This document shows positions 1 to 64,000 of a DNA stretch of 64,000 nt, piece by piece. The position numbers were made by a program, and so were the translations under genes. The stretch covers positions 1-64,000 of the forward strand of contig NZ_JACJOT010000007.1 of assembly GCF_014695715.1 (NCBI RefSeq), in the 5' to 3' direction. Under the pieces are notes generated by a model. The model had not been told where the DNA came from and made no database searches. It worked only from the letters and a program-made list of their open reading frames with translations. Within the stretch, counting starts at the first letter, position 1; every line of letters begins with the position of its first letter. Origin of the DNA: Microcoleus sp. FACHB-68 (GTDB taxonomy: Bacteria > Cyanobacteriota > Cyanobacteriia > Cyanobacteriales > Oscillatoriaceae).

Positions 1-223
1 CTTTCAAACTATTATTTTTTCTAGGTTCAGGGCGCTTCGAGGCGTCTCGCTTTCGCGTCGCTTCCTCTTGAGCGCTTTACTAATCTATCAACTCAACTGA
101 GCTCTGTCAACCCTTTTTGAAAAAATATTTGAACTTGGGTTTCATAAACTCTCAAACCCCTGCAGGGCGTAGCATTTGCGCGAGAATGAGTAATGCACGT
201 CTTGCTGCTGAGGAAAAACACCT

Positions 224-1132
224 GTGAATTTTCAATCGGTCATTGCTACATTGCATCAGTTTTGGGCCGAGCGCGGCTGCTTAATTGCCCAACCTTACGA
301 TATAGAGAAAGGGGCCGGCACGATGAGTCCCCATACATTCTTAAGAGCGATTGGCCCTGAACCTTGGTCAGTCGCCTATGTAGAGCCTTGCCGGCGTCCT
401 ACGGATGGCCGCTATGGCGAAAATCCCAATCGCTATCAGCACTACTACCAGTATCAAGTGTTGATGAAGCCCTCACCGGATAACATCCAAGACATATATC
501 TCGATTCCTTACGGGCATTAGGCATTCGCCCAGAGGATCACGACATTCGGTTTGTGGAAGACAACTGGGAATCTCCCACCTTAGGAGCTTGGGGTGTAGG
601 CTGGGAAGTTTGGCTTGACGGCATGGAAATTACTCAATTCACCTACTTCCAGCAGTGTGGAGGAATTGATTGCCGTCCAGTAGCTATCGAGATTACTTAT
701 GGACTAGAGCGGCTGGCCATGTATCTTCAAGAGGTTGATGCGTTTACCAAAATTCGCTGGACAGATGAGGTGAGCTATGGAGACGTTCACTTTCAAGGAG
801 AAATTGAGCAATGTACTTATAACTTCGAGGCGTCGAATCCCGATTTGCTGTTTACATTGTTTGGGCTATACGAACAAGAAGCAGAACAGTTAACCCAGCG
901 CGGGCTAGTTCTACCGAGTCTGGATTATGTGCTCAAGTGTTCTCACTCGTTTAACTTGCTCGACGCTAGAGGAGTAATTTCTGTAACGGAGCGGACACGC
1001 TACATTGGGAGAATTCGCAACTTAGCGCGACGAGTGGCGCAGCTGTACTTGCAGCAACGCGAGCAGTTAGAATTTCCATTGGGGCGAAGGCTGGAGGGTA
1101 AGCCACCGGCAGCTCAATTAACGTCGCAGTAA
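224..1132 (+). CDS. glyQ: Glycyl-tRNA synthetase alpha subunit
   Basis: Catalytic alpha subunit of the bacterial alpha2beta2 glycyl-tRNA synthetase; it activates glycine with ATP and, with the beta subunit (glyS, not in this window), charges tRNA-Gly in the cytoplasm. The 302-residue protein has the family opening ([17 protein letters not shown]), the class II core with the [17 protein letters not shown] segment, and the conserved region around [19 protein letters not shown]. Length is normal for the family. The start is GTG at 224, supported by a purine-rich GAGGAAAAA about 8 bases upstream; no better ATG precedes the conserved N-terminus. It stands alone, with a 96-base gap to the next gene on the same strand. 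Bases 1-223 before it show no recognisable gene. Confidence 0.97.
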
Positions 1133-1228
1133 TTCCTATAGGATAGGCTGAGATAACCTAAAATATTCGTTCGGCCTATCGGCTTCTACGGCTCTATCAA
1201 AATGCTGAAGGACGAGGTTTTGTAACTG

Positions 1229-1705
1229 ATGGATCTGAGTCAACTGCTCGAACCCATTGCTGAGCAATTTCGCAGGTTAGGAATTCCTGAACCCATTACC
1301 CATTGGGGGCACCCCCTGATGATGGCCATTGTCGTGTTTGTGATGGGCAGTTTTGTTGGGTTAGCCGGCTGGCGTGGGCGGGCAGTTACCGATCCAGAAA
1401 CAGCAAGTAAGAGTCGTAGCGATCACCGGAAATTAGCACCGTGGATGTTTCTGTTTCTGGCATTAGGCTACACCGGCGGGGTGCTATCGCTCGTTATGCA
1501 ACATCAGCCGGTGCTGGAAAGCCCTCATTTTTGGACCGGCTCAACTGTGCTGGCATTACTTGCTATCAATGGCGTCATTTCTCTAAGTGGTTTCGGCGGC
1601 AATAAAGCCGTGCTACGCACAGCTCACGCTTACCTGGGCAGTACAGCACTTTGCCTGCTGTTTCTTCATGCGATACTCGGTTTGAAACTAGGGCTAGCTA
1701 TCTAA
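1229..1705 (+). CDS. DUF4079 family membrane protein
   Basis: A 158-residue integral membrane protein of the DUF4079 family, common in cyanobacteria and of unestablished function. About four hydrophobic segments are visible: near residues 29-48 (MMAIVVFVMGSFVGLAGW), 71-90, 104-122 and 134-157. Histidines in membrane-proximal positions (THWGHP near 24-28, LRTAHAYLGS near 132, LHAILGL near 147) recall haem-coordinating cytochrome b-like bundles, but that is only suggestive. The stop codon overlaps the start codon of the following comEC gene (TAATG), so the two are probably translationally coupled. The family call is from remembered sequence pattern; the function is unknown. Confidence 0.8.
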   Translation: MDLSQLLEPIAEQFRRLGIPEPITHWGHPLMMAIVVFVMGSFVGLAGWRGRAVTDPETASKSRSDHRKLAPWMFLFLALGYTGGVLSLVMQHQPVLESPHFWTGSTVLALLAINGVISLSGFGGNKAVLRTAHAYLGSTALCLLFLHAILGLKLGLAI

Positions 1706-4104
1706 TGACCCGCACTGGCGGCATAATTTTGAGTCTGGCTTACATTGTGGGGTTGCTGTGTGCGGCAACTCCCAGACAGTATTTTGGCGTGCCGGCAGGG
1801 GGCTTAATCCTGTTAACTTTGGGAATAGCGGCAGCGCTGGTAATTCCTCGATTTTGGAGAACCGGCCCTAAATTTTGGCTGTGGCTAAGTGCCGGCATCA
1901 TCGGATTATTGGCAACCCTGTATTTTCAAACACGAGTTCCACAACCGGCAGCCAATGACATTAGCAGATTTGTCAAGCCAGCTGATCAAAAAGCTTTAGA
2001 GCAAGTTGTGATTGTGTGGGGGAAAGTCGGCAGTACCCCACACTTAACTCGCTCTCAAAAAGCTCAATTTTGGTTAGAAGCAACTAACTTTAACGAGATT
2101 ATTTCTCCTGAAAAATCTCCATCAGCAAATCAACCAAATAAATCGGCAGAAGGCTCTCAGGTAGCCACTGGTAAATTATATGTAACAGTGCCCCTCCTCC
2201 AAGCAACAGGTTTATATCCGGGTCAGAGGGTTGCTGTCACTGGCGTCTTATACATACCTAAAGCTCCGACAAACCCAGGGGCTTTTAATTTTCAAGCTTA
2301 CTTGGCTAAAGAAGGCTGCTTTGCCGGCCTGCGAGGGCGTCAAGTTAGCTGGCCCAATGGACAAGCCGGCACAAGATGGGGATGGTGGGCGGTGCGGCAG
2401 CGAATTATTCGCTCACAAGTTAATTGGCTGGGCGTCCCGGAAGGCCCACTGGTCAGTGCAATGGCTTTAGGGAAACAAGCCGTCGATCTGCCTTATGACA
2501 TTAAAGACCCCTTTGTACAGGTTGGGTTAGCCCACACTCTCGCAGCTTCTGGCGCTCAAGTGTCCTTAATTTTAGGGATGGTATTGGCTTTAACGCGGCG
2601 TCTTTCTATGCGCGTTCAATTTGCCATAGGGACAGGTGCCATTGCTATATTTGTTGGCTTAACTGGTTTAGAGCCTTCAGTAAGCCGTGCTGCCATTATG
2701 GGAATTGGCGCATTAGTTGCTTTGGTGGCAGAAAGGAAGGTGAAGCCATTGGGTTCACTGCTAGTAGCGGCAACAATTCTGCTGCTATTTAATCCTTTGT
2801 GGGTTTGGGATTTAGGGTTTCAGTTCAGTTTTTTGGCGACACTAGGATTAGTTGTGACGGTGCCGGCCATTATTAAACGTTTAGATTGGTTGCCGCCGGC
2901 TATTGCCTCTTTAATTGCCGTTCCACTTGCTGCTTCTGTCTGGGTTTTACCGTTGCAACTTTACATTTTTAACGTCGTATCTCCCTATAGTATTTTAGTT
3001 AATATCATCACCGCCCCTCTAATTTCTGTGATTAGTTTGGGTGGTTTTATTAGCGGTTTTGCCGGCTTAATTTGGTCAACAGCAGGAAGCGCTTTGGCGT
3101 GGCCGTTGTATTACCCCAGCCATGCGATGATTGTAATTGTAGAGTTTTTCAACAAGTTACCCGGCAATTCAGTGGCAGTCGGCGCGCTCACTGGAATCCA
3201 GTTAGTGGCGCTGTATGGGTTAATTGGCTTAGTCTGGTTGATGGGAAATTATAAGAAAGAGAGTAAAAAGCAATCAGGCAAAGGCAAACTTAATTTATCG
3301 TTTATTCTTTATCCCTTATCAATTGCTGGGCGCTGGTGGTTTGCTGGTTTAATAGCAGTGAGTTTGGTCGTTGTGCCGGCCCATCAAACAAAAACAACCT
3401 TATTTCGGATCACGGTACTCGATACCACGAAAGAGCCGGTTTTGGTCATTCAAGATCGGGGAAAAATTACCCTTGTTAATAGTGGAGATGACAGTACGGC
3501 TCGATTTACGGTATTACCTTTTTTGCAGCAGCAAGGCGTTAATCAAATTGATTGGGCAATTGCTACGGGCGCTCAGCCTGACTCCAGAAGCGGCTGGAAT
3601 TTAATTTTAGAACGCTTGCCTATTAAAACACTGCACAGTATAAAACATAGCCCTGATGGTGCAATCGCAAGGGCGATTAAAGCACACGAGGGATTTTACC
3701 AGCCATTGCCAGTTGGCCAAGCCGTGTCTGCCGGCACGACTTCTGTTGAGCTAATTGATCCGGAACTGCTGGTGGTGCAGTTTCAAATTAATGGCCAAAA
3801 TTGGTTATTATTAGGGGATCTCAATCCAGCTCAGCAACAAAAATTACTGAAAGCAGAAAAGCTGCAGAATTTGCAAGTGCTTTGGTGGTCTGGGAAGCAT
3901 CTCAATGCCAGTTTACTGAAGACATTGCAGCCGGCAGTGGCGATCTCATCCTCTAAGTCTGTCGATCCAGACACGGCGGCCCAACTGAGTAAAGCCAAGG
4001 CCCAGCTATACTGGACGGAACGGGATGGTGCACTTCAGTGGACACCGGCAGGTGGATTTGAAACAATGCTAGAGGCAACGGAAAACAAAGCTTCCCTGCT
4101 GTAA
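1705..4104 (+). CDS. comEC: ComEC/Rec2 family DNA-uptake channel protein
   Basis: Polytopic inner-membrane protein of the ComEC/Rec2 family, which in naturally competent bacteria carries single-stranded DNA across the inner membrane. At 799 residues it has two N-terminal hydrophobic segments, a soluble OB-like domain (about 80-220), the multi-pass Competence domain (about 235-515, including LAHTLAASGAQVSLI and PSVSRAAIMGIGAL) and a C-terminal beta-lactamase-like region (about 565-780). The open frame extends back to 1651, but ATG 1705 is preferred because it overlaps the upstream stop as TAATG and gives a clean hydrophobic N-terminus. The C-terminal domain lacks the usual HxHxDH metal site: the corresponding stretch reads ATGAQPDSRSG. 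Nuclease activity in this copy is therefore doubtful; the transport domain looks intact. Confidence 0.88.
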   Translation: MTRTGGIILSLAYIVGLLCAATPRQYFGVPAGGLILLTLGIAAALVIPRFWRTGPKFWLWLSAGIIGLLATLYFQTRVPQPAANDISRFVKPADQKALEQVVIVWGKVGSTPHLTRSQKAQFWLEATNFNEIISPEKSPSANQPNKSAEGSQVATGKLYVTVPLLQATGLYPGQRVAVTGVLYIPKAPTNPGAFNFQAYLAKEGCFAGLRGRQVSWPNGQAGTRWGWWAVRQRIIRSQVNWLGVPEGPLVSAMALGKQAVDLPYDIKDPFVQVGLAHTLAASGAQVSLILGMVLALTRRLSMRVQFAIGTGAIAIFVGLTGLEPSVSRAAIMGIGALVALVAERKVKPLGSLLVAATILLLFNPLWVWDLGFQFSFLATLGLVVTVPAIIKRLDWLPPAIASLIAVPLAASVWVLPLQLYIFNVVSPYSILVNIITAPLISVISLGGFISGFAGLIWSTAGSALAWPLYYPSHAMIVIVEFFNKLPGNSVAVGALTGIQLVALYGLIGLVWLMGNYKKESKKQSGKGKLNLSFILYPLSIAGRWWFAGLIAVSLVVVPAHQTKTTLFRITVLDTTKEPVLVIQDRGKITLVNSGDDSTARFTVLPFLQQQGVNQIDWAIATGAQPDSRSGWNLILERLPIKTLHSIKHSPDGAIARAIKAHEGFYQPLPVGQAVSAGTTSVELIDPELLVVQFQINGQNWLLLGDLNPAQQQKLLKAEKLQNLQVLWWSGKHLNASLLKTLQPAVAISSSKSVDPDTAAQLSKAKAQLYWTERDGALQWTPAGGFETMLEATENKASLL

Positions 4105-4148
4105 TTGGCAAAAGATCGAGTAAAATACTATAAATAGCGTCGGCACTT

Positions 4149-4235
4149 GGAGAGGTGGCAGAGCGGTTGAATGCGGTAGACTCGAAATCTACTTTAGGGG
4201 CAACCCTAACGTGGGTTCAAATCCCACCCTCTCCG
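4149..4235 (+). tRNA. tRNA-Ser (anticodon CGA)
   Basis: A complete 87-base class II tRNA. The acceptor arms GGAGAGG (4149-4155) and CCTCTCC (4228-4234) pair perfectly, with discriminator G at 4235. The anticodon stem GTAGA/TCTAC encloses loop CTCGAAA with anticodon CGA, reading UCG serine codons. A long variable arm follows (around GGGGCAACCC). The T arm is GTGGG-TTCAAAT-CCCAC (4211-4227). The 3' CCA is not encoded. It lies 44 bases after comEC and is transcribed in the same direction as its neighbours. Confidence 0.97.
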
Positions 4236-4389
4236 TTGAAAACTTTACATATTAGCTAGTTGCCAGCAAGTAGCCATCGTCCTGATGGTCAGTTGAGATT
4301 TGGTATCAGTAGATAGCATTTGGGTATCGACTCAATGCGGGGTGCTGTCGAACCTTTCCACTCGCTTACTGACCGGCAAGGCTACTTCT

Positions 4390-6948
4390 ATGCGTGTCTC
4401 GTTTGTTGCCATTTGTACCTTAACTGCCCTCGCTACCCAAGATTTGACCCGAACGGCTAGCGCTTATTCAACTTCACCCTCTCCACACCGAGAACAAGAG
4501 GCTAGTAATTTTGTCGTAAGTGGCAACACCGGCACACCTGTACCCGTTGTCCCTGTCGCTTCACCAGAAAGCTTTATCGTCCAAGTTGCCGGTCAGCGTC
4601 TTGCTGATGTGCCCGGTCACTGGGCGCAAAGTTTTATAGAACCTCTGGTTTCGCGGGGGATTATTCAAGGCTTTTCTGATGGAAACTTCCGACCGGACGT
4701 GGCACTAAATCGCGCTCAGTTTGCCACAATTATTCAACAAGCTTTTCAGAAAAATTCCCTGCGTCCTGCCGCTCAATTTGCCGATGTGCCGGCGAATTAT
4801 TGGGCTTATAATGCGATTCAAAACGCGTATCAAATGGGCTTTATTAGGGGAGAGGGCAGTAACTTATTTAATCCCACTCAAAATATCTCCCGCGTGCAAG
4901 TTTTAGTCGGTTTGGCGGAAGGACTTAACTTAAAAGCCACTACCGTTAATCCGAATAACTTAGAGACTTATTTTGATGATGCCGGCAGCATACCTGAATA
5001 CGCCCGTAATAGCGTTGCAGCAGCGATAGAAAATCGCCTGGTTGTTAATTATCCTAATATCCGTTCACTCAATCCTAATCAAGCCGCAACACGGGCAGAA
5101 GTCGCAGCGTTTCTCTATCAAGCCTTGGTTAAAACTGGACAGATGCCGGCGCTGACACCGAGCGCAGTTGCCAACCAGCCCCAAAATCAGCCACCACTGC
5201 CAACACTATCACCTAATCCGATTCGCATTGCGCCGCCGCCGCCTTCGGCTTTCAACACTCAGTTAATAACGAATACGACTTCTATCGCGGCACCTCCAGC
5301 CGGTTTCAGTGTGCGGCCAACAACTTCTGCAATTGAAGCTCAGCAGGCTGATTACACCTTAGGAGGGGGGGATCGCATCCGTCTGGATATTTTAAACGTT
5401 CCCGAATACGCGGGTGAATATCAAGTTTTGGTTAATGGTTCCGTAAACTTACCCTTGATTGGTAATGTATCGGTTAAAGGATTAACTTTGGAAGGGGCAG
5501 CTTCTACCATTTCTGGGAAGTACGCTTACTTTGTTAGGGAACCCATTATAACCATAAGTTTAATCGCACCGCGTCCTTTGAAAGTTGGGATTTCTGGAGA
5601 GGTCAATCGTCCTGGTTCTTATACCATTCCACTTGCCGGCGAAGGGGATGGGAACGGTGGAATTCAATTTCCTACAATCACCCAAGCAATTCAGCTAGCT
5701 GGGGGAATTAATCAAGCGTCAAACTTGCGTCAGGTGCTAGTGCGCCGGCCTCAATTAAGCGGTGCAGATCAAATCATTGGAATCGATTTGTGGGCACTCT
5801 TGCAAGGCGGCGATTTGCGTCAAGATTTAACGTTGCAAGATGGGGATATGATCTTTATTCCTACTTCAGTCAGCACTAATTTAGCAGAAGCGCCTAGATT
5901 GGCATCTGCCAGTTTTTCTGCGGCTAAAACTCAACCTTTAAATATTGCCGTCGTTGGAGAAGTTTCTAAACCCGGTTCTTATACCGTAACGGTGGATGAA
6001 GCCGGTGAGCGGGCAACTTTAACAAAGGCAATTAAAGTTGCTGGCGGAGTGACGCAATCTGCTGATATTCGTCGCGTACAAATTCGCCGGCCCACACAAG
6101 CCGGTTCACAACAACTAATTGCTGTAGATTTATGGCAACTTTTACGAGGTGGTGATCTTCAGCAAGATGTGATTTTGCAACAAGGCGATACGATTGTTAT
6201 TCCAACTTCCACTGATGTTAATTTAGCAGAAGCTCCTCAATTAGCTGCCGCCAACTTTGCTGCTGATCAAACTCAACCTGTCAGTATTGCTGTGGTGGGT
6301 GAAGTTGCTCGTCCGGGATCTCATATTATTAAGTCAGATGAAAACGACACTATTCCAACGATCACACGAGCCATTCAAGTTGCCGGCGGCATCACGCAAT
6401 TAGCTGATATCCGCCAGGTTCAAGTACGCCGCATGACAAGAGAAGGTTCTGAAAAAACCATTAACGTCAATCTTTGGGATCTTTTACAATCTGGTGATTT
6501 ACGTCAAGATGTAACTTTACAACAAGGCGATACAATTGTTATTCCCACTGCAATTGCCCTGAATTCCGAAGAGGCAAATGAGCTGGCTTCTGCTAGTTTT
6601 TCACCCGCTGAAATTACTATCAATATAGTTGGAGAAGTGGTCAAACCAGGAGCCGTACAAGTTCCACCCAATACACCTTTAAATCAAGCATTGCTCGCAG
6701 CGGGCGGATTTAACACACGCGCGCGGAAAAGAACTGTGGAACTGGTTCGCCTCAACGCGAATGGCACAGTTTCTAAACGCAGTATAGAAATTGATCTTGA
6801 AAATGGAATTAATGAACAAAATAATCCAACTCTCCGCCCTAATGATGTGGTTATCGTTGGTAAATCTGGGTTAGCAGGCTTGTCAGATACGGTGGGTGAT
6901 GTGTTAAGTCCACTGCGGTTTATTTTCCCAATTCTCAACTTGTTCTAA
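4390..6948 (+). CDS. SLH-domain polysaccharide export protein with SLBB repeats
   Basis: A secreted, probably outer-membrane exporter of exopolysaccharide (Wza/OPX-like) fused to S-layer homology (SLH) domains. From ATG 4390 it is 852 residues: a signal-like N-terminus (MRVSFVAICTLTALA), three SLH motifs (about 70-250; e.g. DVPGHWAQSFIEPLVSRGII), a proline-rich linker (255-310), the Poly_export domain (from about 326, GGDRIRLDILNVPEYAGEY), then four SLBB-like modules starting near 400, 520, 635 and 745 with the recurring motif VGEVxxPGS. The middle modules repeat almost word for word (LRQDVTLQQGDTIVIPT). The frame continues upstream to a TTG at 4300; ATG 4390 is chosen because it begins the signal peptide, and the 4300 start cannot be excluded. 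The tyrosine autokinase gene follows 93 bases downstream, the classical export partner. Confidence 0.85.
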   Translation: MRVSFVAICTLTALATQDLTRTASAYSTSPSPHREQEASNFVVSGNTGTPVPVVPVASPESFIVQVAGQRLADVPGHWAQSFIEPLVSRGIIQGFSDGNFRPDVALNRAQFATIIQQAFQKNSLRPAAQFADVPANYWAYNAIQNAYQMGFIRGEGSNLFNPTQNISRVQVLVGLAEGLNLKATTVNPNNLETYFDDAGSIPEYARNSVAAAIENRLVVNYPNIRSLNPNQAATRAEVAAFLYQALVKTGQMPALTPSAVANQPQNQPPLPTLSPNPIRIAPPPPSAFNTQLITNTTSIAAPPAGFSVRPTTSAIEAQQADYTLGGGDRIRLDILNVPEYAGEYQVLVNGSVNLPLIGNVSVKGLTLEGAASTISGKYAYFVREPIITISLIAPRPLKVGISGEVNRPGSYTIPLAGEGDGNGGIQFPTITQAIQLAGGINQASNLRQVLVRRPQLSGADQIIGIDLWALLQGGDLRQDLTLQDGDMIFIPTSVSTNLAEAPRLASASFSAAKTQPLNIAVVGEVSKPGSYTVTVDEAGERATLTKAIKVAGGVTQSADIRRVQIRRPTQAGSQQLIAVDLWQLLRGGDLQQDVILQQGDTIVIPTSTDVNLAEAPQLAAANFAADQTQPVSIAVVGEVARPGSHIIKSDENDTIPTITRAIQVAGGITQLADIRQVQVRRMTREGSEKTINVNLWDLLQSGDLRQDVTLQQGDTIVIPTAIALNSEEANELASASFSPAEITINIVGEVVKPGAVQVPPNTPLNQALLAAGGFNTRARKRTVELVRLNANGTVSKRSIEIDLENGINEQNNPTLRPNDVVIVGKSGLAGLSDTVGDVLSPLRFIFPILNLF

Positions 6949-7041
6949 TTCTCAAAGCAGCAGGGTTTGGGTGAGGAGTTGCATCTGCCGGCATTCTTTT
7001 AAATCATTCTTCAATCCCCTTAAATTTTCTGAGCTGAGTTA

Positions 7042-9342
7042 ATGAATACGATAGAAAACCAACCATCTTCTCAGCAGCTTTTGCCTAAAGTTCATAACCG
7101 GCCACCTCAGATATTACCTCGCATTTACCTATCTGAAGCGCACAAACATGAGGATGAAGAATTCGATCTCAGCCAGGTTTTGCCGATTGTTCGTCGTAGA
7201 AGCGTTTTAATTGCCGGTGTAACAACGGGAGTGACGGCTGTCGTTGGAATTTGGAGTTTTACTCAAACACCTGAGTATGAAGGCAAATTTCAGTTGTTAT
7301 TAGAGCCGATGATGCCTGGAAGTCAAGGTAATAACTTGCTTCCCATTGACTTGAAAAGCAAAATGCCGGCAGCCGGTTTAGATTATGAGTCGCAAATACA
7401 GGTTTTGTGGAGTCCTAAAGTCATGTCTCCGATTATTGAGCAATTACAAGCTCGATATAAAGATATGAGCTATGATTCTCTTTTTAATAAAGAAGCCGGG
7501 AAAAATCAGTTATTAATTCAGCGCTACAACAAAACTAAAATCATAGAAGTTCGATACCGCAACTTGGACAAAGGAAAAATTAACTTTGTTTTAGAAAAAG
7601 TCGCTCAAGGCTATGTTAACTACAGTATTGATGATCGCAAAACTTCTACTCGCGAAGGAATTAACTTTATCGAGAAGCAACTGCCTGATTTGCGCCGGCG
7701 TGTGGATGAGCAGCAAAGAAAACTTCTGGAATTTCGGCAGCAATTTAATATTATAAATCTGCAAATTCAGGGAGAGCAGCTATCTGAGCGAGTGATTCAA
7801 ATTCAAAACCAGCGAGTAGAGGCAGAAACAACCTTAAATCAGCAGCGCTCACTCTATACGATGCTACAGCAACGTCTAGGTTTAGATCCTGATGATGCAA
7901 TTGCCGCTGCGGCTTTAACTCAAGCACCTCGATATCAACAGTTGCTCAATAAACTTAAAGAAATAGAAACAAAGATTGCTATTGAATCAGCTCGATTTCA
8001 TGAAACTAGCCCGACTCTGAGAATGTTGCGAGAGCAACAGCAAAATTTGATTCCTTTGTTGAATCAAGAAGCGCAACAAGTTTTAGGAAAAACAGGAAAC
8101 ATTAAGACTTTACCTTTCCAAGATTCAATTCGCTTGAATTTAGCTCAACAGTTAATCAATACTGCAAACACTATCCTCGTTCAAGAGGTGCGCTTAAACG
8201 CCACTGCAGAGGCGGAAAGGCAGTTAAATGAACAAGTAAGCCGATTTCCTTCCTTGGTTCGTGAACACTCAAATTTAGAAGCAGAATTAAATATAGCCAC
8301 TGACACACTAAAGCAACTTTTAACACAACGAGAAGTGCTGCGGGTTGAAGCTGCTCAGCAGGAGGTGCCTTGGGAATTAATTTCTCTACCGGAAATTATG
8401 CAAGATATGAAAGGGATGCCGGTGCCTGTGTCTCCAAAACTGCCCATTACTTTAGCTTTAGGAGGAGCCGCCGGCTTGTTATTAGGTGCGGGTGCAGCTG
8501 CGTTGGCGGAACGACTGAACAATGTTTTCCACACGACTGATGATTTAAAAAATTCTCTAAGTTTACCTCTCTTAGGAATGATTCCTTATAGTGAGCAAAC
8601 ATTACTAAAGCCGTTAAGAGGGGAATTAGCGGAAGAGGAACTTAATTCGTCTCACCTCCTTAGTCCCTCCTTTTTCCAAGAAGCTTTTCGCTTACTTTAT
8701 ACAAAATTTCGCTTTCTAAAGTTGGACAAACGTATTCGATCTTTGGTGATTAGTTCTGCTACATCGGGAGATGGAAAATCTACAGTAGCGTTGAACTTAG
8801 CAAAAGCTGCGGCTGTTATGGGGCAGCGAGTATTATTGGTGGATGCAAACTTGCGCCGGCCTCAAATTCACACTCAGCTTGGCTTAGCACCCCAGAAAGG
8901 ATTAAGTGATGTAATTTCCAGCAATATTCAAGTGAATAATGTGATTATTAAATCACAGATTGAGGAAAATTTATGGGTGCTAACTGCTGGAAAAATGCTA
9001 ACAGATGCGCCTCAATTTCTTTCATCTAAAAATATGCAATATTTAATGAATAAGTTAAAATCCGCCTTTGATTTAGTTATTTATGATGCACCACCGCTGC
9101 TGAATGTGGCAGATAGTAAATTTCTGGCGGCAAATACAGATGGACTCATCCTAGTGGTGCGGATGGGTAAAACAAATCGGACTGTTTTGACACAAGTCTT
9201 GGATCGATTAAGCACTGGTGATTTTCCTGTTTTAGGTGTGATTGCAAATGAGGTACGAAAGGATAGTTTAAGGATGTATGATCGTTATTACAAAAAGCTT
9301 ACAAAAACTCGTAATTTCGATACTCTATATCCTATGTTTTAA
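7042..9342 (+). CDS. Polysaccharide co-polymerase with BY-kinase domain (Wzc/GumC-like)
   Basis: Inner-membrane regulator of exopolysaccharide chain length and export, combining a Wzz domain with a bacterial tyrosine autokinase. The 766-residue protein has a first transmembrane helix at about 53-72, a long periplasmic coiled-coil region (about 75-460, rich in Q/E/R), a second helix at about 470-495, and a cytoplasmic kinase domain. Walker A is SGDGKST (about 575-581), Walker A' is VLLVDANLRRP, and Walker B is LVIYDAPP. The C-terminus holds a short tyrosine cluster (YDRYYKK and LYP), the usual autophosphorylation target. It follows the SLH-SLBB exporter on the same strand, so the two are likely one export operon. 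No flippase or glycosyltransferase genes are seen nearby. Confidence 0.92.
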   Translation: MNTIENQPSSQQLLPKVHNRPPQILPRIYLSEAHKHEDEEFDLSQVLPIVRRRSVLIAGVTTGVTAVVGIWSFTQTPEYEGKFQLLLEPMMPGSQGNNLLPIDLKSKMPAAGLDYESQIQVLWSPKVMSPIIEQLQARYKDMSYDSLFNKEAGKNQLLIQRYNKTKIIEVRYRNLDKGKINFVLEKVAQGYVNYSIDDRKTSTREGINFIEKQLPDLRRRVDEQQRKLLEFRQQFNIINLQIQGEQLSERVIQIQNQRVEAETTLNQQRSLYTMLQQRLGLDPDDAIAAAALTQAPRYQQLLNKLKEIETKIAIESARFHETSPTLRMLREQQQNLIPLLNQEAQQVLGKTGNIKTLPFQDSIRLNLAQQLINTANTILVQEVRLNATAEAERQLNEQVSRFPSLVREHSNLEAELNIATDTLKQLLTQREVLRVEAAQQEVPWELISLPEIMQDMKGMPVPVSPKLPITLALGGAAGLLLGAGAAALAERLNNVFHTTDDLKNSLSLPLLGMIPYSEQTLLKPLRGELAEEELNSSHLLSPSFFQEAFRLLYTKFRFLKLDKRIRSLVISSATSGDGKSTVALNLAKAAAVMGQRVLLVDANLRRPQIHTQLGLAPQKGLSDVISSNIQVNNVIIKSQIEENLWVLTAGKMLTDAPQFLSSKNMQYLMNKLKSAFDLVIYDAPPLLNVADSKFLAANTDGLILVVRMGKTNRTVLTQVLDRLSTGDFPVLGVIANEVRKDSLRMYDRYYKKLTKTRNFDTLYPMF

Positions 9343-9456
9343 GAAATTAAAAATTTCATGAGAAAATAGGAACAGCCTAAATTTAGGATTACATCTGGTA
9401 TTGAGTAGAATATAAATTCTCTGTAGTTTTTTATCTAAACGTTTATTTTAAGATTT

Positions 9457-9873
9457 TCATATAAATAACTCAAGCGGTAAGTGACCATACATTTCATTAA
9501 TTCCTTCTTGATAAGAAGATTGACAAGAAACCAGAACGCCTCGATGTTTTCCTGTGTAGGAGTCAAAATAACATAAGCCTGTGAGAGGGTTGAACTTAAT
9601 ATAAACAGAGCCTTCAGCTTTGGAAATGTCGAGGGAAGCTTCATAGCCTAAAGCTTTTGCATAGCTTTCTAGCGCTAATAGACCTTGCTCTGGAGTGCCG
9701 GCGCAAATTCCTAATATTTGGTAATCAGAGTGGCCGGCTAGTAAAAGCAGGGCTTGACGGATTAAGACTTTTTCCGATTCAGAATCTACTGATTTTGTTT
9801 CTATACAGTTAAAAGGTGCAAGAAGTTGTTGGGCTTCTTGAATGGTCAGATTAGCCTGGTTCTGTAGGTTCAT
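9457..9873 (-). CDS. DUF1824 family protein
   Basis: A 138-residue soluble protein I recognise as the cyanobacterial DUF1824 family, function unknown. The conserved C-terminal half reads VYIKFNPLTGLCYFDSYTG followed by HRGVLVSCQSSY and YGHLPLELF. There is no signal peptide or membrane segment. It is alone on the minus strand, convergent with the autokinase gene. The spacer between them (9343-9456) contains a perfect 12-base palindrome CCTAAATTTAGG at 9376-9387. Upstream of the start no clear Shine-Dalgarno sequence is visible. Confidence 0.8.
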   Translation of the reverse strand: MNLQNQANLTIQEAQQLLAPFNCIETKSVDSESEKVLIRQALLLLAGHSDYQILGICAGTPEQGLLALESYAKALGYEASLDISKAEGSVYIKFNPLTGLCYFDSYTGKHRGVLVSCQSSYQEGINEMYGHLPLELFI

Positions 9874-10059
9874 AGATGCTGATGTGATTGCAGTGATCGA
9901 TTGGCTGTAAATGTGCCGGCGATAGAAAATTACGGCTTCTTGGCTTTCTTGCTACTGTGTGTCAGGGAACCCGCATTTATGAGAACCTGTGAGTTTCTGC
10001 AAATTAATGACAATATTAGCTCAAGGACATCGCTCAAACTCAATCAGCCGGCAAAACAT

Positions 10060-10308
10060 TTACTCTTTATTAAACAATCCTCCCATTGTCCAAGCCAAAT
10101 TAACCATTAAAGCCTTAGCGATGGCTTTTAATTCGTCTGCCGGTTCTGTGTCGCGAGGGTTAGAGTGATCGGGTGATTCCACGTCCGTTGCCGGCTGGAT
10201 TTGGTCACCTGCAGGCTCTAAAAACACAGCATTATCAGCGTTGGGTTCTGGTAAAACTTCGGGTTCTGGTAAAACTTCCAAAGCCATATTTTGAATGTCT
10301 TCAGACAT
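10060..10308 (-). CDS. Small acidic hypothetical protein
   Basis: An 82-residue open frame with no family I recognise. Most of it is acidic and proline-rich, with an internal duplication (VLPEP-EVLPEP near residues 13-22), while the C-terminal 20 residues (ELKAIAKALMVNLAWTMGG) could form an amphipathic or membrane-associated helix. An AGGAAA stands about 10 bases before the ATG, which supports translation. It lies between two intergenic stretches and has no obvious operon partner. A real gene is plausible but the evidence is only the ribosome-binding site and a sensible C-terminal helix. Confidence 0.45.
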   Translation of the reverse strand: MSEDIQNMALEVLPEPEVLPEPNADNAVFLEPAGDQIQPATDVESPDHSNPRDTEPADELKAIAKALMVNLAWTMGGLFNKE

Positions 10309-10741
10309 TGACTTGCAATTTCCTAAGTATCTAATGGACTTGTTTGTAGATGCAAGCTCACTGTGGCTGAGTTACAAAAGCTTCACTCCTGCGCTTAAAG
10401 GAATTGGCAATTGCTTTTTTCCTCGGAGTCTCAGACTATTCCCCGTTGTTTGACTTGATCACCACTAAAATAACCAGTTTGCCGGCCAGCACAACCCTAC
10501 AATTGCTTTTTGTAGGATCATAGACCTATTCACCTGTCGCTAAAGTGGTGCTTGTGAATTAAATTAACTTCATTTAGTATTTTACCTATAGTTCTTATCA
10601 TAAGTTAATTTTTTTCTGCTTTTGAGTCTCTGTGTTTCCACCGGCACCGAATCCCTTTAACGCATAAGCATTAAATTTCCAGGATAGAAAAGAGGCGCAT
10701 AGGAACAAGGAAAGACCGCTTTTTTGGCGGATAAACCCACT
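10309..10741. other. Gene-free stretch (433 bases) with one hairpin
   Basis: No coding frame of quality is seen between holB and the small acidic gene. A 7-bp hairpin CCTACAA/TTGTAGG sits at 10496-10516; its arm sequence resembles the TTTGTAGGA arm of the larger hairpin at 30469-30501, so both may belong to one dispersed repeat family. The rest is AT-rich spacer. Confidence 0.5.
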
Positions 10742-11722
10742 TTAGCAAACTTTCCCTAATTGACACATATCTAAAAGTGTGCACTCCCAGACTAATCGTG
10801 GCTGGGCATAATTGAGCAAATACTGGCGGGCTGTTTCCAATCGGCGTAGAGGTAACTCATGAATTATGCCGGCTTGAAGTTGTTGTTGCCAGTAGCAGTG
10901 CTGTAAATACTCCACCAACCACAACTGCGCTTCCGTATCTAAAGCTTTGTCAATTTCTTTTGCCAGTTCTAAAGCTTTGCGGGGTGTGCGGGGCATTTGC
11001 GTTACCGCTTGCAGCAGTTCCGGGGGAATCGTTTGTAATTGCTGCCAACAGGTGATGGCATCTCCCGGACTTCCCTGCGCCTGCGCCATCACCGGCTCAT
11101 TTGCCACAATTTCCTCATGAGCGTGCCGCCTGAGTACCTGATCCATCGCCTCTCGTGACAATCGATAAAACGGTATCCGCTGACAGCGCGACACCAACGT
11201 TGGCAATAACGACTCGGATGCCGGTGCAATCAAAATCAGCGTCGCCTGTCCCGGTTCTTCCAGCGTTTTCAGTAAGGCATTTGCTGCCGCCTCCGCCATT
11301 GTTTCTGCTCGTTCGATCACGACTACCGAGCGCGACGCTGCCAAAGGAGGCCGACTGAGAAATTGACTAATTTCCCGGATCTGTTCCAGCCGAATTTGAG
11401 GGGGAGCTTTTCGCTTCACACCGGCTGCCGCTGCTTCCGCTGCCGAAAGTCGCTTTCCTTGGTGCAAATAAGTCGGTTCCACCCACAGTAGATCGGGATG
11501 ATTGCCCTGACGCACTCGTTTTTGTATTGAGGCAATCTCTTGATGTTCGGGGAGATTAATACAGAAAAGTTGCTCAATAAAACAACGGGCGGCTAAACTA
11601 CGCCCCACACCGTCAGGGCCGGCAAATAAATAAGCCGGTGCGATTCGATTCTGTGCGATTGCTTGGGTTAGCAACTCGACTGCCGGTTCTTGGCTGATGA
11701 GCTGTTCAAAAAAATCGCTCAT
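10742..11722 (-). CDS. holB: DNA polymerase III delta' subunit
   Basis: Clamp-loader subunit that helps place the beta sliding clamp on DNA during replication. The 326-residue protein has the AAA+ fold: Walker A-like GPDGVGRS (about 36-43), the VVVIERAETMAEAAANALLKTLEEP region (Walker B/sensor 1 neighbourhood) and SRCQRIPF (sensor 1, SRC motif). The zinc-binding cysteines typical of clamp-loader ATPases are not clustered in the usual way, as expected for delta' of this type. It lies 53 bases downstream of tmk on the same strand, the pairing commonly seen in cyanobacteria and other bacteria, and probably shares its transcript. Confidence 0.92.
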   Translation of the reverse strand: MSDFFEQLISQEPAVELLTQAIAQNRIAPAYLFAGPDGVGRSLAARCFIEQLFCINLPEHQEIASIQKRVRQGNHPDLLWVEPTYLHQGKRLSAAEAAAAGVKRKAPPQIRLEQIREISQFLSRPPLAASRSVVVIERAETMAEAAANALLKTLEEPGQATLILIAPASESLLPTLVSRCQRIPFYRLSREAMDQVLRRHAHEEIVANEPVMAQAQGSPGDAITCWQQLQTIPPELLQAVTQMPRTPRKALELAKEIDKALDTEAQLWLVEYLQHCYWQQQLQAGIIHELPLRRLETARQYLLNYAQPRLVWECTLLDMCQLGKVC

Positions 11723-11775
11723 AATTCAAAGTGGGACTTAGGAAGCTACGGGTTAAAAACTTTTAGGATTTGTTC

Positions 11776-12432
11776 TCAGCGATTTTCGATTCTTCCGGGG
11801 AAAAAATGTTGATTCAAAATTGTTTGAATCTGCTGGGCAACTTGTTCTTCACTGGGACTGGCATCTATTCGCACAATTCGATGGGGATGGGCTTTGGCGA
11901 GTTCTGTGTATCCTTGCTGAACTCGCCGGTGAAAATTTAGATTTGCTTGCTCAATGCGATCAACGCTTCCCCGACGCTTGGCCCTCGCTAAACCGATTTC
12001 TACATCTACATCTAACCATAAGGTTAAATCGCTCTCCAGTCCGTCTGTTGCTAGCTGATTTAGCTGTTCTATTACGGTTAGATTTAGACCCCGACCATAG
12101 CCTTGGTAAGCAATGGTGGAATCTGTGTAGCGGTCGCATAAAATAATCGCACCGGCAGCTAACTGAGGCTTGAGGAATCCCTCAACGTGTTGCGCTCGAT
12201 CAGCAGCATATAAAAATAATTCTGCCCGATCTTGAATCGGTTCGCCTGGACGTGGTTCTAAAAGTAGCCGGCGCAACTGCAAACCAAGTTCTGAGCCTCC
12301 TGGTTGCCTAGTAACCAGTATAGAACGGTGTTTAAATCGGCTGTCTGCTTGCAGCCACATCTGTAATTTTCGTAACTGTGTGGTTTTCCCACACCCCTCA
12401 ACCCCTTCAAAAACAATAAATCTGCCGGTCAT
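11776..12432 (-). CDS. tmk: Thymidylate kinase
   Basis: Phosphorylates dTMP to dTDP with ATP in the dTTP pathway. The 218-residue protein starts with the P-loop EGVEGCGKTTQ (about 9-19) and carries the DRYTDSTIAYQGYGRG motif (DR(Y/H) plus the lid/substrate region) and the TLWLDVDVEIGLARAKRRG segment. Length is normal. It is the first gene of the tmk-holB pair. Its Arg-containing P-loop alternative is absent (GVEGCGKT rather than ERxGxGKT), so the catalytic arginine is expected in the lid (RAKRRG). Confidence 0.95.
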   Translation of the reverse strand: MTGRFIVFEGVEGCGKTTQLRKLQMWLQADSRFKHRSILVTRQPGGSELGLQLRRLLLEPRPGEPIQDRAELFLYAADRAQHVEGFLKPQLAAGAIILCDRYTDSTIAYQGYGRGLNLTVIEQLNQLATDGLESDLTLWLDVDVEIGLARAKRRGSVDRIEQANLNFHRRVQQGYTELAKAHPHRIVRIDASPSEEQVAQQIQTILNQHFFPGRIENR

Positions 12433-12525
12433 AGTCGGAAATTAAGTTTAAGAGTGCCGGCGTTCATAGCTGTTTTGAATATACGCGGGGAGAGGGGCAG
12501 CATAGGCTCAGGATAACAAGGGTTA

Positions 12526-13527
12526 TTAGGGAGTTGTGGGTGTGGTGATAATATCACCAGACGCTGTAACGAATGCACCTGTACCCAGGCCGGTTTCACC
12601 AACGGTTATAAAATCCTCCTCAGTCAACAGCGCTGGAGAGGGAACACTTGCCAAGATTGCCAAAAGCTTACCACCTGGGGCGTTGATGATAGTAAATGTC
12701 CTGAGAGCGTTTTCTGAGACTAAATTAAGTCCCTCCTCGAACTCAAGGTCGGCGAAAGTTAAATCATCACCTAAGCCAATAAAATCTTGGTTGTCGAAGT
12801 AGTCAGTGATGTACTCAGGGCCGGCACTGGCAGACAAAACAAATACATCTTGGCCGGCACCGCCTGTTATCGTATCTTCACCAAAGTCACCCAACAGATA
12901 GTCATTGCCATCATCGCCTAAAAGAGAGTCATTGCCGCGACCGCCGCGCAGGGTGTCGTCGCCATCTGCGCCGGTTAAGGCATCGTTGCCGCTGTTGCCG
13001 CTAGCATAGTCGTTGCCAAAATCTCCGCCGACAACATCATTGTCGTTTCCACCCTGAAGGGTGTCATCTCCTTGACCGCCCCGCAAGATGTCTACACCGT
13101 CATCGCCAAAAAGGTGATCGCTCTCGCCGTTGCCAAATAACTGGTCATCGCCGGCTTCTCCATAGATGGTGTCAAGACCCTCTTCACCTAAAACGGTGTC
13201 ATTGCCCACACCACCCCATAAAGTGTCGTCACCGGCTCCTCCAAAAACTTGATCTAGGCCGGCCTCGCCGTATACCTGGTCATTGCCTAAGTCCCCATAG
13301 ACAGTGTCATCGCCGACTCCTGCAAACAGGGTATCTTCATCTCCACCCCCCCAGATGATGTCGTTGCCGTCCTCGCCAAACAATAGGTCAGTGCCGGCGT
13401 TGCCAAATAACTGGTCAGTAATTTGACGGCCAAAGAGTGTATCGGCTCCCTCAAGACCCAAAACTAAATCAGTTTCCGCAGTTCCAATGATGGAGTTATC
13501 GAGCGTATCTCCAATTATGTTGGCCAT
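12526..13527 (-). CDS. RTX-type calcium-binding repeat protein
   Basis: A 333-residue glycine/aspartate-rich protein made almost wholly of RTX nonapeptides (GGxGxDxLx type), from about residue 5 to 235, e.g. GGAGDDTLWGG and GDDGNDYLLGD. Such repeats fold into a beta-roll that binds calcium, and the proteins are normally secreted by type I systems; none is encoded here. The C-terminal 90 residues (around DVFVLSASAGPEYITDYFDNQD) form the domain often seen at the end of cyanobacterial RTX proteins. The open frame extends to 13584, but ATG 13527 is chosen because AGGAG and AAGGTG lie just upstream and the protein then starts directly with MANIIGDTLDNSIIG. Function beyond calcium binding is unknown. 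Confidence 0.82.
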   Translation of the reverse strand: MANIIGDTLDNSIIGTAETDLVLGLEGADTLFGRQITDQLFGNAGTDLLFGEDGNDIIWGGGDEDTLFAGVGDDTVYGDLGNDQVYGEAGLDQVFGGAGDDTLWGGVGNDTVLGEEGLDTIYGEAGDDQLFGNGESDHLFGDDGVDILRGGQGDDTLQGGNDNDVVGGDFGNDYASGNSGNDALTGADGDDTLRGGRGNDSLLGDDGNDYLLGDFGEDTITGGAGQDVFVLSASAGPEYITDYFDNQDFIGLGDDLTFADLEFEEGLNLVSENALRTFTIINAPGGKLLAILASVPSPALLTEEDFITVGETGLGTGAFVTASGDIITTPTTP

Positions 13528-13824
13528 ATCCGACACCTTGCTCCTATAGCAACCACAGGGGCAAATTATACCCAGCCCCAGCAAACCATCCTATATCAAG
13601 ATTTGGCAGATGATCTGGAAAAGCTTATTTTCTATGGGTTTTGAGTTTTGCTGGAGCCAAGATTTGGGGATTTTGGGATTAAAAATTCTGGTTTTGAGCG
13701 CAAAAAAATTTACATCACACGTTTTTTTTCTTTTGCTCGATGCTTTGAGAGGAGCGCCCATTTTTATAATGTGGAGAAGCCATGAAAAACTGGTGTCATA
13801 AATGTAAGCGAGGCAAATTTAATC

Positions 13825-15306
13825 ATGGTTCAACCTTCCTCTGTGCCGGCATCTGTTACTCCAATCAAGTTTGGTACAGACGGCTGGCGGGGCGTGATTG
13901 CGGCAGATTTCACCTTTGAGCGTGTGGTGCGAGTTGCGCCAGTGGCCGCACAAGTCTTAGCAGACATCTATGGCGACACCACCGGCAGCCATAGCGTCAT
14001 AGTTGGTTATGACCGGCGCTTTCTGGCTGAAGACTTCGCCAAGGCGGCGGCTGAGGCCATCCAAGCGGCAGGATTCGATGTATTGCTCTCGGAAGGTTAT
14101 GCCCCGACTCCGGCTTTCAGTTGGGCAGCTAAGCAAAAAAATGCCCTAGGTGCAATCGTCTTAACTGCCAGCCACAATCCTGCTGCATACTTAGGATTAA
14201 AAGTCAAGGGATATTTTGGGGGTTCGGTGTCCCCAGAGGTAACAAAACAGATTGAAGCCCGGTTGGAAGGAGAAGTGCCGGCACAGAATGAGCAGCCGGT
14301 AACTGCGGGAAAACTAGAAATGTTCAATCCCTGGCCGAGTTACTGTGAGGGGCTAAGGGCAAAGGTGGATATCTCGCGGATTCAGGATGCGATTTCCCAA
14401 GGAAAACTCACGGTTTTTGCAGATGTGATGCACGGTGCGGCTGCCAGCGGGTTAAACCAGTTGTTAGAGATGCCGGTGCAAGAAATTAACAGCAACCGCG
14501 ATCCCCTATTTGATGGAGGTGCGCCGGAACCACTGCCTCGCTATCTTTCCCAGTTATTTCGAGTGATGCGAACCCACCGACGAGAGGGTGGGGGAAGTGG
14601 AGAGCGTTTAGCGATTGGATTTGTGTTTGATGGCGATAGCGACCGGATCGCGGCTGTGGATGCTCAAGGCAATTTCCTTAGCTCTCAAATTTTAATCCCA
14701 ATTCTGATTGATCACTTAGCGAAACGCCGGGGATGGACAGGGGAAGTTGTAAAAACGGTGAGTGGTTCCGATTTAATTCCTCGCCTTGCTGCTTTATACA
14801 ATTTGCCAATCTATGAAACGCCCATCGGCTACAAGTACATTGGGGATCGGATGCTAGAGGTGCCGGTGTTAGTTGGCGGTGAGGAGTCGGGGGGAATTGG
14901 CTACGGGACACATATTCCGGAACGCGATGCCTTGCTATCAGCGCTTTACCTGCTGGAAGCAGTTGTGGAATCGAATCAAGATTTAGGCGAGATCTACCGC
15001 CGGCTACAGGAACAAACCGGCTTTACGGCTGCTTATGATCGCATTGATCTGCCTTTGGCGAGTATGGAGGTGAGATCGCGTTTGCTAGAACAACTGCAAA
15101 AGCAGCCACTGCAAGAAATAGCCGGTCAGCCGGTGGTGGATTGCAATCCAATTGATGGTTATAAGTTTCGTTTAGCGGATGATAGCTGGCTACTGATTCG
15201 CTTTAGCGGGACTGAGCCGGTTTTGCGGCTATATTGCGAAGCTGCAACGCCTGAGCAAGTGCGTCACACTTTGGCATGGGCAAAAGAGTGGGCGAATCGA
15301 TTTTAA
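13825..15306 (+). CDS. Phosphoglucomutase/phosphomannomutase family protein
   Basis: Alpha-D-phosphohexomutase that moves the phosphate between C6 and C1 of a hexose phosphate; glucose, mannose or both could be the substrate. The 493-residue protein has all four family signatures: the phosphoserine loop TASHNP (within VLTASHNPAAYLG, about 113-125), the metal loop DGDSDR (about 271-276), the sugar-binding loop GGEESGG (about 352-358), and the phosphate-binding loop RFSGTEPVLRLY near the C-terminus. It differs from the longer Pgm type and resembles the second hexomutase of cyanobacteria. The next gene, rdgB, begins 17 bases later on the same strand. Confidence 0.93.
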   Translation: MVQPSSVPASVTPIKFGTDGWRGVIAADFTFERVVRVAPVAAQVLADIYGDTTGSHSVIVGYDRRFLAEDFAKAAAEAIQAAGFDVLLSEGYAPTPAFSWAAKQKNALGAIVLTASHNPAAYLGLKVKGYFGGSVSPEVTKQIEARLEGEVPAQNEQPVTAGKLEMFNPWPSYCEGLRAKVDISRIQDAISQGKLTVFADVMHGAAASGLNQLLEMPVQEINSNRDPLFDGGAPEPLPRYLSQLFRVMRTHRREGGGSGERLAIGFVFDGDSDRIAAVDAQGNFLSSQILIPILIDHLAKRRGWTGEVVKTVSGSDLIPRLAALYNLPIYETPIGYKYIGDRMLEVPVLVGGEESGGIGYGTHIPERDALLSALYLLEAVVESNQDLGEIYRRLQEQTGFTAAYDRIDLPLASMEVRSRLLEQLQKQPLQEIAGQPVVDCNPIDGYKFRLADDSWLLIRFSGTEPVLRLYCEAATPEQVRHTLAWAKEWANRF

Positions 15307-15323
15307 CAACGAAAAACTAACCA

Positions 15324-15911
15324 ATGACAAATCCAAAATTGCTTGTTGTCGCCACCGGCAATCCCGGTAAGTTGAAGGAAATGCAGGCGTATTTGTCTGA
15401 TCTGGGTTGGGAATTACGCCTGAAACCTGATGAATTGGACGTTGAAGAAACCGGCGAGACGTTTATGGCAAATGCTTGTCTGAAGGCGTCTGAGGTGGCT
15501 AAAGCAACCGGGGAATGGGCGATTGCTGATGATTCTGGTTTATCAGTGGATGCGCTTGCCGGTGTGCCCGGAGTTTATTCGGCGCGTTATGGCAAAACGG
15601 ATGCGGATCGGATTAGCCGGCTGCTAGGGGAATTGGGCGATGAAGCCAATCGACAGGCTCAATTTGTCTGCGCTATCGCTATTGCCCGTCCTGATGGAGG
15701 AATTGCCTTGCAAGTGGAGGGGATTTGCCGGGGTGAAATCCTCCACGCGCCAAGGGGTACTGGCGGATTTGGCTACGATCCGATTTTCTATGTGCCGGCG
15801 CAGCAGTTAACTTTCGCGGAAATGACGCCAGAGTTGAAGCGACAGTGCAGCCATCGGGGCAAAGCGTTTGAAGCGCTGTTACCCCAAATCCAGCAACTGA
15901 TGCAGGAATGA
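15324..15911 (+). CDS. rdgB: Non-canonical purine NTP pyrophosphatase (RdgB/HAM1)
   Basis: House-cleaning enzyme that hydrolyses dITP, ITP and XTP to the monophosphate and pyrophosphate. The 195-residue protein opens with the substrate loop VATGNPGKLKEMQ (about 8-20), carries the catalytic ADDSGLSVDAL and GVPGVYSARYG motifs, and ends with GTGGFGYDPIFYVP and SHRGKAFEAL. Length is typical. It is close behind the hexomutase gene and ends at a strong hairpin, so the two probably form an operon. Confidence 0.95.
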   Translation: MTNPKLLVVATGNPGKLKEMQAYLSDLGWELRLKPDELDVEETGETFMANACLKASEVAKATGEWAIADDSGLSVDALAGVPGVYSARYGKTDADRISRLLGELGDEANRQAQFVCAIAIARPDGGIALQVEGICRGEILHAPRGTGGFGYDPIFYVPAQQLTFAEMTPELKRQCSHRGKAFEALLPQIQQLMQE

Positions 15912-15918
15912 GCAGGGA

Positions 15919-15940
15919 CTGGGGGTTAGCACACCCCCAG
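15919..15940. terminator. Hairpin between convergent rdgB and glnB
   Basis: A perfect 8-bp stem CTGGGGGT/ACCCCCAG with a 6-base loop, between the stop codons of rdgB (plus) and glnB (minus). A short T-rich stretch follows on the plus side, so it probably ends the rdgB transcript and may serve both directions. Confidence 0.7.
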
Positions 15941-15950
15941 CTCTCAGCTT

Positions 15951-16307
<357 letters not shown>

Positions 16308-16341
16308 TTATGTGTTTACTGGCTAACTAGCACTGCATTTT

Positions 16342-16382
16342 ACTATCACCGTCTAGTGCGAGTCTTGTGTAACCGTGAATAC
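16342..16382 (-). promoter_or_regulatory. NtcA-activated promoter of glnB
   Basis: On the minus strand a perfect GTA-N8-TAC palindrome (16369-16382) is followed after 21 bases by GATAGT (16347-16342), a 4/6 match to the -10 box. This is the class II NtcA layout (box centred near -41). The start codon of glnB is about 52 bases downstream of the -10 box. NtcA control of glnB is known in cyanobacteria; here it is inferred from the site. Confidence 0.82.
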
Positions 16383-16944
16383 TTTCCATAACTTAGATAT
16401 CACAATGCCGGTACTCAACCTAAGCCGGCGAGTCCTGAAAACGACGATGTCAGTAGAACCAACCTTCGCAACTGTCAACCGGCACCCCTAGCCGGTTTTG
16501 ATTAAATCTCACTAAACAAGGATTTTTCTCATTTTATATAATACTTAATCCATAGAAACTTTTATTTTTTAGTGGGGTAGCTTGACATATATGTTTTTAA
16601 CACATAATATATAAAAATTAAATCCAGAAAGTGAGATTCAAAAAAATTAGGGGAAATCAATCCGGTTTCGTCAAAGATAAATGGTGAAGTCTGCGGCAGT
16701 AAAGGGGAATTTTTTCTGTTCTTATCCTCTTCTGCCTCTTCTCACGTATATCTTTGGATGTGTGCTTGAGAAAACTGGTTACTGAAAAGTCTTTGGAAAG
16801 CGACTAGACAATCAGACAATGATTGGGTGCTATAACCCCTCACATAACTCACATTAGTTGATAAGTGTGAGGCAGTGCTGCGCGACTTTTTGTTTTCAAC
16901 CAGGTAATTAACGAAAAAATCGCTTTTGATCAAAGGAAAATTCT
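16383..16944. other. Gene-poor stretch upstream of the small acidic gene
   Basis: About 560 bases with no convincing gene. It contains the sigma-70-like promoter described separately at 16582-16610 and, at 16837-16871, a hairpin with arms CCTCACA/TGTGAGG around a long loop, followed by a T-rich stretch (16887-16896). A small RNA or long leader could lie here; nothing matches a known family that I can recognise. Confidence 0.4.
16582..16610 (+). promoter_or_regulatory. Sigma-70-type promoter without an adjacent gene
   Basis: A perfect -35 box TTGACA (16582-16587), a 17-base spacer, and TAATAT (16605-16610) as -10 (CATAAT two bases earlier is a better hexamer at 15-base spacing). The next open reading frame on this strand starts about 335 bases later, so the promoter would drive either a long leader or a small RNA. 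Confidence 0.45.
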
Positions 16945-17265
16945 ATGATGACTTGGTTTAATATTGCTGCCAAAAAGTCTTCTGTGGCTCAAATGGTGTG
17001 GGAGAAAAAACCACAATCGCCACAACTGCCAACTTTTATTATGAAAGCGATTTTTACACGGGCCAATGAGGATGACAAGCCAGAGCCGGTGGAAATCGAT
17101 GTAGAGCTGGAAATCTTGGATGAGGTAGATATATCTGAGCGAGATGAGGAATTAGAAAGGGAGGAGATTGAGAAAAACCCGGATGCCGGCACGGAGGCAG
17201 CACCCGACCATTTTGAGCTTCATCTTGGGTGGAATTCAAAGAGTTTGCTTGTTGGTGCCGGCTAA
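16945..17265 (+). CDS. Small acidic hypothetical protein
   Basis: A 106-residue protein I do not recognise. The N-terminal 40 residues are basic/neutral (MMTWFNIAAKKSSVAQMVW), while residues 43-90 are strongly acidic (DVELEILDEVDISERDEELEREE). There is no signal peptide or membrane helix. AAAGGAAAA lies about 8 bases upstream of the ATG, good support for translation. It is convergent with the kinase gene on the opposite strand, 90 bases away. Its function cannot be guessed from sequence. Confidence 0.55.
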   Translation: MMTWFNIAAKKSSVAQMVWEKKPQSPQLPTFIMKAIFTRANEDDKPEPVEIDVELEILDEVDISERDEELEREEIEKNPDAGTEAAPDHFELHLGWNSKSLLVGAG

Positions 17266-17354
17266 TGGTTGATTGTCTAATGAATTTATCGGTTTGCAGT
17301 GGGTTGCCGGTTACTGCCGGCTTCTAACGCTGCCGGTGCTACCACCAACGCTAA

Positions 17355-18974
17355 TCATTTTTTCTTTGCTGCTTCATTCAAACGTTGCCGTGCCGTACTT
17401 TTCCAGGTATCTTCCTCTGGGCTACCTCCAGAAGGATAGTCGCGGCAGTTTTTCCATTCCACAAGTGAGGCTGGCTTTTTGCCTTGAGCTTCTAGTACCT
17501 GTGCGAGTAAGCAGTGAGGAGAAGCCCAATTACCCGCTAATTTAATGGCTTTCTGCAAGTTAGTCTCTGCTTCGGCATAGCGAGTTTGCTCAAGCCTAGC
17601 CCAACCAAGGTTTTTGTACAAAGCGGCTTTCACTCTAGGGTGTTCAGCCAGCTCTAAATTAGGCAAGAGTAGATCGACGGCTTTGGCACTGTCTCGATCC
17701 AAAATTTGCAAGCGACTTAAGTTACTGATAGCAGCAGGAGCAACGTTTTTATCGTTGCTCTGCGTAGCAAGCGAGTATTGATTATTGGCACACTCAAAAT
17801 CTTTTTTATCTTCGCAAATCATGCCCAAGCTGTAGTGAGCAGCCCCAGACTTAGGATTGAGTTTGAGGGCTAATTCGTAGTAAAATTTGGCACTTTGAAG
17901 TTGACCCTCACTATAGTTTGCAGTCCCAAGTGAAACAAAAAAACGATCAAGTTTAGGAACCAAAAATTGATTAACTAGAACGGGAATTTGAGGAGCGATT
18001 AGAGGAAAACTGATAAATCCTAAAGACAGCAGTGCTGCTTTTAACTTTCGGAAACCAGAATTAGGCGTGTCTGAAGCTTTAGCAATGCTTTCTAGGCGTT
18101 TAGAGATTTCCCAGGTATTTTCTGGCCGGCTCTTAGGTTCCGGTTCCATCAGCTCATCAATTAAATCTGCTAAACCTTTTGAAAGCGGCGTCCAAGGTTT
18201 TAAACCCTTGGCGCTTTCTCGCCAATTCAGAGTTTCTGGATCAGAGTCGGTACTAAAATCTTGTGGAGGAATGCCGGTGAGTAAATGGACAAAAGTGCGC
18301 CCCAAAGCATAGAAATCTGAGCGTGGCCCTGATTGGCCAATTACTTGCTCTGGTGCTGCGTATCCCGTTGTCCCAACTCTCGTCCCACCGTCATTCCCGA
18401 CTTTAACCGTGCCAAAGTCTATCAAAGCCAGCCGGCCATTTGGTTTGCGAATGATATTAGAGGGTTTAATATCTCGATGCAAAAGGTTTTGTTCGTGTAC
18501 CCGATCCAAAATTTCTGTGAGCTGTTGCAGCCAATCCAGCGCTTCTTTTTTGGTAATTGGGCCGTTACCTTCTAACCAATCTGCTAAGTTGTCTCCCTCT
18601 ATTTTCTCCATAACTAAGCAAGGCAACGACTTGCCGGTGTTAGGAGAAAATGTGAAATAATCATCCGGTTCAACTCTGGGAATTCCTCGATGCCTTAAAA
18701 ACATCAAAGCGCGTGCTTCTTCCTTAAACAGGCGCGTGAGTTCCGGGTTGTTGAACTTCAAAACTTTCAGAACCTTTAAGGTTCCCCAGTCATCAACCCC
18801 ACCCAAATCTTTGACTTCATAAATATCGGTCGGATAAGCTGGGTTAAGTTCCCGCAATGGTTTCACGACCCGATATCGGTCATTGATCAGCAAGCTGGAA
18901 CCGCAAGTCTGGCAAGTTTCCAGATTGTCTGGGTTTTCGCGATTAGGACATCTGGGGTTGATGCAGTAAATCAC
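17355..18974 (-). CDS. Ser/Thr protein kinase with 4-Cys N-terminus and C-terminal TPRs
   Basis: Hanks-type protein kinase, probably membrane-anchored. The 539-residue protein begins with a zinc-ribbon-like Cys set (C4, C9, C21, C24), then the kinase domain (about 34-295) with HRD at 166-168 in LHRDIKPSNII, DFG at 186-188, and the GYAAPEQ activation-segment motif. The nucleotide-binding lysine is probably Lys67 or Lys70 in LKVLKVLKF. A hydrophobic helix at about 310-330 separates it from three to four TPR-like repeats (about 340-510, e.g. AHYSLGMICEDKKDFECAN). Its ATG overlaps the stop of the upstream NB-ARC gene by 4 bases, so the two are translationally coupled and probably act in one signalling unit. 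The substrate is unknown. Confidence 0.9.
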   Translation of the reverse strand: MIYCINPRCPNRENPDNLETCQTCGSSLLINDRYRVVKPLRELNPAYPTDIYEVKDLGGVDDWGTLKVLKVLKFNNPELTRLFKEEARALMFLRHRGIPRVEPDDYFTFSPNTGKSLPCLVMEKIEGDNLADWLEGNGPITKKEALDWLQQLTEILDRVHEQNLLHRDIKPSNIIRKPNGRLALIDFGTVKVGNDGGTRVGTTGYAAPEQVIGQSGPRSDFYALGRTFVHLLTGIPPQDFSTDSDPETLNWRESAKGLKPWTPLSKGLADLIDELMEPEPKSRPENTWEISKRLESIAKASDTPNSGFRKLKAALLSLGFISFPLIAPQIPVLVNQFLVPKLDRFFVSLGTANYSEGQLQSAKFYYELALKLNPKSGAAHYSLGMICEDKKDFECANNQYSLATQSNDKNVAPAAISNLSRLQILDRDSAKAVDLLLPNLELAEHPRVKAALYKNLGWARLEQTRYAEAETNLQKAIKLAGNWASPHCLLAQVLEAQGKKPASLVEWKNCRDYPSGGSPEEDTWKSTARQRLNEAAKKK

Positions 18975-20617
18975 GCGCTTATATCTTCCTTAAGAATCGT
19001 AAGCAGTGTACGAATATTATCCTCGGCATATCTAACTTCCCGTCGGGATTTGCCTTCAAGCTTTGATAAAACTTGTTTTAGACCATTAATCTGATCTTCA
19101 ACGAATCCTGGGTTGCTATACAGCATTGTTTCCAGCTTCTGCTTCACTAATTTCAAGACATCAGGAAGTTCATGAATATCTGGCAAACTTTCATTTGGGT
19201 TCAACGCATGACTTTTTAAGACTGCTAATCTTTCAGGTTTTTGCGTTTTGACCACTTCTCGAATTTCGTCTATTACTTGCTCCACAAATTGGTTGAGTAC
19301 ATACTTCATAATTAACGGCTGAAGCGTAAATAGAGTTTCACTTTTTTCCGTTATTTTTTGGATCAGTGAACGCCGATCTAAAGAGGCCAGTGTTGTGAGC
19401 AACTCTGAGGGTGAGACAGGAAACAAACTCTCTTCTCTCAAGGTAGTAATGTCTAGCGGATTGCCTTCAATTGCCAACCAAAACATAATTTCTTTTTCTG
19501 AGTCAGATAGTCTCACAAACTGCTGGTCGAGTAAATATCGAATATCTCCAAGAAACAGTGTGTTTTTTAAGAAGTCTGCGACATTGCCATTAAACAATTC
19601 TTTAATGGTTGAAGACATGATTTTAATCGCTAATGGGTTGCCTCCATAGCGGTCAATTAGGGCGCTCCATTCTGGCTGCCGGCCTGACAAGCCTTTCTCT
19701 CGGATAATTTCTAGGGCGACTTCTCCTGAACCGATCAGTGGCAAGGAACGAACTTTTTCTCCTTCAAGTAAGGCTAAGTCTGCGGGTTTCTCTGAAGAGA
19801 CGATCATTAAGCAACTGGTATGGTTGGTTTCTGCAATTCGTTTGAGTAGCTCGCGATAACCTTCGTATCCTTTACGATACTGACCGGCTAGCTCTTCACT
19901 TTGCAGGACATTTTCAAAATCATCTAAAATCAGCAGACATTTGTGATTGCGTAAATACTCGATCAACCGCGAGACTCGACCGTTGATGTCTGTTAATACG
20001 TCGGGTTTTTTCTGGTTATATAAAAATTGGGTTAAACCACTTAATAACTCTTCGGCTGTCGGGGCGTTGCGAAGTGACTGCCAAATGACAAAGTCAAACT
20101 GTTCCTGAATTTGTTTGGCGATTTGGACAGATAAACTGGTTTTGCCAATGCCGCCTAAGCCGAGGACTGAGACAAGCCGGCATTTATCTTGCAAGAGCCA
20201 CTGTTCTAGGGTGGCCATTTCTTCCGTGCGCCCATAAAAAACGGGAACGTCGGGTGCTTCGCTCAAATCTCGGCGCTGGGGGAGAATAACGGGTGCGGAG
20301 GAAGCCGGCTGGGAAGACGTTGCATATAGTGCCTGATGCGGCCCACCTTGATAGATGGACAGCAGCTGGTGTCTCAATTCAGCTAATTTGCCTGGGCCGG
20401 CACCTGTGATATTAAATTTCCTGTAGACCTCACCAAGTCGCTTGCGGACAGCAATGTTGCTAATGCCCAGGTCTGTTGCGATCTCGGCAGTCGATTGGCC
20501 GCCAAGGGCCATTTGCAAAGCTTGTAACTCGGCACCAGACACGCCGCGTTCAGCGGTTAACATTTGCAGATATTCTTCGGGTATTGGGGGAATCAAGATA
20601 GTCTTCTCGCATTTCAA
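18971..20617 (-). CDS. HTH-NB-ARC STAND ATPase
   Basis: Signal-transduction ATPase of the STAND class. Read from TTG 20617 it has 548 residues: a LuxR-like helix-turn-helix at about 20-65 (ELQALQMALGGQSTAEIA, then DLGISNIAVRKRLGEVYRK), a linker, and an NB-ARC module with P-loop GLGGIGKTS (about 153-161) and Walker B CLLILDDFE. The C-terminal 200 residues are helical with no WD40 or TPR repeats, unlike many relatives. The open frame reaches ATG 20833, but the first 72 residues look like noncoding translation, and a GGAG stands 7 bases before the TTG; the longer start remains possible. It is coupled by a 4-base overlap to the downstream Ser/Thr kinase, suggesting the sensor/effector parts are split over two proteins. 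Confidence 0.82.
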   Translation of the reverse strand: MKCEKTILIPPIPEEYLQMLTAERGVSGAELQALQMALGGQSTAEIATDLGISNIAVRKRLGEVYRKFNITGAGPGKLAELRHQLLSIYQGGPHQALYATSSQPASSAPVILPQRRDLSEAPDVPVFYGRTEEMATLEQWLLQDKCRLVSVLGLGGIGKTSLSVQIAKQIQEQFDFVIWQSLRNAPTAEELLSGLTQFLYNQKKPDVLTDINGRVSRLIEYLRNHKCLLILDDFENVLQSEELAGQYRKGYEGYRELLKRIAETNHTSCLMIVSSEKPADLALLEGEKVRSLPLIGSGEVALEIIREKGLSGRQPEWSALIDRYGGNPLAIKIMSSTIKELFNGNVADFLKNTLFLGDIRYLLDQQFVRLSDSEKEIMFWLAIEGNPLDITTLREESLFPVSPSELLTTLASLDRRSLIQKITEKSETLFTLQPLIMKYVLNQFVEQVIDEIREVVKTQKPERLAVLKSHALNPNESLPDIHELPDVLKLVKQKLETMLYSNPGFVEDQINGLKQVLSKLEGKSRREVRYAEDNIRTLLTILKEDISA

Positions 20618-21171
20618 AAGTCTCCGATTTTTATTATATTCTGTTACCCTCAAGACGCGTACTGGTGAGAGCTTCCATTGGCTTTGTGTGAGTGTATTCC
20701 TAAGTTTTCCTGAAAGAATTTTTACAATATACTTTTGAATACTCATACTTAATTTTTTTGAAAAAATATAACTTAGCTTTTTGGAGTAAAGGTTAACTAA
20801 TGGGCAACTCCTTAAATAATGCAGTGTATTCATCCGGTAAAGTTCCCTATAATGTCGGCTGAATCGCTACGGAAAATTAAAAATCCTTCGGCAGGAGGAT
20901 TTTACACAGTCGTAGTGCGAACAGTTGCATCGCACCGGCATCTCCCTTAACACGTGAGTGACTGTCCCGACCGCCAAATGGCCCTAAAATTTGTTGCCTT
21001 AGCGGTTGATAACGTCCGCAAAATTTATATATTTAATATACTAAGTTAGAAAGTATACCTTGTCAATCATCTTACTTGAGGGTTGAATTTTCTAGGCTTT
21101 ACAGCCCTGCGTCCTCACGCACTAAGCAAAAATGGCCGCTGAGAGCCGGTGTTCATTGGAGGACAAAATCC
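20618..21171. other. Spacer between divergent NB-ARC and NfeD-like genes
   Basis: About 550 bases without a supported gene. It holds the hairpin at 20880-20903 and AT-rich stretches near 21020-21060. An open frame continues from the NB-ARC gene up to 20833 but its composition is not protein-like. Confidence 0.45.
20880..20903. terminator. Hairpin AAAATCC/GGATTTT
   Basis: A perfect 7-bp stem with a 10-base loop containing TTCGG, upstream of the NB-ARC gene. It looks like a bidirectional terminator or a leader hairpin; no gene ends right before it on either strand. Confidence 0.4.
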
Positions 21172-21507
21172 ATGCCAATCCCGTTGAGGCTGTGGGATAT
21201 TTTCATGTTTGCTGTCAGGATTTTTTCAGCGGCGAAAGCTGACAACCGGCCTAGCACTGGTGTCAGAAAACATTCTCTCAAGTTAACCTTTCGCTACTTA
21301 GTATCGGGAGCGATTGTAGATGAGCCGATACAACCTCAACAGGTGGGTAGAGTTCAATTTGATGGCTCATTGTGGCCGGCTCGTTGTGAGCAAGAAGTCA
21401 CGCTGGCAGCCGGCCAGAGTGTTTGTGTGGTTCGCAGATGCGGACTCACTTTACTGCTTGAACCTGCCGGCTCAAATGTCAGGGAAATTCAAAAAAGTGC
21501 GGTGTAA
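21172..21507 (+). CDS. NfeD-like C-terminal domain protein
   Basis: A 111-residue protein whose C-terminal part (about 50-105) resembles the small OB-fold domain of NfeD proteins: GRVQFDGSLWPARCEQ, then LAAGQSVCVVRRCGLTLLLEP. NfeD proteins usually accompany stomatin-like membrane proteins, but here the membrane helices of full NfeD are missing and no stomatin gene is adjacent. The frame is open from 21076, but ATG 21172 is chosen because TTGGAGGA lies about 8 bases upstream. It ends 16 bases before the 3' end of ureA on the opposite strand. It may be a solitary domain protein or a remnant of a longer gene. Confidence 0.55.
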   Translation: MPIPLRLWDIFMFAVRIFSAAKADNRPSTGVRKHSLKLTFRYLVSGAIVDEPIQPQQVGRVQFDGSLWPARCEQEVTLAAGQSVCVVRRCGLTLLLEPAGSNVREIQKSAV

Positions 21508-21523
21508 GTTTTTAGCACTGTTG

Positions 21524-21826
21524 CTAACGAATTGGGGTATGCACAGTTACTAATTTTGTGCCATCAGGAAAGGTTGCTTCTACTTGTACCTCATCTACCA
21601 TTTCTGGCACTCCTTCCATGACATCATCCCGCGTTAGCAGCGTTGTTCCGTAACTCATTAAATCTGCAACAGTGCGCCCATCTCTCGCCCCTTCCAAAAT
21701 TGCCGCAGAAATATAAGCAACGGCTTCTGGGTGATTCAGTTTTAACCCTCTATTTTTGCGACGTTCTGCAAGCAAGCCGGCAGTAAAAATTAGTAATTTG
21801 TCTTTTTCTTGCGGTGAGAGTTGCAT
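21524..21826 (-). CDS. ureA: Urease gamma subunit
   Basis: Smallest structural subunit of urease (UreABC trimer of trimers), which hydrolyses urea to ammonia and carbamate in the cytoplasm. The 100-residue protein is full length and canonical: [16 protein letters not shown] at the start, [24 protein letters not shown] and [24 protein letters not shown]. It lies 11 bases after ureD on the minus strand, while ureB and ureC are 13 and 17 kb away on the other strand, an unusual split of the structural genes. Confidence 0.97.
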
Positions 21827-21837
21827 TCATAACTCCT

Positions 21838-22692
21838 TTAATTTTGCCAAACTCGCGGTAGGCGGCTGGTACGTCCTAAAAAGGATGGGCGTAGCAGTTG
21901 CCAAACATCTGTAAACCAGTTTCTCACCTCTGAGGTAGACTGACCACGATATCGGCATAAGAGTCCTGCGGTGAGCCGGCTGACTCCGGCTTCGCCTTGG
22001 TGTTCAGCAGTTTGCCACAAAAGGCGGGCTTTTTCTACGATTTCTGGCGTTGCCGGCTGCCCCACCCAAGCCAATGTTCCCACCACCGGCTGTCCGGCTA
22101 ATCCGTGCGGACTGTTGAACATTTCTTCTCCACCTGTTAAGTGCTGCCGGTCTATCCACAAAGGTTGTCCTTCCTGCCAAATTTCTGTGTGAGAACGCCA
22201 ATTTCCTTGCAAAAATTGTTCACCTCTAGCAGTTCGACCGAAACGGGTAATTTCCCATCCCAACCAGCTTGCTTTTGGGGCTAATTCAACTTTTAAATTT
22301 TGCTGATAAATTGCCCCGTTAAATATAATTGATTCTTGCGGCAGCCATTCTAAACAAGCACCCGTTTCGACATGAATTTGAATGTTTTGTCTAGCAGAAT
22401 TACCATTACTTCGATAAATTTTACCGGCGGCTGCGGTGGTAATTAAGGCGTGAGCATCCGGTTGAAGGTGAAAATCTGAATATAAGTGATCGCCCCCCAC
22501 GATGCCGCCGGCGGTGTGTAAAATAATGCTATGACAGACAGCCGGCCCTTCAGGATAAAATGGTCGCTGCACTTTCAAAGGTGCTTGATTTTGATTATGA
22601 ATTAATTGAGTTGTGCCGGCACGTTTGGCGTAAATCAAGTTAAGATTGCCATGCCAGCCGGTGGATAAGTTTTCTGCCGGCATCCGGATCAT
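21838..22692 (-). CDS. ureD: Urease accessory protein UreD
   Basis: Chaperone that binds apo-urease and, with UreF and UreG, lets nickel be loaded into the active site. The 284-residue sequence has the family landmarks YPEGPAVCHSIILHTAGGIVGGD (about 47-70, GGIVGGD being diagnostic), TTAAAGKIYRS, and LEWLPQESIIFNGA. Length is typical. It precedes ureA by 11 bases and lies downstream of the urt transporter genes, separated by a short hairpin repeat (22718-22747), so it may be co-transcribed with urtE or have its own promoter. Confidence 0.95.
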   Translation of the reverse strand: MIRMPAENLSTGWHGNLNLIYAKRAGTTQLIHNQNQAPLKVQRPFYPEGPAVCHSIILHTAGGIVGGDHLYSDFHLQPDAHALITTAAAGKIYRSNGNSARQNIQIHVETGACLEWLPQESIIFNGAIYQQNLKVELAPKASWLGWEITRFGRTARGEQFLQGNWRSHTEIWQEGQPLWIDRQHLTGGEEMFNSPHGLAGQPVVGTLAWVGQPATPEIVEKARLLWQTAEHQGEAGVSRLTAGLLCRYRGQSTSEVRNWFTDVWQLLRPSFLGRTSRLPRVWQN

Positions 22693-22717
22693 CGTTGGGC
22701 TAAAATTACATAAGTAA

Positions 22718-22747
22718 GGTAGAGACGCAATCGCTCACGTCTCCACC
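22718..22747. repeat. GTAGAGACG-type inverted repeat
   Basis: Arms GGTaGAGACG and CGTCTCcACC pair around a 10-base loop (one A-C mismatch). The GTAGAGACG arm is a familiar dispersed cyanobacterial repeat, and a solitary arm is seen again at 33910-33919. It lies between urtE and ureD and could act as a partial terminator. Confidence 0.6.
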
Positions 22748-22785
22748 GGCACTCTCTATTGTCTAACAGATGGCAGCGTCTAGAC

Positions 22786-23499
22786 TTACACCGCTAAAAA
22801 TCTTTGTATAATTTCATTGCTAAGTTCGCTCGTAGCGCCAGAAGCCACAATTCCGCCTTTTTGCATGGCATAATACCAATCTGCTTGTCGGACGAAATGC
22901 AGATGTTGTTCAACTAATAAAACAGAGATGCCGGTGGCTGCGATGATGCCTCGCACTGCTGCCTCAATTTCTAAAATGATCGAGGGTTGGATGCCTTCCG
23001 TGGGTTCATCTAATACCAATAATTGAGGTTTTCCCATCAACGCACGGGCAATAGCTAGCTGCTGTTGCTGTCCTCCGCTCAAGTCGCCACCCATGCGAGA
23101 AAGCATGGATTTTAAGACAGGAAATAGCTCAAAAATTTCATCGGGAATGGCTTGATTGGGGGTGAGGCGTTTCTCTTGCCGGCTTCTTGCTTCTAAACCC
23201 AAGAGCAAATTTTCTTTTACCGTCAAACGCGGGATAATTTCTCGTCCTTGGGGTACATATCCAATCCCTGATCGGGCGCGTTTATCTGGAGATTTGGAAT
23301 TGATTAAATTGCCGGCAAAGGTAATCGTGCCACTGCGAGGTTTGAGCAACCCCATCACAGTTTTTAAAAGCGTCGTTTTGCCTACGCCATTGCGTCCAAT
23401 TAGACATACCATTTTGCCCGCCGGCACGCTTAAATCCACATCCCGAAGAATATGACTCTCACCGTAGTAAACATTTAATCCAGCTACTTGCAGCATCAT
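22786..23499 (-). CDS. urtE: Urea ABC transporter ATP-binding protein UrtE
   Basis: One of two ATPases of the high-affinity urea importer; a LivF-like ABC protein on the cytoplasmic face. The 237-residue sequence shows Walker A GRNGVGKTT (about 36-44), the Q-loop in GYVPQGREI, signature LSGGQQQQLAIARAL, and Walker B LLVLDEPTEGI. Met2 (23496) could also be the start. It is the last gene of urtABCDE, 12 bases after urtD. Transport of urea rather than branched amino acids is inferred from the neighbouring urease genes and the UrtA sequence. Confidence 0.94.
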   Translation of the reverse strand: MMLQVAGLNVYYGESHILRDVDLSVPAGKMVCLIGRNGVGKTTLLKTVMGLLKPRSGTITFAGNLINSKSPDKRARSGIGYVPQGREIIPRLTVKENLLLGLEARSRQEKRLTPNQAIPDEIFELFPVLKSMLSRMGGDLSGGQQQQLAIARALMGKPQLLVLDEPTEGIQPSIILEIEAAVRGIIAATGISVLLVEQHLHFVRQADWYYAMQKGGIVASGATSELSNEIIQRFLAV

Positions 23500-23511
23500 C
23501 TCAATTTCGCC

Positions 23512-24273
23512 TCAAGCTACCTCGTAATCGGTCATCGGTTTTCCTAAATACACTTCTATCACACGCGGGTTATTTTGCACTTCTTCAATCGTGCCCTCAC
23601 ATAAAAGGGAACCTTCATGTAAGACGGTTACTTTTCGAGCAATTTGTCGCACAAATTCCATATCATGCTCAATGACAATAATCGAGTGACTTTCCGCCAG
23701 GGAGAGAAGTAAATTGCCGGTTAATTCTGTTTCTTCATCCGTCAAACCGGCAACCGGCTCATCGACTAGCAGTAAATCTGGGGCTTGAGCAACGAGCATC
23801 CCAATTTCTAACCACTGCTTTTCCCCGTGAGACAGTAAGCCGGCATGAATATCTGCTTTTGCGACTAACCCAATTGTTTCTAATAACTGGGTAACATTTC
23901 TTCGTTCAGATATTGGGGGCTTTTTAAACAAAGTTGTTAAAACATTTTTATTGCGGTTGCCCGCTAACTCTAAATTTTCACGAGGCGTTAAATTAAGGTA
24001 AACTCGCGGCGTCTGAAACTTTCTGCCAATCCCGAATCGGGCGATTTTATCTTCAGAGAGGGAGCGTAAATTTCTCCCTTTAAATAATACCCGCCCGGTG
24101 GTTGGTTGCACCTTGCCGGTGATGGCATCCAGAAACGTGGTTTTTCCCGCTCCATTCGGGCCAATAACAACGCGCAACTCCCCAGCATCCATACTAAAAT
24201 TGAGCTGGTTAAGCGCTTTAAATCCATCAAAACTAACGGTTAAATTTTCAATTTCCAGAATTTTTTCGTTCAC
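23512..24273 (-). CDS. urtD: Urea ABC transporter ATP-binding protein UrtD
   Basis: Second ATPase of the urea importer, LivG-like. The 253-residue protein has Walker A GPNGAGKTT (about 38-46), signature region LSHGEKQWLEIGMLVAQ (the degenerate LSHGE form typical of UrtD, versus LSGGQ in UrtE), and Walker B LLLVDEPVAGL, followed by an H-loop in IVIEHDMEF. It is 12 bases upstream of urtE and 27 bases downstream of urtC in a tight operon. Confidence 0.95.
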   Translation of the reverse strand: MNEKILEIENLTVSFDGFKALNQLNFSMDAGELRVVIGPNGAGKTTFLDAITGKVQPTTGRVLFKGRNLRSLSEDKIARFGIGRKFQTPRVYLNLTPRENLELAGNRNKNVLTTLFKKPPISERRNVTQLLETIGLVAKADIHAGLLSHGEKQWLEIGMLVAQAPDLLLVDEPVAGLTDEETELTGNLLLSLAESHSIIVIEHDMEFVRQIARKVTVLHEGSLLCEGTIEEVQNNPRVIEVYLGKPMTDYEVA

Positions 24274-24300
24274 ACTGCACCTCAGCCGGCTTTTATTTTC

Positions 24301-25602
24301 TTAGTCCCCAGTCCCTATCTTTTCTCGTTCCTGTCGCACTTCTGGATCTTCTTCTAGACTGGGATAGGTTGCGACTTGTTTGCGGAATCCAAAGAATCCT
24401 TTAATCTGATCAATAGCTTGGTAACGCAACCAACCCACTAAACCATTCGGAAGTACCATCACCACAATTAAAAACAGTGCGCCTTGAAAAAATAGCCAAA
24501 CTTCGGGTAATTGTTCGCTCAACAAACTTTTTGCATAGTTAACAACAACTGCCCCAACAATCGCACCGACCAAACTTGCTCGTCCCCCTACTGCCACCCA
24601 AATTACCATTTCTATGGAAAAAGCAATATCCATTGCTTTGGGTGAAATGATGCCGGTTTGCAGCGTAAATATTGCACCTGAGATGCCGGCAAGTGCCGCA
24701 GAGATAGCAAATACTAAAACTTTAAAGCCGGTGGGATTGTAGCCGGAAAAACGCACCCGACTTTCATCATCCCGAATTGCCATCAACAAACGCCCAAATC
24801 GCCCACTTGTCAACCAACGGCACAAGGCATAGGCACCACCCAGCAACAGCACCGTAATCGAATAGAAAACGAGCTGCGTCCGAGGTGCATTGACTTCTGC
24901 TCCAAATAACGTTTTAAAATCTGTTAGCCCGTTAGTACCATTAATCAGTTGTTGCTGTCCATTAAAAAAGTTGAAAAATACAATCGTTGCCGCCTGCGTC
25001 AGAATCGAAAAGTAAACGCCTCGAATGCGGTTGCGAAACACTAAATAACCGAGTAATGCTGCTACCACAGAAGGAATTAGAATTACGGCAGCCACGGTAA
25101 AACCAAAAGAGTAAAAAGGTTGCCAAAACCAAGGGAGTTCTGTTACCCCATAAAGCGACATAAATTCCGGTAACTGAATACTGGCATCGGGGGGAATTTG
25201 CAGCTTTAAGTGCATTGCCAAAGCATAACCCCCTAGAGCAAATAAAACGCCATGCCCTAGGCTCAACATTCCCGTGTAACCCCAGATCAAATCAATGCCG
25301 AGGGCAGCAATTGCCAGGGCTAAAAATCGCCCCAGCAAGTTGAGACGAAACTCTGTCAGAAGTGCCGGCATTATAAAGATGAGGATCGCTGCGATCACCA
25401 CAACCGCAGCGGCTTCTATCCATAGCGAATTTTGTTTAGATGTTAGAGAGTGCAACCGTGAAGAATTCTCGCTTCCACTTCTCCAATCCTCCGCTTTCTT
25501 TCTTCTCAAGGAGAACCGCTCAACTTTTATATTTTTTGGTTGTAGATCGCTCTCATTCTCACTTTCGACTTCTGTACCTTTTTCCCCCTGTTGCATTTTC
25601 AT
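24301..25602 (-). CDS. urtC: Urea ABC transporter permease UrtC
   Basis: LivM-like membrane subunit of the urea importer. The 433-residue protein has some eight to ten hydrophobic segments between residues 60 and 400 and the family motifs DLIWGYTGMLSLGHG and RIRGVYFSILTQAA. The first 58 residues are a charged, Lys/Glu/Ser-rich extension (from MKMQQGEKGTEVE to LTSKQNSLW), which is unusually long and probably cytoplasmic. No internal ATG lies between it and the first membrane helix, so the extension is likely real. urtB ends 25 bases upstream. Confidence 0.94.
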   Translation of the reverse strand: MKMQQGEKGTEVESENESDLQPKNIKVERFSLRRKKAEDWRSGSENSSRLHSLTSKQNSLWIEAAAVVVIAAILIFIMPALLTEFRLNLLGRFLALAIAALGIDLIWGYTGMLSLGHGVLFALGGYALAMHLKLQIPPDASIQLPEFMSLYGVTELPWFWQPFYSFGFTVAAVILIPSVVAALLGYLVFRNRIRGVYFSILTQAATIVFFNFFNGQQQLINGTNGLTDFKTLFGAEVNAPRTQLVFYSITVLLLGGAYALCRWLTSGRFGRLLMAIRDDESRVRFSGYNPTGFKVLVFAISAALAGISGAIFTLQTGIISPKAMDIAFSIEMVIWVAVGGRASLVGAIVGAVVVNYAKSLLSEQLPEVWLFFQGALFLIVVMVLPNGLVGWLRYQAIDQIKGFFGFRKQVATYPSLEEDPEVRQEREKIGTGD

Positions 25603-25627
25603 TTCTCCCTGTTAAATATTTTAATTC

Positions 25628-26800
25628 TTAAGCATCAACGGTACGCCCTTTTTGCGGGAAGATTCCTGCCGGCTTCACTTGTAAAAAAGCAATAATCAGC
25701 GCAAAAACCATCACTTTCGCCATACTTGTTGTTGAAAAGAAGGCAAAAATATCGGCCAAATATGGCACCGGCTTGAACAAAGCTGCCAGTGTACCTGAAC
25801 CCATTAAGTAACTAACTGTCCCAATCGTTAGTGCTGCTACAATACTGCCGACTAACTTGCCAACCCCACCCACGACGACCACCATAAACGTATCTACCAC
25901 ATAATTCTGACCTGTATTCGGCCCTACCGAACCTAATAAGCTAATTGCACAACCGGCAACCCCAGCTAATCCAGAACCGAGAGCAAATGTCAAGGCATCT
26001 ACCTTTTTTGTGGGGATTCCTAAACAAGCACTCATATTGCGATTTTGCATCACTGCCCGAATTCGCAATCCCCACGCCGAACGGTTTAAAAATAGGTAAA
26101 TTCCTATCACACAAATAACCGTTAGCGCAATAATAAATAGCCGCGCATAAGGTAGCCTCAAATTTGTAGCCGGCTCCCACCAACCTCGCAGCCAAGCTGG
26201 TGCTGTAACATTAACATTCTGGGCACCAAACCACGGCTTGGTTACGGCTAATTGATAAGTTTGAGCTAAAACTTGACCAGCAGCCCAGCTAATTCCTAAT
26301 GACAAAGGTAATATGACTGCAATTGCTCTGTTGCGAACTTGCTCTATAACCGATTGCCGGTTTAGCAACCACATCGCCCCAAAAAATAATAGACAAAATA
26401 GCCCAATTCCAACCACGAGTACCCAGTTAACACTACGGACAAACTGTTGTAGAATCAAACTGACTCCCCAAGTCGCCAGCAGGGTTTCTAAAGGACGACC
26501 GTAGAGGTAGCGAATTACCCCTTTTTCTAGGATTAACCCTGCTAAAGCCGTCACTAAAAACGCGCAAACTAGGGCAAAGAAAATATATAATTCTGACCAA
26601 GGTGCACCCAAAATTTTGAAGGCATTTTGCACCACAAAAGTTGTATAAGCTCCCAGCATCATTAACTCGCCGTGAGCCATGTTGATCACGCCCATCAAGC
26701 CAAAAATAATTGCTAACCCCAAAGCCGCAATTAATAAGACTGCACCAATACTTATTCCATTAAATAAACCATCAATGACTTGCAAAGCTAAATTGTTCAC
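25628..26800 (-). CDS. urtB: Urea ABC transporter permease UrtB
   Basis: LivH-like membrane subunit of the urea importer. The 390-residue protein opens with the typical NGISIGAVLLIAALGLAIIFGLMGVINMAHGE segment (about 14-45, MAHGE motif) and contains RAVMQNRNMSACLGI and GVAGCAISLLGSVGPNTGQNY. A longer central part (about 120-220) than in plain LivH is usual for UrtB. It is separated from urtA by 225 bases that hold a strong inverted repeat, which probably lowers expression of the permeases relative to the binding protein. Confidence 0.95.
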   Translation of the reverse strand: MNNLALQVIDGLFNGISIGAVLLIAALGLAIIFGLMGVINMAHGELMMLGAYTTFVVQNAFKILGAPWSELYIFFALVCAFLVTALAGLILEKGVIRYLYGRPLETLLATWGVSLILQQFVRSVNWVLVVGIGLFCLLFFGAMWLLNRQSVIEQVRNRAIAVILPLSLGISWAAGQVLAQTYQLAVTKPWFGAQNVNVTAPAWLRGWWEPATNLRLPYARLFIIALTVICVIGIYLFLNRSAWGLRIRAVMQNRNMSACLGIPTKKVDALTFALGSGLAGVAGCAISLLGSVGPNTGQNYVVDTFMVVVVGGVGKLVGSIVAALTIGTVSYLMGSGTLAALFKPVPYLADIFAFFSTTSMAKVMVFALIIAFLQVKPAGIFPQKGRTVDA

Positions 26801-26922
26801 GGAATATTTCTCCGATTTTTACCTTTTCTTTGGGGTTAGTATCTAGCTAATTTAAGCTAATTTGAAATATAAAGCGGTAGCAGTGCGATTAACACTCAAA
26901 GTTCTGAAATTTCAGACTTTAG

Positions 26923-27008
26923 TTTTTTAACCACAGATAAATACCTAATAAACACAAATGATTTTCGTTAAATTAAGTTGCATTTTTAATTTATCTGCGG
27001 TTAAAAAA
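26923..27008 (-). repeat. Imperfect inverted repeat between urtA and urtB
   Basis: Two 20-base arms (26923-26942 and 26989-27008), each starting with six T/A bases followed by AACC(A/G)CAGATAAAT, match at 19 of 20 positions. The RNA would form a long hairpin 18 bases after the urtA stop and 120 bases before urtB. The core (A)CCGCAGATAAA recurs as the tandem decamers at 48565-48595, so it belongs to a dispersed repeat family. Confidence 0.75.
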
Positions 27009-27025
27009 TCTAAACTTGTCAGATT

Positions 27026-28360
27026 TTAGGCTTTCTTGTATTTTCCGCCTTTTGCTGGATCTGACCAATCACAAGCATAGCCTTTGGTGTCTTTCACAAA
27101 TTGATTCCAAGGTAATGGCTCTACTGCTTTAGGTGTAGAGTAAACAATCTCAAACAAACCATCATCCCTGACTTGCCCTAAGCGCACGACTTTAGCCAAA
27201 TGATGATTATTGTCTAAAGTGACCAAGCCTCCAGGCGCATCAAAAGTCTGCCCTAAAGCCGCAGCTCTAACTAATTCTAAATCGTCAGGTGTTTTCGCTT
27301 TTTCAACGGCTTGTTTCCACAAGTAAACCATAATATAAGCAGCTTCCATCGGGTCATTCGTTACCCGATCAGCTCCATATTTAGCCTTGAACGATTCAAC
27401 AAATTTCTTATTAGCAGGACTATCCACGGTTTGGAAGTAGTTCCAGGCGGCATAGTGACCTTTGAGATATTCTACACCGATTGCTTTGACTTCTTCTTCG
27501 GCAATACTCACCGACATTGTCGGATACTTATCTGGACCTAAACCGGCACCTTGCAGTTGTTTGAAGAAAGCAACGTTACTGTCACCATTGAGGGTGTTGA
27601 AAATTACGCCGCCATCGGGCAAAGCTGCTTTAATTTTAGTAATCAGCGGCGTTACTTCTGTACTTCCTAGGGTTAAGTAATCTTCCCCGACTGTTTCCCC
27701 ACCTTGGGCTTCTAGCTGTGCTTTAATGATGGTGTTGGCAGTGCGCGGAAAAACGTAGTCAGAGCCAACTAAAAAGAACCTTTTGCCTTTATTTTCTAAT
27801 AGCCAATTAACCGCCGGCTCGATTTGCTGATTGGGAGCGGCACCTGTGTAAAAGACGTTTTTAGAACACTCTTGACCTTCGTACTGCACAGGATACCAGA
27901 GCATATGATTTTTCTGCTCAAACACCGGCAGCACTGCTTTACGACTGGCAGAAGTCCAGCAACCAAAAACAGTGACAACTTTATCCTGCTCTATCAGCTT
28001 TCTCGCTTTCTCTGCAAAAGTTGGCCAATCTGATTGCCCATCTTCTACAACCGCTTGGATTTGTTTGCCGAGAACACCACCGGCTTTGTTAATCTCTTCT
28101 ATAGCGAGTTGTTCGGCATCAACGACGCTTTTTTCACTAATTCCCATCGTGCCGGTGAGTGAGTGAAGAATGCCAACTTTAATAGTGTCCCCACTGGCAG
28201 CGGCAACGGTTGTAGCGTTTGGAGAGGGAGAAGCACCTGTCGTCGTGCCATTTGTTCCAGTCTGTGTCGGCGATCCGCTACAAGCTTTCAAGAAAATACT
28301 GGTTCCTAGAGTGGCTGAACCATAGAGCAAAAATTTACGCCGGCCTAATCGCCTTACCAT
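27026..28360 (-). CDS. urtA: Urea-binding lipoprotein UrtA
   Basis: Periplasmic substrate-binding protein of the urea importer. The 444-residue protein starts with a twin-arginine-like signal (GRRKFLLYG) and a lipobox (FLKAC, Cys27), so it is probably exported folded and lipid-anchored. The mature part has the UrtA landmarks GILHSLTGTMGISEKSV, DAEQLAIEEINKAGGVLG, and VFGCWTSASRKAVLPVFE followed by LWYPVQYEGQECS. Length is normal. It is the first gene of the urtABCDE operon. A near-consensus NtcA box lies 37 bases before its start. Confidence 0.96.
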   Translation of the reverse strand: MVRRLGRRKFLLYGSATLGTSIFLKACSGSPTQTGTNGTTTGASPSPNATTVAAASGDTIKVGILHSLTGTMGISEKSVVDAEQLAIEEINKAGGVLGKQIQAVVEDGQSDWPTFAEKARKLIEQDKVVTVFGCWTSASRKAVLPVFEQKNHMLWYPVQYEGQECSKNVFYTGAAPNQQIEPAVNWLLENKGKRFFLVGSDYVFPRTANTIIKAQLEAQGGETVGEDYLTLGSTEVTPLITKIKAALPDGGVIFNTLNGDSNVAFFKQLQGAGLGPDKYPTMSVSIAEEEVKAIGVEYLKGHYAAWNYFQTVDSPANKKFVESFKAKYGADRVTNDPMEAAYIMVYLWKQAVEKAKTPDDLELVRAAALGQTFDAPGGLVTLDNNHHLAKVVRLGQVRDDGLFEIVYSTPKAVEPLPWNQFVKDTKGYACDWSDPAKGGKYKKA

Positions 28361-28396
28361 ATCTTTATTAGTCCAGATGATAGATGGACACTACAC

Positions 28397-28410
28397 ATAA
28401 CGTGTGATAC
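28397..28410 (-). promoter_or_regulatory. Near-consensus NtcA box upstream of urtA
   Basis: Minus-strand GTA-N8-TAT, one mismatch from GTAN8TAC, 37 bases before the urtA start. The spacing leaves little room for a standard -10 box, so its role is uncertain; the perfect box at 28644 could also act on urtA from further away. Confidence 0.35.
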
Positions 28411-28643
28411 TAAACCTTGCCTCTCCACAAAAATTGTTATCTGCGATACAAAACCAAAATTTTCTTGACAGGTTTCCCTAGACTTAACCTAATCTTTACA
28501 ATTGGCAAAGGCTCACCAGCCTGTAGTGTGAGGCGTCTAAATGGTGTAATTTTCACGATTCCCTTGCACTGTTTTGGGATAACTAATAATTTTACTGATC
28601 GCTCAACCGGCCTTCTTGGGCCTTCTATAGGTAAAGGCAGATT

Positions 28644-28685
28644 GTAGCTTACACTACATTACTTACAAGCGGCCTTTGCTATTTT
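28644..28685 (+). promoter_or_regulatory. NtcA-type promoter of the SLH porin gene
   Basis: A perfect GTA-N8-TAC (28644-28657) followed by exactly 22 bases and TATTTT (28680-28685), which fits the TAN3T -10 of class II NtcA promoters. The porin ATG follows 37 bases after the -10 box. Assignment is from pattern and spacing only. Confidence 0.75.
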
Positions 28686-28722
28686 TTTCGCTATTCATCT
28701 CTGTGTCCGGGTGTGAGGAAAA

Positions 28723-30450
28723 ATGCATAAAGTTTTGTGGCGATTGTTGCTCATTAGCCCAGCAATTTTAATCTCTCTGCTGGGTGTTTCAATGGCCACA
28801 ATTGCTGAAGAATCCCCCAAAAAATTGCAAATTCTTGAATTGCCAATTAAATCTGAGGAGAGCGCAATTGAGCCGGCAGTGATTGAAGAAATGCCGGCAC
28901 TAAATGAGCCATTAAATCTTGGTAGCCCTCAAGTAGAAAATGTCGAAACTCTTGTAAAAAATCAGGAAATGGAACAAGTGACATCCGTTTCCCAACTGTC
29001 TGATGTGCAACCAACTGATTGGGCATTTCAAGCTTTACAAAACTTAGTTGAACGTTATGGTTGCATAGCTGGATATCCCGATGGAACATTTCGAGGAAAT
29101 CGGGCAATAACGCGATATGAATTTGCTGCCGGTTTAAATGCCTGCTTAGAAGCGATTACTCAGCTAATTCAGCCGGGGGAAGACTTTGTCACCCAAGAAG
29201 ATTTAGCAATTCTTAACCGGCTACTTGAAGAATTTCAAGGAGAATTGGCTACTTTAAGAGGTCGGATTGACGCTTTAGAAGCCCGTACATCTGAACTAGA
29301 AGCCAATCAATTCTCTACAACCACAAAACTCGTTGGAGAAGTCGTATTTGCTGCCAGCGATATCATCGGAGAAATCGACACCGGCAGAAACGCAGTCCCC
29401 ACTTTATCTGAACGAGTGCGTCTCAATTTTATTACGAGTTTCACCGGCCAAGATAGTTTATTAGTTCGCTTATACGCATCTAATACTCCAAATTTAGGTG
29501 CTGCTGCCGGCACAAATATGGCGCGACTCCACCCAGACAGAGGCACTGGCAATAATTTCGACATTGATTTAGGTTGGTATAACTTTCCTCTCGGCGACAA
29601 AGGCAACGTTTTGATCGAATTTGCCGGCGGTAAACTCGATGATTTTGCCCCCTCACTCAACGCCCTAGATTACGGCGGCGCTGCCCTAGGAACTATCTCC
29701 CAATTTGGACAGCGTAACCCTATTTATCGGCTTAGTGGGGCCGGTGTAGGTGCGGGAGCAACCTATAATTTCAGCAAAAGCTTGGGTTTATCTTTAGGTT
29801 ATTTAGCCGGCAATTATCTTTCCGGTGGCGATCCCAGTCCTAAACGCGGATTTTTTAATGGAACTTTTGGCGCAATCGCACAATTAACCGTGCAACCCAC
29901 CGAAAATATTGGGTTAGGTTTGACTTATGTGCGCTCTTATTTTACCGGAGAAGATGTGGCAAATAATAATGTCAGCACTGCCGGTGGAGTGGGCAGTTCC
30001 TTAGCAGAAAAACCCTTTGGAGATGTTGCCACTTCATTAGATTCTTATGGCGTAGAAGCAACTTGGCGGCTTAGCCCCAGATTTGTGTTAGGCGGTTGGG
30101 TTGGTAGGACAGAAGCAACTGCTCAAAATAATGCTTTTAGTAATGGAGTGAGAGTTGCGAATCAGGGAGACGATGCCACGATTTTAAACTGGGCACTTAC
30201 CTTAGCTTTTCCAGACCTCGGCAAAGAAGGTAACTTAGGGGGAATTGTCGTGGGAATGCCGCCAAAAATAACCAATAGTGATGTTGCTGAAGATGAAGAT
30301 TCCTCTTTACATTTAGAAGCGTTTTATCGCTATCAAATTACGGACAATATCGGCATTACTCCAGGTTTAATGGTCATTCTCGATCCTGAACACAACAGCG
30401 AGAACAAGACGATGTATGTTGGGACACTCCGCACAACATTTACGTTTTAA
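28723..30450 (+). CDS. SLH-domain outer-membrane porin (OprB-like)
   Basis: Cyanobacterial outer-membrane porin that anchors to the cell wall through an SLH domain. The 575-residue protein has a signal peptide (about 1-28), an SLH motif at about 90-140 (DVQPTDWAFQALQNLVERYG), a coiled-coil stalk at about 165-190 (LRGRIDALEARTSELEANQ) and a C-terminal beta-barrel (about 200-575) ending in phenylalanine (RTTFTF), as is usual for outer-membrane barrels. GAGGAAAA lies just before the ATG. Many relatives are annotated as iron-uptake porins, but the adjacent urt/ure genes and the NtcA promoter suggest a link to nitrogen here, perhaps urea or other small nitrogen compounds. Confidence 0.9.
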   Translation: MHKVLWRLLLISPAILISLLGVSMATIAEESPKKLQILELPIKSEESAIEPAVIEEMPALNEPLNLGSPQVENVETLVKNQEMEQVTSVSQLSDVQPTDWAFQALQNLVERYGCIAGYPDGTFRGNRAITRYEFAAGLNACLEAITQLIQPGEDFVTQEDLAILNRLLEEFQGELATLRGRIDALEARTSELEANQFSTTTKLVGEVVFAASDIIGEIDTGRNAVPTLSERVRLNFITSFTGQDSLLVRLYASNTPNLGAAAGTNMARLHPDRGTGNNFDIDLGWYNFPLGDKGNVLIEFAGGKLDDFAPSLNALDYGGAALGTISQFGQRNPIYRLSGAGVGAGATYNFSKSLGLSLGYLAGNYLSGGDPSPKRGFFNGTFGAIAQLTVQPTENIGLGLTYVRSYFTGEDVANNNVSTAGGVGSSLAEKPFGDVATSLDSYGVEATWRLSPRFVLGGWVGRTEATAQNNAFSNGVRVANQGDDATILNWALTLAFPDLGKEGNLGGIVVGMPPKITNSDVAEDEDSSLHLEAFYRYQITDNIGITPGLMVILDPEHNSENKTMYVGTLRTTFTF

Positions 30451-30468
30451 TGGGCTAAACCGGCAGCT

Positions 30469-30501
30469 TTTGTAGGATAGGCATTAAACCTGTCCTACAA
30501 A
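30469..30501. terminator. Bidirectional hairpin between porin and ureG
   Basis: A 13-bp stem (30469-30481 with 30489-30501, one G-T wobble) and a 7-base loop, lying between the convergent stops of the porin and ureG. Arms begin TTTGTAGGA and end TCCTACAAA, giving T-rich ends in both directions. Confidence 0.75.
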
Positions 30502-30508
30502 CCAGAAA

Positions 30509-31105
30509 TCAGTTTAGATGATAACGGATAAAGTTAACCACAACTTCTAGTCCTTCCTGGCTTTTCAAATTTGCAAAAACAAACGGTTTTTCGCCTCTCA
30601 TTTTTTTAGTATCGCGTTCCATTACACCCAAATCTGCCCCAACATAAGGAGCCAAGTCAATCTTATTAATTACTAGCAAATCTGACTTCGTAATTCCTGG
30701 GCCACCTTTGCGAGGAATTTTATCGCCGGCAGCCACATCAATCACATAAATCGTTAAATCAACTAACTCCGGACTAAACGTTGAGGCGAGATTATCTCCC
30801 CCACTTTCTACAAACACCAAATTTAAATCTGAAAACCGCACCTCCAACTGTTCAATTGCCACCAAATTAATGGAAGCATCCTCACGAATGGCAGTATGGG
30901 GACAGCCGCCGGTTTCCACTCCCAAAATGCGATCCTGTTCTAAGGCTTGAGAGCGAACTAAAAATTGAGCGTCTTCTTGGGTGTAAATATCATTCGTAAC
31001 AACCGCAATTTTGTATTGCTGCCGCATCGCCTTGCATAAAGCATCAACTAAGGCAGTTTTTCCCGATCCAACAGGGCCGGCAATTCCTACACGAAATGCA
31101 CTCAT
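30509..31105 (-). CDS. ureG: Urease accessory GTPase UreG
   Basis: SIMIBI-class GTPase that powers nickel delivery to urease together with UreD, UreF and UreE. The 198-residue protein has the P-loop [10 protein letters not shown] (about 9-18), the nickel-binding Cys-Pro-His motif in [13 protein letters not shown] (about 65-77), ESGGDNL, and the guanine-specificity motif NKIDL. It is full length. It ends at a bidirectional hairpin and is followed upstream by a GNAT gene that separates it from ureF and ureE. Confidence 0.97.
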
Positions 31106-31223
31106 AAGAATTTATAGTAGTTTACTTTTAAAAACATAACTTTTTTGGGCATGGGGCATGGGTGTGAGATGATAAAGTCAAAAATTACGGTTTAGACCAT
31201 TATCTGCTTTGATTTTTTAAACT

Positions 31224-32036
31224 TTAAATAGCAAGATTTTTATCCGTATCAATATAGTTTAACTGCGTGTTCACGACACTAAATCCAATTTTTTGGTAAA
31301 GTGCTTGAGAAACAGCATCGCCGGCAGAAAGCCAAACCAAATCGCCCCCAGAGTCAAAATGATCTTGCACCAGAAAGCTGCACAGCGTAGCCGCCACACC
31401 GCGCCGGCGCATAGAGGGTAATGTACCCACACCCGCAAGCTCACAAAGCCGTTCCAAGGGCATTGTACAGCCACCCCCAGCCGGCATTCCCTCAACAGTT
31501 GCCATCGCGCACCGCCAACTGCCACGCTGCAAATGCTCGCGCAACTGCTCGATCATCTCTGCCGATGGAGGTTCATTTATCTCCCCAAAGTTGAAACTTT
31601 CGCTTTGTATAGATAGGTAGTTTGTGAGAATCTCTAGATTCTCGGTGTCAGTGAGGCGCTGCACCTGCACATCAGGGGCGTTAAACGGTTGAAAATCGCC
31701 GGGTGTGCAAAGCATCAGTGGTTGACGTGCCTGTAGTTGCAAACCGGCCTCTTCTAATGCCCCAGGAAGTGCCGGCCAAAGCGCCTCTATAAACTCAAAG
31801 CGGATGGTACGCTGGCGCTCAGCAAACACACGCCGCAGTTCTGCCAGTGCTTCAGCCACCTCTCTAGCGCTTCCTAGCGGGGCAATGGGAACCGCATAGT
31901 TCAGCCAAATCATATCTGTAAACGGCTCAAGCAGCGCTTGAAAAGGGCCAACTGTAATGGCTTCCCGTCCTTGTGCTGCCACTTGATGTACACTCTGCGA
32001 GATGCGACGCAGTCGCTCAATTGTAGGTTCGTCCAT
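31224..32036 (-). CDS. GNAT family N-acetyltransferase
   Basis: A 270-residue protein with a C-terminal GNAT fold (about 120-260). The acetyl-CoA-binding motif A is visible as GVGTLPSMRRRGVAATLCSFL (R-R-R-G-V-A core, about 208-228), followed by LVWLSAGDAVSQALYQKIGF, the usual beta5/alpha4 region. The N-terminal 110 residues are less conserved and may form a second, degenerate GNAT half. Substrate unknown. It is inserted between ureG and ureF on the same strand, with a short CATGGGG repeat at 31147-31162 upstream of ureG. Confidence 0.8.
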   Translation of the reverse strand: MDEPTIERLRRISQSVHQVAAQGREAITVGPFQALLEPFTDMIWLNYAVPIAPLGSAREVAEALAELRRVFAERQRTIRFEFIEALWPALPGALEEAGLQLQARQPLMLCTPGDFQPFNAPDVQVQRLTDTENLEILTNYLSIQSESFNFGEINEPPSAEMIEQLREHLQRGSWRCAMATVEGMPAGGGCTMPLERLCELAGVGTLPSMRRRGVAATLCSFLVQDHFDSGGDLVWLSAGDAVSQALYQKIGFSVVNTQLNYIDTDKNLAI

Positions 32037-32065
32037 GAGATTTCACCTTTATAAATTAGGGAGTT

Positions 32066-32743
32066 TTAACTGCGAAATAGCCGAGTGTAAAGTGTTTCAT
32101 GGTTCATACTCGCCAGCGATAAGCCCCAACTGCAAACGCTTAAATCGTCATCTTCCCAGGATAAAATTTCTTGGGTAGCTGTAATCAAATTTGGATGTAA
32201 ACTCAGTAATAACTGTTGGCCGGCAGTTTGACCGAGCGGAATCAGTTTAACACCGGCACCGATTAAATTGGATGCCCAACTATGTACATAACCCTGCACA
32301 GCCGCTTCACAATCAATTTGCCAAAATTGAGCTGCAATCCCAAAAGCAAGGGCAAAATTACAAGAATTCCCGCAAGCACTCAAGCACACCTCTAACTGCG
32401 GCTGCATTGACCGAAGCAGCCGGTTTAAAGCACTTCCCATCTGCAAACTTTGCTGCCGCAACTCTTCCGTTTCTCTTGCCGCTGTTGCCCAAGCATTCCA
32501 GTATTTTAAACTCTCCAGATCCCCCGCTTCAGCAGCCCGATAAGCACGCACCATCACCGCTGCTTCCAGCCGAATTCCCCCGGATTTTAAAGAGTGTAAT
32601 ATCCAGTTTTCTAAGCTCTGTCTATTATTAATCGTACTATTATTAACAAGCGTTTCAAGTCCTTCAGAATAACTATAAGCTCCCACCGGCAGCGCCGGAC
32701 TCGCTAACTGTAACAAATTTAAAAGTGCTAAATTATTTAACAT
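32066..32743 (-). CDS. ureF: Urease accessory protein UreF
   Basis: Helical accessory protein of the UreDFG complex that activates urease. From ATG 32743 it is 225 residues: [24 protein letters not shown] at the N-terminus, [19 protein letters not shown], and the C-terminal [16 protein letters not shown]. The frame is open to 32845, but those extra 34 codons are translated heptamer repeat ([10 protein letters not shown]), not protein; the real start is the ATG right at the repeat edge. ureE lies upstream in the same direction across the repeat. Confidence 0.93.
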
Positions 32744-32744
32744 G

Positions 32745-32852
32745 AATGGGGCATTGGGAATGGGGCATGGGGCATGGGGCATAGGGCAAGGCTGCGCCAA
32801 CCTAAAGGTAGGGGCATTGGGCATTGGGCATGGGGCATTGGGCATTGGGCAT
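32745..32852. repeat. Heptamer tandem repeats with a 25-base core (STRR cluster)
   Basis: Degenerate tandem copies of GGGGCAT/GGGCATT surround one 25-base block (32785-32809) that is the inverted copy, with one mismatch, of the blocks at 42808-42832 and 42850-42874. It starts right before the ureF ATG and creates false coding in one frame. Confidence 0.9.
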
Positions 32853-32890
32853 AGTTAAGAAATAATGAATCATACTCTCCCTATCCCCCC

Positions 32891-32923
32891 ACTCAGCACT
32901 CAGCACTCAGCACTCAGCACTCA
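32891..32923. repeat. ACTCAGC heptamer repeat
   Basis: Four perfect tandem copies of ACTCAGC and a partial fifth, ending at the ureE stop codon. The same repeat type recurs, degenerate, at 42645-42690 and at 52909-52940. Confidence 0.9.
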
Positions 32924-33385
32924 ATGACTATGCCCATAAGCACCGGCTTCCGGCTGAAAGGGTGATACTTCCTGCCGCACCTCAACCCCTAGTTGCTCTA
33001 GCATTGAGTGCAATACCGGATCGGGTGCTAATTTTAAATAAGTGGGTGTGATTTCTAAGGGCACATGACGATTGCCCAAATGATAGGCAGCACGCAATAG
33101 ATCCAAGGGAGTTTTACCGCTCACAGTGTACACCGGCTCTGGTTTGGCCACAACTCGCACGAACTGCTCACTATTTGCCGGTTGCAAAAGATCGCCATCG
33201 CGTAACACCGTCCCTCGTGGCAGTTGAAGCGACACTGAAAACTCAGGCGTTTCTAGCCGGTAGCGGCTGCGAGAGCGTTCCTCGGCTGTGAGAGCAAGGG
33301 TTAACATTACAATCGCCCCTGGGTTCGCCGGCAACCGTTGTGTGAGCGTTAACATCACAAGTGCGCGTGTTGGATAATTTGACAT
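32921..33385 (-). CDS. ureE: Urease accessory protein UreE
   Basis: Nickel-binding metallochaperone that supplies Ni(II) to the UreDFG-urease complex. The 154-residue protein contains RLPRGTVL-like [14 protein letters not shown] (about 55-68), [13 protein letters not shown] (about 100-112, with the conserved nickel-site His) and a short histidine tail (YGHSH), rather than the long His-rich tail of some relatives. Met11 at 33355 (MLTLTQRLP) matches the usual family start and may be the true one; 33385 is kept because of a weak AAGAGAA upstream. Its stop overlaps the ACTCAGC repeat. Confidence 0.93.
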
Positions 33386-33677
33386 GGCTCAATCATTCTC
33401 TTGATTTTCTCAATCATTTCGCAAAAGCCGGCACAAAAAACAAGACTAAGCAAACGCCCTGAAAATCTAAGTCAGTGATAAGTATCACCAACTTATGTTA
33501 TTACTCTCACAACTTCTACCGAATTTAAATCGCTTCACCTGCCATTTCAGATCGCCACTTACTAGAGATTTACATCACAAATGCAGCAGGTAAGCGTCAC
33601 AGCGTTTTACGGATTGCAATCACAGTATTATGCAGAAGAATGACGCATTATAGAGGTGTCGAGTTTTATTAAACATA

Positions 33678-33878
33678 ATGCCGTTTGCAAGTGCCCTCCC
33701 ACAATTTAGCCTGACCGAACTCTCTTTCGAGGTTTGGGAAACTGGTAAACTTAAGGTATGTCAAAGAGAGGAAATCCGAGCAATCTTGCTAACTGATTGT
33801 ATCAGCACCCAAGACTACAGGCTGATCAACCGCTTGCTCTACGCGGTGCGCCGGGGATGGCTGGGTTTGGCAGATTAA
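33678..33878 (+). CDS. Small conserved-looking hypothetical protein
   Basis: A 66-residue frame with sensible composition (SLTELSFEVWETGKLKVCQR, then DYRLINRLLYAVRRGWLGLAD). It resembles short cyanobacterial proteins of unknown function, but I cannot name a family with certainty. There is no signal peptide; the C-terminal half is probably helical. No clear ribosome-binding site precedes the ATG. It stands alone upstream of the HD-domain gene on the same strand. Confidence 0.55.
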   Translation: MPFASALPQFSLTELSFEVWETGKLKVCQREEIRAILLTDCISTQDYRLINRLLYAVRRGWLGLAD

Positions 33879-33971
33879 ATCGAAAAAACCTCCCGAATAG
33901 ATCGAGCGGTAGAGACGTATTTATCAATTTAACTTTATACTATTTTGAATGAGTGGTAACACTTCCGTGAT

Positions 33972-33980
33972 GGGGGGGGG
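33972..33980 (+). repeat. G9 homopolymer at a ribosome-binding position
   Basis: Nine consecutive G bases end 7 bases before the ATG of the HD-domain gene, in the position of a Shine-Dalgarno sequence. Such tracts can change length by slippage. Confidence 0.7.
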
Positions 33981-33987
33981 AAATTAA

Positions 33988-34851
33988 ATGCTTAATGCCA
34001 CAGAACTCCTGATAAGCGCCTTTGTTGAAAAATTGCAGGGTGGCTACAAACGCACCTACGGCGGGTACAAGCCAGACTATGCAGATATTATTGCCTGGGC
34101 CGGCAACATGGCCTTGGAAAATATCGCAAACAGCGACGCCCTCTATCACAACGTCGAACATACAATCTTAGTCACCTTAGTCGGGCAGGAAATTTTGCGG
34201 GGCAAGCACATCCGTGAAGGGGGTGTTTCCTGTGAAGACTGGCTGCACTTCACCATCTCTTTGTTATGCCACGACATTGGATATGTTAAAGGTGTTTGCC
34301 GGCAAGACAAAGATGCAGAAAGGTTATACGCCACCGGCATAGATGGCAAATTAGTGAACTTGCCACTCGGATCGACCGATGCCAGTCTCACACCTTATCA
34401 TGTGGATCGGGGCAAACTTTTTATTAACGAAAGGTTTGGGGGACACCTGCTAATAGATGCTGAGGTGATCAAGAATAATATTGAACTCACCCGTTTCCCC
34501 GTTCCCAAAGATGAAGATCATCAAGACACTATCAACTATCCCGGACTGGTTCGCGCTGCGGATCTGATCGGTCAGTTAAGCGATCCGCGTTACCTCCAAA
34601 AGATAAGCGCTCTTTACTACGAATTTGTAGAAACCGGCCAGGATAAAATCTTGGGATATCGTCATCCAGGAGATTTACGGAAGAACTACCCGAAGTTTTA
34701 CTGGAACGTTGTGTATCCTTACATTCAGGACGCACTTCTTTATTTAGACCTCACGCAAGAGGGAAAACAAATTATCGCTAACCTCTATGCGAATGTATTT
34801 CGGGTGGAACATGAAACGCCGTCGCCAGAAAAGGTGGCCGTTGCTGCCTAG
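33988..34851 (+). CDS. HD-domain metal-dependent phosphohydrolase
   Basis: A 287-residue soluble protein with an HD-type fold. The metal ligands are visible in order: HNVEHT (about 50-55), the LLCHDIGY motif (about 92-99, the HD doublet), and later a helical region with PGLVRAADLIGQLSDPRYLQK (about 182-202), where RAADLIGQ supplies the last Asp of the site. The substrate is unknown; HD proteins cleave nucleotides or cyclic nucleotides. A G9 tract occupies the ribosome-binding position. A strong terminator follows 42 bases after the stop, so the gene is monocistronic and independent of the downstream ureB. Confidence 0.82.
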   Translation: MLNATELLISAFVEKLQGGYKRTYGGYKPDYADIIAWAGNMALENIANSDALYHNVEHTILVTLVGQEILRGKHIREGGVSCEDWLHFTISLLCHDIGYVKGVCRQDKDAERLYATGIDGKLVNLPLGSTDASLTPYHVDRGKLFINERFGGHLLIDAEVIKNNIELTRFPVPKDEDHQDTINYPGLVRAADLIGQLSDPRYLQKISALYYEFVETGQDKILGYRHPGDLRKNYPKFYWNVVYPYIQDALLYLDLTQEGKQIIANLYANVFRVEHETPSPEKVAVAA

Positions 34852-34893
34852 ACAGGCTGGAAAAATCTAAATCTGATACTTCAAATAAAATCG

Positions 34894-34927
34894 CCCGTTT
34901 TCTAATCAAGAACGGGTTTTTTATTTT
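34894..34927 (+). terminator. Rho-independent terminator after the HD gene
   Basis: A 6-bp stem CCCGTT/AACGGG (34894-34899, 34911-34916) followed directly by TTTTTTATTTT. A classical terminator on the plus strand. Confidence 0.88.
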
Positions 34928-35105
34928 CAGTGAAATAATGGTGCCGGCAGGTAGCGATTTTACGCCTGAAATGAGAAACTGGTGTAATGCCGGTGAGACT
35001 GACAAATCTGCCCCTGTTAGCCGTGCGATTAATTCTATTGCCGGCCATAATTGGCAAGGGTAAGCATGACACAGATTAGAAACAAATACCGAGAAGAGGA
35101 CAACC

Positions 35106-35414
35106 ATGATTCCAGGGGAAATTATTACACAAGAGGGAGAAATTGAATTAAATTCAGGACGTACCACCGTGCGGTTACCAGTTGCGAACACCGGCGATCG
35201 TCCCATTCAAGTGGGTTCCCACTTCCACTTTTATGAAGTGAATGAAGCTTTAAATTTTGAACGTGAAACCGCACGAGGAATGCGCCTTAATATTCCTGCC
35301 GGCACAGCAGTTCGTTTTGAACCTGGGGATGAAAAAGAAGTTGAATTAGTCTCCTTTGCCGGCAGCCGCCAAGTCTACGGCTTCAACAGCAAAATTAATG
35401 GATATTTGTCATAA
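35106..35414 (+). CDS. ureB: Urease beta subunit
   Basis: Second structural subunit of urease. The 102-residue protein is canonical: [43 protein letters not shown], and [32 protein letters not shown] precedes the ATG. It has moved away from ureA (minus strand, 13 kb left) and is followed on the same strand by coq4, a DJ-1 gene, a methyltransferase gene and a DUF1349 gene before ureC. Confidence 0.97.
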
Positions 35415-35452
35415 ATTTTCCATTTCATCAACAATTGCTTTGAGGGAACTTT

Positions 35453-36124
35453 ATGCTACCCAAGTTACAAGCATTTAATTTAGATTTTTTGACTACCTTA
35501 AAAGGAGTGGTTTCTATATTAAGAGATCCCACTCAAACCGACTCTGTTTATGATATAGAAGATGGACTGCGTCATACCAAAGCCACTCAACTAGCAGTCG
35601 ATTATGTCAAATCTAAGCCTGAAGTTGCCCAGATTATTCAAGAACGATATCTTGCCCCATCTCCAGATTTGGATGCTTTACTAAAATATCCCGAAAACTC
35701 CTTGGGATATGCCTACGCATCTTATATCAAAGAAGCGGGATTCGATCCTAACTTCTATCGCAAGCTAGCAGTTGAAGATGACGCGAGCTACATCGTTTTA
35801 CGCATCCGGCAAACCCATGATATTTGGCATATCGTGACAGATTTCTCTGTCGATGTTGTGGGAGAATTAGGACTGAAAGCTTTTGAACTTGCTCAAACGC
35901 GTAGAACCATGTCAGCTATCTTATTAGCTGGTGGTTTATTGAGTACCCTATTCAAAGCGCCAGAAGGATTGGATAGTTTGCTAGATCGCATTGCAGTGGG
36001 ATATAGAATGGGAGCAAAAGCAAAACCCTTTTTAGCCCAAAAGTGGGAAGAACATTGGGATAAACCTCTATCAGAATGGAGGAAGGAATTAGGTGTTGAG
36101 CCGATGTCAGTTTATGTTCCCTAG
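35453..36124 (+). CDS. Coq4 family protein
   Basis: A 223-residue protein of the Coq4 family. In eukaryotes and proteobacteria Coq4 acts in ubiquinone ring modification, recently as an oxidative decarboxylase; cyanobacteria make plastoquinone, so the role here is unclear. The diagnostic metal motif HDIWHIVTDF (about 122-131) followed by VVGELGLKAFELAQ (Glu about 138) matches HDxxH-x11-E. Other landmarks are LGYAYASYIKEAGFDP and the C-terminal W-rich WEEHWDKPLSEWRKELG. GAGGGAAC stands before the ATG. It follows ureB by 38 bases and may be co-transcribed. Confidence 0.85.
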   Translation: MLPKLQAFNLDFLTTLKGVVSILRDPTQTDSVYDIEDGLRHTKATQLAVDYVKSKPEVAQIIQERYLAPSPDLDALLKYPENSLGYAYASYIKEAGFDPNFYRKLAVEDDASYIVLRIRQTHDIWHIVTDFSVDVVGELGLKAFELAQTRRTMSAILLAGGLLSTLFKAPEGLDSLLDRIAVGYRMGAKAKPFLAQKWEEHWDKPLSEWRKELGVEPMSVYVP

Positions 36125-36249
36125 CTGTACAGATAAGCTTCCTGACGGCAATGATACGAAAACTAGGTGTCAGCAAAACTTTTCTTGCCCCGAATTTCAA
36201 TAGAAACCTAGGGGCATCATCATCAACACTTCAAATTGAGTAAGTTATT

Positions 36250-36855
36250 ATGAAGGTTGCATTTATTATTTATCAAGGCATGACTGTTTTGGATTTTGTT
36301 GGCATTTACGACCCAATTATTCGCCTTAAAACAATGAGTTTTATGCCTGAATTATCCTGGGAGATTTGCGCGATTTCTCCAGAAGTGAGTGATGAAAATG
36401 GGTTGCGGCTTTTACCCACAAAAATCAACGAATCTCTGCAAGGATATGATTTAATTATTGTCCCTGGTGGAGTTGGAGCGCATTTACAAAAATTAATTAG
36501 CACAACTCATTTTATTGAATGGCTGAGAACGGCACAAAGCACCCCTTTAAAAACTTCAGTCTGTACGGGATCTCTTTTGTTAGGTGAAGCCGGCTTTTTA
36601 AAAGGAAAGAAAGCAACCACCCATCCCAATGCTTACAATGAACTGAAAAAATATTGTGAATCTGTTGTTCCAGAAAGAATCGTTGATGAAGGAGATGTGA
36701 TTACAGCAAGAGGCGTAACTTCATCCATTGATTTAGGATTATATTTGTGTGAAAAGCTTGCCGGCAGCGAAGTCAAAGAAAAAATTCGTCAGCAGATAGA
36801 CTATCAACAAGTTATTGAAGAAAAAAATGAACACTCAACGCAACTTACGAAGTGA
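36250..36855 (+). CDS. DJ-1/PfpI family protein
   Basis: A 201-residue protein of the DJ-1/PfpI (class I glutamine amidotransferase-like) superfamily, of the InhA/isonitrile hydratase type. The nucleophile elbow is SVCTGSLLLGEAG with Cys at about residue 104, preceded by LIIVPGGVGA (strand before the elbow) and followed by KATTHPNAY (the His of the site). Glu in the N-terminal strand region (about 19-20) is replaced by VGIYDP. Its true activity is unknown. The next gene starts inside its last 29 bases. Confidence 0.85.
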   Translation: MKVAFIIYQGMTVLDFVGIYDPIIRLKTMSFMPELSWEICAISPEVSDENGLRLLPTKINESLQGYDLIIVPGGVGAHLQKLISTTHFIEWLRTAQSTPLKTSVCTGSLLLGEAGFLKGKKATTHPNAYNELKKYCESVVPERIVDEGDVITARGVTSSIDLGLYLCEKLAGSEVKEKIRQQIDYQQVIEEKNEHSTQLTK

Positions 36856-37588
36856 TCTGTATTCAGCATTTTATCAAACTGATACATCTGAAGTTATTGA
36901 ATTTGTGCAATGGTTAGCCGCTGCTTATGATATTTTGGAGCCGGTAAAGATTCTTGATATTGGCTGCGGGACTGGTCGAATGCTGCGTGAGTTTGGCACA
37001 ATGGGTTGGGAAACAGTCGGAATGGAACCCGACCCAGATTATATTACACAAGCCTTACTTGTCGCAGAAGAATTTAAAAATGTTACTGTCCTGCCTGAAG
37101 GGTTTGCCGGCATTCATGGAACAGAAGAATTTAATATAATTGCAGCCATTAATGGCCCTTTTTCTTATTTGGTTAAAATTGAAGATCGAATTGATACCCT
37201 GCGGCGGATGTTTCAAGCATTGAAGCCAGGAGGTCTTTTATTTCTCGATCTCGCTAACTTCTTGTGGATTTTGAATAACTTTAAAGATCGTACAGCAAGA
37301 ACAGCAACAAGAGATGGGAAAACCATCAATTTAGTTGTGCATCATTTCGCAAATTTCCATAACTGTATTTTTACGTCTGAAGAATTGTTTTTTTGGGACG
37401 ATCCGGAAGAAGGGCAAGTAAGAATTAATGAAACTCATAATTTTGGAATAATTTCCCTCCATGAACTTCTGTATTTTCTTGAAACCCAAGGATTCACGAA
37501 AATCCAAACTTACAATAGTTACAAAGCGCGAAAAAATGAAAAAGTTACAGGTTCGCGATTAATGATTTCTGCCAAAAAACCGAATTAG
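36827..37588 (+). CDS. Class I SAM-dependent methyltransferase
   Basis: A 253-residue Rossmann-fold methyltransferase. Motif I is ILDIGCGTGRMLREFG (about 43-58), the acidic residue ending strand 2 is in VGMEPDPD, and the motif IV/V region is NIIAAINGPFSYL with LKPGGLLFLDLAN after it. The acceptor is unknown. ATG 36827 (MNTQRNLRSDLY) is preferred over TTG 36815; it overlaps the DJ-1 gene by 29 bases, so the two are probably coupled. Confidence 0.85.
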   Translation: MNTQRNLRSDLYSAFYQTDTSEVIEFVQWLAAAYDILEPVKILDIGCGTGRMLREFGTMGWETVGMEPDPDYITQALLVAEEFKNVTVLPEGFAGIHGTEEFNIIAAINGPFSYLVKIEDRIDTLRRMFQALKPGGLLFLDLANFLWILNNFKDRTARTATRDGKTINLVVHHFANFHNCIFTSEELFFWDDPEEGQVRINETHNFGIISLHELLYFLETQGFTKIQTYNSYKARKNEKVTGSRLMISAKKPN

Positions 37589-37753
37589 CAGATTAGTAAT
37601 TACTGCAAAGGGTGATTTGCGGAATTGAACAACTACAAATAAACGTAGATAAGGTTAAGGAGTTGATACGCTAAATTATGCGCGGATTAGATTTTTGATA
37701 AAAAATTTTCGATTTAAATTTAAAACGAGATTGTTGTAAAAGGTAGAGAGAAA

Positions 37754-38290
37754 ATGAAATGGTATAATGAACCACCGGCTTGGAATGTAGAAGAAGATAA
37801 GATCACTGTTACTTCTGGAAGGAAAACAGATTTTTGGCGCGAGACTCACTACGGCTTTATTAGAGATAACGGCCACTTTTTTTACCAGGAAATTACCGGA
37901 GACTTTATTATTGAAGTCAAAGTTAACGGAGAATATCAAGACCTGTACGATCAAGCCGGCATCATGGTACGGTTGGATGAAGCAAACTGGTTAAAATGTG
38001 GCATTGAATTTGTTGAAGGTGTACAGCAAATCAGCGCTGTCGTCACAAGAGATTACTCGGATTGGTCTGTAGTGCCGGCACCACAAAATCCCGCTTCAAT
38101 ATGGTTGCGCCTCACCCGACGTGGCACAGCAGTCGAGATCCACTACTCTTTCGATGGAAAAGAATACACCATGCTGAGGCTAGCCTATTTAACACCGGCA
38201 CAAACCCTAACCGCCGGCGTGATGTGCGCCTCCCCAGAAGGACATGGGTTCCCCATTACCTTTGAAAAATTAAAAATTGAGAATTTGTGA
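37754..38290 (+). CDS. DUF1349 domain protein (concanavalin-like fold)
   Basis: A 178-residue protein of the DUF1349 family (often labelled regulation of enolase protein 1), expected to fold as a concanavalin-like beta-sandwich. Conserved parts are GHFFYQEITGDFIIEVKVNG (about 40-58), LYDQAGIMVRLDEANWLKCGIE and SIWLRLTRRGTAVEIHYS. There is no signal peptide. GGTAGAGAG lies before the ATG. The biochemical role is unknown; ligand binding, perhaps of a carbohydrate, is a guess from the fold. Confidence 0.82.
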   Translation: MKWYNEPPAWNVEEDKITVTSGRKTDFWRETHYGFIRDNGHFFYQEITGDFIIEVKVNGEYQDLYDQAGIMVRLDEANWLKCGIEFVEGVQQISAVVTRDYSDWSVVPAPQNPASIWLRLTRRGTAVEIHYSFDGKEYTMLRLAYLTPAQTLTAGVMCASPEGHGFPITFEKLKIENL

Positions 38291-38482
38291 AAAGCAAATT
38301 GAAGTAACTGATACAATATTTTTAAGCCAAAGCAACTATAAAGAAATCGCAAGAAAGCATCTCACTATCCAACACCAAATAGATTTACTGCCATCGGGAA
38401 TCTCTTAAGCGCAAGCAAAAATTAAACTTTTTTAGCGCCCGTTGCGTGTAAAAATTCTATTTAAGTGTGAATGGGAGTCAGC

Positions 38483-40186
38483 ATGAGTTATCGCATGGAT
38501 CGCCGCGCCTACGCAGAAACCTACGGCCCAACTGTAGGTGATCGCATTCGTCTAGCCGATACAGAATTGTTTATCGAAGTTGAACAAGACTTAACAACCT
38601 ACGGCGATGAAGTCAAATTTGGCGGCGGCAAAGTCATTCGAGATGGCATGGGACAATCTCCCATTTCTAACGCTGAGGGTGCGGTTGATCTCGTGATTAC
38701 CAATGCCTTAATCCTGGATTGGTGGGGCATTATTAAAGCCGATATCGGGATTAAAGATGGCAAAATATTCAAAATAGGAAAAGCCGGCAACCCCTACATT
38801 CAAGACAATGTCGATATCATCATTGGCCCAGGAACCGAAGCCGTCGCCGGCGAAGGCATGATTCTCACAGCCGGCGGCATTGACAGCCACATTCACTTTA
38901 TTTGTCCCCAGCAAATCGAAGTCGCCATCGCATCCGGCATCACCACCATGATTGGCGGCGGAACCGGCCCAGCCACCGGCACAAACGCCACCACCTGCAC
39001 TCCCGGCCCTCGGAACATTTACTTAATGCTACAAGCCGCCGACGCCTTCCCTGTTAACCTGGGATTTTTAGGCAAAGGCAACAGTTCCCAACCGGCAGGA
39101 CTCACCGAACAAATCGCCGCCGGCGCAATCGGACTAAAACTGCACGAAGACTGGGGAACCACCCCCGCAACCATTGACACCTGCTTAAATGTTGCCGATG
39201 AACATGACGTGCAGGTTGCCATTCACACCGACACCCTCAACGAAGCCGGTTTTGTCGAAACCACCATTGCCGCCTTCAAAAACCGCACCATCCACACTTA
39301 CCACACAGAAGGGGCCGGCGGTGGACACGCACCCGATATCATCAAAGTGTGCGGCCAAGCCAACGTTCTCCCCTCCTCCACAAACCCCACACGCCCTTAC
39401 ACTGTTAATACATTAGAAGAACATCTCGATATGCTGATGGTATGCCACCACCTTGATCGCGGCATACCCGAAGATGTGGCCTTTGCCGAGTCACGGATTC
39501 GCCGCGAAACGATCGCCGCTGAAGATATCTTGCACGACTTGGGCGCATTCAGCATGATTGCCTCAGATTCCCAAGCAATGGGAAGAGTTGGGGAAGTGAT
39601 TATTCGCACTTGGCAGACAGCGCACAAAATGAAAGTGCAACGCGGAAGCCTCAACTCGGAACCGGCAGACAACTTCCGCGCCAAACGTTATGTCGCCAAG
39701 TACACGATTAACCCGGCGATCGCCCACGGCATTGCAGAACACGTCGGTTCAGTCGAAGCCGGCAAACTGGCAGACTTGTGCCTGTGGAAACCGGCCTTTT
39801 TTGGCGTTAAACCAGAAATCGTCATCAAAGGAGGCATGATCGCCTGGTCGCAGATGGGAGACGCTAATGCCAGCATTCCCACGCCGCAGCCGGTTCAGAT
39901 GCGCCCGATGTTTGGCAGTTATGCCGGTGCGAGAACATCCACATCCCTAACCTTTGTTTCTCAAGCCGCCTTAGACTTGAACATTCCCAGCCAGTTAAAC
40001 TTGCAGAAAAAGACAGTAGCGGTTTCAGGAACGCGCCGGCTGAGTAAGCGAGATATGAAGCTCAACGACGCCCTTCCCCATATAGAAGTTGACCCAGAAA
40101 CCTATGAAGTGCGAGCAGATGGCGAATTGCTAACTTGCGAACCGGCAACCGTTTTGCCATTAGCGCAGCGCTACTTTCTTTTCTAA
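38483..40186 (+). CDS. ureC: Urease alpha subunit
   Basis: Catalytic subunit of urease with the di-nickel site. From ATG 38483 it has 567 residues, the family's usual length. Metal ligands are visible: the HIH of [14 protein letters not shown] (about 134-136), the carbamylated lysine in GLKLHEDWG (about 217), His in AIHTDTLNE and in [12 protein letters not shown], and Asp in [11 protein letters not shown] (about 360). The mobile flap with MVCHHLD (catalytic His) is intact. The frame is open to 38471, but GGGAG five bases before ATG 38483 and the family start [15 protein letters not shown] decide the start. It is the last urease gene of the region. Confidence 0.97.
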
Positions 40187-40388
40187 AACTACCAAATTTA
40201 ATGAATGTTTCTTGCAGGAGTCGTCAATGCTGATTACTTTATTTTACGATCAACACTGAACCCTTACCCTACCTATTTTATTGTGGATTTTAGATTTTAG
40301 ATAGGGTACTTTCAGACAAGAACATACATTTAAAACCACATTCAAATTGAACTTGAAACTCTCTCAGTTCCTCACAGGAAAATAGACA

Positions 40389-40835
40389 TCAAGTGGTTGT
40401 TGTTGGCAAAGAATCTGAAGAATCAGACTCAACGCGCCCACTGCCGCGATTAGCATAGCGTCTATCACCACCGGGACGATCCTGATCATCCTGATCATTT
40501 TTGGCTTGAACCGGCAACGGATCAGACTCAACACGCCCACTGCCGCGATTAGCATAGCGTCTATCACCACCGGGACGATCCTCGTCATCCTTAGTATCTT
40601 TTGCTTGAACCGGCACAGGATCAGACTCAACACGCCCACTGCCACGATTAGCACGCCGATCATCACAACCCGGACGATCATCGCAGCGATCCTTCGTAGT
40701 TTGCACCTGAGAAAAAGCCACTTTTTGAGTGGAATCAACTTGATATCCTTCAGACAGGCGCAACTCAACACCCTGAAAATTAACAGCACCGCCGAGCAGT
40801 AATAAACCCGATAAAGCAATTTTGTAGATGCCCAT
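40389..40835 (-). CDS. patX: PatX-like secreted protein with three RGSGR repeats
   Basis: A 148-residue protein with an N-terminal hydrophobic signal (KIALSGLLLLGGAVNFQG, about 5-22) and three tandem 33-residue units from residue 53 on. Each unit carries NRGSGRVESD; the pentapeptide RGSGR falls at residues 64-68, 97-101 and 130-134, exactly 33 apart. RGSGR (or RGTGR) is the HetR-binding core of the heterocyst inhibitors PatS and HetN and of PatX, a small signal-peptide protein of filamentous cyanobacteria. The units are otherwise acidic (DDEDRPGGDRR) and could be cut to release identical peptides. The ATG has no strong Shine-Dalgarno sequence, but a perfect dyad lies 13 bases upstream. Assignment to PatX rests on the motif and signal peptide; three copies is a feature I do not know from the family. 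Confidence 0.75.
   Translation of the reverse strand: MGIYKIALSGLLLLGGAVNFQGVELRLSEGYQVDSTQKVAFSQVQTTKDRCDDRPGCDDRRANRGSGRVESDPVPVQAKDTKDDEDRPGGDRRYANRGSGRVESDPLPVQAKNDQDDQDRPGGDRRYANRGSGRVESDSSDSLPTTTT
40392..40679 (-). repeat. Three 99-base tandem coding repeats
   Basis: Units of 99 bases (33 codons) covering residues 53-85, 86-118 and 119-148 (last one shorter). Units 2 and 3 share their first 20 residues exactly. RGSGR codons lie at 40632-40646, 40533-40547 and 40434-40448. The high identity indicates recent duplication or gene conversion. Confidence 0.9.
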
Positions 40836-41157
40836 GAGAAATAATCCATCAAGTAACTTTCTGCTACTTGATTCCGAAAATCCCTGGCGGCATCTGGAAA
40901 AACCGCTTTTTTTAAAGCCACTTCCTTATGCGTCTACCATTGGGCAGCCCCACAATTGCCAATTCGTGAGTTACAACAAAAATAGACAATGACAATTTAA
41001 AAACTGGCGGTAAAGACCGCGCTTATCCCCTCACATAAACTCAAAAAACCTGACAAATAAACACAATCCCCTAATCCCCTAATCTTCCAAGAGAGTAGGA
41101 AAGGGAGAAATACAAAAATCTCGGAATTCCTTCCAAAACCCAACCCCCCAACCAGCA
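40836..41157. other. Spacer between the PatX-like gene and the aldehyde dehydrogenase
   Basis: 322 bases between divergent starts. It contains the dyad at 40848-40872; no other gene, NtcA box or clear promoter was found. Confidence 0.5.
40848..40872 (-). promoter_or_regulatory. Perfect dyad in the PatX-like leader
   Basis: ATCAAGTA (40848-40855) and TACTTGAT (40865-40872) form an 8-bp perfect inverted repeat with a 9-base spacer, 13 bases before the start codon. It could be an operator or an RNA hairpin limiting translation. Confidence 0.45.
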
Positions 41158-42642
41158 ATGTATACCTGCCTTAACTACATCGATGGCCAATGGATGCCGG
41201 CTCAATCAGAAGCCACCCTAGAAAGCCGCAACCCTGCCAACTGGCACGAACTTGTTGCCACATTTCCCCATTCCAACAGCGCCGATGCCGACAAAGCCGT
41301 TCAAGCAGCCCGAAGCGCCTACCAGACATGGCGTTTGGTGCCGGCACCAACCCGTGCAGACTTTATCTATCGAGTAGGAGAACTGTTACTCAAACGCAAA
41401 GAAGAACTCGCCCACCTGATGAGCCTAGAGATGGGTAAACCCATCACCGAATCCCGTGGAGACGTGCAAGAAGGCGTTGATTGCGCCTTTTACTATGCGG
41501 GAGAAGGCCGGCGGCTATTTGGTCAAACAACGACCTCAGAGATGCCGAATAAATTTGCGATGACCATGCGAATGCCCATAGGAGTGTGCGCCCTGATCAC
41601 ACCCTGGAATTTTCCTGTCGCCATACCCTGTTGGAAAGCATTACCGGCTCTCGTGTGCGGTAACACGATCATCCTTAAACCTGCCGAAGATACACCGGCG
41701 TGTGCGAACTTCCTGATCCAGATATTCCACGATGCCGGCTTGCCACCGGGAGTCGTTAATTTAATTCATGGTTTGGGAGAAGAAGCCGGTCAAGCTTTAG
41801 TTGAGCACCCAGGTGTCGATTTAGTCTCCTTCACCGGCTCATCCCAAACAGGTGCCCACGTTGGAGAAATTTGCAGCCGCACTCACAAGCGTGTTTGTCT
41901 GGAAATGGGCGGTAAAAATGCCCAAATCGTGATGGAAGATGCAGACTTAGAACTCGCACTCGAAGGCGCACTGTGGGGAGCTTTTGGCACCGCCGGCCAG
42001 CGCTGCACCGCCACCAGCCGACTGCTCCTGCACCGCGATATCAAAGATAAATTCACCGCCATGCTGCTGGAAAGCACCGGCAAATTGCGGATCGGTGCCG
42101 GCACAGATCCAGATACACAAATCGGCCCCATTATTAACGGAGTGCAGTTGCAACGGGTGATGGATTATATGGAAGTCGCCCGCAGTGAAGGTGCAAAAAT
42201 ATTAACCGGCGGCGAGAGAGCAACTGAAGGCCCGATTAAAAAAGGTTTCTTCTTCCAGCCAACGATTCTCGATCAGGTCACTCCCGATATGCGAGTCGCC
42301 CGTGAAGAAATCTTTGGGCCGGTTGTCGCCCTCATCGAAATCAGTTCATTTGAAGAAGCGATCGCAGTTCTCAACGACACACCCTACGGCTTATCCTCAT
42401 CCGTTTATACCCGCGATGTAAACCGCGCCTTCCAAGCCATGCGCGACATCGAAGCCGGCATCACTTACATCAATGGCCCCACCATTGGCGCAGAAGTGCA
42501 TCTACCTTTTGGCGGAGTTAAGCAAACAGGTAACGGACACCGGGAAGCCGGCAGCGCTGTTCTTGATGTTTTTACAGAATGGAAAAGCGTTTATGTAGAT
42601 TTTTCCGGTCGCTTGCAACGCGCTCAAATTGACAACCATTAG
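41158..42642 (+). CDS. NAD(P)-dependent aldehyde dehydrogenase
   Basis: Oxidises an aldehyde to the acid. The 494-residue protein has the ALDH landmarks: coenzyme-binding ITPWNFPVAIPCWK (about 141-154), the glycine motif FTGSSQTG (about 224-231), the general-base Glu in CLEMGGKNA (about 246), and the catalytic Cys in AGQRCTATSR (about 283). The C-terminal IFGPVVALI and PFGGVKQTG are intact. The aldehyde cannot be told from sequence. A semialdehyde such as 2-aminoadipate or succinate semialdehyde is likely; the nearby aminotransferase and DUF1338 genes make a lysine-derived semialdehyde attractive. Confidence 0.92.
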   Translation: MYTCLNYIDGQWMPAQSEATLESRNPANWHELVATFPHSNSADADKAVQAARSAYQTWRLVPAPTRADFIYRVGELLLKRKEELAHLMSLEMGKPITESRGDVQEGVDCAFYYAGEGRRLFGQTTTSEMPNKFAMTMRMPIGVCALITPWNFPVAIPCWKALPALVCGNTIILKPAEDTPACANFLIQIFHDAGLPPGVVNLIHGLGEEAGQALVEHPGVDLVSFTGSSQTGAHVGEICSRTHKRVCLEMGGKNAQIVMEDADLELALEGALWGAFGTAGQRCTATSRLLLHRDIKDKFTAMLLESTGKLRIGAGTDPDTQIGPIINGVQLQRVMDYMEVARSEGAKILTGGERATEGPIKKGFFFQPTILDQVTPDMRVAREEIFGPVVALIEISSFEEAIAVLNDTPYGLSSSVYTRDVNRAFQAMRDIEAGITYINGPTIGAEVHLPFGGVKQTGNGHREAGSAVLDVFTEWKSVYVDFSGRLQRAQIDNH

Positions 42643-42644
42643 GG

Positions 42645-42725
42645 GAGTGCTGAGTCTTGAGTCCTGAGTGCTGAGTAAGAGAGTAGAGAGTAGGAGAGAG
42701 GGCGAGGTGGTGAGTGGGAGAGTGA
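42645..42725. repeat. Degenerate GAGT-rich heptamer repeat
   Basis: Tandem, decaying copies of TGAGTCC/TGCTGAG and then GAGAGTA-type units, starting just after the aldehyde dehydrogenase stop. It is the same family, inverted, as the ACTCAGC repeats at 32891-32923. Confidence 0.75.
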
Positions 42726-42788
42726 GTTGTCGGGGCGCAAGAGCGTGTAGCGCCCTCTTCAAAGGAGATTGGAAAAATATTTAATTTT

Positions 42789-42917
42789 CCCCATGCCCAA
42801 TGCCCATACCTTTAGGTTGGCGAAGCCTTGCCCAATGCCCAATGCCCATACCTTTAGGTTGGCGAAGCCTTGCCCCATGCCCCATGCCCCATGCCCAATG
42901 CCCCATGCCCCATGCCC
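42789..42917. repeat. CCCCATG/CCCAATG heptamer repeats with two 25-base cores
   Basis: Tandem heptamers surround two identical 25-base blocks (42808-42832 and 42850-42874, beginning ACCTTTAGGTTGG). The block is shared, inverted, with 32785-32809. The repeat runs up to the stop codon of the histidine kinase gene. Confidence 0.92.
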
Positions 42918-45900
42918 CTAACTCAAACTGGCAAGCTTAGCAACCACTTTCGCCAACTCAGCCGGCTCAACCGGCTTGGAGACGTGCATTTGAAATCCTG
43001 CCAGCATCGCTTGCCGGCGATCCTCATCTCTGGCAAATGCCGTCAACGCCACAGCCGGAATCTGTTCCCCCCGCGTTGCTTCTTGCTGTCTGAGCTTGCG
43101 GATTAGCTGGTAGCCATTCTCCCCAGGCATTCCGATGTCACTGACTAAAACATCGGGTGTCAGCTGTTCAAGAGCTGCAAACGCCTCACGGGCTGATGAA
43201 ACCGCCGTTACGCTCACCCCGTAATGCGTTAGCACTGTGGCAATCAATTCGCAGGTATCGGTATCATCATCCACAACCAGCACCCGCAAGCCATCCAGTA
43301 CCCACAAGTCTTGGGAGGTTCCTTCACTCTCAACCTCTGTTGCTACTAGCCATGAAACTCGCGCTTTCGTCGCTAGTGGCAACTTCACCGTAAACGTCGC
43401 TCCCTTGTCTTTGCCTTCACTAAATGCCTCAATCGTGCCACCATGCAGTTCTACAAGATAGCGAACGATCGTCAATCCTAAACCTAGCCCGCCGTGTGTT
43501 CGTGTCGTTGAGCTATCGGCTTGGCGGAACCCTTCAAACACATGAGGCAGAAACTCAGCGTCAATTCCAATGCCGGTGTCGCTTACCGTAAGTTGGACGT
43601 GCTTGCCGGCAAGCTCAAGTTTGACTTCCAGCCGTCCCCCTTCAGGGGTAAACTTGATGGCATTGGAAAGCAAATTGTTAATAATTTGTTGCAAGCGATC
43701 TGGATCGCCTGAGACGGTAGTATCTGAGCCGGCAAGTATAGACTCTACTTGAATATTCTTGGCATCCAGTGCCGGTTTAAATGTCTCCAATGTCTCCTCA
43801 ACAATTCCTGCCAAGTTAACTGGAATCACATTCAAGCGAATCTTGCCGCGCAGAATGCGGGACATATCGAGAATATCGTCGATCACTCTCACCTGTTGCT
43901 TAGCATTACGCTCAATCGTTTCCAGTGCTTTAGTCCTAATCCCTTCATTTAACTTCTGGCTGCGGAGCATTTGCGACCAGCCCAAGATTGAATTGAGAGG
44001 CGTGCGGAGTTCGTGAGAAACAATTGCCAGAAACTCATCTTTAATGCGGTTGGCTGCTTCCGCTTGCGTGCGTGCGGACTGTTCTGCCTCATACAGGTTG
44101 GCACGATCAATCGCCAAAGCAACGCGCTCAGCCACAAGCTGAAGCAGATGCAAATCGTCTGAAGTAAAACTGCGGGTATTAACGGTGCCGACTTGGACAA
44201 CTCCCAGCACTCGATCTTCAACCAACAGCGGAGCACCCATCAGCGATTGAATCTGTTGTTCTTGCAAGATGGGGCTGTAGGCTAGACTATAAGCCTCCCG
44301 GTCGATCAACACCGGCTGACGCTCAGCAGCAATGCGTCCGGCCACTCCTTGACCAATGGGGATGCGGAGTTGTTGCTCAATTGCCCCCTCAACTCCCCTA
44401 GCCGCCCGCACCACCAGCGTGTGACTTTCAGCGTCCAGCAGTAAAACAGCCGCCGTATCTACCGACAAAACTTCACAGAGGCGATCCAGTAACTCATTAA
44501 GCAAATCATCCAGCGACAGATGCGCGATCGCCGCATCCGTGACAGCTTGGAGACGCTGTACCATTTCACGGGCTGATTCAGCAACAGCCCGTGCGGTTTG
44601 CTCGCGCTTCAACAATTGGGTGCGTTCTTCCTCTGCCCGTTTCTGCTCGTCAATGTCTGTGCAAGTTCCGAACCACTTGACGATTTCACCATTGTGATCG
44701 CGCATTGGCAAGGCCCGACCTAAATGCCAGCGATATTGCCCGTCAGAAGCCCTTTTAAAGCGGTATTCAATTTCGTAAGGCTCGCCCGTCTGAACGCTGT
44801 GGTTCCAGTTATTGATACACTTCTGGACATCGTCAGGATGCAACACTGGACCCCATCCCCAGCCCTGAGTTTCTTCGATCGTCATGCCGGTGTAGTCAAC
44901 CCAGCGCTGGTTATAATAATCCACCCAACCATCCGCTTGAGCGGTCCAAATGATCTGGGGAACGGCTTCGGCGAAGAAACGATTGTACCGCTCGCTTGCC
45001 TCCGCTTCTGCACGGGCTGCTCGCTCACGCTCTAAAATTCGGGCGCGTTCTTCTTCCACCCCCTGGCGTTGAATCGCTTGCGCCAGAATATTTGCAGCCG
45101 CTTGGAAAAAGTAAATATCATCCTGGCTGAACTTCCGGTACGTGGTTGTGTGGGCACCCAAAACCCCCCAAGGTTTAGCATTTTGAAAGTTGCTTTTCAG
45201 TGTCTGGCCGGCCTTATTCGACAGCGTCCTCGAACCCCAAATAATCACGCTTAGACCGCTAATGACCCCGTGGTTATGCAGCAAAGGAGGGCCAGAGAAT
45301 CTTGTTTCCGTCCGTAGATCCGTCACAACCACCGGCTCAGAAGACGCTAAGGTGTAACCAGCTTGTGAATCCATTCCTTTACCTACGGTGCCGTGACCAA
45401 CCAATCCTTCCTGCCATCCCACGCCGGCTCTCAGCAACAAGGCATTACCCTCTGGTAGCAGTTCTAAAACTTTGCAATACTCCACTTCTAGGGTTTGGGC
45501 GATTAGCCTCACCGTTTCGTCCATCAGCGTCCCAAGATCGGTGCCCGAAAGTGCTCGCTGACCCAGTTGGGCGATCGCTTCTTGCTGTCGCGCTCGGATT
45601 CTTAACTCTTCCTCTACCCGTTTAAGTTCCGTGATATCGGATCTGATTGCTAAATATTGAAAGGGCTTTCCTTGTTCATCGACAAAAGGAACAATCGTGG
45701 TGTCAACCCAGTAATACGTTCCATCTTTCGCTCGGTTTCTGATTTCTCCCTTCCAAATTTGCCCACTAGAAATTGTTGCCCACAAGGTTCTAAAAAATTC
45801 CTTGGGGTGATATCCAGAATTAAGGATTCGGTGGTCTTGTCCTACCAGTTCTTCTTTAGAAAATTTGGAAATTTCACAAAACTTATCATTAACATAATTA

Positions 45901-46709
45901 ATAATTCCTCTGTGATCAGTTCGCGCTATGATCGCAGATTCATCTAAAGCAAATTTTATATCTGAGAGCTGTTTAAGAGAGATTTTGGCTTCTTCCTCCG
46001 CGATCTTTGTGGCAGTAATATCGCGTGTTACTTTTGAGAAGCCTTTGAGGTTGCCGGCTTCGTCTCGTAACGCGGTGAGGATGGCATCAGCCCAGAACCG
46101 CGAACCGTCTTTACGAATGCGCCAACCCTTATCTTCAAACCGACCTTTAGCGGCTGCCACCTGCAAGATGCGTTCTGGCCTACTTTGTGCAATGTCTTCA
46201 GCAGTGTAAAAGCGGGAGAGATGCTGACCGATAATCTCTTTAGCTTTATAACCCTTAATGTTTTCTGCTCCCTCGTTCCAACTCACAATATACCCATCAG
46301 GATCGATCATGAAAATCGCGTAATCTTTCACACCCTGAACCAGCAAGCGGAAATTCTCTTCACTGACTCTCACCCGCTTTTCAGCCTTCAGGCGGGCGGC
46401 GTTGAGCGAACTGATCATTAGCGCCACCAGTATAAACAAGCTCAGCAGCAAAATGTCTTGTAACGCGATAGCTTGAATCGAATAGCCCGATTTCAGAAAA
46501 AAGTAGTCGAGGCACAAGGCAGATAAAATAGTGGCCAGCAACCCAGACGGGAAGCCGCCATACCAAGAGCTGAGAGCCACAGCCCCTAAAAACAGTGCGG
46601 TGGGAGTGGTTTGCAGCAATGGTTTTAGTAGGAGTGTCAGCAGCAGCGCTAGTGCTACAGCCAATACAGCTACGCCATAACGCCGCAGATACAGAAACTT
46701 CAATTTCAT
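42918..46709 (-). CDS. Hybrid sensor histidine kinase (DUF4118-PAS-PAS-GAF-PAS-GAF-HisKA-HATPase-REC)
   Basis: A large membrane-bound hybrid two-component kinase. From ATG 46709 it has 1263 residues: an N-terminal membrane module (about 5-100, DUF4118-like, four helices), PAS (about 105-230), PAS (235-355), GAF (375-545), PAS (575-695), GAF (720-865), HisKA with the phosphorylated His899 in IVSHELRTPLN, an HATPase domain (about 1000-1115, with GGLGLGLTIVRYL) and a C-terminal receiver with Asp1191 in VSDIGMPGENGYQ. The frame is open to 46748, but GGAG lies 7 bases before ATG 46709. The signal is unknown; PAS plus GAF modules suggest redox, light or small-molecule cues. No separate response regulator is adjacent. 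Confidence 0.93.
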   Translation of the reverse strand: MKLKFLYLRRYGVAVLAVALALLLTLLLKPLLQTTPTALFLGAVALSSWYGGFPSGLLATILSALCLDYFFLKSGYSIQAIALQDILLLSLFILVALMISSLNAARLKAEKRVRVSEENFRLLVQGVKDYAIFMIDPDGYIVSWNEGAENIKGYKAKEIIGQHLSRFYTAEDIAQSRPERILQVAAAKGRFEDKGWRIRKDGSRFWADAILTALRDEAGNLKGFSKVTRDITATKIAEEEAKISLKQLSDIKFALDESAIIARTDHRGIINYVNDKFCEISKFSKEELVGQDHRILNSGYHPKEFFRTLWATISSGQIWKGEIRNRAKDGTYYWVDTTIVPFVDEQGKPFQYLAIRSDITELKRVEEELRIRARQQEAIAQLGQRALSGTDLGTLMDETVRLIAQTLEVEYCKVLELLPEGNALLLRAGVGWQEGLVGHGTVGKGMDSQAGYTLASSEPVVVTDLRTETRFSGPPLLHNHGVISGLSVIIWGSRTLSNKAGQTLKSNFQNAKPWGVLGAHTTTYRKFSQDDIYFFQAAANILAQAIQRQGVEEERARILERERAARAEAEASERYNRFFAEAVPQIIWTAQADGWVDYYNQRWVDYTGMTIEETQGWGWGPVLHPDDVQKCINNWNHSVQTGEPYEIEYRFKRASDGQYRWHLGRALPMRDHNGEIVKWFGTCTDIDEQKRAEEERTQLLKREQTARAVAESAREMVQRLQAVTDAAIAHLSLDDLLNELLDRLCEVLSVDTAAVLLLDAESHTLVVRAARGVEGAIEQQLRIPIGQGVAGRIAAERQPVLIDREAYSLAYSPILQEQQIQSLMGAPLLVEDRVLGVVQVGTVNTRSFTSDDLHLLQLVAERVALAIDRANLYEAEQSARTQAEAANRIKDEFLAIVSHELRTPLNSILGWSQMLRSQKLNEGIRTKALETIERNAKQQVRVIDDILDMSRILRGKIRLNVIPVNLAGIVEETLETFKPALDAKNIQVESILAGSDTTVSGDPDRLQQIINNLLSNAIKFTPEGGRLEVKLELAGKHVQLTVSDTGIGIDAEFLPHVFEGFRQADSSTTRTHGGLGLGLTIVRYLVELHGGTIEAFSEGKDKGATFTVKLPLATKARVSWLVATEVESEGTSQDLWVLDGLRVLVVDDDTDTCELIATVLTHYGVSVTAVSSAREAFAALEQLTPDVLVSDIGMPGENGYQLIRKLRQQEATRGEQIPAVALTAFARDEDRRQAMLAGFQMHVSKPVEPAELAKVVAKLASLS

Positions 46710-47066
46710 TAACTTACTCCAGTCTGAGAGATAGCTAGGCCAACGCATTGCGCTGTATTAACAGCTCGATAACAGCTCTGTGTGACAACCCAATTTTAAC
46801 CAACTCTCAAACGGTTAAGTTTTGTATGTAGCTTCATAAAAGTAAAATTTACCCTAAGTATTAAGAATTGAGGCGTTTTATTAAAATTTTCCGCCCTTTA
46901 ATGAATTTTTAATAGGTGATTTTCTATAAGCTTATTTGTCGCAATTTCTTGGATACAAGCTTCCTATTGGAAAATATTTTACAATGTTTATTATTTTAAA
47001 AAATGCTTTAACTCTCAAATCTAATATCTAAAATTTAAAATTATAGACTCTTTAACCTGAATAGCT
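46710..47066. other. AT-rich divergent spacer
   Basis: About 360 bases between the histidine kinase and aminotransferase starts. It is strongly AT-rich (long A/T runs near 46850-47040) and presumably holds both promoters; I see no confident -35/-10 pair or binding site. Confidence 0.4.
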
Positions 47067-48374
47067 ATGCTGAGCGTTCCCACCAACTGGACTCTGCCTC
47101 GCACTCCCCAGCTCTTGACATCCCTGCCTGGGCCTCGCGCCCGTGCGCTTGTAGAGCGAGATCGGGCTGTAACGTCCCCTTCCTACACTCGTGGTTACCC
47201 CTTGGTAGTGGCTCGCGGTGCCGGCTGTATGCTCGAAGATGTGGATGGCAACGTTTTTTTAGACTTAACTGCCGGCATTGCAGTCACGGCAACCGGCCAT
47301 GCTCATCCTGAAGTTGTCGCAGCTATCCAAGAGCAGTCTGCGCGTCTAGTGCATATGTCGGGAACTGATTTTTATTATGAACCGATGGTGCAGCTGGCAG
47401 AAGACTTAGCCAAACGCGCTCCCTTTCCCAATGGTGCGCGGGTGTTTTTCAGCAATTCTGGGGCGGAGTCGAACGAAGGGGCGATAAAACTGGCGCGTTA
47501 CTATACAAGGCGATCACTGATCATTGCCTTCCTGGGCGCTTTTCACGGGCGCACTTATGGCGCGATGTCTCTCACCGGCTCTAAAACTGTCCAGCGCCAG
47601 CAATTTGGGCCATTGTTACCCGGTGTCACCCACATCCCTTACGGCACCCATGAAAGCCTAGATTACCTAGAACAAAAGCTTTTCCCCACAGTGCTGCCGC
47701 CGGCAGAGGTAGCGGCGATCGTCGTTGAACCGATTCAAGGAGAAGGGGGTTATATTGTGCCGGAAGATGGCTTTTTAGAGCGCATTCGCAGTATTTGCTC
47801 TCGCCACGGCATTCTGATGATTGTTGATGAAGTGCAAGCCGGCATGGGGCGCACCGGCAAACTTTTTGCCACTGAACACTGGGGTGTGATGCCAGATATT
47901 ATTACCCTTGCCAAAGGCATTGCCAGCGGTTTGCCTCTCGGTGCTATTTTATCTCGACCTGAGTTAATGACATGGCCGCCCGGTTCCCATGCAACAACCT
48001 TTGGCGGCAATCCGGTTGCCTGTGCTGCTGCGAATGTGACGTTACGATTACTAGAAGCCGGTTTGATTGATAATGCTTATAAAATGGGTGAGCTATTACA
48101 AGCGGGGCTAAGTAAGCTGGCAAGCCGGTTTAGTCGGGTTTCTTTGCCACGAGGCAAAGGTTTGATGGTGGCAATTGATTTACTTGATAGCGACGGTCAT
48201 TTAAATTCTGAGTTACGGGATCAAATTGTGGATCGGGCTTTTTACAAAGGATTATTATTACTGGGGTGCGGTAAATCTGCGATTCGGTTTTGCCCACCTT
48301 TAGTTATTGAAAGCGATCAGGTTGAAACGGCTTTACAGATTCTCACGGAGTTGTTTGAAGAACTAGGTTGTTAA
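47067..48374 (+). CDS. Class III aminotransferase (acetylornithine/GABA family)
   Basis: PLP-dependent fold-type I aminotransferase of 435 residues. Landmarks: LDLTAGIAVTATGHAHPEV (about 72-90), the phosphate-cup FFSNSGAESNEGAIKLARYY, FLGAFHGRTYGAMSLTGS, the PLP-ring Asp in LMIVDEVQAGMGRTGK, and the Schiff-base Lys in ITLAKGIASGLPLGAI (about 278). It is not ArgD itself by its long N-terminus (YTRGYPLVVARGAGC) and resembles broad-range omega-aminotransferases of this subfamily. The donor could be lysine, ornithine, GABA or another omega-amino acid. It is followed by the DUF1338 gene on the same strand after 400 bases. Confidence 0.88.
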   Translation: MLSVPTNWTLPRTPQLLTSLPGPRARALVERDRAVTSPSYTRGYPLVVARGAGCMLEDVDGNVFLDLTAGIAVTATGHAHPEVVAAIQEQSARLVHMSGTDFYYEPMVQLAEDLAKRAPFPNGARVFFSNSGAESNEGAIKLARYYTRRSLIIAFLGAFHGRTYGAMSLTGSKTVQRQQFGPLLPGVTHIPYGTHESLDYLEQKLFPTVLPPAEVAAIVVEPIQGEGGYIVPEDGFLERIRSICSRHGILMIVDEVQAGMGRTGKLFATEHWGVMPDIITLAKGIASGLPLGAILSRPELMTWPPGSHATTFGGNPVACAAANVTLRLLEAGLIDNAYKMGELLQAGLSKLASRFSRVSLPRGKGLMVAIDLLDSDGHLNSELRDQIVDRAFYKGLLLLGCGKSAIRFCPPLVIESDQVETALQILTELFEELGC

Positions 48375-48401
48375 GTAAATACATAAGAGTGGCATAAAGC
48401 C

Positions 48402-48426
48402 AGCCTGTGGTCATTCATCACAGGCT
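48402..48426. terminator. Hairpin after the aminotransferase gene
   Basis: A perfect 8-bp stem AGCCTGTG/CACAGGCT with a 9-base loop, 28 bases after the stop codon. There is no T-run, so it may stabilise the 3' end rather than terminate. The preceding GTGGCATAAAGC is repeated at 53887-53898. Confidence 0.5.
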
Positions 48427-48564
48427 AAAAGCCTACTATGTAAGCAAGATCGCCGATTTGATTTTTCGACTAATGAACCATTGTTAATAAAGTTTCGCTC
48501 CTAAAAAAGGAGGTTTACCCAACCGGATTTAGTATCATCTGCCCATACCTGACGGCATCCTGTA

Positions 48565-48595
48565 TTCATCTGCGTTTATCTGCGTTTATCTGCGG
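48565..48595. repeat. TTTATCTGCG decamer repeats
   Basis: Three tandem copies of a 10-base unit, TTCATCTGCG then TTTATCTGCG twice more (last ending CGG). The unit is the same as the arms of the inverted repeat between urtA and urtB. Confidence 0.8.
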
Positions 48596-48774
48596 TTAAT
48601 AAAAAGATGATAGTTGCCCAGAGAAGCTCCAAATCTTTAAAATTATATAGGTCAATTTGCTTGATTTTATTATTTTCTTTGCTTAGAATTTGAATTTCTA
48701 TGGTTTTTAAATTTAATTAAAAGTTTAATATTTAGTTTTAACAGAAAATTAGAAAATTAAGGAGTGTAGAGCCA

Positions 48775-49734
48775 ATGATAGCCAACTCGTCTGATACCAA
48801 CTTAAAAAATATCGAAATTGCCGGCAAGCTGTGGAATAAATTGTGGGAAAATTACAGCGCCAGGGTAAGTTATGCCGGCATCTATCAGCAAATGATCTTA
48901 GAAGCCGGTGGCACAATAGCCAATGACCACATCGCTTTCCGTTCCTTGCGTCTGAATGTCGAAACTCCCCAAGGCAAGAAAAACTTGGGAATTGAATATA
49001 TCGAGCAAATTGCAGAAGCTTTGGGTTACTTCGTTGCTGGAGAATTATCCTTCCCCGATCAAAAACTTTATGCCCGTCATTACCGGCACCCTCAGCAAGA
49101 ACAATTTGATTTACCTAAACTGTTTATCAGCGAACTAATTGTTGAAGAACTGCCGGCAGACATCGCACAATTAATTGAGCAAACTGTCACCACCGATCTC
49201 GCAATAGCAACCCAATCAATTGCCTCTCTAATGAACACAGCAGACACAGAACACATTGCCGATCAACTTCAAAAAATCTTCACCCGTCCTTGGCAACCCC
49301 CCTTACGCTCAACCGTCGAAACTGTTAATAAAATCACTCAATATGGAGCTTGGGTGCTGCTGCATGGTTATGCTGTGAACCACTTCACCGGCTACATCAA
49401 CCGCCACAATACCCAACAATACCCCGATATCGAAAGCACAGCCCGTGGCTTAGCCGAACGAGGCGTTCCGATGAAAGCCGAAATCGAAGGCAATCGAAGC
49501 ACAGGTTTGCGTCAGACAGCAACCCAAGCCATTACAGAAAACGTGCCGGTGCGAGATGATATCACTAAAGAACTTATTACCATCCCTTGGACTTATGCCT
49601 ATTACGAAATAGCCGAGCGCAACCTCATAGAAATTGCGCCCGGACAAACGGCACTATTTGAAGCATTTCTCGGCCCTAACGCCCAAAATTTATTTGAAAT
49701 GACGCGTATTGCGGACGAGGGCGTGGAAAAATAA
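48775..49734 (+). CDS. DUF1338 protein (2-oxoadipate dioxygenase/decarboxylase family)
   Basis: A 319-residue protein of the DUF1338 family. Characterised members (HglS of Pseudomonas putida) are iron enzymes converting 2-oxoadipate to D-2-hydroxyglutarate in lysine breakdown. Likely metal and substrate residues are visible: His and Arg in ANDHIAFRSLR (about 54-64), the His in GYAVNHFTGYINRHN (about 200-213) and the Glu in YYEIAERNLIEIAPGQ (about 281). AAGGAG stands before the ATG. Together with the class III aminotransferase and aldehyde dehydrogenase nearby, it may belong to lysine or aminoadipate catabolism. Its stop abuts the stop of pyruvate kinase with no base between. Confidence 0.83.
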   Translation: MIANSSDTNLKNIEIAGKLWNKLWENYSARVSYAGIYQQMILEAGGTIANDHIAFRSLRLNVETPQGKKNLGIEYIEQIAEALGYFVAGELSFPDQKLYARHYRHPQQEQFDLPKLFISELIVEELPADIAQLIEQTVTTDLAIATQSIASLMNTADTEHIADQLQKIFTRPWQPPLRSTVETVNKITQYGAWVLLHGYAVNHFTGYINRHNTQQYPDIESTARGLAERGVPMKAEIEGNRSTGLRQTATQAITENVPVRDDITKELITIPWTYAYYEIAERNLIEIAPGQTALFEAFLGPNAQNLFEMTRIADEGVEK

Positions 49735-51156
49735 CTAAACCAACTGAGTTTCCCCAATGCGGTGAACCTTAATTAAATTCGTCACGCCAGTAAAAGGTAA
49801 AGGCAAGCCGGCAGTCATCACAACAACATCTCCCTTAGAGACATATCCAGCTTCAAGCACAGCCTGTTCCGCGAAGAAAATCATCTGATCGGTACTAGAA
49901 ACCTGCTGAAGGAGAAGTGATCGCACACCCCAATAGAGAGCCAGCCGGCGCTGCACCAACACTGAAGGCGTTAAGGCAATTACAGGAATTGGCTGCCGGT
50001 ATTTAGACAGGATTCGCGCAGTAAATCCATGTTCTGTAAAGCAGATAATCGCTTTTGCCTTTAAATCTTCTGCCAACTGGCAAGCCGCATGAGCCACAGA
50101 GTTGGACATCTCCAAATCCTTGACTCCGCTGAGGTACTTGGTAGAGCGGACTAACTGTGCCTCTACCGTTTCCGCAATCCGGGCCATTGTTTTGACTGTT
50201 TCCACCGGATAGCGTCCCACTGCCGTCTCGCCGGAAAGCATAATCGCATCTGTGCCGTCAATAATCGCATTTGCGACGTCAGAAACCTCTGCACGAGTGG
50301 GCCGGGGGTTGTAAATCATGGACTCTAGCATCTGAGTCGCCGTGATCACCGGCTTGAGATGGCTGTGGCACATTTCAATAATCGACTTTTGGATAATGGG
50401 AACCTGTTCCAAAGGCATTTCCACACCCAAGTCCCCCCGCGCCACCATCACCACATCAGCAGCATCGACAATACCTTCAAGTTCCTCAACGGCTTCGTGA
50501 CGTTCCACCTTGGCAACCACATTCGTTGCTTTTTCCTTGCGTTTAACGGCACCTTTGACTTCTTTGATATCCGAAGCTTCCCGAACAAAGGAAAGCGCCA
50601 CATAATCAACATTTTGGCTCAACCCAAAGTTTAAATCTTCGATGTCTTTGTCTGTTAAAGCAGGAGTCGAGATCGAAGATTGACTGAGGTTAATCCCCTT
50701 ATGACTTTCCAGGGGGCCACCATGAATCACGGTTGCATGAATTTCACTGCCGGCCACTTTGTCCACCCGAAGGCGAAGCAGTCCATCATTAATGAGCAAG
50801 GGTTCTCCCTCCTTAACATCCGAGGCGAGTCCCTTATAGGTGCAACTAAATCGCTCTGCGGTGCCGGTGACTTCATTCATGGTGATCACAGTTTTCTCAC
50901 CGGCTCTTAAAATGGCTCCATCTTCCATGTCTCCCACCCGAATTTTCGGGCCCTGTAAATCTTGGAGAATGGCCAGAGGACGATTGAGTTCAGAAGAAAT
51001 TTCCTGCAAGATGTGAATGTTTTTCTCGTGGGTTGCGTATTCTCCGTGAGAAAAATTGAGGCGGGCCACATCCATGCCGGCCTCTACCATCGCTTTAATC
51101 GTCTGGTAATCGGAACTAGCGGGGCCAAGGGTGCAGATAATTTTGGTTTTACGCAT
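49735..51156 (-). CDS. pyk: Pyruvate kinase
   Basis: Last step of glycolysis: phosphoenolpyruvate plus ADP to pyruvate plus ATP. The 473-residue protein begins MRKTKIICTLGPASSD, has LNFSHGEYATHEKN (active-site Arg/Asn/Ser region), the MVARGDLGVEMP motif, and the signature with the conserved Lys/Thr/Gln/Glu in KPVITATQMLESMI. The C-terminal allosteric domain is present and complete, without the extra PEP-utiliser-like domain found in the second cyanobacterial isoform, so it is the short type. It is monocistronic and converges head-on with the DUF1338 gene. Confidence 0.97.
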   Translation of the reverse strand: MRKTKIICTLGPASSDYQTIKAMVEAGMDVARLNFSHGEYATHEKNIHILQEISSELNRPLAILQDLQGPKIRVGDMEDGAILRAGEKTVITMNEVTGTAERFSCTYKGLASDVKEGEPLLINDGLLRLRVDKVAGSEIHATVIHGGPLESHKGINLSQSSISTPALTDKDIEDLNFGLSQNVDYVALSFVREASDIKEVKGAVKRKEKATNVVAKVERHEAVEELEGIVDAADVVMVARGDLGVEMPLEQVPIIQKSIIEMCHSHLKPVITATQMLESMIYNPRPTRAEVSDVANAIIDGTDAIMLSGETAVGRYPVETVKTMARIAETVEAQLVRSTKYLSGVKDLEMSNSVAHAACQLAEDLKAKAIICFTEHGFTARILSKYRQPIPVIALTPSVLVQRRLALYWGVRSLLLQQVSSTDQMIFFAEQAVLEAGYVSKGDVVVMTAGLPLPFTGVTNLIKVHRIGETQLV

Positions 51157-51433
51157 ATATAGTCCGGTTTGATGGGACGTGATTCTGCGAATTTGTTCAG
51201 TTACAGGGTAACAAATGTTCAGAAACCAAGAGCGATGGGGAAATTGTGTCGGCTGCTTTGGGGATACAGACAGGCTTATCGGCCAGCCAATGTTCTGAAA
51301 GTGCCTGTCAGTGTAAATGCAACGCAGTATTCCTATAAAACTAGGTCACAGCTCGGTTAACCTAGGAACGGCAGAATCCATTATGGTAATTGCTTGATAT
51401 CAAATACTTCTATCTTTAGGACAAGAATTGCAC

Positions 51434-52831
51434 ATGGGACGAGTTTTTATTTCAGCCGGCCACGGGGGTTATGAGGGACAAGTTCTCGATTCCGGCGTAG
51501 TAGCCGGTGGCACCACAGAAGCCAGAGAAATGATTTTGCTGCGCGATATGGTGATAACAGAGTTGCGCTCTCGCAATTTAGAAGTCTTGGCTGTACCGGA
51601 CGAGCTGAGTATGAAACAGACCATTGAATGGATTAATGCTCGTCAGCGTCCGGGTGATGTTGCCCTAGAAATTCATGCCGATGCGTATTTCAATCCAGCA
51701 ACCAGGGGCGCTAGCGTTTATTACATCGCCAACAACGAACGGCGCAAAGCAGATGCAGAACTGCTGCTGCTGGGATTGCTACGGCGGCTACCTCAACTGC
51801 CCAGTCGGGGCGCTAAGCCTGACATTACCACCGAGGTCGGGAGTTTGCCCTTTTGTCGGGGAATTATTATTCCGTCAATGCAGATGGAAGTTGGCTTTCT
51901 CACCAATCCAGATGACCGATATCTGATCCAAAACCGACGCCGGGATATCGCTTTAGGAATTGCAGACGGACTGGCGGCGTGGGTGCGCGGAACGACCTTA
52001 CCAACGCCAACGCCAACGCCAACGCCAACTCCTATCCCAGTGCCAGATCCAACCCCAGGGCCGGCAGATACTTATCCATTATGCAATATCAACATTAACG
52101 GGCAGTTGTACGGCGAGAAAGGCATCCTTATCAACGGCAATGCCTACGTTCCAATTGATTTAATCGATAGTTTGGGAATCGATCTGACAAGAGCCTCCCA
52201 AGTTCGCCGCGTTACCTACAGAAATATTGTCTATCTCAGAGCAGTTGAACTGCGGGATTTCAATATCTCTTTAGGTTGGGACTCTTCTACCCGCACCGTC
52301 AGTCTTCGCTCTATTTTGAATGTGTGCGCCGGCCAGCTCGATAAGATTATGGGGCATGGTAACACCAGCGAAATGGAGTTAATCATGTTTCTTAAAGCCA
52401 ACAATGACGCTGCCCTGAACCAGTTTCCAGATATCCCCAAGCTTTATAGGGAGGAAGCCAGTATTGAGGGCGTCAATTATGACATTGCGTTCTGTCAAAT
52501 GTGTTTAGAAACCGCATTTCTGCGCTTTGTCAGCGGTGTTAGACCTTCTCAAAATAACTTTGCCGGTTTAGGGGGAGTGGGCACCGGCATTGAGGGAGCT
52601 TCTTTCCCCAGCGCCAGAATTGGCGTCAGAGCACACATCCAGCATTTAAAAGCTTATGCCTCTACAGAGCCAATTGTTCAGGAAATCGTCGATCCCAGGT
52701 TTCGCTTTGTCACGCGAGGGGTTGCCCCTTTGGTAGATCAGCTAAGCGGACGCTGGGCGGCAAATTTAGAATATGGGGCGAAAATCATGGCTCTCCTCAG
52801 ACGGTTGTATGAGTCAGCGAAGTTGTTGTAG
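51434..52831 (+). CDS. N-acetylmuramoyl-L-alanine amidase with glucosaminidase-like domain
   Basis: Peptidoglycan hydrolase of 465 residues from ATG 51434. The N-terminal Amidase_3 domain (about 1-180) has the zinc ligands His in ISAGHGGYEG, Glu in TTEAREM, His in EIHADAY and the catalytic Glu in MEVGFLTNP. A TPTPTPTP linker (about 187-212) leads to a small domain resembling the copper-amine-oxidase N-terminal repeat (215-290), and the C-terminal 150 residues look like a FlgJ-type glucosaminidase (FCQMCLETAFLRF and QNNFAGLGGVG). No signal peptide is evident: the protein begins MGRVFISAGHGG directly, so export must be unusual or absent. ATG is chosen over TTG 51428. Confidence 0.87.
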   Translation: MGRVFISAGHGGYEGQVLDSGVVAGGTTEAREMILLRDMVITELRSRNLEVLAVPDELSMKQTIEWINARQRPGDVALEIHADAYFNPATRGASVYYIANNERRKADAELLLLGLLRRLPQLPSRGAKPDITTEVGSLPFCRGIIIPSMQMEVGFLTNPDDRYLIQNRRRDIALGIADGLAAWVRGTTLPTPTPTPTPTPIPVPDPTPGPADTYPLCNININGQLYGEKGILINGNAYVPIDLIDSLGIDLTRASQVRRVTYRNIVYLRAVELRDFNISLGWDSSTRTVSLRSILNVCAGQLDKIMGHGNTSEMELIMFLKANNDAALNQFPDIPKLYREEASIEGVNYDIAFCQMCLETAFLRFVSGVRPSQNNFAGLGGVGTGIEGASFPSARIGVRAHIQHLKAYASTEPIVQEIVDPRFRFVTRGVAPLVDQLSGRWAANLEYGAKIMALLRRLYESAKLL

Positions 52832-52832
52832 G

Positions 52833-52882
52833 AGAATGGGGAATGGGGAATGGGGGATAGGGCATGGGGCATTGGGCATTGG
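52833..52882. repeat. GGGGAAT/GGGGCAT heptamer repeat
   Basis: Tandem degenerate heptamers (GAATGGG, GCATTGG) starting within two bases of the amidase stop; same family as 32745-32852 and 42789-42917, but lacking the 25-base core. Confidence 0.88.
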
Positions 52883-52908
52883 ATGAGAAACTTTTCTCCC
52901 ACTCCCCC

Positions 52909-52940
52909 ACTCAGGACTCAGGACTCAGGACTCAGCACTC
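52909..52940. repeat. ACTCAGG heptamer repeat
   Basis: Four tandem ACTCAGG/ACTCAGC heptamers immediately before the 3' end of the convergent membrane protein gene; same type as 32891-32923. Confidence 0.88.
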
Positions 52941-52942
52941 CC

Positions 52943-53716
52943 TTAAGCTGTCTTAAAGAACCGAATAATTTCCCGAACGTGGTCGAGAAATTGGCCGTCA
53001 GTGCTGAGCTGGGCGACCGCATTTTGCGATTCTCTGGCTAGCCGATCATGCTCAGCCTGATTTGTGACTCGTAGCTGTTCTAAAGAAGCCGCAACGCGGG
53101 TTAGCTCGTTACGAGTCGCGAGTGATTGGCGCTCTTGGGTGGAGACCCAAGAGGTGGGATTTTCAGGGTTCAGTTGCTGTTGCAGTTGCTCGACGGTTGA
53201 CTCCAAAGTGATGACGCGCTGGCGCAATTCCACAACGTCTTCGCGGGGATACTGCACTTCTTGACCGATCGCACGCAGACGCGCGGCTAAATACTCATAA
53301 CCTCTGACTGCCGGCCTTAAAAGCGTTAGAAGTAAGGCGGCACCGGAACTGACATAGCCAACTGCACTGATGCCGGTGATTGCCAAAGTGTAGAGTCCGA
53401 TGGCTGAAAGCAAATGCAGTGCAATGGCAACGAGAAGCGAACGCGACGCTAAACGTTTGACGTATGTCACTTGCTTTTCATCGACTGCAATTCCCTTTTC
53501 AGTGGATCGTTCGGCTTCTGCTAAAACTTCTTTAGCCTGAAAATAGACATTCCAAGGCACGGTGACAATCACTACCAACCACCAAAAACTCGCTCCGCCA
53601 ATCACCCAGTCCAGAATGCTGCCGGCGGGGATGTGTAACCATTGCAGTAGTCCAAAGGCTAGCAGCAGCAAAACAACTAATCCAGCACTAAAACTGGTGA
53701 AAAAGCTTAAATACAT
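52943..53716 (-). CDS. Membrane protein with cytoplasmic coiled coil, function unknown
   Basis: A 257-residue protein I do not recognise. It has four hydrophobic segments: about 6-28, 35-58, 93-112 and 116-135, with a charged loop between the second and third. The C-terminal half (about 150-250) is soluble and coiled-coil-like: VVELRQRVITLESTVEQLQQQL and later ELTRVAASLEQLRVTNQAEHDRLARES. The protein may anchor a coiled-coil partner at the inner membrane. It converges with the amidase gene across two heptamer repeats and has no clear operon partner. Confidence 0.75.
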   Translation of the reverse strand: MYLSFFTSFSAGLVVLLLLAFGLLQWLHIPAGSILDWVIGGASFWWLVVIVTVPWNVYFQAKEVLAEAERSTEKGIAVDEKQVTYVKRLASRSLLVAIALHLLSAIGLYTLAITGISAVGYVSSGAALLLTLLRPAVRGYEYLAARLRAIGQEVQYPREDVVELRQRVITLESTVEQLQQQLNPENPTSWVSTQERQSLATRNELTRVAASLEQLRVTNQAEHDRLARESQNAVAQLSTDGQFLDHVREIIRFFKTA

Positions 53717-53765
53717 TCCAGTAACCTCAGCTGTGAAGGGGTTGCTTTGATCGTGGATAAGTTTT

Positions 53766-53841
53766 TTACTTTGTTTCTGCCAGTTTGTGACAGTTAAGCC
53801 GGCTTACTTTGTTTTTGCCAGTTTGTGACAGTTAAGCCGGC
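53766..53841. repeat. 38-base tandem duplication
   Basis: Copies 53766-53803 and 53804-53841 differ at one base (TTGTTTCTGCC versus TTGTTTTTGCC). Each ends in GTTAAGCCGGC. A recent local duplication in noncoding DNA. Confidence 0.92.
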
Positions 53842-53979
53842 TGCATAGGTTCGCCGGTTGAGAGCGCTTGTGACACTTTGTCTAAGTGGCATAAAGCAGG
53901 CAACCCGGCGCGGCTGGGCGGGATTATTTTCAATGTTTGGGGTTTAACATTGCGATCAATATCGATCCTTAAAAAATAT

Positions 53980-54011
53980 AATTCCCCTGGCCGATCTCAG
54001 TCAGGGGAATT
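53980..54011. terminator. Terminator-like hairpin AATTCCCCTG/CAGGGGAATT
   Basis: A perfect 10-bp stem with a 12-base loop, preceded by AAAAAATATA and followed by TTAAAG. On the minus strand the hairpin is followed by TATATTTTTT, fitting a rho-independent terminator. No gene ends next to it on that strand, so it may end an unrecognised RNA. Confidence 0.6.
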
Positions 54012-54797
54012 TAAAGTGTTCGGTATAGGTCTTTCGGTATATGTGTTGTTTTTCTGAGGCTTCGTGCGTTGATCGGGATAATTTTAAAACCCGATCAATA
54101 ATTTCCCTATTTTTGTTGAGCGGCGCTATCAATAGAGTGGCCGGCGGGGAATTAGGGAATGGCGGCCAAACATTTATCCCCCCCCCCATCCTCTGAATCG
54201 ATGTTTTGCACTCGTTGCGAAAAATGGGATGGCACCCACCGGCATCCTAGGATGTTGCACCTTGTGGCAGTTCATCGAATGCCGGTTACAATCGCCTGTG
54301 TGCCGATTCCAGGAAATGAGCTGATGATCATCTGCTGTTTGGATTAGAACCTCATTCATTCGATGTTTGGCGTCAACCCATTCAGCCGCATAGCTTTGGA
54401 GGTATGGCAAACAGCCCATCATCTCAGCAATATATTAAAAATCCTCCCTTAGAGGGATTCACTTGAGAAACCCACCTAATTAGATGATGTAGATACGCAA
54501 AGCACTCAATCTGAAATCTAGCGCAGGGCGGATTCTCCTGAGCTCGCCCGTTGAGTGGGGGTAGATTTACTTAAAAGGTTAAACACGTGCTTTGCAGTGC
54601 GGTTGAGTTTTGAGAGACTGTGACGCTTTGAGAAGACACGCGCCAGGCTTGGAGCATAAGCGCAAAGCGTGTTCGCGAGCTTCTAAAATGAAAGACATTC
54701 CCCCACGTGAAGAGTCGTGTTTTAGCGTTAATCGTATGCTCTTAACATCAGCGTATGCTCGCAGCATTACGTGAATATATAGGGTGCAGTTTGAGGT

Positions 54798-57700
54798 ATG
54801 CAATTAGCTTTGGCAGCAGCGAAACATTTAACGATGACTGACCCGCACCCATTGGAATATACGGACGCCTACAACGAGCGTTCAGTGAAAATTTTGGCGA
54901 GGGCGATCACTCTTTCTGCCGGCCAGTTTACGCTGATTTTTGTCCGCTGCAATTATGCAGTTCTGCAAGAGCGGATGGCAAACCGGCTCCGGGAATTTCT
55001 TAGCAGCGAAGAGTACCGGCTCACTAACGCCTCTCAAATGCCGGTGATCAATGTTCCAGAGCTTGTTCTGCCTGAGTTCGTTACAACTCTCTACACGACA
55101 ATCCGGGATTTACTGGCAGATCAAACCCCGCAAGCATTAATGGTTTTCGGCTTGGAGTCAGTCACAGAGATCGAGCGAGTGCTGGCTTCTACCAACCAAG
55201 TACGGGAGGAATTTCGCAAAAATTTTCCGTTTCCTTTGGTGCTGTGGGTTAATGATGTTCTTTTGCAAAAGCTGGTGCGCTTGGCTGCCGATTTTAAAAG
55301 CTGGGCTGCAACCTCAATTAAATTTGAAATCGCTTGTGAGGAGTTAATCCACATTTTGCGGCAACCGGCAGAGGCAGAGTTCACCCGAATTCTGCAAGCT
55401 GGTAGCAGTATGCAAATGCCGGCTGAGCGTTCTCCAGATCGGCTAGAACTTGAATTAGCCCAGCGCGATTTGCTAGCACGCGGGGTTCGCGTAGAACCGG
55501 CAGTTGATGCCGGTGTGCAATTTGTTCTCGGCTTGGATTCTTATGCCAATGACGATTTCAATTTAGCCCTCGGCTACTTCAAGCAAAGCTTAGGGTTTTG
55601 GCAGCAGGGTAGATGGAGACACATCCAACAAAGCCGGCGAGCGCAACAGCATTTCCTGCTCATCCAATATTTTATAGAACGGCAAGGCGTTGTCTTATTT
55701 CATATTGGTTTGTGTTATTGCCGCAAAGCCGAACGGGAACCAGCCGAGAGTCGGCAGCACTGGAATAAGGCAAGGCGTTACCTACAACAATGTTTAGATG
55801 TCTTTGAGCGGGGGAACCGGCCCGATTTAATCTCAAAATTTATCAACCATCTCGGTGAAGTTCTGCGGCGTTTGGAAGCATGGGATCAGTTGCACAAACT
55901 CGCCCAAAAAGCACTGATTTTGCATTATACCGACGACAGGCGGGTGCAGCTCGCTCAGGATTATGGCTTTTTGGCTGAAGTGTGTGTGGAGAAAGCCGAG
56001 GAAGCCTTACAACTGTCCAAAGTAAGTGAGGGCCAAATCGATGCTAAGAAAGCGACTCAGCAAGTCCGCGAGGCCAATAAACAAGCACGGGATGCCAAAT
56101 GGGCAGCTCAACAAGCCCTAGATATTTTGGCCTCAGCATCGGTGAACCAGCAGCAGGATCAAGGCTTATATCTGTTTTTGCTAGCGCGGGCGCTGCGCCT
56201 GGAAGCCGCAACACAGCGGCTGCCCCTTTCCCGGCAAATGGTTCATGTCAATGGTGAACGCATTGCCATCACTTACCTGGAACAGGCGAGAGTGGCGCTG
56301 GCGCACCGCCGCGATCCCCAGCTTTACATTCGCATCATGGAGGAGCTGAGATCGCTTTATTTTAAGCAAGGTCAGTATTTAAATGCTTTTTTAATTAAAA
56401 AACAGCAACGGGAAATCGAGCATCAGTATGGGTTGCGGGCTTTCATCGGTGCCGGCCAACTGCAACCCCAGCGACAGGGAATTAACCCAGCTTTAGACGA
56501 TACAGCGCTAAGCCTGCGCGTTGTCGCTCCAGAACTAGCAGTTGCGGCACGCCGGCAGGATATCGAGCGCTTAATCGAACGGATGGGTCGCAATGATTAT
56601 AAGCTGACCGTGATTTACGGAACCTCTGGCGTCGGTAAATCCTCCTTAGTCAACGCCGGCTTAGTTCCTGCCTTGCAGCAGCGAGCGATCGGTGATCGCG
56701 TCGCCTTGCCGGTGGTGCTGCGAGTTTACACAGATTGGATGGTTGCCCTAGGCAGAGAGTTAGCCAAAGCACTTCAGCAAACAACCCCAGAAGAGACAAG
56801 CGCGATCAGTGACGCCTTCCCCCTCTCCCCCCCGTTTAATTCAAAAGATGCCATTCTTGAACAACTGCGTCAAAATGCCGACCGCAACCGGCTGACTGTG
56901 CTAATTTTTGACCAATTTGAAGAATTTTTCTTTGTTGATCAACTTCCCATTAATCGACGACCGTTTTTTGAATTTTTGCGCGACTGTCTCAACATTCCTT
57001 TTGTCAAGGTTATCTTATCTTTACGGGAAGATTATCTTCACTATTTGCTGGAGTATGAAGGCTTCAACGATTTAAACTTAGATGCCATTGATAACAATAT
57101 TTTAGATAAGGAAATTCGCTATCCTATCAAAAACTTTTCTGAAACTGAAGCCAAAAATGTTTTGAAAAGCTTAACTGAAGGCTCTCAGTTTTACTTAGAA
57201 GAAGCCTTAATTGATGCCTTAGTCAACAACCTTCTCAGTGAGCGAGAAACTGTGCGTCCGATTGAGTTGCAGGTGGTCGGTGCTCAGTTGCAAGAAGATA
57301 AAATTACCACCCTAGAACAATACCGCAGCCTTGATGATGATAATCCCAAAGCAAAATTAGTTCAGCGCTCCCTTAAGCAAGTCATCGGCGATTGTGGGCC
57401 AGAAAATGAAGAAGCGGCTTGGACAGTATTATTTTCGCTCACAGATGCCGAAGGCAGACGCCCCCTCAAGACTAAACATGACTTGGCGGCAGCCTTGACA
57501 TTTAAGGCTAACAAATTAAACTTAATCTTAGAGATTTTAGTCGGTTCAGGTCTAGTGTTTCATCACCGGGAAGAGCCGGCAGATCATTATCAATTAGTTC
57601 ATGATTATCTTGTTGATTTTATCCATCAAGAGTACAAAAGTCGAGAGCAATTGCAGCAAAGAGAACAGCTAAAAAGAAGCGAAACGCAAAAACTGCTATT

Positions 57701-59849
57701 TGCAGCAGCCGGCGGCTTATTTTTACTGCTGGCATTTTTCACTTGCGGATTTTGGCTACGTGCAGAAGCGTTAAAACAAAAAGCAGAAATCCTGAAGCAA
57801 GAAGCAGAAATCGCTGAAACCAAAGCGAATCTCAAGGCTCATGTCAACAATTCTGAATATCTGTTTAACACCCATCAAGAATTTGATGCGCTGATCGAAA
57901 GTTTGTGGGCCAGAAAAACGCTGGAATCAGTGGCCCAACCACAACCGGATAATCGAATTCGGGTGGTGACAGCCTTGCAACAAGCGGTTTATGGGGTCAG
58001 AGAACGCAATCGCCTAGAGGGGCATCGGGATAGTATTTGGAGTGTGAGTTTTTCTCCAGATGGCCAGTTGCTTGCTTCAGGGGGAAATGACCATACAGTG
58101 AAACTTTGGAGTCGTGACGGTAGACAAATCAGTGTTTTTTCTGGGCATAGCGATAGTGTGACGCGTGTGAGTTTTAGTCCAGATGGGCAGCTAGTTGCCT
58201 CTGCTAGCCGGGATAAAACGGTGAAAATTTGGAAACTGGACGGCACACTGGTGACAACGCTGAACGGTCATGCAGATCGCGTTTATAGCGTTAATTTCAG
58301 CCCAGATGGGCAGCGGGTTGTCACCGGCAGCCATGACCAAACGGTGAAACTCTGGAAGCCAGATGGCACGTTAATTGCGACCCTAGCCGGCCATAGCGGG
58401 CCGGTGGAGTGGGTGTGTTTCTCGCCGGATGGGCAGTTAATTGCTTCGGCAAGTGATGATAAAACCGTAAAACTTTGGAAGCTGGACGGGACGAAGGTAA
58501 AGACGTTAACGGGCCATAGCGACTGGGTGATGGCGGTGAGTTTCAGTCCGCAAGGCAATACGCTCGCAACTGCCGGCAGAGACACCACGGTGAAACTTTG
58601 GAAGCCAGATGGCACCTTACTAAATACGTTGATCGGCCATAAAAAAGCCGTTTATAGCCTTAGTTTTAGCTTGGATGGCAAATTAATCGCCACGGCAAGT
58701 GATGACCAGACGGTGAAACTCTGGCAGATGGATGGTACATTGCTGAAAACCTTAGAGGGCCATAGTGGTCGTGTCACCGGCGTCAGTTTTAGCCCGGATG
58801 GGGAACTAATTGCGACGGGAAGCTTAGACAAAACGGTGAAACTCTGGGCCACTTACGACACCAAGCCGGCAACACTCAAGGGTCATAGTGATCGGGTGAC
58901 TAGCGTTAGTTTCAGTCCTGATGGCGGGTTAATTGCCACCGGCAGCCGCGACAAGACCGTGAAATTGTGGTTACGCAATACAATCGGGCAACTTCAAAAC
59001 GCTCCCTACAAAACCCTGACAGGTCACAATGATCGCATCATCAATGTCACTTTTAGCCCAGATGGCCAGATGATCGCTTCCGCGAGTTTAGATAATACGG
59101 TGAAACTCTGGAACCGGGAGGGCCAGTTGGTCAAAACCCTCTCTGGACGCGATGCGTTCTACAGTGTAAGTTTTAGCCCCAACGGTCAGCTACTTGCCAC
59201 CGGCAGCAAAGATCATACGGTCAAACTCTGGACTCGACGCGGTGAGTTGCTAAAGATTTTCAGTGGTCACGGCGAGCGTGTCAATAGTGTCAGGTTTAGC
59301 CCAGATGGCCGGCTAATTGCTTCTGCCAGTGATGATAAAACAGTTAAACTCTGGAACTTGCAGGGGAAACTGCTGAGAACTTTGGGGGGGGAACATGGGC
59401 ATCGATCCTATGTCACCACTGTCAGTTTCTCACCCAATGGACAACTCATTGCCACCGGCAGTTGGGATAATACGGTTAAGCTTTGGCCTCTTGATGGCAG
59501 TCCCCCCAAAACCTTGTTGAAAGGATACAGCGATAGTGTAACCAGTGTCGCTTTTTCTCCGGATGGTCAAACGGTTGCCTCTGCCGGTTGGGACAGTCGG
59601 GTGAAACTGTGGAGTCTTGATGGCACTTTGCTCAAAGCGCTTAAAGAGCAAAATTCTGGGATTTTAGAGATTAGTTTTAGTCCAGATGGCAAAGTGCTTG
59701 CCTCGGCACATGATGACAAAACAGTTATTTTATGGAATTTGGATCTCAATGATTTAGTCAGACGTGCCTGTGGCTTGCTACATGATTATTTACAGACTAG
59801 CGCGAATGTAACGGAGAGCGAACGTTTGCTGTGTGATAGCAAGTCCTGA
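54798..59849 (+). CDS. Giant P-loop (nSTAND1-like) ATPase with 14 WD40 repeats
   Basis: A 1683-residue signal-transduction ATPase. Order of parts: an unrecognised N-terminal domain (1-210, AITLSAGQFTLIFVRCNY), helical TPR-like repeats (about 225-530), a STAND-type NTPase with Walker A GTSGVGKSS (608-616) and LIFDQFEEFF as Walker B (about 705-714), a transmembrane helix (about 968-988), and 14 WD40 repeats (about 1073-1655) with the recurrent FSPDGxLIAT...DKTVKLW pattern, enough for two seven-bladed propellers. Blades are very alike, indicating recent duplication. A G8 run at 59384-59391 lies between blades 11 and 12. Such proteins are thought to sense ligands through the repeats and oligomerise via the NTPase; cyanobacteria use them widely, some in defence. 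The role of this one is unknown. Confidence 0.9.
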   Translation: MQLALAAAKHLTMTDPHPLEYTDAYNERSVKILARAITLSAGQFTLIFVRCNYAVLQERMANRLREFLSSEEYRLTNASQMPVINVPELVLPEFVTTLYTTIRDLLADQTPQALMVFGLESVTEIERVLASTNQVREEFRKNFPFPLVLWVNDVLLQKLVRLAADFKSWAATSIKFEIACEELIHILRQPAEAEFTRILQAGSSMQMPAERSPDRLELELAQRDLLARGVRVEPAVDAGVQFVLGLDSYANDDFNLALGYFKQSLGFWQQGRWRHIQQSRRAQQHFLLIQYFIERQGVVLFHIGLCYCRKAEREPAESRQHWNKARRYLQQCLDVFERGNRPDLISKFINHLGEVLRRLEAWDQLHKLAQKALILHYTDDRRVQLAQDYGFLAEVCVEKAEEALQLSKVSEGQIDAKKATQQVREANKQARDAKWAAQQALDILASASVNQQQDQGLYLFLLARALRLEAATQRLPLSRQMVHVNGERIAITYLEQARVALAHRRDPQLYIRIMEELRSLYFKQGQYLNAFLIKKQQREIEHQYGLRAFIGAGQLQPQRQGINPALDDTALSLRVVAPELAVAARRQDIERLIERMGRNDYKLTVIYGTSGVGKSSLVNAGLVPALQQRAIGDRVALPVVLRVYTDWMVALGRELAKALQQTTPEETSAISDAFPLSPPFNSKDAILEQLRQNADRNRLTVLIFDQFEEFFFVDQLPINRRPFFEFLRDCLNIPFVKVILSLREDYLHYLLEYEGFNDLNLDAIDNNILDKEIRYPIKNFSETEAKNVLKSLTEGSQFYLEEALIDALVNNLLSERETVRPIELQVVGAQLQEDKITTLEQYRSLDDDNPKAKLVQRSLKQVIGDCGPENEEAAWTVLFSLTDAEGRRPLKTKHDLAAALTFKANKLNLILEILVGSGLVFHHREEPADHYQLVHDYLVDFIHQEYKSREQLQQREQLKRSETQKLLFAAAGGLFLLLAFFTCGFWLRAEALKQKAEILKQEAEIAETKANLKAHVNNSEYLFNTHQEFDALIESLWARKTLESVAQPQPDNRIRVVTALQQAVYGVRERNRLEGHRDSIWSVSFSPDGQLLASGGNDHTVKLWSRDGRQISVFSGHSDSVTRVSFSPDGQLVASASRDKTVKIWKLDGTLVTTLNGHADRVYSVNFSPDGQRVVTGSHDQTVKLWKPDGTLIATLAGHSGPVEWVCFSPDGQLIASASDDKTVKLWKLDGTKVKTLTGHSDWVMAVSFSPQGNTLATAGRDTTVKLWKPDGTLLNTLIGHKKAVYSLSFSLDGKLIATASDDQTVKLWQMDGTLLKTLEGHSGRVTGVSFSPDGELIATGSLDKTVKLWATYDTKPATLKGHSDRVTSVSFSPDGGLIATGSRDKTVKLWLRNTIGQLQNAPYKTLTGHNDRIINVTFSPDGQMIASASLDNTVKLWNREGQLVKTLSGRDAFYSVSFSPNGQLLATGSKDHTVKLWTRRGELLKIFSGHGERVNSVRFSPDGRLIASASDDKTVKLWNLQGKLLRTLGGEHGHRSYVTTVSFSPNGQLIATGSWDNTVKLWPLDGSPPKTLLKGYSDSVTSVAFSPDGQTVASAGWDSRVKLWSLDGTLLKALKEQNSGILEISFSPDGKVLASAHDDKTVILWNLDLNDLVRRACGLLHDYLQTSANVTESERLLCDSKS

Positions 59850-60043
59850 GAGTAGAGTGTTTTGAATAACGCACAGTCGCCGATGGAAGCCGGCAATTAA
59901 TCGGCAGACTCCCGAACTTTCTAAATTTTTTATATGATAAATATGAATAGAGTTAAGTACAATTAAAATGCTTATTTGTTGCCTTGCCGGCTAAGAGTGG
60001 GAATACTTAACTAAGTCTATCAAGTTGGAGGATCAAAGTCATT

Positions 60044-60502
60044 ATGCTAATGTTGATCTTCTATGCCGGCAATGAGCGATATGCTTGAGAAATCAGCCGG
60101 GTTGTAGAAGTGCTGCCGGTTGTTGCTTTAACAAAGCTCCACCAGACCCCTGAATATTTTGCCGGCTTGTTTAACTATCGCAGTGAAATTGTGCCGATGA
60201 TTGATATTTGCCAAATCCTCCAAGGGTATTCCTGCCGGCCTTTCTTAAGTACGAGAATTATAATTGTTCATTATCTAATTGGAGAGCGCCCTTCAAGCTT
60301 TTTAGCGATCTTGGCAGAACGAGTCACAGAAATTACTGATTACTCAGACAATAAATTTGTGGATTCAGGAATTAATATCAATCAATCGCGTTATCGGGGT
60401 AAAATAATTATAGATGAGCAAGGAATCATTCAATGTGTCCGAGTAGAATCTCTACTGCCTGAGTCACAAAGTCATTATTTAATGTCGAACTTGGCTGATT
60501 AA
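60044..60502 (+). pseudogene. Broken cheW-like chemotaxis coupling gene
   Basis: A CheW-like frame starting at ATG 60044 behind a perfect GGAGG, interrupted by an in-frame TGA at 60086-60088 (codon 15). The reading before it (MLMLIFYAGNERYA) and after it (EISRVVEVLPVVALTKLHQ) joins into a normal CheW N-terminus with one codon replaced, and the frame then stays open to 60502 (GLFNYRSEIVPMIDICQIL). Translation could restart at GTG 60110, but that product lacks the first beta strand. CheW links chemoreceptors to the CheA kinase; here the gene is probably inactive unless the stop is read through. Confidence 0.78.
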
Positions 60503-60550
60503 AGTTAATTAAAATAGTAATTTTACGATTTTCTTTGATTTTGGATAATT

Positions 60551-60788
60551 ATGACCCAAGAAGCGATTGAAGCCTTGCTCAGAGAAAAAATTGGCTTAGA
60601 AGCAATCATTAGGTTCTAGCACTATTGCCAGATCCATTCGTCAGCGTATGCTAGATAGTGGATTGCCCGATATGCAAACTTATTTGCTTCGCTTGCGAAC
60701 ATCTACACAAGAGTTTTAAGCAACCATTGAAAATATCATCGTGCCGGAAACTTGGTTTTTTAGAGATAGAGAACCCTTTGTTTTTTAA
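60551..60788 (+). pseudogene. Truncated, frameshifted cheR-like remnant
   Basis: A decayed N-terminal piece of a CheR-type chemoreceptor methyltransferase. Frame one reads MTQEAIEALLREKIGLEA and stops at TAG 60617; shifting frame near 60612 restores similarity (SSTIARSIRQRMLDSGLPDM, then YLLRLRTSTQEF), followed by a TAA, then ENIIVPETWFFRDREPF and another stop at 60786. The TWFFRD segment is the CheR hallmark. The SAM-binding domain that should follow is missing. It lies 48 bases after the broken cheW, so both come from one lost chemotaxis operon. Confidence 0.82.
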
Positions 60789-60876
60789 AGCCGATAGTTC
60801 TCAAACTTTTTATAAATTTTTCATCGGTTAACTGCACTCAATCAATTCCTATTTCTTTCTCCTTTCCAGTAATCAT

Positions 60877-60903
60877 AAAAAAAGGAGCCTCACAGAGACT
60901 CCT
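60877..60903 (-). terminator. Terminator of the rplJ-rplL transcript
   Basis: On the minus strand AGGAGTCTC/GAGGCTCCT (one mismatch, 3-base loop) is followed by a run of seven T, about 150 bases after the rplL stop. A classical rho-independent terminator. Confidence 0.85.
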
Positions 60904-60963
60904 CGATTTAAAACCCAACAGGGTATTGGTTTGCCACTTTAAATTTCTCTCATACTGTTGTTC

Positions 60964-61003
60964 GGAGAAGATAACTAATTTTCACGAAATCTTCTCCTTT
61001 TTT
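60964..61003 (+). terminator. Plus-strand hairpin with T-run
   Basis: A perfect 9-bp stem GGAGAAGAT/ATCTTCTCC (60964-60972, 60989-60997) followed by TTTTTT on the plus strand. It probably stops transcription from the cheW/cheR side before the ribosomal genes. Confidence 0.7.
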
Positions 61004-61051
61004 CCCTAGGGAAAAGCAGCACAGAAATAATCAGGGGCAAAGCCGTTGAAA

Positions 61052-61447
61052 TTACTTGATAGACACTTTTGCGCCAGATTCTTCGAGCTGCTTCTTAGCG
61101 TCTTCAGCGGCATCCTTGGCAACGCCTTCCTTAACCGGCTTGGGTGTAGATTCCACCAAGTCTTTGGCTTCTTTCAAGCCTAAGCCGGTGAGTGTCCGCA
61201 CAACCTTCAGTACAGAGATCTTCTTATCGGCAGGGACTTCTTCGAGGATGACACTGAACTCGGTTTGTTCTTCTACTTCTTCTGCAGGAGCTGCTGCTGC
61301 TCCTCCTGGTGCCATCATCATCATCCCACCAGCCGGTGCGGCGGCGCTTACGCCGAATGCTTCTTCAATTTGCTTGACGAGCTCAGCGGCTTCCAGCAAA
61401 GTCAAAGATTTCAATCTATCCAAAATTTCATCGGTTGTTGCAGACAT
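61052..61447 (-). CDS. rplL: 50S ribosomal protein L7/L12
   Basis: Stalk protein of the large subunit that recruits translation factors. The 131-residue protein has the N-terminal dimerisation helices (about 1-35), an Ala/Gly/Met-rich hinge ([19 protein letters not shown], about 36-54) and the C-terminal domain with [27 protein letters not shown] lies before the ATG. It is last in the order nusG-rplK-rplA-rplJ-rplL. Confidence 0.98.
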
Positions 61448-61585
61448 TCCTTAACTCCTTTAGTTTTTGTAAGTCAGTGGTCATTTTTTATTTGCGATTC
61501 GCTAATGGTTGAGTGCTAATGGATTACCTTAGTTCACCCAATTAACGAGTAGCAAAGCTTTAGACAGAAACCGGATAGCTGAAAA

Positions 61586-62134
61586 CTAAGCGGCTTCTTG
61601 GTTGTCTTCCTTGTTTTCCTTGTCGGACACAGCTTGAAGAGCACGGGCAAGGGAAGATGGAACTTCGTTGATCCCGACAGCAAGTTTCGTCGCCAAGCCA
61701 TTGATAGCGCCGGCAATTTGGGCGATGAGCTGTTCTTTGGATGGCAGATCCGAAATGGCCTTAAGCTCGGCTTCACTGAGAAGCCGTCCATCCATGACGC
61801 CACCGCGAAGTTCAGTCTTCTTACTCGCTTTTTGGAAGTCTTGGTAAGCTTTAATCGCCCCGCTGACATCTTCTTTAACGAGCAGAAAAGCGGAAGAACC
61901 CTTGAGCAATTCCTGCATCGGTTGCCAGTTATCGTCACCGTCAACTGCAAGTCCCATCAACGTGTTTTTGGTGACTTTGCAAGTCGTGCCGGTGGGGCGA
62001 AGCCGTTTTCGCAAATCTGTGATCTCAGCTACAGAGAGTCCTTTGTAGTCAATCACAATTGCGATTTGAGACTGACTCAAATTTTCTTTGAGTTCAGCAA
62101 TCGCCGCATTTTTTTCTGCGTATGTTCTACCCAC
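61586..62134 (-). CDS. rplJ: 50S ribosomal protein L10
   Basis: Base of the ribosomal stalk that binds 23S rRNA and the L7/L12 dimers. The 182-residue protein shows VIDYKGLSVAEITDLRKRLR (about 28-47) and the conserved KNTLMGLA; the C-terminal helix carries L12-binding segments. The start is GTG 62134, fixed by the perfect AAGGAGGTGA 8 bases upstream. In many bacteria L10 represses its own mRNA through a leader, and the 309-base spacer before this gene is a candidate. Confidence 0.97.
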   Translation of the reverse strand: MGRTYAEKNAAIAELKENLSQSQIAIVIDYKGLSVAEITDLRKRLRPTGTTCKVTKNTLMGLAVDGDDNWQPMQELLKGSSAFLLVKEDVSGAIKAYQDFQKASKKTELRGGVMDGRLLSEAELKAISDLPSKEQLIAQIAGAINGLATKLAVGINEVPSSLARALQAVSDKENKEDNQEAA

Positions 62135-62443
62135 TGTTCTTTCACCTCCTTAACTGGGTAACGTTGGCAGAAAGTCAAAAGTCAGAAGTTAAAATTCATT
62201 CTTCGTCTTTCAAACCAACCAATCAAAAACCCCGGACATTCTGCCGGGGTTACCCACACTCCTGATGCCATGTTGGTAAAAGCCACAACATTGGCTATTC
62301 AGGAGTTTAGGGCGCAAACCTCGGCAGGAAATTAAGCCATTGGCTCCTGCTGTCTCTGGAGATCGCCTATTTAATTCATGCTGAGTTGTCAATTTTGAAT
62401 TTTGAATTCATTCACAATTCAACATCCAAAATTTAAACTTTTC
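62135..62443 (-). ncRNA. Candidate rplJ leader (L10-leader-like region)
   Basis: The 309-base gap between rplA and rplJ is long for this operon and contains one strong hairpin (62228-62251) plus AT-rich arms (62390-62430). Autoregulatory L10 leaders are known at this position in many bacteria. I see structure and position only; the kink-turn and conserved loop of the known leader were not verified. Confidence 0.4.
62228..62251 (-). terminator. Terminator/attenuator hairpin upstream of rplJ
   Basis: A perfect 8-bp stem AACCCCGG/CCGGGGTT with an 8-base loop; on the minus strand it continues into a TTTTT run, so it can end transcription between rplA and rplJ or act as an attenuator. Confidence 0.75.
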
Positions 62444-63160
62444 TTAGGCTGCATCAGTCATTTTTAGGTCGCGCAGGGTGCTGACATCGACTTGAATCGA
62501 TGGACCCATTGTGGCGGATATATACACAGTGCGCCAATACCGGCCTTTCGCGCCTGTCGGGCGATTACGGTCTATGCACTCTTGCACGGCTTTCAAGTTC
62601 AACAGCAGGTCTTCTGGGGTAAAAGAAGCCTTACCGAACAAGATGTGAACAATGCCGGTGCGGTCTGCACGAAACTCCAGTTTACCAGCTTTGAACTCTG
62701 CAATTGCGCCGGCAAGATCGAAAGTTACCGTACCACCTTTTGGGGATGGCATCAAACCGCGTGGACCCAATAGCTTACCGAGTTTTGCCACCTGCGGCAT
62801 CACATCCGGGGTCGCAATCAGTTTATCAAAGTCCATCCGGCCTTTTTGGATTTCGTCAATCAGTTCCTCAGAACCGACAACATCCGCGCCGGCGCTGGAG
62901 GCTTCCGTTACTTTTTCCCCCCGCGCAATCACAGCCACCCGAACCGTTTGACCTGTTCCCTTGGGCAGTGCGACTGTTGTCCGTAGCTGTTGGTCTGTAT
63001 ATTTGGGGTCAATGCCTAACCGAATATGAGCTTCCGCAGATTCAGGAAACTTGGCCGTAGCAGTTTCCTTCAACAGCTGGATTGCTTCTGACGGTTCATA
63101 AGGCCGATCTTCGACCTTCTTTGTGAGTTCTTGTAATCGACGCGATAGTTTTTTCGCCAT
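62444..63160 (-). CDS. rplA: 50S ribosomal protein L1
   Basis: Binds 23S rRNA at the L1 stalk and takes part in tRNA exit. The 238-residue protein is typical: [39 protein letters not shown], the [15 protein letters not shown] motif, and [19 protein letters not shown] at the C-terminus. AGGAG lies before the ATG. It follows rplK after 118 bases and precedes the candidate rplJ leader. Confidence 0.98.
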
Positions 63161-63278
63161 TTGTCTCTCCTGGGGTTAATCACGAGGTCTTGCCTCTCCC
63201 CCGATAATGGGTAATTAGCGAAACAATACAAGGATGCGCGGGTGCGCCGATTGATTCGCCACCTAAATTGAAAATCGC

Positions 63279-63704
63279 CTAATCAGCAACCCCAACGCCC
63301 ATATTGCGAGCGGTTCCTTCTACAATTTTCATTGCAGCTTCAACATCGTTGGCGTTGAGATCCGGCATTTTAGTTTCGGCGATTTCGCGGAGCTGTGCTC
63401 GCGTAATCGACCCAACTTTCTTGCGGTTCGGTTCGCCTGAACCGCGTTCGATACCGGCTGCCTTGCGAATAAGCACTGAAGCCGGTGGGGTCTTCAGTAT
63501 AAAGGTGAAACTGCGGTCTTCATAGACAGAAATTTCTACCGGCACGACCAGACCTGCTTGGTCAGATGTTCTGGCGTTATATTCTTTGCAGAACATCATA
63601 ATATTAACGCCGTGCTGACCCAGGGCTGGCCCAATCGGAGGAGCCGGATTGGCTTTCCCCGCCGTGATGGCCAACTTAATGACCGCAACAACTTTCTTTG
63701 CCAT
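63279..63704 (-). CDS. rplK: 50S ribosomal protein L11
   Basis: Forms the GTPase-associated centre with 23S rRNA and the stalk. The 141-residue protein has the N-terminal [25 protein letters not shown] segment (proline-rich switch) and the C-terminal RNA-binding domain around [20 protein letters not shown], then GTARNMGV. It starts 7 bases after the nusG stop, so the two are in one operon. Confidence 0.98.
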
Positions 63705-63711
63705 CTATCTA

Positions 63712-64000
63712 TCAGCTCTGTTTCTGAACCTGATTGAACTCCAATTCTACCGGCGTGTCGCGTCCAAAGATCGACAGCAGCACTTTTAGTTTGCTGCGTT
63801 CTGGACTCACTTCAATCACCTCGCCTTCAAATTCTTTGAAGGGACCGGAAAGCACCACAACTTTGTCGCCCACTGCCATGTTGATTTTCACAACCGGCAG
63901 TTGTTCTTCAGCTTGTTTGAAGATGCGTTGAACTTCCGAGAAGCTTAGCGGCATCGGTTTTACGTGTCCGCGTCCGCGCCCGTAGCGACGTTTTTGCTCT
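63712..64000 (-). CDS. nusG: Transcription antitermination factor NusG (partial, C-terminal part)
   Basis: Elongation factor that binds RNA polymerase and couples transcription to translation. Only the C-terminal 95 or so codons are inside the window; the frame is open to base 64000 and the gene starts beyond it. Visible are a Gly/Arg-rich linker (YGRGRGHVKPMPLSF), the end of the NGN domain region, and the KOW domain (VGDKVVVLSGPFKEFEGEV, then SIFGRDTPVELEFNQV). An internal ATG at 63954 is not the start, since the upstream frame continues in NusG-like sequence. Confidence 0.95.
   Translation of the reverse strand, partial: EQKRRYGRGRGHVKPMPLSFSEVQRIFKQAEEQLPVVKINMAVGDKVVVLSGPFKEFEGEVIEVSPERSKLKVLLSIFGRDTPVELEFNQVQKQS

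Follow-up and report, generated by a model that had tools for sequence, protein, structure and literature searches.

The open reading frame that we analysed in the window (the whole stretch of 64,000 nucleotides) most likely encodes a paralogue of PatX, and it carries the RGSGR core three times in tandem. We consider it probable that this paralogue has turned into a multi-copy precursor, which would be exported and proteolysed into several xRGSGR inhibitors of HetR. As read from the DNA, the gene has a PatX-type N-terminus, three cores under selection and a DIF1-like site, and it coexists with a hetR gene whose peptide contacts are intact. Export, cleavage, peptide release, action on HetR and scaling of the dose are proposed for the three-unit protein by analogy with PatX.

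Organization of the tandem RGSGR gene

The features of the gene are listed in Table 1. The initial annotation had described three RGSGR cores at steps of exactly 33 residues and a stretch of 20 residues shared by units 2 and 3, and both descriptions were confirmed; the shared stretch (DRPGGDRRYANRGSGRVESD) comprises residues 86-105 and again 119-138. Unit 1 is the outlier, units 2 and 3 being closer to one another than to it. The 33-33 spacing is that of the window's species, and in two sister species the spacing is 28-33.

Table 1. Position of the tandem RGSGR gene and its elements in the window.
Feature	Position	Strand	Remarks
Tandem-RGSGR PatX paralogue (most likely), open reading frame	40389..40835	minus	ATG start, 148 aa; coordinates include the stop codon
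Signal-peptide-like N-terminal segment MGIYKIALSGLLLLGGAVNFQG, residues ~1-22	40770..40835	minus	Matched by the single-unit PatX N-terminus model
RGSGR core 1, residues 64-68	40632..40646	minus	
RGSGR core 2, residues 97-101	40533..40547	minus	
RGSGR core 3, residues 130-134	40434..40448	minus	
99-bp tandem repeat carrying the units	40418..40683	minus	2.7 copies, 87% matches
DIF1-like hexamer TCCAGA (one mismatch to TCCGGA)	40893..40898	minus	63 bases before the start codon, the usual patX DIF1 position
10-bp inverted repeat	40848..40872	minus	Between the DIF1-like site and the start codon

Chance and an artefact of frame were ruled out as sources of the cores by shuffling, by the uniqueness of the frame and by the conservation of the cores described below. 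Among the 1107 ORFs of the window (six-frame, stop-to-stop, at least 30 aa) this was the only one with RG[ST]GR. When the residues after position 24 were shuffled in 200,000 trials, at least one RGSGR appeared in 386 trials, at least two appeared in 1 and three appeared in 0. Two further species of the genus likewise have three units in their assemblies, with the same flanking genes on both sides. Expansion during assembly was rejected as the source of the units because these two sister-species assemblies agree at the same locus.

Relationship to PatX

The NCBIfam model heterocyst_PatX (NF047413) matched residues 6-70 of the protein with an E value of 9.1e-6 and 26.4 bits, and in the genome search with 28.2 bits, where the cut-off is 30. 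The tandem proteins of 16 genomes fell on both sides of this cut-off, with 10 above it (30.0 to 73.1 bits) and 6 below it (21.1 to 28.7 bits). A Pfam search of the protein gave a single weak match, YpzI (E 0.037), far under the cut-off.

We built an N-terminus model from 74 non-redundant single-unit PatX proteins (out of 110 distinct ones), from which RGSGR and the residue preceding it had been removed. This RGSGR-free model recovered all 15 tandem proteins with E values of 2.9e-13 to 1.2e-6 (set size 4000) and none of their 15 reversed decoys. Over the 1107 window ORFs the protein studied here ranked first (E 2.9e-8), followed by a runner-up at 0.1. A companion model that retained RGSGR, which reads the same backwards, also matched 13 of these 15 decoys (E up to 100; lowest E 2.3e-4) and was not relied on.

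The protein had been annotated initially as an unnamed secreted protein. The NF047413 match and the N-terminus model indicate that it is most likely a PatX paralogue, so that "unnamed" no longer applies; its hydrophobic N-terminus is homologous to that of other PatX proteins by the RGSGR-free model and is predicted to be of the Sec type. A PatS or a HetN was ruled out by the build of the protein, which has 148 aa, a signal-type start and only internal cores.

Selection on the RGSGR cores

Synonymous and non-synonymous changes were counted in three trios of species, pairwise and hence non-independently within each trio, with the core columns set from one row. Summed over the three trios, the RGSGR codons showed 24 synonymous changes over 158.7 sites and 0 non-synonymous changes over 351.3 sites. 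The rest of the protein after residue 25 showed 155.5 synonymous changes over 751 sites and 295.5 non-synonymous changes over 2855 sites. In one trio a whole unit was absent from one species, which gave 10 gap mismatches. The cores of the window's genus had a pN of 0 and a pS of 0.125, and its signal segment was strongly conserved (pN 0.012, pS 0.109); conservation of the signal segment was less clear in the trio of family f32 (pN 0.036, pS 0.052). These sequence comparisons indicate that selection fixes the RGSGR cores while the linkers drift. Loss of RGSGR from a gene otherwise conserved had been named in advance as an observation that would speak against a signalling role, and the opposite pattern was found.

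The residue preceding the core was free over the 76 units compared, which come from 15 proteins (H in 20 units, G in 18, S in 16, N and A in 8 each, Q in 3, D in 2 and E in 1). In the ten residues ahead of that position acidic residues exceeded basic ones by about 2 on average. The free residue agrees with the published structure, in which the sixth peptide residue takes part through its main-chain amino group alone and any further extension at the N-terminus would be expected to interfere with binding. The units would thus be expected to need cutting out before acting. No single cleavage motif common to all 76 linkers was found. A motif defined post hoc was present in 43 of the 76 linkers (7.7% of shuffles), yet in only 1 of the 28 linkers of the two longest arrays, and is only suggestive as a possible cleavage site.

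The tandem PatX proteins of family f32 end in decayed units that read TFGNGR or TFGNGQ, RTGR and LGSGR, and the 11-copy protein contains the broken unit ARSSDR (loci L062-L065 and L086 for these proteins together). Units have therefore been lost as well as gained.

Distribution and copy number

In an order-wide search with a PatX model, 178 of 388 sampled genomes matched at E up to 0.001. Candidate stretches were read in 122 of the 178, long reading frames first; three of these genomes (G309, G138 and G192) had no PatX with an RGxGR core, which left 119 PatX-bearing genomes. At least two RGSGR cores in one frame were found in 16 of the 119; as the reading began with long frames, this proportion is not free of bias. 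A count of units in homologues across filamentous cyanobacteria had been proposed at the outset, and it gave 2 to 17 RGSGR per frame in the tandem forms, which belong to four families. All 8 sampled genomes of the window's own family (f1) were tandem, with 2, 3, 3, 3, 3, 5, 6 and 6 copies. Family f32 contributed 5 tandem genomes (3, 3, 3, 4 and 4 copies), family f9 two (11 and 17 copies) and family f2 one (2 copies). In family f33, which we take to be the Nostocaceae, the first 30 PatX loci fetched had one pentapeptide each. When the search was extended to the class with a broader PatX model, 58 of 388 genomes matched. The order does not include 25 of the 58, and the 7 of these 25 that were read had one RGSGR each. 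Named tandem relatives are Microcoleus vaginatus WJT46-NPBG5 (metagenome-assembled), Oscillatoria princeps RMCB-10, Oscillatoria sp. PCC 10802 (with 6 copies) and Oscillatoria sp. Prado101; the related-locus scan named 4 loci, distant forms being outside its reach.

Tandem arrays expand by slippage anyway, and extra units could be cheap by-products of it if PatX were trimmed at a single end and no more than one peptide from each molecule mattered. The decayed units of the f32 and 11-copy arrays are what such a process might leave behind. Nevertheless, every core in the three trios, and not the first or the last alone, was free of amino-acid change (with one unit missing once), and at least three copies were present in 3 of 3 genera of family f32 and in 3 of 4 examined genera of family f1. 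We regard this explanation as unlikely.

Other repeated or altered elements were seen among PatX-like sequences. Weaker PatX-like matches in family f2 (L072, L075, L077, L081, L116 and L172) contain a PGCSRRD series, and another PatX-like match (L110) contains the variant QGCGRRD. In family f15 (L068, L069, L073 and L090) a conserved PxSP...RRDFF lies before HRGSGR and resembles a second core in altered form.

Locus history and origins

In the window's genus the tandem gene lies between ureC and an aldehyde dehydrogenase gene, as these neighbours were recognised by eye. Two other genera of the family have a homologue of one of these neighbours next to the tandem gene (ureC in L226, an aldehyde dehydrogenase gene in L227) when genes of at least 140 codons are considered, so that the locus probably predates the genus. 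The initial annotation had proposed a recent amplification. This was not supported for the origin of the array, as three units occur in 3 of 3 species of the genus and tandem genes with one of these neighbours occur in two other genera; what stands of the proposal is that units 2 and 3 look homogenised.

The neighbours of the tandem gene are different in genus g2. Three genera of family f32 share a neighbourhood that is unlike that of the window's genus, and linker sequences are not alike between families. The 2-copy protein of family f2 is encoded just upstream of hetR and is likely a separate event. In an N-terminal tree of 81 rows and 61 usable columns, 5 changes were needed, and a single origin was found in 0% of 200 bootstrap trees. 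The tree thus disfavours a single origin of all tandem PatX, though on 61 columns only. Several origins are favoured, and the well supported branches would still be compatible with one.

HetR and other patX genes

The absence of hetR had also been named in advance as evidence against the reading of the initial annotation. The gene was found, once (E up to 1e-3), at G000:C18:72131-73030, and its product is 79% identical (236/299) to Anabaena HetR, for which an approximate reference sequence was used. The peptide contacts in the HetR structure are reported to be Glu253, Glu254, Asp256, Asp270 and Asp278 (PMC4649674), and all of these, together with Arg223, are conserved in the HetR of the window's genome.

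Across the genomes with tandem PatX, hetR was found in 15 of 16 (the window's and 14 of 15 others) by protein search. The exception is the 11-copy genome (G015), listed as 99% complete in 320 contigs, where hetR was found neither by the protein search that matched the 14 other genomes nor by a profile search run without a positive control. This genome retains a single-unit PatX and a separate frame ending in RGSGRVDA. The six HetR positions compared were unchanged in 14 of 15 HetR proteins. The one that differs is that of the 17-copy genome (HetR L243 of G099), in which Asn replaces the contact Asp278 and a Glu/Pro-rich insertion of about 30 residues lies near the C-terminus. The alteration of the peptide-binding end there might reflect a joint change of copy number and receptor.

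A search of the genome for other RG[ST]GR genes, as had been suggested, located two single-unit patX genes in addition to the tandem gene. One (HRGSGR) precedes hetR by about 0.65 kb in the same orientation, and the second is on another contig. A DNA pattern for RGSGR that covered partial codings only matched 41 and 43 times over the genome, against 74 and 70 times when reversed, and thus showed no enrichment. The six places fetched from the pattern and PatX searches were the two single-unit patX genes, a pair of PatX-like genes without RGSGR, and three places where RGSGR or RGTGR stood only in short frames (31 to 54 residues), taken for noise.

The pair without RGSGR consists of adjacent genes at G000:C1:299071-299502 (L017 and L013; the same pair occurs in L095 and L096). 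They have DIF1-type sites, TCCGGA at -61 and TCCTGA at -62. Their C-termini, [NS]DRPKSGGRRA and CDRPGSKDCRRD[VLM]VRHT, are almost invariant over three species, and for this reason the pair may carry other signal cores.

Of the nitrogenase and heterocyst genes, nifH alone was searched for, in the window's genome, and the best match reached 220.9 bits against a cut-off of 394.35. A heterocyst role for the tandem PatX is thus unlikely. The initial proposal, a precursor with several RGSGR copies in a strain that probably forms no heterocysts, was upheld, and the relatives with 2 to 17 copies widened it.

Upstream region

The founding PatX paper of 2018 is said to give a DIF1 motif shortly upstream as a rule for all patX genes. 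The motif itself is reported as TCCGGA (PMC7377430, PMC7761841). We searched for TCCNGA at -57 to -65. Of the 15 distinct regions upstream of tandem genes, 13 contained it (as TCCAGA in 6, TCCTGA in 6, TCCGGA in 1); this set includes the f2 gene and leaves out L065, which is identical to L062. The two genes without it are those with 11 and 17 copies. The same interval contained TCCNGA in all 28 single-unit genes of the Nostocaceae type, in 50 of the 77 remaining single-unit genes and in 17 of 21 PatX-like genes without RG[ST]GR. In a control interval at -82 to -90 the numbers were 0 of 15, 0 of 28, 3 of 77 and 0 of 21, in the same order. Exact TCCGGA was present in all 28 Nostocaceae-type regions and in just 15 of 77 other single-unit regions, which indicates that a mismatch such as that of the window's gene is common.

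The inverted repeat lies roughly over the expected transcription start. A stem score of at least 8 was reached in 4 of the 15 regions of tandem genes and in 11 of the 77 regions of other single-unit genes (0.00 of mononucleotide shuffles), and by 0 of 28 Nostocaceae-type and 0 of 21 RGSGR-less regions. The repeat may serve as an operator and not as an RNA hairpin. An Rfam search of 40150-41250 at E up to 1 gave no match, and a known structured RNA where the gene begins was rejected on this ground.

The distribution of hetR and of the promoter site bears on the possibility that the protein is an uncut multivalent or structural extracellular protein, for example of the sheath or cell wall, in which RGSGR is a ligand for a target other than HetR. 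RGSGR is a known HetR ligand, hetR is present in nearly all tandem-PatX genomes, and most tandem genes have an exact or near HetR-circuit promoter site. These points make such a protein quite improbable, even though hetR was not detectable in the 11-copy genome and the effects of patX on gene expression in Leptolyngbya BL0902 were judged to be largely independent of hetR (PMC11298460). It is more improbable still, indeed hardly credible, that the locus is a decayed or silent relic whose work is done by the two single-unit RGSGR patX genes, as its off-consensus DIF1 hexamer might suggest, given that the frame, the signal segment and every core persist in the three species of the genus.

Proposed role

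We return to the reading that the paralogue is a multi-copy precursor of HetR inhibitors. PatX of Nostoc is reported to need its signal sequence, to be exported and to be matured by the peptidase PatP, and its HRGTGR peptide to bind HetR (PMC12756182). According to the same source, patP is present in 86.2% of 474 cyanobacterial genomes, and in strains without heterocysts the suggested role of PatX is control of filament growth, likely via necridia. By analogy, the three-unit protein would be exported via its signal segment, and an extracytoplasmic peptidase such as PatP would cut the linkers. Several xRGSGR peptides could in this way be freed per molecule; they would pass to adjacent cells and block the binding of HetR to DNA. 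Copy number would set the yield of inhibitor per translation event. With no nifH detected in the strain, the output would probably be another HetR-dependent decision, such as filament breakage by necridia, hormogonia or filament growth. Counting against this reading are the NF047413 score below the cut-off, the TCCAGA mismatch, the two longest arrays without TCCNGA, the 11-copy genome without detectable hetR, the BL0902 result and the lack of a common cleavage motif.

On a wider scale we suggest, tentatively, that a prohormone-type polyprotein for a developmental morphogen may have evolved more than once, with the number of cores (2 to 17) as the evolved signal dose per transcript. Its use would be other than the spacing of heterocysts at least in the window's strain, and paralogues with other cores may carry different signals.

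Comparison with known systems

The protein resembles PatX (NF047413; the PatX of Nostoc PCC 7120 has RGTGR) in being short, in its homologous signal-type N-terminus, its RG(S/T)GR core, a DIF1-type site at about -62 (with one mismatch here) and coexistence with hetR. It differs in having three pentapeptides in tandem, and its relatives 2 to 17, where PatX in the descriptions available has one. PatS and HetN of Anabaena/Nostoc have the identical RGSGR inhibitor of HetR, but each as a single pentapeptide, C-terminal in PatS and internal in HetN. To our knowledge there is no homology between PatS or HetN and PatX outside the pentapeptide. PatS of Anabaena PCC 7120 is described as having 17 residues and ending in RGSGR (PMC5812504), and the precursors of PatS and HetN are reported to be likely cleaved in the cytoplasm (PMC12756182).

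We found no description of multi-copy PatX in the CC-licensed literature, as far as searched; the founding PatX paper (Elhai and Khudyakov 2018) lies outside that scope and may mention it. The function of hetR and patX in filamentous cyanobacteria without heterocysts has been called a mystery (PMC11298460). The range from 1 to 17 copies is a natural dose series with which this role could be probed, and cores fixed in a freely changing background provide an internal control for the function of the motif.

Multi-core RiPP precursors such as those of cyanobactins are likewise bacterial and hold more than one copy of the product. Their products are modified natural products, whereas the presumed product here is an unmodified developmental signal. 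In the way it may work, the protein is most like the fungal KEX2-processed repeat proteins, including the alpha-type pheromone precursors, which are described as secreted precursors from which several identical or nearly identical motifs are cut out (PMC6339444); no homology is claimed. The presumed target differs, being an intracellular DNA-binding protein for the window's protein. With this difference, the tandem PatX proteins would be a bacterial parallel to the fungal multi-copy peptide precursors.
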